Origin: Thiorhodospira sibirica ATCC 700588
GTDB taxonomy: Bacteria; Pseudomonadota; Gammaproteobacteria; Ectothiorhodospirales; Ectothiorhodospiraceae
Length of the DNA stretch: 41,649 nt
Assembly (NCBI RefSeq): GCF_000227725.2
Contig: NZ_MU255056.1
Span: forward strand, 817,563-859,211
Direction: 5' to 3'
The notes under the pieces were generated by a model. That model was not told where the DNA came from, searched no databases, and worked only from the letters and a program-made list of their open reading frames with translations. Numbering within the stretch: position 1 is the first letter of the stretch; the number at the start of each line of letters is the position of its first letter. A program made the translations under genes and the position numbers. Positions 1-41,649 of the stretch are shown piece after piece.

Positions 1-332
1 GTCTCGACCGAGAGATGATGACCATGGCGCTCGGCCAGCTTTTCGCAGGCCAGGGTGGGGCCAAAGTCGGTGTAGTGCGTCTTGACCAAGGCGAGCACCT
101 CCTGGCGTACTGTCTCGGCAATGGCGTTATTGGGACGTCGGCCACGGTGGCCACTGCGTAGCCCTGTCGCCCCATGCTCACGATAGCGGCGAACCAGGCG
201 CTTGACCTGGCGCACGCTCAACCCCAGGCGCTGGGCCGCCTCGGCCTGCCGCAGATGCTTGTTCGCCACCGCCTGAATCATCTCTAGTCGGTCAATTTCT
301 TTGTGACTCATCGTAATGTGCTCCTTCGTCAT
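1..332 (-). CDS. ISNCY-type transposase, N-terminal part (runs off window)
   Basis: The minus-strand frame is open from an ATG at 332 to the window edge (110 codons seen). It begins MTKEHITMSHKEIDRLEMIQ and continues with a helix-turn-helix segment containing RQAEAAQRLGLSVRQVKRL and RRYREHG, the DNA-binding N-terminus typical of ISNCY-group transposases. The start at 332 is preferred over the in-frame ATG at 311 because GGGAGGGG lies 5 bases upstream of it. The DDE catalytic part would lie beyond base 1, so intactness cannot be judged. The family call is by recognition of the N-terminus only. Confidence 0.8.
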   Translation of the reverse strand, partial: MTKEHITMSHKEIDRLEMIQAVANKHLRQAEAAQRLGLSVRQVKRLVRRYREHGATGLRSGHRGRRPNNAIAETVRQEVLALVKTHYTDFGPTLACEKLAERHGHHLSVE

Positions 333-348
333 GCGTGCCCCTCCCGCT

Positions 349-408
349 TAAATATAAAGGGGACATTTTAGAATTGGACGAAGGGGACATTACTGCTTTG
401 GGCTAACA
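349..408 (-). mobile_element. Outer end of the ISNCY-type element
   Basis: Upstream of the transposase start are two copies of GGGGACAT (359-366 and 383-390) followed by a block that reads TGTTAGCCCAAAGC on the minus strand and ends near 408. Such short repeats next to a TGT-starting end fit an IS terminus. The exact boundary is inferred; the opposite end is outside the window, so no target duplication can be seen. Confidence 0.5.
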
Positions 409-424
409 GGGTGGTATGCTGCAC

Positions 425-570
425 CTTGACATCCTCCCCGCCCTAAAGGACGGGGATTCCTAACCTCACGATCAGGATTTTCTGCTTCGCCGAGACCTGC
501 CAAATGCCTCAAAGAGACACCGGACTTACAGTTTCTCCACAGACTAACCCCGCCAGCCCGGCGGTTAAAA
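425..570 (-). ncRNA. Orphan IS200/IS605 right end with omega-RNA-like scaffold
   Basis: On the minus strand the block ends with a hairpin (436-455, CCCCGCCC/TAAA/GGACGGGG on plus) and then GGATGTCAAG. This is the conserved right end of many IS605-type elements that carry tnpB. Upstream on the minus strand lies TCTGTGGAGAAACTGTAAGTC and then TCTCGGCGAAGC, resembling the structured RNA scaffold that TnpB uses as its guide RNA. No tnpB reading frame accompanies it. The would-be guide, immediately past the right end, is GTGCAGCATACCACCC and then runs into the ISNCY end. Promoter and expression are unknown. The upstream boundary is approximate. Confidence 0.65.
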
Positions 571-689
571 TAAAGATAGCATCCATGTATAAAGAGAGCA
601 AGCTACCAAAGAGGAGGCGTCGGAAACAGGAGCACGCTTTGCGTGCTGCGCTATCCCTCCTTGGCCTTGCGGCCGGGGTTTCCCGCGCA

Positions 690-1525
690 AACTGATGAAG
701 CGAAGAGCCGTGCCCTGCTGGAGCAGGCCGATGTGATCTTCTGCGAATGGTGCCTTGGCAACCTTAAGTGGTATTCGCATAACAAGCAGCCCCACCAGCG
801 ATTGGTGGCGCGTTTTCACTTGCAGGAGCGCGAGCTGCCCTACGTGGCCGAGTCGAACTGGGACAATATCGACCATATCAGCTACGTCAGCGAGTTTATC
901 CGGCGGGAAGGGCAGAAAGCCTTCGGCTTTCCCTTCGAGAAGACCTCGGTAATCCCCAACCTGCTGGACGAGAGCAAGTTCACGCCCAAGAAGAAGACGG
1001 GAGATGCCCGCTACACCTTGGGCATCATCGGTGTGGCCCCGGCTCGCAAGCGTCTAGACCGTGCCCTTGACCTGCTGGAAGAGGACGATCACTACTGTCT
1101 GCGGGTGAACGCTGGACTACGGCTGGCTGCTCAAGCGCGAGGACGAGCTGGCCTACTATCGCAACGTCTCCGAGCGCATCAACAGCAATCCTAAGTTGCG
1201 GCATAAAGTGCTGTTTGACCCCCCCCGGTGACGACGTCAACGACTGGTTCACCATGGTGGGCTTTATTCTCTCGCCGTCAGACTTTGAATCCTTCTATAT
1301 GGCCATTGGCGAAGGAATGCTGACCGGCGCGATGCCGATCATCTGGGACTGGGATGGGGCGGCGGAGATATGGGGTGAAAGATTTGTTATAAAAAAACTA
1401 AGTGAAGCGCTCTCAGCGGTGAAAAGGCTACTCCGTTAGGAGGCAATAGGTTTGAGGTGTTGGAAAATAATTCTTCGAAAAGTGTGGCGGAGAGCTGGGG
1501 TGATATAATTGGGGCAAGTAAATAA
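690..1525 (+). pseudogene. Glycosyltransferase (capsule type), frameshifted relic
   Basis: Three frames must be joined to read one protein. Frame 1 (about 690-1110) contains ALLEQADVIFCEWCLGN, HISYVSEFIRR and SVIPNLLDESKF, followed by YTLGIIGVAPARKRLDRALDLL. Frame 2 (about 1115-1225) reads DYGWLLKREDELAYYRNVSE. Frame 3 (about 1227-1438) has SDFESFYMAIGEGMLTGAMP, the nucleotide-sugar site typical of GT4-like capsule glycosyltransferases. A fourth stretch (NRFEVLENNSSKSVAESWGD) ends at TAA 1523-1525 in yet another frame. The second lesion sits in a run of eight C (1219-1226); seven C would restore FDPPGDD. The 5' end is missing: homology fades near 690. Base composition drops sharply after about 1380. 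Family placement is by motif, not alignment. Confidence 0.7.
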
Positions 1526-2923
1526 GTGCAGTTAAAAAAGTAGAAGAATTTGAAGCAGTTGGTTTTTTCCCCGTAAAGCGTCCGGACATTCCTCCCTACC
1601 GAATGTCGAAGCCATTTGACTGGCGGGTTGATCCTTATGATGACTCCAAATGGTGTTTTCAGCTGCAAACATTGCGCTACTTGATGATCTATCATTCTGC
1701 ATACAGAGAGACTGGAAATGAGGAGTATTTTCTTTCACTGATTGACTGGTTTGGAGACTGGTGGTCATCTGCAAAATCAATTCCCGGTTTCTATACATGG
1801 CACGATATGGCGACGGGCATAAGAGCTGAGAAAATACACCAGCTGGCACAAGAGATTAAGGCTTCGGGGATAAAAAAGCCGGTATGGTTTGATGAAATGA
1901 TCCAAGCACATGTAAGGGTGCTTAGAAAGAAAGGCTTTATCAGACTAAATCACAACCATGGATTGTATGCAGTTCATGGGCTTAGGTGTTTAGCAGAGCA
2001 CTTAGGCCCGTGTATGAAAAAAACGTACTTAGTTATGCGCACTCTTGCTTTGAGAAGATAATTAAAAACCAGTTCGATAAAAAATATGTTCATAAAGAGC
2101 ATTCGCCACATTACCATCACCTGGTGTTAAAATCGCTTAAGGGCTATAGAAAGACGGGGCTTTATGATTCGCTAAATGTTTTAGATGAGTATATTGAAGG
2201 TGCTGAAAAAGTCGCCCAAAATCTTTACTTGCCTGACGGAAGAGAAATACCCTTTGGAGATACTGATAATCAAGAGCCTCCAGGGCCTGTATCTTCAGCA
2301 TGTTCATGCGAAAAGAGCCTATGGCGCGAGTCAGGATATACTGTATATAAAAAGTTAGAGTCTTATTCGTGCAGGACAAACTCATATAACAGCAATGTTC
2401 ACAAGCATTGGGATAACCTTTCTGTGATTTGGGGTGAAAAGGGGTTTGATATATTAGTAGATCCCGGTAAGTATAAGAATTCCAACGATGATCTGCGAAA
2501 GAGGGTGTTATCCTCTTTGTCTCATAATACATTAAATTTTGATAATTGGGGCTGGAGTAGTAAAAATATAGTTAGAGGCAGCATTTTTTCTGAGGCACAT
2601 ATAGAAAATGATAGGCTAAAGGTGATGGCTGAGCTGGGTCTGAAATGTGGAAGTGATTTTTTTAAGTTTTCGAGAAATTTACAATATCAGACTGGGAAGT
2701 TGGCTGTAATCGATAGTTGTATTGGGTGTGATGATAGGTCAGTGGTTTACAGTATATTTAATTTCCATAAAGAGTTTTACGTGGCTTTAGAATCGCCTAA
2801 AAGTCTCGTTTTAAGTAACGGAATGATTGATGTTGTAATGTCTTTTCCCTTTTAGGCGAGAAGGTTGATGAGGATGTTTTTCCAGACTTCGCTGTTGGTA
2901 GCGTGCCTATATCCTATGTATAA
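1522..2923 (+). pseudogene. Heparinase II/III family protein, frameshifted relic (copy 1)
   Basis: The N-terminal frame (1522 to about 2005) reads FDWRVDPYDDSKWCFQLQ, FYTWHDMATGIRAEK and LNHNHGLYAVHGLRCLAEH, an alpha/alpha-toroid lyase fold pattern. After a frameshift near 2005-2011 the next frame continues VYEKNVLSYAHSCFEKIIKN and the C-terminal beta-sandwich (SVIWGEKGFDILVDPGKY, SSLSHNTLNFDNWGW). A last shift near 2850 gives LGEKVDEDVFPDFAVGS and TAA at 2921-2923. Such lyase-like proteins are common in capsule and uronic-acid polysaccharide loci. The gene is AT-rich compared with its flanks and carries at least two frameshifts, so it is not functional as read. It shares the pattern WHD-ATALRAE/WHDMATGIRAE with the second relic at 8264. 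Confidence 0.75.
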
Positions 2924-2939
2924 GGGAGTTGTGAGAACT

Positions 2940-3404
2940 CCTTGCCTGTAAAAGTGATTAATCCACTGCTTTCTGAAGTTTTACTGGAGGTCAGTAATGC
3001 ATCCTATTGACCTATATAAGAAGTATATATTTTATTCCAAAAGATCTTTGGGATCTAGAGAAGTTAAAGAAATATGTAGAGAGATTCTCAGCTCGGATGG
3101 TTTGCCGATTGAGGTCAAGGCATCCACCTACTCTGTGTACTTATATAAGTCACTGGAGCTTATGGAAGGGGAGGAGTAAGCGCCTGTTGATAGATCTCTT
3201 GTGCTAAGTGAGCTAAGGGATGTTTTTCTTGAAATGCCTGAATAGGTGCTGGTCAAAAAAGGTGTGAGAGAAGATCCGTATCAGCTCTATTTATCTGTTA
3301 TAAATTCGGGCTGGCACTATGATTTGTTTTTCAATAAAGGTCGAGAAATAGTGGTTGAGAATATCTTGAATGATTCTTCTATTTTTTTAGATTTTCTTCA
3401 TTAA
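2940..3404 (+). pseudogene. Unrecognised AT-rich coding relic with in-frame stops
   Basis: From ATG 2997 the frame reads DLYKKYIFYSKRSLGSREVK and EICREILSSDGLPIEVKAS, meets TAA at 3177, and continues in the same frame as RSLVLSELRDVFLEMPE, TAG, then VLVKKGVREDPYQLYLSVIN and SGWHYDLFFNKGREIVVENI to TAA 3402-3404. A related stretch before the ATG (VINPLLSEVLLEVSNAS, from about 2950) is in another frame. This is coding-like sequence interrupted by two stops and one shift. I do not recognise the family. Its position between polysaccharide genes suggests it belonged to the same locus. A small perfect hairpin (GGAGTT/AACTCC, 2926-2942) precedes it. Confidence 0.45.
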
Positions 3405-3493
3405 AACCGTCTTATTCACTCAATACGTTTTCTACTCATTTGATGCTTTCGTACTCCCTTTATTCAAGTTAGCTTTATCAAGAACAAAGAGAA

Positions 3494-3754
3494 TTGCCTA
3501 TAAAGTCTCTGTCTTTATTTTCCGAGACTGTTCGTAGCATTGAGTCGGATGCTAGGGTGCTTTCCTCACACATCGGAGATATAAGCAAGGCTGCTTTAAC
3601 TCTTGAGTGCATACAGGCAGGTGTGGAATGGATCGACAATGTGAGATTTAGAAGGGATCGATGGAATCCTGACTATGTCGTAAGGGTTATGTCTAGAATT
3701 AAGGCGAAAGATTTTCCGGAAGTTAAAAATGCGTTAGTTGAGGTCATTAAGTGA
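3494..3754 (+). CDS. Hypothetical protein, probably a 3' gene fragment
   Basis: An 86-codon frame, open since a TAG at 3470-3472, with only a TTG (3494) as a plausible start. It contains SSHIGDISKAALTLECIQAG, VEWIDNVRFRRDRWNPDYVV and ends KNALVEVIK. No signal peptide or membrane segment is visible, and the sequence looks soluble and alpha-helical. Its TGA overlaps the GTG start of the aldolase gene (bases 3751-3754), the kind of overlap expected from translational coupling, so it is likely the tail of the gene that preceded the aldolase. I do not recognise the family. AT-rich like the relics upstream. Confidence 0.4.
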   Translation: MPIKSLSLFSETVRSIESDARVLSSHIGDISKAALTLECIQAGVEWIDNVRFRRDRWNPDYVVRVMSRIKAKDFPEVKNALVEVIK

Positions 3755-5377
3755 AGAGTTTTTTGTTGAGAGATGTTTCTGTATTTGTTGACTGTACATT
3801 CCGCGACGGTGGCTACTACAACGCCTGGGACTTCTCTCCCGAACTGATTCACAAATACCTCGAAGCCATGCAGGCCGCCAGGGTGGATGTGGTGGAGCTG
3901 GGCTTCCGGACCCTGAAGAACCAGGGCTTTCAGGGCGCCTGCGCCTTCACCACCGATGAGTTTATCCGCAGCTTGACCATTCCCGCGGGTTTGACCGTGG
4001 GGGTGATGGTCAACGGCAACGAGCTGGTGGGTGAAGTGCCCCAGCAGGAAGCGTTGGAGCGGCTGTTCCCCAACGCGGCAGCGGATTCACCGGTGGATCT
4101 GGTGCGTATTGCTTGCCACGTGCATGAGTTCGAGAAGGCGCTACCGGCAGTCACCTGGCTGAAGGAGCGTGGCTATCAGGTCGGCTTCAACCTGATGCAG
4201 GTGGCGGATCGCACCGAGGAAGAAGTGAAGGCGCTCGCCCGCTTGGCCAAGGCCTACCCGATGGATGCGCTCTACTTCGCCGACAGCATGGGCAGCATGA
4301 GCCCGGATCAGGCGGCGCAGATCATCCAGTGGTTCCGCAGCGAGTGGAAAGGCCCCATGGGTATCCATACCCACGACAACCTGGGCCTGGCGCTCTCCAA
4401 TACTCTGCGGGCGCTGGACGAGGGCGTGACCTGGGTCGATTCCACCGTCACCGGCATGGGCCGCGGGCCGGGTAATGCCCGCACCGAAGGAGCTGGCCAT
4501 CGAGATCGCCGAGCGGCGTGGCAAATCGGTCAATATGGTGCCGCTGATGGTGCTGCTGCGCAAGCACTTCAAGCCCATGCAGGCCCACTACGGTTGGGGC
4601 ACCAACCCCTATTACTACCTGGCGGGCAAGTACGGTATTCACCCCACCTATATCCAGGAGATGCTCAGTGACTCCCGCTACAGTGAGGAAGACGTGCTGG
4701 CGGTGATCGAGCACCTGCGGGTGGAGGGCGGCAAGAAGTTCAGCCTCAACACCCTGGATGTGGCGCGTCACTTCTACCGTGGCGAACCTACAGGCCAGTG
4801 GTTACCCAAGGAGCGCTTTGCCGGGCGCGAGGTGCTGCTGCTGGGTACCGGGCCGGGCGTGGCGCGTCATCGTGAAGCGCTGGAGCGCTATATTCGCGCC
4901 AATAAACCGCTAGTACTTGCTTTGAATACACAGAGCGCTATTGATGCCGAGCTGATTGACCTTCGGGTGGCCTGTCACCCAGTGCGTCTGCTGGCGGACT
5001 GCGACGCTCACACGCGCCTGCCTCAGCCGCTGATCACCCCGTACTCTATGCTGCCGGCGGATGTGCGCAACTCGCTGGGCGAGAAGCAGGTGCTGGACTT
5101 CGGGCTCAACGTCCAGGCCGATAGCTTCGCCTTCGAGGCAGAGCACTGCATCCTGCCGACTTCCCTGGTGGTGGGCTATGCCCTGGCGGTGGCCACCAGC
5201 GGCCAGGCCTCTCGCATCCTGATGGCCGGTTTCGACGGCTACGGCGCCGACGACCCGCGCAGCGGCGAGATGCACCAGCTGCTGGAGCAGTACCAGGAGG
5301 CCGAGGGGGCGCTGCCGATCACGGCGATTACCCCCACCCGCTACGGGCTGCACAGCGAGTCGGTATACGCGCTCTGA
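3751..5377 (+). pseudogene. HMGL-like aldolase-domain protein with C-terminal Rossmann-like part, one frameshift
   Basis: The first frame (3751 to about 4488) starts GTG and holds the DRE-TIM aldolase signature DCTFRDGGYYNAWDF, then VVELGFRTLKN, LYFADSMGSM and the metal-binding IHTHDNLGLALSN, ending GMGRGPGNARTE. The second frame carries on directly as ELAIEIAERRGKSVNMVPL and YGWGTNPYYYLAGKYGIHP, then a second domain beginning GREVLLLGTGPGVARHREAL (nucleotide-binding-like GTGPG). One extra G in GAAGGAGCTG near 4487-4490 explains the shift; the joined product would be about 541 residues. Proteins of this fused type are found beside Kdo-type cytidylyltransferases in capsule loci and probably make or condense an unusual sugar acid, but the reaction is not established. 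The high GC contrasts with the AT-rich genes before it. Confidence 0.7.
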
Positions 5378-5438
5378 GCCGCTTGCAGGTTCATTGTCAT
5401 TGAGCGTTTCCTTTCAACATGACGAACAAGAGGCCGCT

Positions 5439-6182
5439 ATGCGTAGTGTGGTCATGATTCCCGCCCGTTATGGCTCCAGCCGCTATCCGGGCAAACCGCT
5501 GGTGCCCCTGTTGGGCAAGCCGATGATCCTGTGGGTCGCCGAGCTCTCCGCTCGTGCCGTCGGGGCTGAGAACGTTTATGTCGCCACCGAAGACAGGCGT
5601 ATCGTCGAAGTGGTCGAAGCTGCCGGCTTTCAGTCGGTCATGACCACCGATGATGCCCTGACCGGCACCGACCGCTTGGCTCAGGCCGCCGAGCAGGTCG
5701 AGGCGGATATCTACATCAACGTCCAGGGTGATGAACCGCTGGCCGACCCGGCCGATATCCTGAAGGTGCGCGACGCCAAGCTGGCCTATATGGACGCCAT
5801 CATCAATGGCGTTAGCTGGGTGGGCGATAACGAAGACCCGCACAGCGTCAACATCCCCAAGGTGATCACCAACGAGCGCGACGAGCTGGTCTACATGTCG
5901 TGGGTGGCCCTGCCGGGCTTCAAGGACGCCAAGTGCGCTCCCAAACGCTACAAGAAGCAGGTCTGCATCTACGCCTTCACCCTTGAGGAGCTTGCCGCGT
6001 TCCGCGCTTTCGGCCGCAAGAGCGAACTGGAGCACGCCGAGGATATCGAGATCCTGCGCTTCCTAGAGCTGGGCAAGACCATCCGCATGGTAGAAACCCA
6101 GCCCGGTAGCCTGGCGGTGGATGTGCCTGAGGATGTAGAAAAAGTCGAGGAGGCCTTGAAGCGGATGGTGAGAGAAATATAG
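5439..6182 (+). CDS. Kdo-type sugar-acid cytidylyltransferase, capsule-locus copy (KdsB/KpsU-like)
   Basis: A 247-residue protein. It should activate a sugar acid (Kdo or a relative) with CTP to give the CMP-sugar used by capsule transferases in the cytoplasm. The N-terminus MIPARYGSSRYPGKPLVPL is the CTP-binding loop of the family, followed by YVATEDRRI, TGTDRLAQAA and IYINVQGDEPL (metal-binding region). The ATG at 5439 is preferred over the upstream in-frame start at 5394 because the family motif begins right after it and AAGAGG precedes it. It is intact, unlike its neighbours. It differs clearly from the second, canonical KdsB at 12283-13038, for example in the central part (WVGDNEDPHSVNIPKVITNE), so it is probably a dedicated capsule enzyme rather than a duplicate. 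Confidence 0.8.
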   Translation: MRSVVMIPARYGSSRYPGKPLVPLLGKPMILWVAELSARAVGAENVYVATEDRRIVEVVEAAGFQSVMTTDDALTGTDRLAQAAEQVEADIYINVQGDEPLADPADILKVRDAKLAYMDAIINGVSWVGDNEDPHSVNIPKVITNERDELVYMSWVALPGFKDAKCAPKRYKKQVCIYAFTLEELAAFRAFGRKSELEHAEDIEILRFLELGKTIRMVETQPGSLAVDVPEDVEKVEEALKRMVREI

Positions 6183-7639
6183 ATACTAAAATCACTTTTT
6201 GTTGACTTATACGGAGATGACGGGCGTGACATTATCACGCATACGGCGCAGGCTATTAACTTCGAAGCCTTAGATGTTCTTGGCAATAAAGTGAAGCTTG
6301 AAGGGGTTGATCAAGAATTTATTTCTAAGGCGAAGTTTAGAAATGGCGCATTTGGTTTTCAAGAGGTGCGAGCGTTGACAGAGGTAGAGCCATATGCTTG
6401 GGAGGGAATGGCAGCTTATGAGATAGAGTTTTACAAGCAAGTGGATCGCCTAGAGTGAAGCCATCAAGCTGAAGAGTACCGTACGCGTTACGAATTTTAT
6501 AAATATTCTGTAAAATATTTTTATGCACAGATAGTGAGGCGCGACTATGACTTTGTTTTTATGTCTAATGTGCCCCACTTGATGTACGACATTTTAATCT
6601 ATGGCTTGTGTAAAGTCCTTGGTGTGCCGGTTTTTTATTTCTACAGGACGCCGATAATAACAGATAATTTTTTCTATCTGTATTCCTGCGATAGTTTGGG
6701 GGAGCATCGCGTGAATGAGATGGTCAGTCGTCAAAAGGAGTTTTATTCAGCAGCGGAAGTTGACTGTGAGGTGGCTGAACAGATTGTTTCTTCCTGGAAA
6801 AGTGTTTTTGATCGAAAGGAGAAAAGCCTTTACAGTCCGGCAAAGCTTACAAGTTTAATAGCGCAGTCCAGTGAGTACTCTAATAATTTTAATAAAAAAA
6901 GTAATAAGCGCTGGGGCGGGATTTCCTATCTACCGACAGAGAAGCGGACTGATGAAGAAGTGGGGCGAATGAAAAAAAGCTCTGCTTTCTTGCAGTCTGT
7001 TTATGACTCAATAAGTGTTCAGCCAAATTTGAAAAAGAGTTTTATATATTTTCCTTTTCATATTCAGCCTGAGGCCACTAGCCAGCCCTTGGGAGGCATA
7101 TTTCAAGATCAGTCACTCGCTGCTTTGTTGCTGGCAGAACGTATTCCTTATGATTGGTTTGTCTACGTTAAGGAGTTTCCTAAGCAGGGCGGATTTCACA
7201 GGATGGTGAGTTTCTACGAGGAGTTAGCCCAGCATCCAAAAATAAAGCTAATATATAGAGGGGCTGATACGTTAACTTTAACGCGATCGTCTCGCGCCGT
7301 TGCAACATTGACAGGTACGGTCACATGGGAAGCTTTTTGTTCTAAGAGGCCTGCTATTTTTTTGGTTACACAATCATTGAAGCAGCAAAAGGCGTCTTTA
7401 AGGTTGGCTCAAAAGCTGACTTGGATAGTGCTGTTGAGCTTATTATAGAGGGTGGTCTTATTTCAGATAAAGACCTGTTGGCGTTCTCTTATGCCCTTTC
7501 TGAGACCTGTTTTAAAGGTTAGCTGGAGCCGTATAAGGTACCAGTGAAGAACTGTGGCTTCAGTCAAGATGAAAATGTTTCTGCCATAGTTAAAGAAATA
7601 GTAAATAGAGTCAGCGAGGTAGCAGGTGAACAGTTGTAG
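6183..7639 (+). pseudogene. Capsule synthesis / glycosyltransferase-like protein, multiply inactivated
   Basis: Reading starts right after the kdsB-like stop with ATA CTA AAA, which looks like a lost ATG (LKSLFVDLYGDDGRDIITH). An in-frame TGA lies at 6456-6458. The frame then continues through RRDYDFVFMSNVPHLMYDIL and FIYFPFHIQPEATSQPLGGI, then RIPYDWFVYVKEFP and SSRAVATLTGTVTWEAFCSK. This pattern (QPE..T.PLGG, YVKE.P, TGT..WEA) is seen in capsule/LPS carbohydrate synthesis proteins. A frameshift near 7385 moves the tail (EAAKGVFKVGSKADLDSAVE) to another frame, which has TAG at 7520-7522 and a final TAG at 7637-7639. At least four lesions, so dead. AT-rich. Confidence 0.65.
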
Positions 7640-8222
7640 CCAATATCAATGCCTTGTCTTCGACTGCGACAGCGTCGTCCTCGACTCCAACAAGGTCAAG
7701 ACCAAGGCCTTCTACCAGGCCACCTTGCCTTACGGGAAAGCCGCCGCCCAGGCCATGGTTAATTACCACGTCGCCAACGGTGGGGTGTCGCGCTACAAGA
7801 AATTTGCTCATTTCCTGGAGCAGATCGCACCTAACATCGCATTTAATTACACCGAGCAGCAGGGCCCCGACCTGGAAGCGCTGCGACAGCAGACCCCCAA
7901 TGCCCGCTGGCTGATTGTCTCCGGCGGTGACCAAGCCGAACTGCGCGATGTATTTGCCCAACGCGGCATTGCGGAGTGGTTTGACGGCGGCATCTTCGGT
8001 AGCCCTGACACCAAGGATGAGATTCTGGCGCGAGAGCTGGCCTCTGGTAACATCCAGCAGCCGGCGCTGTTTCTGGGGGATAGCAAGTACGACTATCAAG
8101 CCGCCAGCGCCGCTGGGTTGGACTTCGTGTTTGTGAGTGGCTGGAGTGAGGTTGAACGCTGGGAAGCGTGGGTCAATCAACAGAAAATCAAGAGTGTGGC
8201 GTCGCTTTCCGAGCTAGCCTGA
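7626..8222 (+). CDS. HAD-superfamily phosphatase-like protein of the capsule locus
   Basis: A 198-residue protein with the four HAD motifs: I, VFDCDSVVLDSN (Asp13, Asp15); II, WLIVSGGDQ; III, a Lys in DTKDEIL; IV, FLGDSKYDYQAA. It likely removes phosphate from a phosphorylated sugar or sugar acid, by analogy with KdsC-like steps, but the substrate is not readable. The GTG start at 7626 overlaps the tail of the preceding relic by 14 bases. Motif I has Ser where Gly is usual (DCDS rather than DCDG). The cap region between NYTEQQ and GPDLEALRQQ looks shortened, possibly an internal deletion. The frame is otherwise intact. It is followed closely by the second heparinase relic. Confidence 0.7.
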   Translation: MNSCSQYQCLVFDCDSVVLDSNKVKTKAFYQATLPYGKAAAQAMVNYHVANGGVSRYKKFAHFLEQIAPNIAFNYTEQQGPDLEALRQQTPNARWLIVSGGDQAELRDVFAQRGIAEWFDGGIFGSPDTKDEILARELASGNIQQPALFLGDSKYDYQAASAAGLDFVFVSGWSEVERWEAWVNQQKIKSVASLSELA

Positions 8223-8263
8223 TGCCTGCTACTTTTTATCGTTACTGGACAGCTTGAGTTGTT

Positions 8264-8935
8264 ATGAATTTAAAGAAAATGGGGGCTGCAGAGCTAGAGC
8301 GCTGCGTCCAGAAGAAACTGCAGCAGCTCTCGAATCATTCGGGCAACAAAGCGCTGGGCGAGAAGCTGGTCGTCAATCAGCAGTTGGAGCTGGCTCCCTT
8401 CAAGGCCATCCCGTTTTCTGGGTGGGGTGACTGGGAGCAAGACCCGCTCAACAACCGAAGCTGGCAGTGGCGGCTCAACTGGCTGTCGTTTCTGTCTTAT
8501 CTGATGGCCTACCACCGCGCCTCTGGCGATGAGGCAGTGCTGGATTTTTCTCGGGAGGCGATTCAGTCATGGCTGGATACTTACCTGGAAACGGATACGA
8601 GCTACCCGTTTGAGTTTATCTGGCACGACCATGCCACGGCGCTGCGTGCCGAACAGCTGGTGCTGTTTGCCTACTATTGCCGCGAGCACGCCCCCGAGTG
8701 GGCAAGCAAGCACGCTGAGCTTCTAACCTATCTGGAGCAGGCGCTGGTGGTGCATGGCGAGTGGCTGGTCAAGGATAGCTTCTACTCCTACAAGGCCAAC
8801 CAGGTGGAGCCCAGCCAGGTGCTGAGGGTAATATTTAAGGGACGCAGTGGGCTGTGTGTAACTACTCGATTTAGCTTTGCTCTGGCAGAGGAGTGGGTGG
8901 CACCGGCCCCGAGTGGGACCCCTCCCCCTGAGTAG
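8264..8935 (+). pseudogene. Heparinase II/III family protein, 3'-truncated (copy 2)
   Basis: The frame opens with MNLKKMGAAELERCVQKKLQ and contains PFSGWGDWEQDPLNNRSWQW, EFIWHDHATALRAEQL and VKDSFYSYKAN, matching the N-terminal helical domain of heparinase II/III-like lyases. Family members run to roughly 500 residues or more; here homology stops near 8800 after about 180 residues. The remaining codons (GLCVTTRFSFALAEEW and a Pro-rich tail) look unrelated, so the catalytic C-terminal half has been lost. This copy is much more GC-rich than copy 1 at 1522, so the two have different histories. Confidence 0.7.
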
Positions 8936-8942
8936 CCGCGGG

Positions 8943-9379
8943 CTGACGTCTCACCCGAGCCGCGACCTGATTGTGGCTGCGCGGCAGGAAGCAACACGCG
9001 AATGGTGGGAAAGCCGCAGTGGGAAGTTTTCTGCGTTTTCATCGCAACTCGTGCTCAAGGAGGTTGCTGCCGGTGATCCTGAGGCCGCCATGAGGCGACT
9101 TGCCATTTGCCAGCCGCTGCCCCTGTTGCCGATTGATGCAAAGTGTGAAGCACTTGCCGAGAGGCTTGTTTCAACCGGTGCCGTGCCGCCCACAGAGCCG
9201 GGGAATGCTCTGCATATTGCATTGGCAACCCTTTCCCAGGTCGATTTTATCGCTACCTGGAACTTTGCGCATCTGGTTGGTCTTGTTGCAAAGTTTCGTT
9301 TGCAATTGGCGATTCAGCAACTGGGTTATCCACCGCCAGTTTTGGCGACCCCGAAGAACTTCTGGAGACCCTGCCATGA
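8943..9379 (+). pseudogene. PIN-domain (VapC-like) toxin relic, 5'-truncated and frameshifted
   Basis: Homology begins inside the gene at LTSHPSRDLIVAARQEATRE, followed by FSAFSSQLVLKEVAAGDPEA, ALHIALATLSQVDFIATWNF and LGYPPPVLATP. This resembles a family of PIN proteins whose N-terminus normally reads like YLETSVISYLTS, carrying the first acidic catalytic residue. Here that part is missing, replaced by unrelated sequence at the junction with the heparinase relic. The last codons (EELLETLP, TGA 9377-9379) need a one-base shift after ATP. PIN proteins cut RNA; this one should be inactive. An alternative is a solitary PIN protein rather than a toxin. Confidence 0.6.
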
Positions 9380-9587
9380 CATTCGCTACCGATATGACGC
9401 AACCCCCCCCGTTTCTGGCAACCACAATACAGCGCGCCGTGGCCGCAACGATCCTCTCTTGCAGGAGCTTTGGGCGATCAAGGCAACGATGAATGCAGAA
9501 TCAGGGTACAGCATTCAGAAACTGGCAGAACAAGCTCGTCAATTTAACCTTGAGGAGACTTTGACCCACCTGCACCACAAAAAGTAA
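9376..9587 (+). pseudogene. Partner (antitoxin-like) gene of the PIN relic, frameshifted
   Basis: ATG at 9376 overlaps the PIN gene stop (ATGA), a typical toxin-antitoxin style coupling. The start reads MTFATDMTQPPPFLATTIQR, but the rest (NDPLLQELWAIKATMNAESG, YSIQKLAEQARQFNLEETLT) is in another frame. The shift must lie between about 9403 and 9450, where there is a run of eight C (9403-9410). The joined protein would be about 70 residues. The DP..QE...IK......GY pattern resembles small partners encoded after this PIN family. Inference from position and pattern only. Confidence 0.45.
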
Positions 9588-9735
9588 TTTAGGTCATTTC
9601 TATGAAAAAAAGCCTTCATCACTGTCATCACTGGCCAAGACGGCAGTTACTTTTCTGAATAAAATGGGGAAAATCCAAATTAAGTGCTATAGTAGTGAGA
9701 AGTCTTAAGTAAGCAAGTGCGCGAAACCTGATGTC

Positions 9736-9852
9736 ATGCGAAGAAAACCCAGAGTGTCTCTGACTGGACTTCCTGAGCACCTCATCCGGCGCGGAAATAA
9801 TCGGCAAGTGATTTTCGCCAGCGATGAGTAAATGAAAGCCTATATGACCTAG
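9736..9852 (+). pseudogene. REP-associated tyrosine transposase (RAYT) N-terminal relic
   Basis: From ATG 9736 the frame reads MRRKPRVSLTGLPEHLIRRG then NNRQVIFASDE, stop, MKAYMT, stop. The pattern RRKPR...L.G.P.H.I.RGNNRQ..F is the start of RAYT/IS200-like Y1 transposases. Stops at 9829 and 9850 and the absence of the catalytic HUH and Tyr parts show that it is dead. It lies 1.1 kb from a cluster of REP-like palindromes, the element type such enzymes act on. The 9588-10015 interval holds nothing else I can support. Confidence 0.6.
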
Positions 9853-10015
9853 GTTTATGCAATGCTTTTAGCCAAACCCTGGAATCATCTACTCAAATAG
9901 CGGTAGCACCCAAAGCCGCAAGACAGAAAAAATTTAACCTGCTGATAGCGCATAGTTATCTGTTCCAGCCTTTTTGTTGACACTGACAAAGGCTCTGCCC
10001 AAACAGCGTGCAATC

Positions 10016-10726
10016 ATGATTCAACGTAACGATATTGAAGTTTCAAAAAATTCCATTAAATTGTTGTATCGTCTTTTTTTGACAGACACGGCACCTGGAA
10101 TAATTTTTATTATTACTCTTTTGGTAATATTTAAGAATGCTGATTTATTGCAGAACCTGGGACAGATGGAGCAAGTCCTGCTCGGGATTTTTCTGTTTTT
10201 ACTGGCGACTCCATTAGGGCTTGCCTTCAATGCATTGAGCTATTTTTTATATGATACGCTTGTTATTTATTCTTTGCAGTCATTATTTTATAAAACAAAA
10301 GGGTGGCCGCTAAAAGACACAAAAGAAGATTTTTATTTTGAATTGCTCGATAATTTAATTAAAAATACATGCAAACGATTGAAAATAGATGTCAGCACAC
10401 AAAACAAATATAAAATTTTTAATAAATATAGTAATAAACTATTACATCTTCTTGAAGTTTACCATGAGTCTGTTTACTCCAAAGTAGAACATGCGCACAG
10501 TGGGCGAATCTTTTTCCGTTCCTTGTCTTTGCTATTGTTTTTATGGGCTGTCATTTTGCTGGTAAATATAGCGCTTTTTGGTTCAGGCGAGCATGGGTAT
10601 GCTTATGCTTTAATGCTATTTATAACTGGATTTCTGGCATTATTACTGTCTGCTTTGACTTCATTTCACTTAAATCTAAATATTTTCTACTACAGCTATC
10701 TGATTGCCCATAAAAAATGCAATTAA
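10016..10726 (+). CDS. AT-rich membrane protein of unknown function
   Basis: A 236-residue protein if started at ATG 10016; a TTG at 9974 is also in frame but lies in a leader-like stretch. Hydrophobic segments fall at about 27-40, 52-80, 166-187 and 196-215, arranged as two hairpins around a charged, Lys-rich region (about 92-163) containing KEDFYFELLDNLIKNTCKRL. No enzyme motif is visible. It is much more AT-rich than the core genes and stands alone between a RAYT relic and REP repeats, which suggests acquisition by transfer. No good ribosome-binding site is seen. I do not recognise the family; an accessory membrane protein is all that can be said. Confidence 0.6.
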   Translation: MIQRNDIEVSKNSIKLLYRLFLTDTAPGIIFIITLLVIFKNADLLQNLGQMEQVLLGIFLFLLATPLGLAFNALSYFLYDTLVIYSLQSLFYKTKGWPLKDTKEDFYFELLDNLIKNTCKRLKIDVSTQNKYKIFNKYSNKLLHLLEVYHESVYSKVEHAHSGRIFFRSLSLLLFLWAVILLVNIALFGSGEHGYAYALMLFITGFLALLLSALTSFHLNLNIFYYSYLIAHKKCN

Positions 10727-10787
10727 AACGTAACAGATTTATTGCAAATTCACGATCTTTTATTAAAACGCAGCAGTCTTTTGCAAC
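10722..10787. repeat. Short imperfect tandem duplication
   Basis: Two adjacent blocks start ATTAAAACG (10722 and 10762) and continue to a shared TTGCAA core (ATTAAAACGTAACAG and ATTAAAACGCAGCAG). The first overlaps the end of the membrane-protein gene. Function unknown. Confidence 0.4.
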
Positions 10788-10869
10788 GCTGTTTGCGAAT
10801 TGATTAGCGCACGGGCTATTGTTTACATTATTATAGCCAGCCCTCTGGAAGTAGCATACCTCAATGTAT

Positions 10870-11045
10870 AATGGATCGCCGAGTTACACTCGGCTGGTCG
10901 GGTAACCGGGATATGGATGTAAAACCACCGACTATACACCGACGCTCCGTGATGGCCGGGTAAAACTCGGTGCCCCGGTTGCTGGATGGCCGGGTAAAAC
11001 TCGGTGCCCCGGTTGCTGGATCGCCGAGTTGCACTCGGCTGGTCG
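10870..11045. repeat. REP-like palindrome cluster
   Basis: Two outer palindromes GCCGAGTT-N-ACTCGGC lie at 10878-10894 and 11023-11039, each preceded by GGATC and followed by TGGTCG. Between them is a perfect tandem pair of 34-base units (10951-10984 and 10985-11018) starting GATGGCCGGGTAAAACTCGG. The same palindrome family recurs at 32354-32429. The form fits bacterial interspersed REP/BIME elements. Confidence 0.75.
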
Positions 11046-11081
11046 CGGAACATGTCAACCTCCGTTGAGCCAGCTCAAAAA

Positions 11082-11336
11082 TTAAATTGCCTTTTCTATC
11101 ACCCGTTGCAGGGTCGGGAAGTTGACTCCTTTTTCAATGATCGCCTGATCTGCATCTGCACTCAGGGCGCGAGGTTGCTGAATGTCTTTGCGCTTGCGTC
11201 GATGGGGACTAACCGGGCCGCAAAAGTGATAACGATCACGGGCGGCACGCAGGCTGTTGCGACAAAGATCCAGCGCATGACAGGCTTCACGTTCAGAAAT
11301 ATCCGCAGGTAAACGCCCCTCCAGCACCAGGCTCAT
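11082..11336 (-). pseudogene. IS3-family orfB, N-terminal stub
   Basis: Starts MSLVLEGRLPADISEREACH, then ALDLCRNSLRAARDR and PRALSADADQAIIE, the usual N-terminal helix region of IS3 OrfB. It then ends in VNFPTLQRVIEKAI, read from the terminal repeat. The rve/DDE catalytic core is absent. It overlaps the end of orfA as is normal in this family. Confidence 0.65.
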
Positions 11337-11339
11337 GAC

Positions 11340-11727
11340 GCGTTCTCTTCGAAGGCTTCCAGTAGCGCCAAGGCTTTTTTTTGGAGTGTCAGGCAGCCGT
11401 CTTTGACTTCGATTTGCTTGCGAATTCGCTCTCTTTTTCCAGCTGTTCGATGCGTTTTTGTTCAGCGGTTTTCTTGGACGCAGGGCCAGGAGCTGATTTT
11501 TTCAGGCCGTCGACACCCTGCTTGGCTAGTTCTCGACGTCATTGAGCCAGTTGATTGGAATAGCGTTTTTTACGGCGTAGCCGCTGACCTAACTCACTCT
11601 GCTTACAGGCATCGGCTTGCTGAATGATGGATAACTTGTATTCAGCACTGAAAGAACGGCGTCCACGTTTTTCCAGCGCGGGATGAGGCTCCACCTTGGG
11701 ATTAACGCGGGTGACTGGTTTTGGCAT
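11340..11727 (-). pseudogene. IS3-family orfA, degraded
   Basis: Starts MPKPVTRVNPKVEPHPALEK and has the helix-turn-helix stretch RRSFSAEYKLSIIQQADACK, then YSNQLAQ followed by TGA where Trp (TGG) is expected. After the stop the same frame continues RRELAKQGVDGLKKSAPGPA and KKTAEQKRIEQLEKE. A one-base change in frame then leads to GCLTLQKKALALLEAFEENA. Two lesions, so no functional product. Confidence 0.7.
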
Positions 11728-11877
11728 TTCTATTCTCCTGGATGCCCTGATTTGTATGTTATCTCAAATCAGTTGGCTCAGACTTAGGTTGACACACAGG
11801 GTGCGCATATTTCCAGCGCAAAAAACTCAAAGTCTTTATTCAAGCCAATAGTCGATACGTTGTTGAATGTCGTATAA

Positions 11878-12195
11878 TCGGGTAGCCGGGGTTTTCTCTC
11901 CCCCGGCCTCCACAACACCCCGTATGCGGGTTCGCACAGGGCGTTTTCTCCGGAGTTCAAAGGACCCTGCAAACAGGGTGAACTTCAACGCAGGTTACCC
12001 AACACATCGCCAAGGCCGTTTCACCCAGTCAGGCGCATGACGTCCATTGAGAAACGCGGGTCTCTCTTGTTGCCAGAGGTTCGGGCCTTCACCGTGTCTC
12101 ACCCATTACAGTGAACCTTTGGCAGACTATGCCGTCTGCTGACTTTTGCCTCATCATGCTAACCGATAAAGCTGGGCATCATAGACCCGAGACAC
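11878..12195 (-). mobile_element. Group II intron 3' relic, reverse transcriptase gene lost
   Basis: Read on the minus strand, the block has the pre-ORF signature ATGAGGCAAAAGTCAGCAGA and GGTGAAGGCCCGAAC, then a short stub, and finally a domain V-like hairpin (about 11912-11942) and a domain VI-like hairpin with GGCCGGGG/CCCCGG ending CTACCCGAT near 11878. These match the layout around the ORF and the 3' end of bacterial group II introns. The roughly 1.2 kb reverse transcriptase/maturase frame and domain I are missing, so it cannot splice or move. The upstream limit is approximate; a GACACCG/CGGTGTC hairpin sits at about 12190-12205. Recognition is by eye. Confidence 0.6.
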
Positions 12196-12282
12196 CGTGC
12201 GGTGTCTGGTGCGGGGGAATGACGATCAGCATGCCTTGGCGTGTGGCCTGTTCCACGATAGCATCACTCTCTCAGAACGATG

Positions 12283-13038
12283 CTATGCGCTGGTGAGTAT
12301 GGCGCGGACACGGTCAATATCTGCGGGTACGTCCACGCCGGGGCCGGGAATGGCGCAGGCGTTGGGGATATAAATCCGTGCGCCGTCGTGCAGGGCGCGC
12401 AGTTGCTCCAGGCATTCAATGGTTTCCAGCGCACAGGCAGGCAGGGCGCTAAAGCGCGTCAGATAGCCGACGCGATAGGCATACAGACCGATATGGCGCA
12501 GCGCCCCCACCGGCAGGCCGTCGGGTTCAAGGCTTTGGGAATCGCGGGCGCAGGGAATCGGTGCCCGGCTGAAATATAAGGCGTAGTCGTGTGCATCGCG
12601 CACCACCTTGACCACATTCGGATCATGCCACTGTGCCGTGCTGTGCAGCGGGGTGCAGAGCGTGGCCATATCGGCCTGTGTGTGCGTAAGCAAGGCCTGA
12701 GCGACCTGACGCACCGCCTCCGGCGGCATTAACGGCTCATCTCCTTGCAGATTGACCACCACGGTGGCCTCGTCCCAAGCATAATACTGCGCCACCTCCG
12801 CCACCCGATCTGTACCCGAGGCGTGGCTGGCCTCGGTCATACACACCACCGCCCCAAGCAGCTTGGCATGTTCTGCAATGCGCACATCTTCTGTGGCAAT
12901 GATCACCTCATCGGCACCGCAACGCTGCGCCTGCTGATACACATGCGCCAGCAGGGTTTTACCGGCAAGCTCAATTAAGGGCTTGCCCGGCAGGCGTGAA
13001 GAGGCATAGCGGGCAGGAATTACAATCTTGAAAGACAT
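12283..13038 (-). CDS. kdsB: 3-deoxy-manno-octulosonate cytidylyltransferase
   Basis: A 251-residue canonical KdsB. It makes CMP-Kdo from Kdo and CTP in the cytoplasm for lipopolysaccharide inner core synthesis. Visible motifs are IVIPARYASSRLPGKPLIEL, IATEDVRI, ASGTDRVAEVA, VVVNLQGDEPLMPPEAV and the C-terminal ALETIECLEQLRALHDGARI; all match the family, as does the length. It is the likely housekeeping copy, since the other homologue at 5439 is divergent and sits in a capsule locus. It is transcribed away from cbbL across a 201-base shared control region. Downstream (3') lie only mobile-element relics, so it appears monocistronic at that side. Confidence 0.95.
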   Translation of the reverse strand: MSFKIVIPARYASSRLPGKPLIELAGKTLLAHVYQQAQRCGADEVIIATEDVRIAEHAKLLGAVVCMTEASHASGTDRVAEVAQYYAWDEATVVVNLQGDEPLMPPEAVRQVAQALLTHTQADMATLCTPLHSTAQWHDPNVVKVVRDAHDYALYFSRAPIPCARDSQSLEPDGLPVGALRHIGLYAYRVGYLTRFSALPACALETIECLEQLRALHDGARIYIPNACAIPGPGVDVPADIDRVRAILTSA

Positions 13039-13239
13039 GGGCTTTTAGATCCTTGGGATGCTTAGTGTTAGCATCATAAGAAAAAATTATGGAATTGATT
13101 ATATTTTTTTAATTTTATTTATGGAACTTCTTGCTATACTCAACCCAATTTCGCTAGCCTGAGAACTCACACAAGCCTGCGAAATCGCTGTACTTAGCCG
13201 TTTAACCTAAAAAATACAACCCGAAGCGGGAGGAATCGA
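13039..13239. promoter_or_regulatory. Divergent kdsB/cbbL control region
   Basis: Near the kdsB start are two adjacent inverted repeats with 7-base spacers: GATGCT-N7-AGCATC (13057-13075) and CATAA-N7-TTATG (13075-13091), of the kind bound by LysR-type regulators such as CbbR. A TATACT -10 candidate at 13135-13140 has no good -35, as expected for an activated promoter. The inferred leader contains ATTTCGC/GCGAAAT (13148-13185), able to form a stem. GGGAGGA at 13227-13233 is the cbbL ribosome-binding site. No cbbR gene is present in the window. Confidence 0.5.
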
Positions 13240-14661
13240 ATGGCCGTTAAGACCTATCAAGCAGGTGTAAAGGAATATCGTGAAACGTACTGGGAGCCGA
13301 CCTATACGCCCAAGGACTCTGACATCCTGGCGGTGTTTAAGATTGTTCCACAGCCTGGTGTGCCGCGTGAAGAAGCGGCTGCAGCGGTCGCCGCTGAATC
13401 CTCCACCGCGACGTGGACGACGGTATGGACTGACCTGCTGACGGATCTTTATTACTACAAGGGCCGGGCCTATGCAATTGAAGACGTGCCCGGTGATGAT
13501 GAGGCGTTCTATGCCTTTATCGCTTACCCGATGGGTCTGTTTGAAGAAGGCTCGGTGGTCAACGTCTTTACGTCTTTGTGCGGTAACGTGTTTGGCTTTA
13601 AGGCCGTGCGTACCTTAAGACTGGAAGATGTGCGTTTCCCGCTGTGGTTTGTGACCACCTGCCCAGGGCCACCGCACGGCATTTATGTTGAACGCGACAA
13701 ACTCAACAAATATGGCCGCCCCCTGCTCGGCTGCACCATCAAGCCCAAATTGGGTCTTTCTGCCAAAAACTATGGCCGTGCGGTATATGAATGCCTGCGC
13801 GGTGGCCTGGACTTCACTAAAGACGATGAAAACGTCAACTCGCAGCCCTTCATGCGCTGGCGTGACCGCTTCATGTTCTGTCAGGAAGCCATCGAAAAGG
13901 CTGAGATGGAAACCGGCGAGCGCAAGGGCCATTACCTGAACGTCACCGCCGCCACCATGGAAGACATGTACGAGCGCGCTGAATTTGCCAAGGAAATCGG
14001 CACCCCGATCATCATGAACGACTACCTAACCACCGGCTGGGCCGCGCATCAGAGCTTGTCCAAGTGGTGTCGCAAGAATGGCATGTTATTGCACGTTCAC
14101 CGCGCCTTGCACGGTGTTATCGACCGCAACCCCAAACACGGCATCAACTTCCGCGTATTGACCAAGCTGTTGCGCCTGATGGGCGGGGATCACCTGCACT
14201 CAGGTACAGTGGTTGGCAAGCTGGAAGGCGACCGTGAGGCCACCATCGGCTGGGTCAACATGATGCGTGAGCGTTACACCAAGGAAGACCGTTCGCGTGG
14301 CATTTTCTTTGATCAGGACTGGGGCCAGATGGCGCCGGTGATGCCGGTCGCCTCCGGCGGTATCCATGTCTGGCACATGCCCGCGCTGGTGAATATCTTC
14401 GGTGATGATGCGGTATTGCAGTTCGGTGGCGGCACCATCGGTCATCCCTGGGGCAATGCTGCCGGTGCTGCAGCCAACCGGGTGGCGCTTGAGGCCTGTG
14501 TCCGTGCCCGTAACGAAGGGGTGGAAATTGAAAAGGCTGGCAAGGAAGTGCTGATTGAAGCTGCCAAATCAAGCCCTGAACTCAAGATTGCCATGGAAAC
14601 CTGGAAAGAGATCAAGTTCGAGTTCGATACCGTTGACAAGCTGGATATCGCGCATAAGTAG
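13240..14661 (+). CDS. cbbL: RuBisCO large subunit, form IA
   Basis: A 473-residue protein that carboxylates ribulose-1,5-bisphosphate in the Calvin cycle. Active-site elements are all present: Lys168 in [11 protein letters not shown], the carbamylated Lys194 in [16 protein letters not shown], His287 in HVHRALH, loop-6 Lys327 in [12 protein letters not shown], and [12 protein letters not shown] near the phosphate site. The N-terminal [20 protein letters not shown] and general sequence are of the proteobacterial form IA type. The association with cbbQ and cbbO rather than carboxysome genes points to the cytosolic IAq arrangement. A strong ribosome-binding site (GGGAGGA) fixes the start. cbbS follows after 116 bases that contain a long hairpin. 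Confidence 0.98.
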
Positions 14662-14672
14662 CCCAGGCTTTC

Positions 14673-14737
14673 GCCGCTTACCCGCGTGATGCTGCCAAGC
14701 ATGGCGGGTAATTTGGTGACAGCGGCTTTATGTGATG
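14673..14737 (+). promoter_or_regulatory. Large hairpin between cbbL and cbbS
   Basis: A nested stem-loop lies between the subunit genes. TTACCCGC (14678-14685) pairs with GCGGGTAA (14704-14711), enclosing ATGCT-GCCA-AGCAT, and an outer GCCGCT pairs with AGCGGC further out. There is no T-run, so it is more likely an mRNA processing or stability element that tunes the large:small subunit ratio than a terminator. Function is inferred. Confidence 0.55.
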
Positions 14738-14777
14738 TGTCAACTGAATCTATCAGACCTATTCTGGAGAGTTATTC

Positions 14778-15137
14778 ATGAGTGAAGTGCAAGACTATTC
14801 GTCCCGTTTGTCCGATCCGGCCAGCCGCAAGTTTGAAACCTTTTCCTATCTGCCGGAGATGACTCCAGAGCAGATGAGAAAGCAGGTGGAATACATTGTG
14901 AAAAAAGGCTGGAATCCGGCGATTGAGCACACCGAGCCGGAACATGCCTTTGATCATTACTGGTATATGTGGAAGCTGCCGATGTTTGGTGAAACCGATG
15001 TTGACCGCATCCTCAGCGAGGCAGAGGCCTGTCACAAGGCCAATCCCAACCATCATGTGCGCCTGATTGGCTATGATAATTACACCCAGTCACAAGGCAC
15101 CGCGATGGTGATCTATCGAGGTCCCATCAGCGTCTGA
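14778..15137 (+). CDS. cbbS: RuBisCO small subunit, form IA
   Basis: A 119-residue small subunit that caps the L8 core to form L8S8. Family features include [20 protein letters not shown], the [17 protein letters not shown] segment, [15 protein letters not shown] and [20 protein letters not shown] near the C-terminus. Length is normal for form IA enzymes. GGAGAG lies before ATG 14778. It is co-transcribed with cbbL, and transcription is expected to end at the strong terminator starting 22 bases after the stop codon. Confidence 0.97.
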
Positions 15138-15158
15138 TTCCTGTCGGATCAGGGCCTT

Positions 15159-15204
15159 GTGCAAAAAACCCCTGTCCGATGCTGGTCAGGGGTTTTTTTT
15201 GCAC
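15159..15204 (+). terminator. Strong intrinsic terminator after cbbS
   Basis: GTGCAAAAAACCCCTG (15159-15174) pairs with CAGGGGTTTTTTTTGCAC (15187-15204), giving a long stem flanked by an A-run and a T-run, so it can work in both directions. It separates cbbLS from cbbQO, which then need readthrough or their own promoter. Confidence 0.9.
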
Positions 15205-15277
15205 ACATAGATGACACTCAGGCAAGCCGCCTTTTCCATCAGCTTTTGGAGGTCGTGCTCACGCGCACGAAACAGCG

Positions 15278-16081
15278 ATGCAGATTGATCACGCGCAATA
15301 CGAAATCAAAACCCAGCCCTATTATCACGAAGTCAGCAACGAGGTAGCGCTGTTTAAAGCGGCGTATGAGGCGCGTATGCCGGTGATGCTCAAAGGCCCG
15401 ACCGGCTGCGGCAAATCGCGCTTTGTGGAATACATGGCCTGGACACTCAAGCGCCCCTTGGTCACGGTGGCCTGTAATGAAGACATGACCGCCTCTGATC
15501 TGGTCGGGCGCTTTTTGCTGGATGCCAACGGCACCCGCTGGCAGGACGGCCCACTGACCATTGCCGCCCGCATTGGCGCCATCTGCTATCTCGATGAAGT
15601 GGTTGAGGCGCGCCAGGACACCACCGTCGTGATTCATCCGTTGACCGACCATCGCCGCGTCCTGCCCTTGGAGAAAAAAGGCGAGCTGGTGACCGCGCAT
15701 CCTGATTTTCTGCTGGTGATTTCCTATAACCCCGGCTATCAATCCCTGATGAAGGACCTCAAGCAATCCACCAAGCAGCGTTTCGGTGCGCTGGATTTCA
15801 CCTATCCAGAGGCGCGGGTTGAAGCCGCCGTGGTGGCGCATGAGGCGGGCGTAGAACCGGCCGTCGCTGATAAACTGGTGCAGATTGCCCAGCGGGCGCG
15901 CAACCTCAAGGGCCATGGGCTGGATGAAGGGATTTCCACCCGCTTGCTGGTCTATGCCGGACACCTGATTGCCAAGGGTATTGATCCCAAGACGGCGTGC
16001 GCCATGACGCTGGTGCGTCCGATTACCGATGATCCGGATATGCGCGATACGCTGGATGCTGCGGTTGCCACTTACTTTTAG
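15278..16081 (+). CDS. cbbQ: RuBisCO activase subunit CbbQ (MoxR-type AAA+ ATPase)
   Basis: A 267-residue AAA+ protein. With CbbO it remodels RuBisCO to release inhibitory sugar phosphates. Walker A is GPTGCGKS (residues 40-47) and Walker B is ICYLDEV (Asp106-Glu107). The sensor region [19 protein letters not shown] and the pattern [11 protein letters not shown] are typical of CbbQ/NorQ. The close link to cbbLS and cbbO makes CbbQ rather than NorQ the right name. No strong ribosome-binding site directly precedes ATG 15278; GGAGG at 15248-15252 is too far. It is separated from cbbS by the terminator at 15159-15204 and is followed 20 bases later by cbbO. Confidence 0.95.
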
Positions 16082-16101
16082 TCTGCGGGGGTAAATCTGT
16101 C

Positions 16102-18459
16102 ATGATCGATCTTCAAGACTACAAGCAGGCCATCGCCGGTGAGGTTCCAGAAGTCACCGAGGTCTTTGAGGCCTGTTACCGCGAGGCCACCCGCGTGATG
16201 AGTCCGCAGGGCCTGCACAATTACCTCGAAGGGGCCAAGGCGTTGACCAGTCTGGGACGTGGCAAGGAACTTCCCTTGACCTACATGGAAGAGATGCCGC
16301 TGGTGGTCAAGGAGGTCGGTGAGGACATCATCATAGATTGCATCAGCGAAGCGATGAAACTGGCCTCCATGGTCAGTGGCGAGGTCATCCGGCTGATGTT
16401 TGACACCCTGCCCACAGCCGCCCGGCGGCTGGGCGATGCCGAGCTGTTGCGCCAGTACCTGCAGCTGCTGCATCAACTCTCGGCCAAGGCCCCGCGCGGC
16501 CTGCGGCCGATGCTGGGACATCTGGATCTGCTGCTCTCCCAGCTCACCCTAAGCGGGCTGCGGCGCTGGGCATTATGGGGCGCGCAGGCCCATGCGCGTG
16601 ACTTTGAGCAGATGATTGCCTATTTTTCCCTGCAATCCGCCGACAGCCAGAAAGTCTTGCAGCAGGAACGGCGCGGCACCTTGTTCATTGATACCCATCG
16701 GCGCTTAAATTTCTATCTGCGCGCCCTGTGGGGCCGGGATTTCTTTCTGCGCCCGATGGCTGTGGACTATGAAAACCCCGCCGCCCAACGGGCCTACATC
16801 GACGGCCTGATGATCTACCTGCCGGATGCCTTTGATGACTATGAGCAAATCAAAGGCAGCGAAATCTACCGCGCCGCCAGCGCCCATGCAGCGGCGCATC
16901 TGATGTACACCCGTGCGCCCCTGTCTGCCGAAAGCCTGAACCCCCTGCAAATGTTTTGCATCGGCCTGTTTGAAGATGCGCGGGTAGAATGCCTCGCCAT
17001 TGCCGAATTTCCCGGCCTCAAACAACTCTGGCGCGGGTTTCATGCACACCCCAATGCAGATTCTGGCGCCGCCCCCGACACCGCCAGCGTCAAAGACCTG
17101 GTGGCCTGGCTGGAGCGTCTCGCCCTGGCATTACTGGATACCGAATATCAAGATACAGACAGCGGCATAATGCAACTGGCGCAGGATTTTCATCAGCGCA
17201 TGGCGCTTGATCCTTGGGCGGTGCAACATAGCTGGGATCTGGGGGTAGCCTTGCATCACCACCTGCGCAGCCACTTCAAAGTGCCCTCACTGCGCCTGAT
17301 CGAACAAGGCATGGGGATCATCTACCGCGATGACAACCGCATCATCTGGGAGTTTGACGAACACGCCTGGGAAGATTTTGAATACCTCCCCGCCAGTCAA
17401 CGCCAGGTGCGCAAATACGTCAATGTCATGGAAATGGTCAACGAAATCGACTGCGAACTGGCTGGCGATGATGCCCAGGAGATATGGGTACTGCAAACCG
17501 AGCTGTTTCCCTATGAAGACGAGGGTATCAGCTACAACCAGATGGAAGGCAAGGAGCCCGTCAGCGAACCGGCGCATTATCAGGAGTGGGATTACCAGGT
17601 ACAGCTCTACCGGCCCGATTGGGTCACTGTGATAGAAAAGCGGCAGGACAGCGCGGATGCGGCCCAGATTGACCGCATCCTGCAAGACAACAAACCCGTC
17701 GCCAGCCGCTTGCGCCACATCATCGACGCGCTGATCCCGGAAGGCATCGTGCGCCAGCGCCGCCAGGAAGACGGCGATGAAATCGACATCAACGCCGCCA
17801 TTCATGCCATGGTCGATCTGCGCCTGGGCAGCACCCCCGACAACCGCATCAACATCCGCTACCAGCGCAAATTACGCGATCTGGCGGTATTGCTGCTGCT
17901 GGACTTATCCGAATCAACCAACGAAGCCCTCGGCGGCAGTGAACGCACCGTCATCGAACTCACTCGCGAGGCCACCGCCTTGCTGGCCTACGCCGTCGAT
18001 GCCATCGGCGACCCCTTTGCGATTCACGGCTTTGCCTCCGACAGCCGTCACGAGGTGCAATACTACCGCTTCAAAGACTTCAATATGCCCTATGACGACA
18101 AGGTAAAAGCGCGCCTGGCGGGGATGCGCGGTGGCCTGTCCACGCGCATGGGCGGGGCGTTTCGTCATGCCGCGAGCCTGCTCAAAGCCCAGCCACAGCA
18201 AAAAAAGCTGCTATTACTGGTCTCGGATGGCGAACCGGCAGACATTGATGTCAAAGACCCGCAATACCTGCGTTATGACACCAAAAAAGCCGTTGAAGAG
18301 CTGGCCCGCGACGGCATCATGAGCTATTGCCTGACCCTTGACCCCCACGCCGATGAATATGTCGGGCGCATCTTCGGCGTCAATGGCTTCACCGTCGTCG
18401 ATCACGTCAACCGCCTGCCCGAACGCCTGCCGATGATCTTTGCCAACCTCACCCGCTGA
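16102..18459 (+). CDS. cbbO: RuBisCO activase subunit CbbO (VWA-domain protein)
   Basis: A 785-residue partner of CbbQ. The C-terminal von Willebrand A domain carries the MIDAS motif DLSES (Asp601, Ser603, Ser605) after RDLAVLLLL, a further Thr/Asp region in GLSTRMGGAFRHAA, and LLLLVSDGEPADIDV. This domain docks on RuBisCO through a metal-bridged contact in the known CbbQO system. The long N-terminal part is mostly helical (HNYLEGAKALTSLGRGKELP). Length fits CbbO proteins. It is the last gene of the cbb cluster and is followed by hairpins and a repeat element rather than by further Calvin-cycle genes. Confidence 0.93.
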   Translation: MIDLQDYKQAIAGEVPEVTEVFEACYREATRVMSPQGLHNYLEGAKALTSLGRGKELPLTYMEEMPLVVKEVGEDIIIDCISEAMKLASMVSGEVIRLMFDTLPTAARRLGDAELLRQYLQLLHQLSAKAPRGLRPMLGHLDLLLSQLTLSGLRRWALWGAQAHARDFEQMIAYFSLQSADSQKVLQQERRGTLFIDTHRRLNFYLRALWGRDFFLRPMAVDYENPAAQRAYIDGLMIYLPDAFDDYEQIKGSEIYRAASAHAAAHLMYTRAPLSAESLNPLQMFCIGLFEDARVECLAIAEFPGLKQLWRGFHAHPNADSGAAPDTASVKDLVAWLERLALALLDTEYQDTDSGIMQLAQDFHQRMALDPWAVQHSWDLGVALHHHLRSHFKVPSLRLIEQGMGIIYRDDNRIIWEFDEHAWEDFEYLPASQRQVRKYVNVMEMVNEIDCELAGDDAQEIWVLQTELFPYEDEGISYNQMEGKEPVSEPAHYQEWDYQVQLYRPDWVTVIEKRQDSADAAQIDRILQDNKPVASRLRHIIDALIPEGIVRQRRQEDGDEIDINAAIHAMVDLRLGSTPDNRINIRYQRKLRDLAVLLLLDLSESTNEALGGSERTVIELTREATALLAYAVDAIGDPFAIHGFASDSRHEVQYYRFKDFNMPYDDKVKARLAGMRGGLSTRMGGAFRHAASLLKAQPQQKKLLLLVSDGEPADIDVKDPQYLRYDTKKAVEELARDGIMSYCLTLDPHADEYVGRIFGVNGFTVVDHVNRLPERLPMIFANLTR

Positions 18460-18576
18460 TGGCGCGTAGCGCCGTCGAGAGCGCACAGCACCCGCTTGGC
18501 CGCTGTTAAAGACTCTCCCCCTGTTAAGGGGGAGTCTCGCCGCAGGCGGGGAGGGGCTAAGGTTTTTTTTACACAT
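18460..18576. other. Intergenic hairpin region after cbbO
   Basis: Contains an inverted repeat around 18508-18537 (GACTCTCCCCCT and AGGGGGAGTC) without an adjacent T-run, then GGCGGGGAGGGGC and an eight-T run at 18562-18570. It may end or stabilise the cbbO transcript together with the repeat that follows. No reading frame is supported. Confidence 0.4.
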
Positions 18577-18659
18577 AACCACCCCGGCGCTACGCGCCAC
18601 CCCTCCTTGAAAAGCAGGGGAATCTTTTTTTATGCGGAGCCGTGGCTCCGCGCTCCCAG
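18577..18659 (+). repeat. Three-hairpin repeat, copy A
   Basis: Three consecutive stem-loops: GGCGC-TAC-GCGCC; CCCCTCCTTGAAAAGCAGGGG followed by a seven-T run (terminator-like); and GCGGAGCC-GT-GGCTCCGC, ending CGCTCCCAG. A second copy at 24287-24368 keeps the framework and changes both arms of two stems. It lies 3' of cbbO, where the middle hairpin may end transcription. Confidence 0.7.
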
Positions 18660-18802
18660 CGCCGAGCCCCGCCCCGGCATTTCTCTTTTATCTCTGAGCA
18701 GTACTTCCTTGATTTTTGGCTAAAAGTATGTTCTTTTTAGGATATGAATACATAAAAATATAATGTTCACCAAACTTCGATTTTTAGGAAGGGAATTTAG
18801 GG

Positions 18803-21800
18803 ATGCATATCAAGCGGCGTTTGTTGATTTCCTTGTTGTCCATCGGGGCGTTGACGGCCCTTTTATTTGCCTTGGCGGCGCATCAGAGTTTGCGTTATAG
18901 CCTGATCCAGGGTTATGACAAGCAGTTGCAGGCGGCGGCGCAGGCGATGCTTGAGTTGGTGCCGCCGGGGTATCATGCGCAGATTACGGGGCCGGATTCT
19001 GTTTCCCCGGAGAAATTTCTCACAGGAATGCACAGGCTGTCGCGCTATGCCGATCAGGCGGGTTTTGCGTATATCTATACCTATATGCTGTTTGATGGTC
19101 GGGTGGTGACAACCGCCAGTTCAGCAACGGAAAATGAGTGGGCAAAAGGAACGCATGATGTGTTTTTTCAGCATTATGATACAGCGCCGCCAGAAGTGTA
19201 TCAAAGCTTTGCCGATGGCCAGACCCGTTATCTGAAATACGGTGATCGCTATGGTGAGTTTCGCTCCATTTTTTTGCCGGTGGATCTAGAGGATGGGCGG
19301 CGTTATCTGATCGGGGTGGATATTTATCTGGAAGATCTTGAACGCGAGTTGCGCAATCTTTTTGTCCTGTCCGTGGGGATTGGGGTCAGCGTCTTTTTAT
19401 TAACCGGCTTGCCGATGTTGTGGGCGACGCGCACGATTATTCGTCCGCTGGAAATGGAGCGGCGTCTGGGGGTTATCTTTGATAGCCTGGATGCGCTGGT
19501 GTATGTCTGTGATCCGGCGAAAGGGCGCATTTTGCTGGTCAATGCTCATGCGCGGCGTTTGTTCGGGGATCGGGAGGGCCTTAGCTGTGAGTTTTGTACT
19601 CAAGGCCCTGCGATGTTGGCCTCCTTCAATGCCCCGGATGGCGGGATGCAGCAGTGGGAGATGCAAAGCCTGCACAATCAGCATTGGTATGCGTGTCGCG
19701 GGCGTTTGATTCGCTGGCACAACCAGCGCTATGTGCGCTTGTTGATTGCCACCGATACCACCCAGAAGGTGAATGAGTTGCATACCTTGGCACAGGAACG
19801 CCAGCGCCTTGAAAGCATTATTCAGGCGACCCGTGTGGGCACCTGGGAGTGGGAGATTGATAGCCACCATTTGCAGGTCAATGCGCAATGGCTGGTGATG
19901 CTCGGGCGGGCGCTGTCGGAGCAGGAATTGCTGACATTGCAGGACTGGTTGAGCTGGTTACATCCCGAGGATGCGGGCCAGTTCTACGCGCATTTGCAGC
20001 GGCATCTGCGGGGTGAGCTGGCGACATGTGACGGCGAGTTACGCATTCGCCATCAAGGCGGACATTGGCTGTGGGTTCATGTGCAAGGCGAGATTGCCCG
20101 CTGCGACGAGGCCGGCACGCCTGTGTGGATGTGTGGTACCCAGGCGGACATCAGTCTGCGTAAAACCGCTGAGGCGCTTTTGCGAGCGAGTGAGCAGCAG
20201 TTTAAAACCCTGTTTCATGATTCGCCGGTGGCGATTATGCTGCATGATGCCCACAGCGGCGAGTTGCTCAATGCCAATGCGGCCGCATATCAGGGTTATG
20301 GTTATGTCTCCTTTGAGGCTTTTTATGCGCATAAGCAATGGCTGACGACGGCGCCGTATTCTTTTGCGGATGCCTTGGCCTTAATTCACAAGGCGCATCG
20401 TGAAGGGCCGCAATGTATTGAGTGGTTGAATAAAACGCAAGACGGTCGAAAAATCTGGGAGATGGTGTATTTAAGCCCGATCCAGATTGATGGGAAGCCG
20501 ATGGTATTGGCGACCTGCATTGATATTACCGAGCGCAAGCAGGCCGAAGAGGCGCTGCGCCAGGCAACGGCTCAGGCGGAGGCACTGGCAGTCAAAGCCG
20601 AACAGGCCAATCAGGCGAAAAGCGCTTTTCTGGCCACGATCAGTCATGAAATCCGCACACCGATGAATGCCATTATCGGGATGAACTGGCTGGCCTTGCG
20701 CACCGAACTCACGTCACAGCAGCGCGAATATCTGGAGAAAATCGACAGCGCCGCCAAGAATTTGCTGGCGATCATCAATGATGTGCTGGATTTTTCCAAG
20801 ATTGAGGCCGGGCATCTTGCCCTTGAGCATATCCCCTTTGCCCTGGATGCGGTAGTGCAGGAGGTGATGGGGCAGATGCTGTGTCTGGCGGAGCAAAAAA
20901 ATCTGCCGCTACAGCAGTGCATAGACCCCGAGGCCTTGCAGGATTATTGCGGCGATCCGCTGCGCCTGCGCCAGATTTTGCTCAATTTATTGAGTAATGC
21001 GATTAAATTTACCCGCCAGGGGGAGGTGTGCCTCAGCATTGCCGTGCAGGCCCCGGCCAGTGCCGAGCGGCTGAACGTGCGCTTTGCGGTAAGTGATACC
21101 GGGATTGGGATTCCTGCGGATAAGCTGGCGCTGTTGTTTGATCCCTTTACCCAGGTGGATGCCTCGACCACACGCCAGTATGGTGGCACCGGGCTGGGTT
21201 TGAGTATTTGCCAGCGCTTGCTGGGGGCGATGGGTTCGCGCCTGGAGGTGGACAGTCAGCCGGGGCGGGGGAGCTGTTTTTCCTTTGTGTTATCGCTTGC
21301 GCGTCATGTGTCCAGCGAGGCGCCCGGCGTGGTGACCTTGGCGGATGCGGATGCGCTGGATGAGGCGAAGTTGGCCATGTTGCGCGGGGCGCAGGTGTTG
21401 CTGGTGGAGGATCAGCCGATGAATCAGCAGATTGCCTGCGGCATGCTCGCCACGCTCGGGATTGAGCCGGTGGTGGCGGAGCATGGCGTACAGGCGCTCG
21501 ATCGGGCGACACAGATGCTGGCGCAGGCAGGGCGCATTGATGCGATTCTGATGGATATTCAAATGCCGGGGATGAGTGGCTATGCGTGCTGTCAGCGGCT
21601 GCGGGCACAGGCGGACATGGCGGGGGTTCCGATTATCGCCATGACCGCCTATGCCATGAGCGAGGAGCGAAAACAATGCATTGCCGCCGGGATGAATGAT
21701 CATATCGCCAAACCGGTGGATTTTCAGCAGCTGGTGACGGTGTTGCAGCGCTGGATTAAACCGACAACAACGGATATCGCTTCAGCGGATACAGGGCAAT

Positions 21801-22228
21801 ATGCAGCGCATCCGCAAACGCCGCTTTCAGATATTCTGCCGGAAAGCTTGCCGGGCCTTGATCTGCAGGATGCAAAGCGCCGCTTTGATGGAAGGCTTGA
21901 GCGGTATTATGAGATTCTGGCTGAAACGGCCCCTGCCTGGCAGCAAAAACAGGGGCAACTGGAACAACATCTGACACAGGGTGAGTGGGCGCAGGCGCTC
22001 ACATTCAGCCACGGTATCAAGGAACTGGCGGCTAACTTAGCCGCCGCTTCACTGGCCGGTGAGGCCGCCCGCATTGAGACCCTATTGCAAGAAAATCCCC
22101 CTGATCTGGCAGAACAACTGCCTCCCCTGATCGCGGCCTATAGCACCGCGTTTACGATAGCGAATGACAGCCTGCGCACCGTGTATCTGGCGCGGATGCG
22201 GGCGGCGTGGCAACAGACAAAGCCCTAA
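18803..22228 (+). CDS. Hybrid sensor histidine kinase with PAS, receiver and HPt domains
   Basis: A 1141-residue membrane sensor. An N-terminal membrane segment (about 7-27), a periplasmic sensing region of about 160 residues (SRYADQAGFAYIYTYMLFDG) and a second membrane segment (about 188-208) are followed by PAS-like modules. HisKA carries His615 in SHEIRTPMNAIIGM. The ATPase domain has NLLSNAIKFT, DTGIGIP and GGTGLGLS. The receiver has phospho-Asp918 in LMDIQMPGMSG. The C-terminal HPt-like domain has His1070 in SHGIKELAANLA. All relay residues are present, so a full His-Asp-His phosphorelay is likely. GGAAGGG precedes ATG 18803. No response regulator with an output domain is encoded nearby, so signal and target are unknown. 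Its end overlaps the convergent hydrolase gene by 4 bases. Confidence 0.92.
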   Translation: MHIKRRLLISLLSIGALTALLFALAAHQSLRYSLIQGYDKQLQAAAQAMLELVPPGYHAQITGPDSVSPEKFLTGMHRLSRYADQAGFAYIYTYMLFDGRVVTTASSATENEWAKGTHDVFFQHYDTAPPEVYQSFADGQTRYLKYGDRYGEFRSIFLPVDLEDGRRYLIGVDIYLEDLERELRNLFVLSVGIGVSVFLLTGLPMLWATRTIIRPLEMERRLGVIFDSLDALVYVCDPAKGRILLVNAHARRLFGDREGLSCEFCTQGPAMLASFNAPDGGMQQWEMQSLHNQHWYACRGRLIRWHNQRYVRLLIATDTTQKVNELHTLAQERQRLESIIQATRVGTWEWEIDSHHLQVNAQWLVMLGRALSEQELLTLQDWLSWLHPEDAGQFYAHLQRHLRGELATCDGELRIRHQGGHWLWVHVQGEIARCDEAGTPVWMCGTQADISLRKTAEALLRASEQQFKTLFHDSPVAIMLHDAHSGELLNANAAAYQGYGYVSFEAFYAHKQWLTTAPYSFADALALIHKAHREGPQCIEWLNKTQDGRKIWEMVYLSPIQIDGKPMVLATCIDITERKQAEEALRQATAQAEALAVKAEQANQAKSAFLATISHEIRTPMNAIIGMNWLALRTELTSQQREYLEKIDSAAKNLLAIINDVLDFSKIEAGHLALEHIPFALDAVVQEVMGQMLCLAEQKNLPLQQCIDPEALQDYCGDPLRLRQILLNLLSNAIKFTRQGEVCLSIAVQAPASAERLNVRFAVSDTGIGIPADKLALLFDPFTQVDASTTRQYGGTGLGLSICQRLLGAMGSRLEVDSQPGRGSCFSFVLSLARHVSSEAPGVVTLADADALDEAKLAMLRGAQVLLVEDQPMNQQIACGMLATLGIEPVVAEHGVQALDRATQMLAQAGRIDAILMDIQMPGMSGYACCQRLRAQADMAGVPIIAMTAYAMSEERKQCIAAGMNDHIAKPVDFQQLVTVLQRWIKPTTTDIASADTGQYAAHPQTPLSDILPESLPGLDLQDAKRRFDGRLERYYEILAETAPAWQQKQGQLEQHLTQGEWAQALTFSHGIKELAANLAAASLAGEAARIETLLQENPPDLAEQLPPLIAAYSTAFTIANDSLRTVYLARMRAAWQQTKP

Positions 22229-23229
22229 AAGTCGAGCGTTAAAAACAGATGCAGTATCGCCAGTACGGCGTCGGTGGTACGGGGTGAGAGGGCATCACCC
22301 GCCAGCAGGTGATTGCCGGGGTCGTCGCTTTGGGCCACGGCAAACAGGGCTTTGGGCGTGGCGCCCAGGCGCATGAAGGTGGTTTCGCTGGCGCGGGCGG
22401 CAACCACTTGATCCTGTGGATGATAGAGCATCAGGGTGGGAATGCGCAGGGTCTCCAGCGGTGCTTGACGCACCGCCTTGACGGCCGCGCCCATCGGCAG
22501 TAGCGCAGTACTGGGAAAGCGGGTGGTCCAGTCGCGGGCATGGGCGGCGTTGTAGGGCGTGAAGTAATAGTCCGGCCCGGTGATCCAGGGGACGAAATGA
22601 TAGGCCCAGGGCCAGGTGAGCATCTGCGCCCGGGGGTCTTTGGCCGCAAAATTGGGGGAGAGCAGGAGCAGTGCCTGAAGGTCTTTGGGCGAATGCGTGG
22701 CCGCGTAGAGGGTGGCCAGCGTGGCACCGGTGGAGTTGGCAAGCACAACAACCCGTTCGCCCAGCCGCTGGCCGATGCTGATGGCCTCGTGTACATCCTG
22801 CATCCAGTGGCTGAGTTGTGCCTCAGCCATCGCCGCACCGCTGCGTCCGTGGCCGGTGAGGCGTGCCAGATAAAGATTGGCGCCGAGGTCTTGGGCCAGC
22901 CGTTGGGGCAGTGGATACAGCTCCCGGTGACTGGCGCTAAACCCATGCAGATAGACCAAAGCGACAGGGGTTACCGCAGGGCTGGCTGGCTCGGCCCAGA
23001 CGATGGTTTTGGCCAAGTCTGGGCGGAGATCGGTCAACGCGGCCTCCTGCTGTGCCAGATAGACCTCAAGATCATCAGGCAGGGCCAGCGGCTGGATATT
23101 CCAGGAGATATCCACCCGTGGCCCGGCAAAAAATCCCGCCACCAGCAGCAACACGACAAGCAGCGCGCTCGCGCTAATGATGCGTCTTTGGCGGCCTTGC
23201 CGCAGCGCTTTATCGCGTGGTTTTGGCAT
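22225..23229 (-). CDS. Membrane-anchored alpha/beta hydrolase
   Basis: A 334-residue protein. The basic N-terminus is followed by one membrane segment (about 17-35, SASALLVVLLLVAGFFAGP), probably an anchor that leaves the enzyme outside the cytoplasm. Hydrolase motifs are VALVYLHGFSASHRELYPLP (oxyanion HG), ARLTGHGRSG, the nucleophile elbow in VLANSTGATLATL (Ser in NSTGA, a departure from GxSxG), the acid in LMLYHPQDQVV and His in DDPGNHLL. The substrate cannot be told; lysophospholipase or esterase types have a similar layout. It converges on the histidine kinase gene with a 4-base overlap of the tails. The upstream neighbour is the tailed pRiA4b protein, in the same orientation. Confidence 0.85.
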   Translation of the reverse strand: MPKPRDKALRQGRQRRIISASALLVVLLLVAGFFAGPRVDISWNIQPLALPDDLEVYLAQQEAALTDLRPDLAKTIVWAEPASPAVTPVALVYLHGFSASHRELYPLPQRLAQDLGANLYLARLTGHGRSGAAMAEAQLSHWMQDVHEAISIGQRLGERVVVLANSTGATLATLYAATHSPKDLQALLLLSPNFAAKDPRAQMLTWPWAYHFVPWITGPDYYFTPYNAAHARDWTTRFPSTALLPMGAAVKAVRQAPLETLRIPTLMLYHPQDQVVAARASETTFMRLGATPKALFAVAQSDDPGNHLLAGDALSPRTTDAVLAILHLFLTLDF

Positions 23230-23273
23230 CGCGCAAGACCTTGTATTGCTGTGGTTGTTGTAAAAAAGCGCGT

Positions 23274-24224
23274 TTAGTCGTCCGCAGCAAAACGGGCGCT
23301 CAGTTCGGTGTTGACCAGGGCGATTTCTTCTGCGCCAAAACGCTGCTGATCCAGGTTCATTTTACCATAATATTCCATCATTTCAGCGTGTTCCGGGTGA
23401 TCTTTGTCGGCCAGAGCCGCCAGGACCTCGTAATAGCCCCAAACGCCGCCGATGTCTTCGGGTGGGCAGGCGCCTTCGCCTTCCAGACAGCTTGGCGCGG
23501 CGAGGGCGGTATTTGGGGGCAGGATTTTTTCAAGCCGAATTTCATGTTCCCAGCTATCGCCAAAGTCATATTCATAGACGATATATTCCTTGGGGTTTTG
23601 TAAGACCTGCTCAAGCCGGAAGCCGGTTTCATCCAGATTGGTTTCGTCTTCATCGCCCATCATGCTCAGATCGGTGATGAGGTAAGTCTCATCCGGGAAA
23701 ACCCCCAGATGGTTATGCGCCGGACGGTAGGCGTGCAGGTGGCTGAATTCCCAGCCCATGACCGTCTGAATGATTTCATGCAGTTGCCCCAGATGGATAT
23801 CGCTTTTGACCTGCACCCGCCGCCAGATTGCAGGATCAGTGTCTAGCAAGGTGATCTTGAGCTGATAGACGCTGCTGCTTTCCTCGGTGCGAAGGGCGCT
23901 GGCCGGGCGCTTGGCCGCGACCGCCCCAGCCACGGCGGCACCGGTAGCCGCAGCGGTGGTACGCGCTGTACGTTTGGCCGGGGTCGCTTTTGCTGCCGGT
24001 TTGGTGAGGTCTTTAATGGCCTGGCTGGCGGTTTTGGTAGCTTTTTTCGCGACCGTTTTAGCGGCGGTTTTAGCCAGTTGACGGGCGCCAGAGCTGGCGG
24101 TTTTGGCCGCTTTAGCGGGCTTGGCTGCGGCAGCGCTGGCAGGGGCTTTAGTCGCAGCCTTGCTGGCAGGGGCTTTGGCAGCGGGCTTGCTGGTGCTGCT
24201 CGGGGTGGTTTTTTTCGTGGGCAT
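23274..24224 (-). CDS. pRiA4b ORF-3 domain protein with Lys/Ala/Pro-rich histone-H1-like tail
   Basis: A 316-residue protein in two parts. Residues 1 to about 110 are low-complexity and strongly basic (KPAAKAPASKAATKAPASAA, AKTAAKTVAKKATKTASQAI), like histone-H1-like or AlgP-type tails that bind nucleic acid. Residues about 118-305 form the pRiA4b ORF-3 domain: VYQLKITLLDTDPAIWRRVQ, LHEIIQTVMGWEFSHLHAYR, YDFGDSWEHEIRLEKILP and PPEDIGGVWGYYEVLAAL, with the family's acidic and aromatic residues intact. AAGGAGA precedes ATG 24224. The biochemical role of this domain is unknown. Domain plus tail suggests a DNA- or RNA-associated protein. The tail is made of Ala/Lys-rich repeats and may vary in length between strains. 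Confidence 0.85.
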   Translation of the reverse strand: MPTKKTTPSSTSKPAAKAPASKAATKAPASAAAAKPAKAAKTASSGARQLAKTAAKTVAKKATKTASQAIKDLTKPAAKATPAKRTARTTAAATGAAVAGAVAAKRPASALRTEESSSVYQLKITLLDTDPAIWRRVQVKSDIHLGQLHEIIQTVMGWEFSHLHAYRPAHNHLGVFPDETYLITDLSMMGDEDETNLDETGFRLEQVLQNPKEYIVYEYDFGDSWEHEIRLEKILPPNTALAAPSCLEGEGACPPEDIGGVWGYYEVLAALADKDHPEHAEMMEYYGKMNLDQQRFGAEEIALVNTELSARFAADD

Positions 24225-24286
24225 GGGTTTCTCCTTAATAGTTATATATATTGCGTCTGGTTAATGATGGCTTTAGGCGGCTTATA

Positions 24287-24368
24287 AATCACCCCACCGC
24301 TACGCGGCCCCCCTCCTTGAAAAGGAGGGGAGTCTTTTTTATGCGTAGCTGGTGCTACGCGTTCCCAG
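24287..24368 (+). repeat. Three-hairpin repeat, copy B
   Basis: Same layout as copy A at 18577: CCGC-TAC-GCGG; CCCCTCCTTGAAAAGGAGGGG followed by a six-T run; GCGTAGC-TGGT-GCTACGC, ending GTTCCCAG. It lies between two minus-strand genes and overlaps the last codons of the transglutaminase gene (stop at 24355). Relative to copy A, stems 1 and 3 differ on both arms while staying paired. Confidence 0.7.
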
Positions 24369-27300
24369 GGGCACGGCGCAGATCCAGGGTGTAGGGATAT
24401 TCGGCATCCGGGTGCTCCGTGGGCGGTGCCATCGGGCCGATGGCGCTGCCCTGCGGGAAAAACTGCGCGATGGTGCGCAATTGTGGCGGCGGTTGCAAGG
24501 TGCCGGGGGTGTGGCCGTAATCCCAAAAGCGGTTGATGCGGCGCGCCTCGGCTTCATAGGCATTGACCGGGAAGGTGTCGTAATGCCGCCCGCCGGGATG
24601 GGAGACATGGTAGGTGCAGCCACCGATGGCGCAGCCGTTCCAGGTGTCGATCAGGTCAAAGACCAGCGGCGAATGGCGGCCAATGGTGGGATGCAGACCC
24701 GAGGGGGGCTGCCAGGCGCGATAGCGGACTCCGGCGATATATTCGCCGTGGGTGCCGGTATGGCGCAGCGGTACCCGCCGCCCGTTACACACCAGCACAT
24801 AGCGGCTATCCGTCAGGCCGCTGACCTTTACCTGCAGGCGTTCTACCGAGGAGTCCACATAGCGGGCCGTGCCTGCCTGAGTGACTTCTTCGCCGAGCAC
24901 ATGCCAGGGCTCAATGGCCATAGACAGGGCGATGTTGATGTCGCCGATCTGCACCTGTCCGTAGTGGGGGAAGCGAAACTCAAAGAAAGGTGCCAGCCAG
25001 TCCATGCTGAAGGGATAGCCGGCCTGATTGAGGTGATTCACTACGTCACGCAGATCGCTTTTGACGAAATGTTCCAGCATGAAGCGGTCATGTAGGGCGG
25101 TTCCCCAACGCACCAGGGGTTTGCGGTAGGGTGTTTGCCAGAAACAGGCCACCAGGGCGCGCAGCAACAGCATCTGCACCAAAGACATGCGGGCATGGGG
25201 CGGCATTTCAAAGGCGCGCAGTTCGACCAGCCCCAGGCGCCCGTGGGCACTGTCGGGGGAATAGAGCTTGTCAATGCAGAACTCGGCGCGGTGGGTGTTG
25301 CCGGTGAGATCTACCAGAAAGTGGCGCAGCAGTCGATCTACCAGCCAGGGTTGGGCTACCTCGCCGCTGGGCAGATGTTGCAGGGCAATCTCCAGTTCAT
25401 AGAGATTTTCATGGCGCGCCTCATCCACCCGTGGGGCCTGACTGGTGGGGCCGATGAACAGACCGGAGAACAGGTAGGATAAGCCGGGGTGATGCTGCCA
25501 GAAGCTCAGCAACGAGGCCAGCAGATCCGGACGGCGCAGGATCGGGCTGTCTGTAGGCGTGGGGCCGCCCAGGGTGATATGGTTGCCGCCGCCCGTGCCG
25601 GTGTGACGCCCGTCGAGCATGAATTTTTCGGTGCCCAGGCGGCTCAGATGGGCCTCTTCATACAAAGCCAGGGTGTTATCGCGCAGGCTGTGCCAGTCAC
25701 CCGCCGGGTGGATATTGACCTCAATCACGCCCGGATCGGGGGTGACCATCAGCCGCTCAATGCGGTTATCCGGCGGCGGGGCATAGCCTTCGAGTACGAT
25801 CGGCAAGGCCAGTTGAGCGGCGCTGGCCTCAATCGCGGCAATCAGTTGCAGGTAGGGTTCCAGCAGCTCCAGCGGCGGCAGAAACACATGCACGCGCCCA
25901 TGGCGTGCCTCGACGCACAGCGCGGTATGTGGCACCTGCTCACCGCAGCGTACCTCGGCGACTTCGGCGCTTGGCGCATGACTCGGTGGCTCAAGCAGCA
26001 GGCTGTAGCGGCGCGTCACCTCGCCATAATAATCGCCCAGGGGCGGCTGTGGCTCAAACAGGCTGGGGCCTTTGGGCTGATCCCGCGCCCGTTCATCCAC
26101 CCACGGCAGGGAATCCAGCGGCAGGCGCAGGCCCAGCGGGGAATCCCCCGGCAGCAAAAACAGATGCGGACGGCGCAACGGCCAGCGCTGACTGCAAAAA
26201 CGCTGGCTGTGCAGGTTCCAGGACAGGGGCAACACATAGCCCGCCGGGGCACCCAGATCCTCACTGAGCAGGCGCGCCAGGCGCTGGCGTTCGGCGGGGT
26301 GTGTGAGATCGGCCTGCAAGGGGTCGATATTGAGCGGCTGGGTACTTTCTTTCCAGAGATAATAAACAGTGTCTTCATAGGCTGGATGAATCAGCTGCGC
26401 ATTGAGCTGCAGATGGCGGATCAATACCTGCATCAATTGCAACGCCTGTTCGCGCCCATGCCCATAGTCATGACTGAAATCGGCCAGCAATGCTGGGTTT
26501 TGCCACACGGCCTGACCGTCTTTGCGCCAGAAACAGCCCAGTTGCCAGCGCGGTAGCGGTTCGCCGGGATACCACTTGCCCTGACCAAAATGCAGCATCC
26601 CGCCCGGCCCGAAGCGTTTGAGCAGGCGGCGCACCAGGGCATAGGCCAGGCTGCGCTTGTGGGTACCGTCAGCGTGGGTGTTCCATTCCGCGCCATCCAT
26701 GTCATCAATCGACACAAAGGTGGGTTCGCCCCCCATGGTCAGGCGCACATCCCCCTGTTTGAGCTGCTGATCCACATAGCCCCCCAGCGCATCAATCGCC
26801 GCCCATTGATCATCGCGGTAGGGCTTGGTGACACGCGGGTCTTCGTGAATGCGGCGAATTTCGTTGTGGTGGTGAAATTCCACCTCACAGGCATCGGTAT
26901 AGCCGGTGACCGGCGCCGCACTCAAGGGATCGGGGGTACAGGCCAGCGGAATATGTCCCTCGCCGGCAAATAAACCCGAAGTGGGGTCCAGCCCGACCCA
27001 GCCCGCGCCCGGCACAAACACCTCCGCCCAGGCATGCAGGTCGGTAAAATCGTGTTCCGGCCCGGATGGCCCATCCAGGGATTTGATGTCTGCGGTCAGT
27101 TGCACCAGATAGCCCGAGACAAAGCGTGCGGCCAAGCCCAGATGCCGCAACAGCTGCACCAGCAGCCATGCTGAATCGCGACAGGAGCCCGATTGCAGCC
27201 CCAGGGTTTTTTCACAGCTTTGCACCCCCGGCTCCATACGCACGGTATAGCGAATATCGCGCCACAGTACCTGATTGAGTTCTACCAGGAAATTGACGAT

Positions 27301-27720
27301 GTGACGCGGGCTGCGGTCGATCTGGGCAAGATAATTTTGCAGCCGGGGGCCGCGCTCGGCGATTTCCAGATAGGGAATCAGCTCCTTGGCAAGCAGGCTG
27401 TCATACCCAAAGGGATAGTGCTCGGCGTAGCTTTCCACAAAAAAATCAAAGGGATTGATGACCGTGAGCTCAGCGAGCACCTCCACATCAATCGCTAAGC
27501 GCTGCATCTTGTCTGGAAACACCACCCGCGCCAGAAAATTACCAAAGGGGTCTTGCTGCCAGTTGATAAAATGTTCTGTAGGGCTGATGTTGAGGCTGTA
27601 GCCCAGGATTTTGGTGCGGGTATGCGCCGCCGGACGCAGCCGGATGACATGCGGCGAGACATTGATCAGGCGATCAAAGCGGTAATGGGTTTGATGGGTC
27701 AGGGCAATGCGTATGGCCAT
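24355..27720 (-). CDS. Large transglutaminase-like / DUF2126 protein
   Basis: A 1121-residue protein. Residues about 1-80 are the bacterial transglutaminase N-terminal beta domain (IALTHQTHYRFDRLINVSPH). Then comes a papain-like transglutaminase core with the triad Cys180 (SGSCRDSAWLLVQ), His229 (DLHAWAEVFV) and Asp245 (VGLDPTSGLF). From about residue 300 onward is the DUF2126 region (DVRLTMGGEPTFVSIDDMDG, GNHITLGGPTPTDSP). Such proteins accompany circularly permuted ATP-grasp and Alpha-E proteins and may act as peptidase or transpeptidase on the product of that set; the reaction is not known. The ATG lies 2 bases after the Alpha-E stop, so the genes are translationally linked. Its final codons run into repeat copy B. 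Confidence 0.9.
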   Translation of the reverse strand: MAIRIALTHQTHYRFDRLINVSPHVIRLRPAAHTRTKILGYSLNISPTEHFINWQQDPFGNFLARVVFPDKMQRLAIDVEVLAELTVINPFDFFVESYAEHYPFGYDSLLAKELIPYLEIAERGPRLQNYLAQIDRSPRHIVNFLVELNQVLWRDIRYTVRMEPGVQSCEKTLGLQSGSCRDSAWLLVQLLRHLGLAARFVSGYLVQLTADIKSLDGPSGPEHDFTDLHAWAEVFVPGAGWVGLDPTSGLFAGEGHIPLACTPDPLSAAPVTGYTDACEVEFHHHNEIRRIHEDPRVTKPYRDDQWAAIDALGGYVDQQLKQGDVRLTMGGEPTFVSIDDMDGAEWNTHADGTHKRSLAYALVRRLLKRFGPGGMLHFGQGKWYPGEPLPRWQLGCFWRKDGQAVWQNPALLADFSHDYGHGREQALQLMQVLIRHLQLNAQLIHPAYEDTVYYLWKESTQPLNIDPLQADLTHPAERQRLARLLSEDLGAPAGYVLPLSWNLHSQRFCSQRWPLRRPHLFLLPGDSPLGLRLPLDSLPWVDERARDQPKGPSLFEPQPPLGDYYGEVTRRYSLLLEPPSHAPSAEVAEVRCGEQVPHTALCVEARHGRVHVFLPPLELLEPYLQLIAAIEASAAQLALPIVLEGYAPPPDNRIERLMVTPDPGVIEVNIHPAGDWHSLRDNTLALYEEAHLSRLGTEKFMLDGRHTGTGGGNHITLGGPTPTDSPILRRPDLLASLLSFWQHHPGLSYLFSGLFIGPTSQAPRVDEARHENLYELEIALQHLPSGEVAQPWLVDRLLRHFLVDLTGNTHRAEFCIDKLYSPDSAHGRLGLVELRAFEMPPHARMSLVQMLLLRALVACFWQTPYRKPLVRWGTALHDRFMLEHFVKSDLRDVVNHLNQAGYPFSMDWLAPFFEFRFPHYGQVQIGDINIALSMAIEPWHVLGEEVTQAGTARYVDSSVERLQVKVSGLTDSRYVLVCNGRRVPLRHTGTHGEYIAGVRYRAWQPPSGLHPTIGRHSPLVFDLIDTWNGCAIGGCTYHVSHPGGRHYDTFPVNAYEAEARRINRFWDYGHTPGTLQPPPQLRTIAQFFPQGSAIGPMAPPTEHPDAEYPYTLDLRRAPGNA

Positions 27721-27722
27721 AA

Positions 27723-28664
27723 TCAGTCGGCTCGTTCAAGTTTAAACCAGGTGTCGGCGATGTAGCCGTGAATCTCGGCCATTTCTTTTTGCAGCTCGTC
27801 GATGAAGCGGTGCAGGGTTTCGGCATCCATCAGCTCACTGATCTCAGCCCCAAGGACATGGCGCTTGACCTGCAAGCTAAAGCGTAGCGGTACCTCGTTG
27901 CGCGGCAGATTCGACAGGGCGGTTTCCACCTCGGTCAGGGCGTGGGCCACGGCGCGGGGGAAATGCAGATTCTGCAACAGATAATGCACCACCTCGGCCC
28001 CACTGACGCGGCGGCGCACATGCTGGCGGTACATCTGAAAGGCACTGAGTGATTTGAGGATATTGATCCATAACAGCCCCTCAAAGGGCTTGGGCGTATT
28101 GGAGGTGTGCGTGAGCAGGCCGATGGCACCGACATCAAGGATGCGGCTGGTCATATCGGCGCGTTCCAGATTGCGCCCGGTGCGCACGAAATCATAGGCA
28201 TGATCATGGCTCATGGTCCCGGCCAGCAGGCCGGTGATTTGCTGGCAGCGGCCCACGACCTCATTGAGATAGGCGTAGCGCCCGCGCTTGCTCAAGCCGC
28301 TATCAAGGTTTTCCTTGGCAAACAGATACAGCTCATTGACGCTTTCCCAGCCCTGTGCCGGCACCAGATCGCGGGTGGTGCGCACATTTTCCCGCGCCAG
28401 CGCCAAGGTGTTGATGATCGAGCCGGAATGCTCCTGATCGGCCAATAAAAAGCGTACACAACTGCGCTCATCGTCTTTGTTGTAGCGCTCATCAAACAGC
28501 GCATCACTGCCGGTGATGGTCAACATCCGTCGCCAGGACAGGCCCACATGACGCGGCATATCCAGGGCCAGATGGGAAAAGGCCATGACCATGCGCGCCG
28601 TATTCTCACTGCGCTCTATATAGCGGGCCATCCAGTACAGCCGCTCTGCGACACGCGATAACAT
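27723..28664 (-). CDS. Alpha-E domain protein (DUF403)
   Basis: A 313-residue, mostly helical protein starting MLSRVAERLYWMARYIERSE, the hallmark of the Alpha-E family, with later SVNELYLFAKENLDSGLSKR and FVRTGRNLERADMTSRILDV. The ATG at 28664 is chosen over the TTG at 28688 because it begins the conserved domain and follows GGAGG at about 9 bases; it then lies 5 bases from the ATP-grasp stop. The family always travels with the circularly permuted ATP-grasp and transglutaminase partners and is thought to assist the ligase, but no activity is assigned. Middle gene of the three-gene unit. Confidence 0.9.
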   Translation of the reverse strand: MLSRVAERLYWMARYIERSENTARMVMAFSHLALDMPRHVGLSWRRMLTITGSDALFDERYNKDDERSCVRFLLADQEHSGSIINTLALARENVRTTRDLVPAQGWESVNELYLFAKENLDSGLSKRGRYAYLNEVVGRCQQITGLLAGTMSHDHAYDFVRTGRNLERADMTSRILDVGAIGLLTHTSNTPKPFEGLLWINILKSLSAFQMYRQHVRRRVSGAEVVHYLLQNLHFPRAVAHALTEVETALSNLPRNEVPLRFSLQVKRHVLGAEISELMDAETLHRFIDELQKEMAEIHGYIADTWFKLERAD

Positions 28665-28668
28665 TCGC

Positions 28669-30117
28669 TCAGGCCTCCGTATCCACAATCCAGGTATCTT
28701 TACTGCCTCCCCCTTGCGAGGAATTGACCACCAGCGATCCTTTGCGCAAGGCCACCCGCGTCAGTCCGCCGGCGGTGACATCCGTGCTCACCCCCTGCAG
28801 GATGAACGGGCGCAAATCCAGATGCCGGGGCTCCAGGCGGCCATCACACAAGGTGGGCGCGGTGGAGAGCGATAACACCGGCTGGGCAATGTAGTTGCGC
28901 GGGTCGTGCTTGATCAGCTCGGCAAATTCATGGCGTTGGCGCTTGCTGGCCTGCGGGCCGATCATCATGCCATAGCCGCCGGATTCATTGGCCGGTTTAA
29001 CCACTAGCTCCTCCAGATGCGCCAGCACATAATCACGCTGGCTTTCATCCATGCACAGATAGGTGGGCACATTGGGAATGATCGGCTCCTGATCCAGATA
29101 ATATTTAATGATCTGCGGCACAAAGGCATACACCACCTTATCATCCGCCACCCCGGCGCCGGGAGCATTGGCCAGCGCCACATTGCCCTTGCGCCAGGCG
29201 CGCATGATGCCGGGCACGCCCAGCAGCGAATCCTTATGAAAGACTTCCTGATCCAAAAACAGATCGTCAATGCGCCGATAAACCACATCCACCCGCTCCA
29301 GCCCCTTGATGGTGCGCATATACACGCAATCATCCTCACCGACCATCAGATCCGCCCCCTCCACCAACTCCGCGCCCATATTCTGCGCCAGATAGGCATG
29401 TTCAAAATAGGCCGAGTTATAAATGCCGGGGGTCAACACCACCACGGCGGGGTAATCCAGCGGGCGCGGCGAGAGTGAGGCGAGCATATCAAAAAGCTGC
29501 GAACTGTATTCATCCACCGGCAAAATGCTGTAATTTTCAAACAACTCCGGGAAAACGCGCTTGGTCACCTGACGATTTTCCAGCATATACGACACCCCGG
29601 AGGGCACCCGCAGGTTGTCTTCAAGCACATAGATTTTGCCGTCTTTATCGCGCACCAGATCCGAGCCGCAGATATGCGCCCAGATGCCATGCACCGGGCT
29701 AAAGCCTTGGCATTGCGGGCGAAAATTCTTCGACTGGGCCAGCACTTCCTTGGGAAACACGCCATCCTTGACGATCTGCTGACGGTTATACAGATCATCA
29801 ATGAAGTGATTGAGCGCAGTCAGGCGCTGCTTGAGGCCCTCTTCAATGCGCATCCACTCCTTGCGGGCAATAATTCGCGGGATCACATCAAAAGGCCAGG
29901 CCCGGTCGATATTTCCGCCCTCGGTGTAGACCGTAAAGGTAATCCCCATCTCCACAATCGCATGTTCTGCCGCCAGCTTGCGCTCCTGAATCGCCTCAGC
30001 GCCGAGCGAACGCAGATAGGAGGTCAAGGTACGCGCCACCGCACGCGGATAACCGGGAGTGCTGATCAATTCATCATAAAAGCCATTGGGGTCGTAGCTT
30101 TTCCAGTCAATGCTCAT
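28669..30117 (-). CDS. Circularly permuted ATP-grasp protein (DUF404/DUF407)
   Basis: A 482-residue protein from ATG 30117 (MSIDWKSYDPNGFYDELIST). This start has GGAGAG 4 bases upstream, whereas the longer frame would need TTG 30204. Conserved elements include ENLRVPSGVSYMLENRQ, VVLTPGIYNSAYFEHAYLA, GVADDKVVYAFVPQIIKYYL, VVKPANESGGYGMMIGP and IAQPVLSLSTAPT, the permuted ATP-grasp nucleotide and metal sites. The family is predicted to ligate amino acids or peptides with ATP (an amidoligase-like role); the product is unknown. It is the first gene of the ATP-grasp/Alpha-E/transglutaminase unit and follows mlaD by 90 bases, possibly on the same transcript. Confidence 0.9.
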   Translation of the reverse strand: MSIDWKSYDPNGFYDELISTPGYPRAVARTLTSYLRSLGAEAIQERKLAAEHAIVEMGITFTVYTEGGNIDRAWPFDVIPRIIARKEWMRIEEGLKQRLTALNHFIDDLYNRQQIVKDGVFPKEVLAQSKNFRPQCQGFSPVHGIWAHICGSDLVRDKDGKIYVLEDNLRVPSGVSYMLENRQVTKRVFPELFENYSILPVDEYSSQLFDMLASLSPRPLDYPAVVVLTPGIYNSAYFEHAYLAQNMGAELVEGADLMVGEDDCVYMRTIKGLERVDVVYRRIDDLFLDQEVFHKDSLLGVPGIMRAWRKGNVALANAPGAGVADDKVVYAFVPQIIKYYLDQEPIIPNVPTYLCMDESQRDYVLAHLEELVVKPANESGGYGMMIGPQASKRQRHEFAELIKHDPRNYIAQPVLSLSTAPTLCDGRLEPRHLDLRPFILQGVSTDVTAGGLTRVALRKGSLVVNSSQGGGSKDTWIVDTEA

Positions 30118-30207
30118 CAGTCTCTCCGCGACAGACCCCGCACCGTAGCGGTCGGGGAAGATGCGCGGTTGCGCCGTGGCAACCGCTGCGTTTAGGGGTA
30201 TCAATGC

Positions 30208-30669
30208 TTAGGGCGCGGTCATGTTCACCAGAACCCGCCCGATGAGTTCTTCGAGCACGACAGCCGATTGGGTGAACAAAATCTCGTCACCGTCGCGCAG
30301 GGCGTCTTCTTCACCGCCCACGCCCAGGGCGATGTATTGTTCACCGAGCAGCCCGGCGGTGTAAATGCTGGCCTGGGTGTCGGTGGGCAGATAGTCATAT
30401 TGGGTGGAGATGGTCATCACCACTCGCGCCTGAAAGCGGTTGGGATCGTAATAAATCTCGCTGACGCGCCCGATGCGTACCCCGGAGACGGTCACGGGGG
30501 CGCGCACTTTCAGTCCGCCGATATTGCTGAAATAGGCGCTCACCTGATAGCTGTCGGTCTGGCGGTATTCATGCAAATTACTGACCTGCAGGGCCAGTAC
30601 CAACAGGGCAGCGATGCCAATGGCCACAAACAGGCCCACTCCGATTTCGATACTGCGTGTTGTCATCAT
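30208..30669 (-). CDS. mlaD: Lipid-asymmetry transporter substrate-binding protein MlaD
   Basis: A 153-residue MCE-domain protein. One N-terminal membrane anchor (IEIGVGLFVAIGIAALLVLA) is followed by a single MCE domain (YQVSAYFSNIGGLKVRAPVT, VSGVRIGRVSEIYYD, YTAGLLGEQYIALGVGG). It forms the periplasmic ring of the MlaFED complex that moves phospholipid between the membranes. ATG 30669 follows AGGA; TTG 30672 and ATG 30666 are adjacent alternatives. It is the third gene of mlaF-mlaE-mlaD. mlaC and mlaB, which usually follow, are absent here; the ATP-grasp gene takes their place. Confidence 0.93.
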   Translation of the reverse strand: MMTTRSIEIGVGLFVAIGIAALLVLALQVSNLHEYRQTDSYQVSAYFSNIGGLKVRAPVTVSGVRIGRVSEIYYDPNRFQARVVMTISTQYDYLPTDTQASIYTAGLLGEQYIALGVGGEEDALRDGDEILFTQSAVVLEELIGRVLVNMTAP

Positions 30670-30689
30670 CAAATCCTAAATAATCTGGC

Positions 30690-31469
30690 TTAGGCGCTAA
30701 ACATCAGGCCGGTAAGAATGAAATCCAGGGCCAGTACAGCCAGCGCGGTGTACACCACGGTATTGGTGGTGGCGCGACTGATGCCCTCGGAGGTTGGGGT
30801 GGCGTCATAGCCCTGGAATACGGCAATCCAGCTGGCGACAAAGCCAAAGACGATGCTCTTGATAATGCCGCTGAGTACATCGTCATAAAAATCCACGCTG
30901 GCTTGCATCTGTGACCAATACGAACCGCCATCCACGCCCAAAAGCCCCACGCCAATAAAATAGCCGCCCCACACCCCCACGGCGCTGAAGGCTGCTGCGA
31001 GCAGGGGCATGGCCAGAATACCGGCGAGAAAACGCGGCGCAATCACCCGTTTATACGGATCAACCGCCATCATCTCCATGCTGGAGAGCTGCTCGGTGGT
31101 TTTCATCAGGCCGATTTCAGCGGCCAGCGCCGAGCCAGCGCGTCCGGCAAACAACAAGGCAGTCACCACCGGCCCCAGTTCGCGCACCAATGACAGCGCC
31201 ACCACACTGCCAAGGACCTCCTCGGCACCGAAGTTCACTAGGGTGATATAGCCCTGATAGCCCAGCACCATCCCCACAAACAGCCCCGATACCAGGATGA
31301 TCAGCAGGGATAACACGCCGACCGAATACAGTTCACGGATCAGCAGGCGTGGACGCCAAGTCAGTGAACCCAGCGACCACAGGGTACGCAATAAAAACAG
31401 GTGGGCACGTCCCAGGCTTTGGAAGACCGATAGCCCGAAATGGCCCAGACGTTGCAAAAGAGAGACCAT
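30690..31469 (-). CDS. mlaE: Lipid-asymmetry ABC transporter permease MlaE
   Basis: A 259-residue inner-membrane permease. Family signatures are LSLLIILVSGLFVGMVLGYQ, ALSLVRELGPVVTALLFAGR, AGSALAAEIGLMKTTEQLSS and MEMMAVDPYKRVIAPRF, with several membrane segments up to the C-terminus (ALAVLALDFILTGLMFSA). Length is normal. Its ATG directly abuts the mlaF stop (TAG 31472-31470, ATG 31469), so translation is coupled. It pairs with MlaF (ATPase) and MlaD (periplasmic ring). Confidence 0.95.
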   Translation of the reverse strand: MVSLLQRLGHFGLSVFQSLGRAHLFLLRTLWSLGSLTWRPRLLIRELYSVGVLSLLIILVSGLFVGMVLGYQGYITLVNFGAEEVLGSVVALSLVRELGPVVTALLFAGRAGSALAAEIGLMKTTEQLSSMEMMAVDPYKRVIAPRFLAGILAMPLLAAAFSAVGVWGGYFIGVGLLGVDGGSYWSQMQASVDFYDDVLSGIIKSIVFGFVASWIAVFQGYDATPTSEGISRATTNTVVYTALAVLALDFILTGLMFSA

Positions 31470-32291
31470 CTAGGATTTTCCTGTATTGATCAGGTCATCA
31501 AGGTAATCGGGGGCGGGGTAATGGTACGGCACCGGCCCATCTGGCAGACCTTCCATGAACTGACGCGCCCAGGCCGAGCTTCCGTGGCGTACCGCCTCCG
31601 GCGTACCGCTGTCGATAATCTTTCCTTCCGAAATCAGGTAAATATAATCGGCAATGGAGCTGACCTCCGGAACATCATGAGACACCAGGATACTGCTTAG
31701 GCCCAGCGCATCATTGAGCCTGCGCACCAGTGAGACAATCACTCCCATGGTGATCGGATCGAGCCCGGCAAAGGGTTCATCGTAGAGAATCATCATCGGG
31801 TCCAGGGCGATGGCTCGCGCCAAGGCCACCCGTCGCGCCATGCCGCCGGACAGTTCGCTGGGCATCAGATCCCGCGCCCCGCGCAGTCCTACCGCCTCCA
31901 GCTTGAGCAATACCAGGGTGCGAATCAGGCGCTCTGGCAGACGGGTGTGCTCACGCAGCGGAAAGGCGACATTTTCAAACACATTCAGATGGGTAAACAA
32001 GGCGCCGCTTTGAAACAGCATCCCCATGCGTTTGCGCAGGCGATACAGTTCACTGCGCGCCAGACGATGCACCTCGTGCCCATCGACCACGATCCGCCCC
32101 CGATCCGGGCGCAGCTGGCCACCTATCAAACGCAGCAGCGTGGTTTTTCCGGTACCGCTAGGCCCCATCACAGCGGTGATTTTACCGCGTGGAATCTGTA
32201 GGCTGATACCCTCAAAAATTGTATGTGTACCGCGCCGGAAATGCAGATCTTCAATCTCAATCAGCGGCGCTGTCGATCGCTCAGTTGTCAT
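31470..32291 (-). CDS. mlaF: Lipid-asymmetry ABC transporter ATPase MlaF
   Basis: A 273-residue ABC ATPase powering MlaFED. Walker A is GPSGTGKTT, the Q-loop is in GMLFQSGALFTHLNVFENVA, the signature is ELSGGMARRVALARA, Walker B is MMILYDEPFAGLDP and the switch His is in ILVSHDVPEVSSIAD. ATG 32291 is preferred over GTG 32294 because GGAGAG lies 4 bases before it. It is the first gene of the minus-strand mla run, with a REP-like repeat between it and argD, so the promoter may lie in or beyond that repeat. Confidence 0.95.
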   Translation of the reverse strand: MTTERSTAPLIEIEDLHFRRGTHTIFEGISLQIPRGKITAVMGPSGTGKTTLLRLIGGQLRPDRGRIVVDGHEVHRLARSELYRLRKRMGMLFQSGALFTHLNVFENVAFPLREHTRLPERLIRTLVLLKLEAVGLRGARDLMPSELSGGMARRVALARAIALDPMMILYDEPFAGLDPITMGVIVSLVRRLNDALGLSSILVSHDVPEVSSIADYIYLISEGKIIDSGTPEAVRHGSSAWARQFMEGLPDGPVPYHYPAPDYLDDLINTGKS

Positions 32292-32317
32292 CACTCTCTC
32301 CGGCAGACACCGTATAG

Positions 32318-32468
32318 GGAACGCCGCTCAGCCAGAGCGGCATAACATGGATCGCCGAGTTCTACTCGGCCAGTCGGGACACTGGCTCTCATCAGGTAAT
32401 GGTTTAAAACCAGCCGAGTGCAACTCGGCGCTCCCAGGCATGGAACGTCGCTCACAAGAGCGGCATAA
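32318..32468. repeat. REP-like palindrome pair (BIME-type)
   Basis: Two palindromes of the 10.9-kb family, GCCGAGTTCTACTCGGC (32354-32370) and GCCGAGTGCAACTCGGC (32413-32429), flanked by a second type of inverted repeat (GCCGCTCAGCCAGAGCGGC near 32325 and CGCTCACAAGAGCG near 32450) and by repeated CGGCATAA. It fills the argD-mlaF gap; no gene is present. Confidence 0.75.
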
Positions 32469-32496
32469 ACATCAGCCAAGCGGGGGCGGGGCCGCT

Positions 32497-33681
<1,185 letters not shown>

Positions 33682-33832
33682 ACACTCACCGTCCTGCACA
33701 AAAATAAGGTTCACACCTGTCGCGGTATAAGTACGCACAGGCATCAAAGCGAGACAGTATAGCGCGCCTGCGGCGGCGCACAAAAGCAAGCACGATCACC
33801 GGCGGCAATGTGGCGGATTCGCTGTTGCGGAT

Positions 33833-35830
33833 TTAGCGGGTGAGCTGGGGGCGCCAGTGGTGCTGGATTTCATCGCGCACACCGGCAGCTTGTTCAAATT
33901 CCAGATTGCGGGCGTGTTGGTACATTTTTTCTTCCAGGCGGGCGATTTCTTTGAGGATGTGTTCCGGACTAAGCGCGCTAGCAGGGTTGTTGGTCTGGGT
34001 GGCGCTGGTTTTGCGGGCGGTGGCGGTGCTGTGTGCACCTTCCATGATGTCGTTGATGGGGCGAGAGACGCTGCGCGGGGTGATGCCGTGTTGGGCGTTG
34101 AATTGCAGTTGTTTGCGGCGGCGACGTTCGGTTTCTTCCAGGGCGCGGCGCATGGAATCGGTGAGTCGGTCGGCGTAAAGAATCGCCGTGCCGTGCAGAT
34201 GGCGGGCGGCGCGGCCAATGGTCTGGATCAGGGAGCGTTCCGAGCGCAAAAAACCCTCCTTGTCGGCATCAAAGATGGCCACCAGGGACACCTCCGGCAG
34301 GTCCAGCCCTTCGCGCAGCAGGTTGATCCCGACCAGCACGTCAAACACCCCCAGACGCAAATCGCGGATAATCTCGACCCGTTCCACGGTATCGATATCG
34401 GAATGCAGATAGCGCACCCGCACGCCGTGCTCCTGTAGATAATCAGTGAGATCCTCGGCCATGCGTTTGGTGAGGGTGGTGATCAACACCCGTTCGTTGC
34501 GGCGGGCCCGCTGGTTGATTTCGCTCAACACATCTTCAACCTGCAGCGCGACCGGGCGCACCTCCACGGCGGGATCAACCAGCCCGGTGGGACGCACCAC
34601 CTGCTCCACCACTTGCCCGGCCTGGGCCAGCTCATAGGGCCCTGGTGTGGCGGAAACGTGGATGATCTGCGGGGCCAGGGCCTCAAATTCACTAAATTGC
34701 AAGGGCCGGTTATCCAAGGCACAGGGCAGACGGAAGCCGTATGCCACCAGGGTTTCCTTGCGTGAACGGTCGCCGCGATACATGCCGCCAAGCTGTGGCA
34801 CGGTGACATGACTTTCGTCGATGATCAGCAGCGCATTGGCAGGCAGGTAGTCCAGAAAACACGGTGGCGGCTGACCGGGCGCGCGGCCGGAGAGATAGCG
34901 CGAATAGTTTTCAATGCCAGAGCAATAGCCCATTTCCAGCAGCATCTCAATATCAAACTGGGTGCGCTCTTGCAGGCGTTGCGCCTCGATGAGCTTGTTG
35001 GCGGCATAGAGCTGTTCCAGGCGCTCACGCAGCTCATCTTTGATCTGCTCAATCGCGGCTAAGATGGTTTCACGCGGGGTGACGTAGTGCGTCTTGGGAT
35101 AGATGGTCAGTCGCGGCACACGCCGCTCAATATTCCCCGTCAAGGGATCAAACCAGGCCAGTTGTTCGATTTCATCATCAAATAATTCAATCCGAACCGC
35201 CTTGGCCTCCGATTCTGCCGGGTAGATGTCGATCACCTCGCCGCGCACCCGGTAGGTGCCCCGGCGCAGTTCCATATCGTTGCGGGTGTATTGCAGCTCG
35301 GCCAGGCGGCGCAGGATCTGGCGCTGGCCGATCCGCTCGCCGCGTTGCAGATGCAAAATCATCTGCATATAGGCGCGGGGATCTCCCAGACCATAAATGG
35401 CCGAGACGCTGGCGACAATGATGGCATCTTCGCGCTCCAGCAAGGCCCGCGTGGCTGACAGGCGCATTTGCTCAATGTGTTCGTTGATGGAGGCGTCTTT
35501 TTCGATGTAGGTGTCCGAGGAGGGAACATAAGCCTCGGGCTGATAGTAATCGTAATACGAGACAAAATATTCCACCGCATTGTCGGGAAAAAAGCCTTTC
35601 ATCTCCTCATACAACTGGGCCGCCAGGGTTTTGTTGGGCGCCAGAATCAGGGCAGGACGGCGCACGCGCTCAATCACATTGGCAATGGTAAAGGTCTTGC
35701 CCGAACCGGTGACACCGAGCAAGACCTGATGCGCCAGACCCGCCTCAAGACCGCTGATCAAGGCTTCAATGGCTTTGGGTTGATCACCGGCGGGGCTATA
35801 GCCGGTTTTTAGCATAAATTCCTGGGTCAT
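33833..35830 (-). CDS. uvrB: Excinuclease ABC subunit B
   Basis: A 665-residue nucleotide-excision-repair helicase-like ATPase that verifies DNA damage handed over by UvrA and recruits UvrC. Walker A is GVTGSGKT (residues 39-46); the damage-probing beta-hairpin region reads [20 protein letters not shown]. Further helicase motifs are [42 protein letters not shown] and [20 protein letters not shown]. The C-terminal UVR domain is [20 protein letters not shown]. Length and all motifs are normal. It diverges from the aminotransferase at 35948. No clear LexA-type box was found in the shared 117-base region. Confidence 0.97.
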
Positions 35831-35884
35831 GGGCTTATGTTAGCGACTCGCTTTGAGTATCATGGTAACTTCTTTAATACGTCG

Positions 35885-35912
35885 TCATGCCCGTTATTTT
35901 AACGGGATGACT
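35885..35912. promoter_or_regulatory. Perfect stem in the uvrB/aminotransferase divergent region
   Basis: GTCAT-G-CCCGTTA and TAACGGG-ATGAC pair fully around a three-base loop, with one bulged G. It sits 36-63 bases before the aminotransferase start and could be an operator or a 5' leader structure. Function unknown. Confidence 0.4.
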
Positions 35913-35947
35913 GTGTTTAATCTGACATTAATCTGGGATTTCTGACC

Positions 35948-37132
35948 TTGGATATCAAGCTTGCTGCACGCGTTCAGCGCATCAAACCCTCTCCGACTCT
36001 GGCTGTCAGTGCTTTGGCTGCGCAACTCAAGGCGCAGGGGCGCGACATTGTGGGTCTTGGCGCCGGAGAGCCTGATTTTGATACCCCTGAGCATATCAAA
36101 GAGGCCGCCATTGCCGCCTTACATGCCGGCAAAACCAAATACACCCCGGTCGATGGCACAGCCAGCCTGAAACTGGCGATCATTGATAAATTCCAGCGGG
36201 ATAACGGCCACAATTTCCAGCCGGATCAGATTCTGGTTTCCTGCGGCGGTAAACAAAGCTTTTTCAATCTCGCCCAGGCATTGCTGGAAGCCGGTGATGA
36301 AGTCATCATTCCGGCGCCGTACTGGGTTTCCTATCCAGACATGGTTTTGCTGGCCGATGGCGTCCCGGTGGTGGTCAATACCGACCAGTCCCAGGCGTTC
36401 AAGCTCAAGCCCGAACAGCTCGAACAGGCGATTACCCCGCGCACCAAGCTGGTGGTGATCAACAGCCCCTCCAATCCTACCGGGGTGGCCTACACCCGTG
36501 AAGAACTTGAGGCCCTGGGTGAGGTTTTGCTGCGCCATCCGCATGTGCTGGTCGCCACCGATGATATGTATGAGCATATCCTGTTCCAGGGACGGCGCTT
36601 TGCCAATATCCTCATGGCCTGCCCGGATCTTTATGAGCGTACCATCGTGCTCAACGGGGTTTCCAAGGCGTATGCCATGACCGGCTGGCGTATCGGCTAT
36701 GCAGGCGGTCCGAAACCATTGATCTCGGCGATGAAAAAGATTCAATCGCAAAGCACCTCCAACCCCACCTCCTTTGCCCAGGCAGGTGCCGAGGCCGCGC
36801 TGACCGGGGATCAGTCCTGTGTAAGCACCATGTGCGCCGCCTTTGCCCAGCGTCATGATTATCTGATCGAGGCGCTCAACGCCATCCCAGGGGTGGATTG
36901 CCTGCCCTGTGATGGTACCTTCTACTGCTTTCCCAGCGTTACCGGCGCAATGACCCGCTTAAACCTTGATTCCGATGTCAAGTTTGCCGAGCTGCTGCTG
37001 GACAAGGTCGGCGTGGCGCTGGTACCAGGTTCTGCCTTTGGCGCACCCGGCCATGTGCGCATCTCCTTTGCCACCAGCATGGACAACCTCAAGCAGGCCG
37101 TGGATCGCATCCGCACCGCCGTGATGGATTGA
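35948..37132 (+). CDS. Aspartate-type aminotransferase, class I
   Basis: A 394-residue PLP enzyme of the subgroup Ib aspartate aminotransferases (AspC/AatA-like), moving amino groups between aspartate and 2-oxoglutarate; prephenate aminotransferase activity is also possible in this subgroup. Motifs: LGAGEPDFDTPEHIKEAA, NSPSNPTGVAYTREEL, VATDDMYEHI, PLP Lys240 in NGVSKAYAMTGWRIGYAGG, and GHVRISFATSMDNL. The start is TTG 35948; no in-frame ATG or GTG lies upstream and the family N-terminus (ARVQRIKPSPTLAV) begins just after it. No strong ribosome-binding site is seen. It stands alone between uvrB (divergent) and nifM (convergent). Confidence 0.9.
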   Translation: MDIKLAARVQRIKPSPTLAVSALAAQLKAQGRDIVGLGAGEPDFDTPEHIKEAAIAALHAGKTKYTPVDGTASLKLAIIDKFQRDNGHNFQPDQILVSCGGKQSFFNLAQALLEAGDEVIIPAPYWVSYPDMVLLADGVPVVVNTDQSQAFKLKPEQLEQAITPRTKLVVINSPSNPTGVAYTREELEALGEVLLRHPHVLVATDDMYEHILFQGRRFANILMACPDLYERTIVLNGVSKAYAMTGWRIGYAGGPKPLISAMKKIQSQSTSNPTSFAQAGAEAALTGDQSCVSTMCAAFAQRHDYLIEALNAIPGVDCLPCDGTFYCFPSVTGAMTRLNLDSDVKFAELLLDKVGVALVPGSAFGAPGHVRISFATSMDNLKQAVDRIRTAVMD

Positions 37133-37186
37133 TTCGCATCGTAGCAACATGTAGCCGACGCCTTCCCCAGGCGTCGCTCGTGGCCA

Positions 37187-38017
37187 CTATCCCAGCGCTG
37201 CCAACCACAACCGCTGGCAGTTTTGCTGGCGGCGCTGGGTCAAGCGGGTCTTGATGACCTCACGGGCCTCACTGAAGGGAATCCGCCCGGCCGGATGAAT
37301 CTGTTCACAGTACAGCAGATGCAAACCGACCTCACTGCATACCGCCTCACTGATTTGCCCCGCTTCCAGCGTAAACAGTACCGCCTCCAGCTCTGGATAC
37401 AGCGTACCCTGTGGCACCGTGCCCAACAGTCCGCCCTGTAGCGAACTGGGGCATTCCGAATGGCGTCCGGCCAGTTCGGCAAAGTCCTTCCCCTGTTGCA
37501 TAATGGCCTCACGAATCTGCTGAATGCGCTGTTGCGCATGTTCTGGCGTATTTTCCGCAAACTGCGGGTTGATCGTGATGAGAATATGCCGCACGGTGCG
37601 CCGCTCTGGCGCCTCAAAGCGGTGCATCTGCCGCTGATAATACAAACGCAATTCCAGCTCATGCACCTCCGCTGCCTGTGCTGAAACCCGCTCCAGGACC
37701 GCCTGCACCCGCAGCTCATGCGTCAGCGCATCGTGCAAGCCTGCCACATCCAACCCATGCGCCTTGAGGTCATCATAAAACGGCTGTTTTTCGGGATAGC
37801 GCTGCTGAATCTCCGCCACCGCCTGAGAGACGGCCTCCGCAGGCAGCGTCACGCGATGGGCTAATGGCGTCGCCAAAGCCCGACAGCCCAGCGCATAGGC
37901 CTTGTCTGCCTGTGCCGCGACCTTCGCCTGCTGCGCAGCATCCAGCACACTCCAGGGCCGGCCATACTGTTCCAGGGCGGCTTTCATACGCAAATACATC
38001 AGGGGAGCAGGCTGCAT
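37187..38017 (-). CDS. nifM: NifM-type peptidyl-prolyl isomerase
   Basis: A 276-residue parvulin-type foldase. The N-terminal helical part has ALGCRALATPLAHRVTLPAE; the PpiC/rotamase domain (about 140-235) has RRTVRHILITINPQFAEN, FAELAGRHSECPSSLQGGLL, GTVPQGTLYPELEAVLF and SEVGLHLLYCEQIHPAGRIP. The combination RHILITIN plus RHSECP is characteristic of NifM, which in Azotobacter-type diazotrophs is needed to mature the nitrogenase Fe protein. No nif gene is near, so it either serves a nif cluster elsewhere or another client. A generic PpiC chaperone is the alternative, but it has no signal peptide, which argues for a cytoplasmic client. Confidence 0.8.
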   Translation of the reverse strand: MQPAPLMYLRMKAALEQYGRPWSVLDAAQQAKVAAQADKAYALGCRALATPLAHRVTLPAEAVSQAVAEIQQRYPEKQPFYDDLKAHGLDVAGLHDALTHELRVQAVLERVSAQAAEVHELELRLYYQRQMHRFEAPERRTVRHILITINPQFAENTPEHAQQRIQQIREAIMQQGKDFAELAGRHSECPSSLQGGLLGTVPQGTLYPELEAVLFTLEAGQISEAVCSEVGLHLLYCEQIHPAGRIPFSEAREVIKTRLTQRRQQNCQRLWLAALG

Positions 38018-38323
38018 GAAATGATCGATCCTCAGTCAATACCCCCAAACGGCGGGGAGCAGGTGGAGTTTTTCGGGGTTTGTAACTGCTGGCTAAAATC
38101 TATCATTTTCTATAAAAACCTTGTCTTTTTGCGCCCGGTTTTTCCTGGCAATAGCAGTGACGGCGTATACAAATCCGTGAAATAGATTTTCATAGATTTT
38201 TAGTAGCGGTTGAGTGGATGATGGTGCACGGCAACCATCCTTGAAGCGCAGGCACGGCATAAGGTCATTGGATTGAAAAACATCCGCCTAAAACCATCTC
38301 CTCCGCTTCAATGTGGCGGCGGC
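38018..38323. other. Gene-free interval between nifM and ybeD
   Basis: About 306 bases between the nifM start and the ybeD end. AT-rich in the middle (around 38090-38210), which may hold the nifM promoter, but no -35/-10 pair could be fixed. No hairpin with a T-run, RNA gene or supported reading frame was found. Confidence 0.4.
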
Positions 38324-38593
38324 TTATAAGGCCATTGCCACCAGTTCGCAGGTGGTCAGCTCGCCATAAATGGCATCCAGCTGCGCCCGGCTTTGCGCCT
38401 GAATCACCACGGTGATGGCGAGGTAGCGGGCGCCCTTGGAGGCGCGTCGGGTAAAAGCCTGTGCGGGGGTATCAGGGGCGTGGCGGGTGATGATCTCCGC
38501 CACCCGCTGTTCAAATTCGGGAATGGCCGCCCCCATGACTTTAATGGGAAACGCGCACGGAAAATCCAGCGCCGCTGACGCTTGCCGCGACAT
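38324..38593 (-). CDS. ybeD: DUF493 family protein YbeD
   Basis: An 89-residue small protein with an ACT-like alpha/beta fold. It reads LDFPCAFPIKVMGAAIPEFE, ITRHAPDTPAQAFTRRASKG and ARYLAITVVIQAQSRAQLDA, matching the YbeD family. The ATG at 38593 shares one base with the dat stop codon (TGATG) and has AAGGGG upstream, so it is translationally coupled to dat. In enterobacteria ybeD lies between dacA and lipB; here dat is between dacC and ybeD, and lipB is absent downstream. Its role is unknown; a regulatory link to lipoate synthesis has been supposed from context. Confidence 0.85.
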   Translation of the reverse strand: MSRQASAALDFPCAFPIKVMGAAIPEFEQRVAEIITRHAPDTPAQAFTRRASKGARYLAITVVIQAQSRAQLDAIYGELTTCELVAMAL

Positions 38594-39456
38594 CAAAACA
38601 CCCCTTGATGTTTGTAGTCGATATAGGCGCGATACACACGCTGCCACAGCGGCCCAGGTTGCCCGTTGCCGACCGGCTGTTCATCCAGCCGTGTTACCGG
38701 CAGGATGTCTTTGGTTGAACTGGTCAGCCAGATTTCATCGGCACGACGCAGGGCATCAAGTGTGATCGGCGTTTCCTTGACGGGGATATCCAACTGCTGC
38801 GCCAGATAGACCACCACATCGCGGGTGATTCCCGGTAGCAGCTGATGATCTTTGGGCGGTGTCAGCACGGCGTTATCAACCACCATAAACAGATTGCTGG
38901 CCGCGCCCTCGGTGGCCACATCATCACGCACCAAAATCGCCTCCACCGCACCGGCCTCAATCGCCTCTTGCCGTGCCAGCACATTAGCCAGCAGGGTAAT
39001 GGCTTTGATATCACAGCGTTGCCAGCGTTGATCGGCCAGCGTGATGGCCGCCACCCCGTCGCGCAGAAAGGCGGCGGGTACCGGCGTGATGGGATCGACC
39101 ATCGCAAACACGGTCGGCGAAACCTCGGCCGAAGGAAAGGCGTGATTACGCGGCGCAACCCCCCGCGTCACTTGCAAATAAATGCTGCGATCCCCGCCGG
39201 GATTGCGCGCCAGCAGCGACGTAAAGACCTCAAGCCATTGCGCATCGCTTAACGGAGCCTTGATGCGCACCGCCTCCAGGCTGCGGGCCAGGCGGTGCAG
39301 ATGGGACTGTGGATGAAACAGGTGCCCGCCGTAACAGGGGATCACCTCATAGACCCCATCGCCGAACACAAAGCCACGATCCAATACGCTGATGCAGGCC
39401 TGCGAACGATCAAGAAATGCGCCGTTGAGATAGACCACGGATGCCGGGTGTGTCAT
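38593..39456 (-). CDS. dat: D-amino-acid aminotransferase
   Basis: A 287-residue fold-type IV PLP enzyme. It interconverts D-alanine and D-glutamate with their keto acids, supplying D-amino acids for peptidoglycan. Signatures: VLDRGFVFGDGVYEVIPCYG, SIYLQVTRGVAPRNHAFP, the PLP Lys in CDIKAITLLANVLARQEA, and ATEGAASNLFMVVDNAVLTP, with STKDILPVTRLDEQPVGNG near the end. Branched-chain and aminodeoxychorismate enzymes share the fold, but RGVAPRNHAFP and the DacC neighbour favour Dat. It starts 21 bases after the dacC stop and is coupled to ybeD by TGATG. Confidence 0.9.
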   Translation of the reverse strand: MTHPASVVYLNGAFLDRSQACISVLDRGFVFGDGVYEVIPCYGGHLFHPQSHLHRLARSLEAVRIKAPLSDAQWLEVFTSLLARNPGGDRSIYLQVTRGVAPRNHAFPSAEVSPTVFAMVDPITPVPAAFLRDGVAAITLADQRWQRCDIKAITLLANVLARQEAIEAGAVEAILVRDDVATEGAASNLFMVVDNAVLTPPKDHQLLPGITRDVVVYLAQQLDIPVKETPITLDALRRADEIWLTSSTKDILPVTRLDEQPVGNGQPGPLWQRVYRAYIDYKHQGVF

Positions 39457-39477
39457 GAACAGTTCGTACGCCTTGAA

Positions 39478-40659
39478 TTAATGGAACAACAACAAGAAGG
39501 CATCCAGCATCCGGCGGGAAAAGCCACCTTGATCAATCCCCTGAAGCGCGACCAGACTTTGGCGGGCAATCGGTTGGCCATCCAGTAGAATGCTCAACTC
39601 ACCATAAGAATGTCCACGCAATACCGGGGCCTCAATGCGCGGCAACAGCTCCACATGCGGCTGCATTTGGGTATAGCGGCCTCGCGGGATGGTGACATAC
39701 AGATCCTGAGTCAACCCCACTGGCACGGCATTGGCATCACCTTTCCAGACCCGCGCCTCCGTCAAGGGCTGACCGGCGGCATACAAACGATGGGTTTCAA
39801 ACTGGCGAAAACCCCAGTTCATCAGGGATTGGGTTTGATTGGCTCGCGCCAGACCGCCGGCTTCGTGATTCGGGGCATCAATGCCCATGACCACCGACAC
39901 CAGACGCATCCCATCACGCTTGGCCGAACTGACCAAACAATAGCCCGCCGCGCTGGTCCAGCCGGTTTTCATACCATCCACCGAGCTATCCCGCCACAGC
40001 AACAAATTGCGGTTACGCTGCGGTTGATCAATGCCATATTTAAAACTGCGCTCCGAATAATAGCCGTAATATTGCGGAAACTCATGAATCAGCGCCCGCG
40101 CCAGGATCGAGAAATCCCGTGCCGAGGAATACTGTGCTTCCTCACTGGGCAAGCCGTGCGAATTTTGAAAGCGGGAGTTATGCATTCCCAGACGGCGGGC
40201 CTGAGCATTCATCAAATCGACAAAGGCCCCTTCGCTACCGGCAATCAACTCCGCCAAGGCCACGCTGGCATCATTCCCCGATTGCACAATCATGCCGCGC
40301 AGCAAATCCTCCACCATCACCTCGCTGCCCACCTCAATGAACATACGCGAGGCGCCACGCATCCCGGTACGCCAGGCCTGCTCAGATACCGGCGCCTTAT
40401 CGGTGAGCTGAATCGTGCCTTGATCCAGCGCCTGAAACACCAGATAAGCGGTCATGATCTTAGTCAAACTGGCCGGCTCAACCCGTGCATCCGCATCCTG
40501 CTCAGCGAGAATCGCCCCGCTGTGGGCATCCAGCAGAATGTAATTACGGGCCGTCAAATCAGACGGCGGCGGAACCTGCAGATTAGCCAGCGCAGTGCCA
40601 GACAATAGCAGGGTGGCGCAAAGGCCGGACACAAAGAATCGTTTTAAAATAGGCATCAT
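39478..40659 (-). CDS. dacC: D-alanyl-D-alanine carboxypeptidase (PBP5/6 type)
   Basis: A 393-residue penicillin-binding protein that trims the terminal D-Ala of peptidoglycan stem peptides in the periplasm. A signal peptide (MMPILKRFFVSGLCATLLLS, cleavage after TALA) is followed by the catalytic SxxK at Ser64-Lys67 (PASLTKIM), SGND in MIVQSGNDASVALAEL, and KTG at Lys231 in DGMKTGWTSAAGYC. The C-terminal PBP5_C region ends with an amphipathic helix (GFSRRMLDAFLLLFH) suited to membrane anchoring. Start ATG 40659 is chosen because the signal peptide follows; the frame extends to 40740 without support. Whether dacA or dacC is the better name cannot be decided from sequence. Confidence 0.92.
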   Translation of the reverse strand: MMPILKRFFVSGLCATLLLSGTALANLQVPPPSDLTARNYILLDAHSGAILAEQDADARVEPASLTKIMTAYLVFQALDQGTIQLTDKAPVSEQAWRTGMRGASRMFIEVGSEVMVEDLLRGMIVQSGNDASVALAELIAGSEGAFVDLMNAQARRLGMHNSRFQNSHGLPSEEAQYSSARDFSILARALIHEFPQYYGYYSERSFKYGIDQPQRNRNLLLWRDSSVDGMKTGWTSAAGYCLVSSAKRDGMRLVSVVMGIDAPNHEAGGLARANQTQSLMNWGFRQFETHRLYAAGQPLTEARVWKGDANAVPVGLTQDLYVTIPRGRYTQMQPHVELLPRIEAPVLRGHSYGELSILLDGQPIARQSLVALQGIDQGGFSRRMLDAFLLLFH

Positions 40660-40931
40660 CACGGTATCTGTTACAAAAAAGGTGGCGTGAATTAAGGGTT
40701 TTTCAAGATAGACAGAGAAACAAACAATGGCCCAATCCAAGCGGTATAGCGGGTGGCGGGCGTGTTTTCACGGTGAAATATAGACCGCCGGATAAATAGC
40801 GGTATATCAATACGCTATTGCTTCTATCTTCAAAGAACGAGGCGAACTGCCTGCTCATCTCATTCTATAGAGAAACCCCCCTGAAAACCAGCACACCCAC
40901 GCACCGCCCAGCAATTCCAAATTTGGGCTGC

Positions 40932-41256
40932 TCAGCACCGGGAGCGCCGCCCGGGTGGGGGCTGGGCTGTTACCAACGCCTCCAGCAAGAAGCCAAAGAG
41001 CGCTTGCCATGTGGCGAAGACCAGGTAGAGCGTCAGCGCGCGCAGATGCTCAAAGAACATCCGCCGCGAGAATAGGTGTTGGCGCACGCGTTGGTAGAGC
41101 GCATCGCCATGATCGAGAATCGAGTGGATCAGAAAAGCCATCAGGATCAGTGTGGCGAGGTGGGACGCCAGATGCTGCTTGCCATGACCATAATGGTGTC
41201 AAATCGATAGCCTTGCGTCTTGAGGGTGCAAGCCTTTCAAGGTGAAATAAAATCAA
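40932..41256 (-). pseudogene. Transposase C-terminal fragment, frameshifted
   Basis: Read on the minus strand, the fragment begins ACTLKTQGYRF in one frame and continues in the next as HHYGHGKQHLASHLATLILM, AFLIHSILDHGDALYQRVRQ, LFSRRMFFEHLRALTLYLVF and ALVTAQPPPGR. One A missing near 41195 (RF-EHHYGHGK) explains the shift. The HGKQ.L segment and the following helices are the C-terminus of a DDE-type transposase family I cannot name with certainty. The N-terminal part is absent. The dacC-side flank (40741-40931) holds no gene. Confidence 0.6.
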
Positions 41257-41349
41257 AGCTAGACGTTCAACTCGCAGGCACCAGTGCTTCCGGGTTAGGA
41301 TCTATGCTGGATGATGGCGGTTGGCGCTACAGCATGTCGTAGGACGCGC

Positions 41350-41649
41350 ATGCCCACTGAGATCGTCACACCGGAAGATGCAGCAGCTCCGCCGCATCCG
41401 CAGAGAGGGCTGGATGTCGATGTGACCGCCAACGAGGGCCTGCTTCCCATGATCGAACTCTCCCCGATTTTGCGCCGCTTCGCCGAGCGTTCCCCGTCAT
41501 GATCCGCGCCCTATTCGAGCGCTGCCTTGACCCGGTCAAGCTTGATGCGTGGTTTGATGCCAACTCGGAGCAGCAATATACTCGCAACTTGCTGTTTTCT
41601 AGTCTTTTTAGACTGATGACCAAAGTGGTGCTGCGGCAACAGACATCAA
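41350..41649 (+). pseudogene. IS4-type transposase, N-terminal part, frameshifted and cut by window end
   Basis: ATG 41350 opens MPTEIVTPEDAAAPPHPQRG and reads ELSPILRRFAERSP up to TGA 41500-41502. The next frame continues VMIRALFERCLDPVKLDAWF, DANSEQQYTRNLLFSSLFRL and MTKVVLRQQTS to the edge. One more C in TTCCCCGTC (near 41495) would join them. The FAERSP...QYTR.LLFS..L pattern is the N-terminus of IS4-related transposases. The DDE core would lie past 41649. Whether the shift is a mutation or a programmed site cannot be told. Confidence 0.6.

Follow-up and report, generated by a model that had tools for sequence, protein, structure and literature searches.

A PRiA4_ORF3 protein of Thiorhodospira sibirica with a histone-H1-like N-terminal tail and a predicted fold resembling SNAPC3

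The Gene and Its Surroundings

The stretch of Thiorhodospira sibirica DNA analyzed here, 41,649 nucleotides long and called the window throughout, encodes on its minus strand a protein in which a basic N-terminal tail precedes a domain of the PF07929 (PRiA4_ORF3, or pRiA4b ORF-3) family (Table 1). The reading frame of 316 amino acids lies exactly where the original prediction had placed it, and the domain is intact as described there because positions 2-170 of the 173-position profile are covered (E 5.6e-61; 205.7 bits against a gathering cut-off of 26.6). This is the single PF07929 match in the T. sibirica genome, and the gene is chromosomal. The ATG start is well supported by the AAGGAG upstream of it and by third-position GC, which differs little between the tail (0.64) and the domain (0.62). 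Within the tail, codon 98 (GTG) is the sole alternative start, and no ribosome-binding site is visible 5′ of it.

Table 1. Features of the PRiA4_ORF3 gene, its product, and the adjoining gene in window coordinates
Feature	Position	Strand	Basis
CDS, 316 aa: basic N-terminal tail and PF07929 domain	23274..24224	-	ORF and Pfam profile
Residues 1-115, Lys/Ala/Thr/Pro-rich tail, net +21, mostly predicted disordered	23880..24224	-	Composition and AF2
Residues 44-73, predicted helix within the tail	24006..24095	-	AF2, ten-residue pLDDT means 54-77
Residues 119-297, PRiA4_ORF3 domain (PF07929), acidic, beta-grasp-like	23334..23870	-	Pfam, predicted model
AAGGAG ribosome-binding site, 6 nt 5′ of the ATG	24231..24236	-	Sequence
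Alpha/beta hydrolase gene, 44 nt downstream, same strand	22225..23229	-	ORF and Pfam

The tail holds 40 Ala, 19 Lys, 17 Thr, 9 Pro, 9 Ser, 5 Arg, and 3 acidic residues (computed pI 11.6), and it is followed by a part of opposite character, residues 116-316 having a net charge of -25 and a pI of 4.4. About 110 residues of Lys/Ala/Pro/Thr repeats had been predicted ahead of the domain. The length and make-up hold, but the repeats do not: KPAA occurs twice in the 115 residues, tandem repetition reaches at best 2.2 copies of a 27-base unit, and the tail is a matter of composition rather than of a repeat array. Its description as a histone-H1-like tail fused to the domain was right, given the net positive charge, the richness in Lys and Ala, and the predicted disorder. 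In the AF2 model of the protein, which was built on a 45-row alignment and has a mean pLDDT of 73.6, most of the domain lies above 90 with a weak loop at about residues 171-200, and the tail falls below 50 at residues 1-43 and 76-103. The predicted tail helix has a helical moment of 0.30 that 6.6% of shuffles reach, so it is not clearly amphipathic. Thirteen of the 23 spacings between successive Lys or Arg residues of the tail are 3-5 residues, which we take to be similar to the spacing in polyanion-binding tails.

The downstream alpha/beta hydrolase gene may be co-transcribed with the PRiA4_ORF3 gene. Directly upstream, at 24355-30204, is a cluster encoding a Transglutaminase-DUF2126 protein, an Alpha-E protein, and a circularly permuted ATP-grasp protein. 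An old operon with this cluster was considered and rejected: DUF2126 occurs in 11 and PF07929 in 6 of the 47 genomes of the order, both are found only in G000 and G012, and in G012 they lie at least 38 kb apart even for a circular contig. With this co-occurrence so rare and the hydrolase giving one weak match (2.2e-4) besides itself in the 47 genomes, the neighborhood is not conserved in the order. A palindrome, CCCCTCCTTGAAAAGGAGGGG, lies at 24310-24330, and a copy with one mismatch is found at 18600-18620; 0.01 matches to the pattern are expected in the window. The pattern has 12 exact matches in twenty sampled 20-kb stretches, with the window's own copy included, and is a putative dispersed REP-like repeat or terminator.

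How Rare the Tail Is

A composition test (a 100-residue segment with net charge of at least +15, at least 12 Lys, and at least 20 Ala) was applied to the window and twenty 20-kb stretches of the same genome, which together make 441,649 bases or about one-eighth of the genome; one stretch lies wholly within the window, so that 20,000 bases were counted twice. Among the 1323 stop-to-stop frames of at least 100 aa in this sampled part, only the window protein passes. A whole-genome search with the tail for a paralogue or source returned the tail itself and three matches with E > 0.05 and at least four stops each, in a search whose HMMER composition correction may hide other low-complexity tails.

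Within the family, a tail was scored when 60 residues ahead of the domain contained at least 8 Lys and at least 15 Ala. The fetched loci, 64 of them on viral contigs, yielded 108 and 30 distinct family proteins when each ORF was extended to its first possible start codon; 115 of these 138 had a domain span of at least 150 and a closed 3′ end and were kept. Two of them (L114 and L157) are one protein with the start residue written differently, which leaves 114 distinct. A Lys/Ala-rich N-terminal tail is present in 1 of the 115 proteins with a near-complete domain, that of the window, in counts that cover the fetched loci only and come from searches whose genome sets overlap in part. Since the other 114 rows hold no counterpart, the tail is no family trait. 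In a tree of 91 domains, the window row groups with L039 and L009 (support 99/82) inside an eight-row clade (98/88), and in the ORFs of the other seven rows of this clade the domain is preceded by 3 to 22 residues. These tree neighbors are without the tail, so within this sample it arose on the branch of the window protein. With a length of 0.86 this branch is a long one, the tree program cautions that the position of long rows is uncertain, and closer relatives of the protein than those sampled may exist; a search of the genus returned the window's own genome alone. The original prediction is thus contradicted, by the absence of the tail from relatives that it had itself named as refuting, if the fusion is read as a property of the family. 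As it stands, the fusion has been seen in one species only.

Several candidate tails were rejected. A protein search that matched 20 of 192 genomes gave tail-like matches in G001, G186, and G086, where the alignments run through stops. In G001, the aligned upstream stretch is another frame of a WYL regulator gene; in G086, it overlies a neighboring gene; and in G186, the alignment crosses four stops and the family ORF begins 3 residues before the domain. The same search matched G135 and G163 with E values of 2.7e-4 and 4.6e-4. Long N-terminal stretches appear in a number of other family ORFs (L079, L135, L129, L086, L081, L073, L146, L205, L207, and L218 among them), and many look like artefacts of taking the earliest start; those that were counted fail the tail test.

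The PF07929 Family and Its Genomic Company

PF07929 is present in archaea and bacteria, and among relatives its distribution is patchy. In genome sets that overlap in part, it was found in 6 of 47 for the order, 34 of 369 for the class, 28 of 398 for the phylum, and 31 of 399 for another order of the same class. It is also present in 2744 of 72,556 plasmid records and 4 of 50,697 phage records. A scan of viral contigs with an alignment of the family (A1) gave 64 PF07929 loci, and the same scan with the window protein alone gave no relative; a scan of genome contigs gave two distant loci. The domains are acidic: net charge is negative in 89 of 91 distinct domains and -10 or lower in 82, with a median of -15, and the domain of the window protein alone, at -22, is the third lowest of the 91 (with ties). 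The last 20 or fewer residues carry a net charge of at least +5 in 18 of 106 family proteins, and in 11 of the 106 the C-terminal end has the opposite sign, with a net charge of -2 or lower. Three proteins (L092, L093, and L097, the first two near-copies) end in RGRPKK or RGRPRK, which we take to be AT-hook-like. Three other loci (L013:541-2031, L038:532-2013, and L052:505-1863) encode a C-terminal part of 323-332 residues with GRNDPCPC[GD]SGKKYKKCC at or near the end, presumably a motif of the SEC-C type, and these extensions appear to form a separate fusion class. A literature search by title and abstract opening found no functional study of PF07929, and a search by title found no paper on the MM3350/2I1S protein.

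Some, not all, carriers of PF07929 are transposon passengers. In plasmid pCAR1.3 and in Pseudomonas phage Marin, the family gene lies directly 3′ of an annotated IS66 transposase. In mycobacteriophage LouisV14, it is annotated as a TnpR resolvase and adjoins a TnpA gene, an arrangement that we presume to resemble IS1096. A survey of Mutator-related transposases describes a pRiA4-like ORF common to 12 elements of the ISAzba1 group (PMC3942029). A Pseudanabaena plasmid carrier has no annotated transposase within 6 kb, and none was found near the window copy among the ten proteins scanned from 18803 to 35830. Two members of a 34-row tree clade of viral contigs, L094 and L138, have a phage major capsid protein E gene no more than 350 nt from the family gene and on the other strand (L094:4993-6012 and L138:4869-5870); these phage head regions suggest a moron-like placement.

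A second kind of company is a WYL-type regulator. Of 37 genomes with a near-complete domain, 8 have one in the fetched flank, which reaches about 1.5 kb at most. One more case (G311) lies beside a split domain, and none of the 21 later-set genomes with a near-complete domain has one. The total is 8 of 58, by a search that detects only relatives of the L011 WYL protein in flanks that in part end at contig ends. In G001, the regulator is encoded 67 nt upstream of the family gene on the same strand and has Pfam WYL, WCX, and HTH domains; the other calls rest on similarity to this Pfam-confirmed protein, and in G086 the WYL frame is split in two pieces. The loci with a WYL gene near PF07929 are L011 (588-2166), L010, L008, L013, L036, L038, L047, L051, and L006, the last of which also has nearby a frame that by eye is a putative Cas3-like helicase. 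No frame of at least 60 aa in the window matches the L011 WYL protein at E ≤ 1, and the sole WYL match in the window's genome is on contig C2. No literature pairing the WYL domain with pRiA4 was found.

Predicted Fold and Likeness to SNAPC3

After 2i1s, the crystal structure of the family (Z 22.2), the window model is ranked closest to chains of entries for human SNAPc, with Z scores of 8.1, 7.9, 7.4, and 6.5, and then to the ubiquitin-fold domain of SUMO E1 at 5.3. The best of these chains, 7zwc_b, aligns over 131 residues at Z 8.1, and the best SNAPc chain in Foldseek has an E value of 6.3e-3, a probability of 1.00, and a TM-score, by query, of 0.26. The model of L091, a relative without the tail (mean pLDDT 88.9), gives the same order at higher scores: 2i1s at 23.9, chains of the same five kinds of SNAPc-containing entry at 10.5, 10.2, 10.2, 9.6, and 8.3, and the next folds at 6.3 or lower. 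Its best SNAPc chain, 7zx8_b, aligns over 129 residues at Z 10.5, and in Foldseek the values are E 4.6e-3, probability 1.00, and query TM-score 0.43. Both rankings were taken among the roughly 1000 chains that Foldseek placed highest, and the two models are not independent because most alignment rows are common to both. Identity in the best SNAPc rows is 11-14%. From residue numbering and the published structures, we infer that the matched chains are SNAPC3/SNAP50, the outputs leaving the subunit unnamed. The aligner's own note cautions that top Z scores of 7 to 8 are often seen; the values here, 8 to 10 and 1 to 4 above the next fold, are better than that and short of proof. Most folds ranked under the SNAPc chains are ubiquitin-like protein binders.

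The likeness is one of fold. The SNAPC3 profile (PF12251) matched 0 of 16 A1 members at E ≤ 10 and gave nothing above cut-off in 20 genomes, and the A1 profile matched only 2i1s among PDB sequences at E ≤ 10, in searches whose filters drop weak matches. No literature joining the SNAPC3 and pRiA4b/PRiA4_ORF3 families was found. Against viral models, Foldseek gave no match to the window model at E ≤ 0.001; the best was an uncharacterized protein of Barrevirus, a giant virus (BFVD A0A3G4ZQD0; E 7.9e-3, probability 1.00), which may be a viral SNAPC3-like protein.

As described in two SNAPc papers, the central domain of SNAPC3 is ubiquitin-like and the subunit touches promoter DNA jointly with SNAPC4 (PMC9758055), and it is a poor DNA binder alone (PMC9652321, PMC9758055). 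The same papers give its zinc ligands as C221, H313, C317, and H319 (PMC9758055) and place Motif B of SNAP50 at I191-K194 and the DNA-reading Motif C at L349 and W350 (PMC9652321).

Proposed Role and Its Alternatives

The original prediction drew from the fusion that the domain acts on or near DNA or RNA. That argument is weak, with the tail in the window protein only and the domain acidic, but the idea has other support from the transposon context, the basic C-termini, the WYL regulators of some genomes, and the SNAPC3-like fold, and the likeness to SNAPC3 is a better lead than the fusion. We propose that the protein is a PRiA4_ORF3 member with a lineage-gained H1-like tail of 115 residues that makes it a beta-grasp adaptor tethered to DNA, a reading to which we give nearly, though not quite, an even chance. 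The disordered lysine tail would bind DNA without sequence preference and so keep the acidic domain, a beta-grasp, on the nucleoid to serve as a protein-binding or DNA-adjacent adaptor. Contact with DNA would thus come from add-ons: the H1-like tail here, a basic C-terminus elsewhere, and perhaps a WYL partner or transposase elsewhere again. The tail is the likelier polyanion binder because the domain is acidic, and with 89 of 91 family domains acidic a grip on DNA by a broad basic surface of the domain seems unlikely. The tail's composition, its supported start and predicted disorder, the lack of a second such protein in the sampled part of the genome, the transposon context, the basic ends, the WYL flanks, the SNAPc fold matches, and the AlgP and PhaF tails count for the tether. 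Counting against it are the missing transposase and WYL gene at the window copy, the later set without WYL, the poor DNA binding of SNAPC3 alone, and the protein binders among the lower-ranked folds. Additionally, a tail found in 1 of 115 proteins offers no conservation that would show selection on it.

Also against the tether, the charges of the tail and of the rest of the protein almost offset each other, which would let the tail fold back onto the domain that it precedes. A low-complexity expansion whose task is to mask or space a domain of unusual acidity, and not to bind nucleic acid, would fit these charges (+21 against -25 for the rest) as well as the lack of a counterpart in relatives. 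We consider this unlikely though worth keeping in view: two relatives, L117 (-26) and L042 (-25), match or exceed this acidity without such a tail, and the spacing of basic residues looks like that of a polyanion binder. A different polyanion is the subject of another alternative, in which the tail would attach to polyphosphate or anchor a storage granule at the nucleoid, with cargo bound by the domain at the other end. The closest functional precedents found are AlgP, which acts on polyphosphate granules, and PhaF, which acts on those of PHA, as presented in PMC9239181, where bacterial Lys/Ala/Pro tails serve granule positioning as well as DNA binding. The 25 perfect KPAA repeats that this source gives for AlgP stand against two in the window tail, and none of the ten neighboring proteins scanned is a recognized granule protein by Pfam name; we consider such a tether improbable.

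Returning to DNA, the domain itself might make the contact as the ubiquitin-like domain of SNAPC3 does, with the tail merely adding affinity. The SNAPc-chain matches of both predicted models are in line with this. From the end points of the alignment (L091 25..151 against 7zwc_b 176..349), the conserved CPPED motif (C152-P154 of L091) would fall next to Motif C of SNAP50, and if the alignment is roughly extrapolated with no gaps, the conserved PxxWR loop would come close to Motif B. Gaps must, however, exist between the end points; the domain is acidic, and the profile searches gave no sequence link to SNAPC3. Direct contact by the domain is a rather unlikely account.

Beyond the tether, the fold matches allow a wider reading, namely that the PRiA4_ORF3 domain and the ubiquitin-like core of SNAPC3 are related, the former being the prokaryotic version carried by transposons and phages. 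One DNA-adjacent adaptor fold would then serve both in a promoter factor for eukaryotic snRNA genes and in an accessory protein of bacterial mobile elements, and the H1-like tail, the presumed AT-hook-like ends, and the WYL partners of some genomes would be alternative routes to DNA. We offer this as a possibility that is more doubtful than the tether itself. Shared fold with SNAPC3 is not shared function, and if the match is common beta-grasp likeness only, what is left is a known domain with a tail particular to this lineage. PF07929 is a widespread family (archaea, bacteria, plasmids, transposons, and phages) that is poorly understood, and its natural fusion to a tail of polyanion-binding type provides a protein whose localization is easily testable.

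Comparison with Known Systems

The closest known protein is MM3350 of Methanosarcina mazei (2i1s), the sole PDB sequence match at E ≤ 0.01 (E 9.2e-31). The predicted window model has the same family fold (Z 22.2, rmsd 2.0, 178 aligned), and the conserved WRR, MGW, HLH, YDFGDxWxH, and CPPEDxGG motifs are common to the window protein and the 2i1s family. In contrast, 2i1s is without the basic tail of 115 residues, and the match starts at residue 7 of its chain. With SNAPC3/SNAP50 of human SNAPc, both predicted models have the ubiquitin-like core fold in common, yet the profile searches, whose filters drop weak matches, gave no match at the sequence level and both TM-scores are below 0.5; according to PMC9652321 and PMC9758055, SNAPC3 also carries zinc fingers and works with partners that bind DNA. 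The Pseudomonas proteins AlgP and PhaF resemble the window protein in having a Lys/Ala/Pro-rich, disordered basic tail on a folded domain, and DNA binding by these tails is either reported or supposed in PMC9239181. In that account, their tails are C-terminal whereas that of the window protein is N-terminal, the AlgP repeats lie in a region of 154 aa whereas the window tail has no exact array, and the folded part of AlgP is predicted to be helical whereas that of the window protein is a PF07929 domain.
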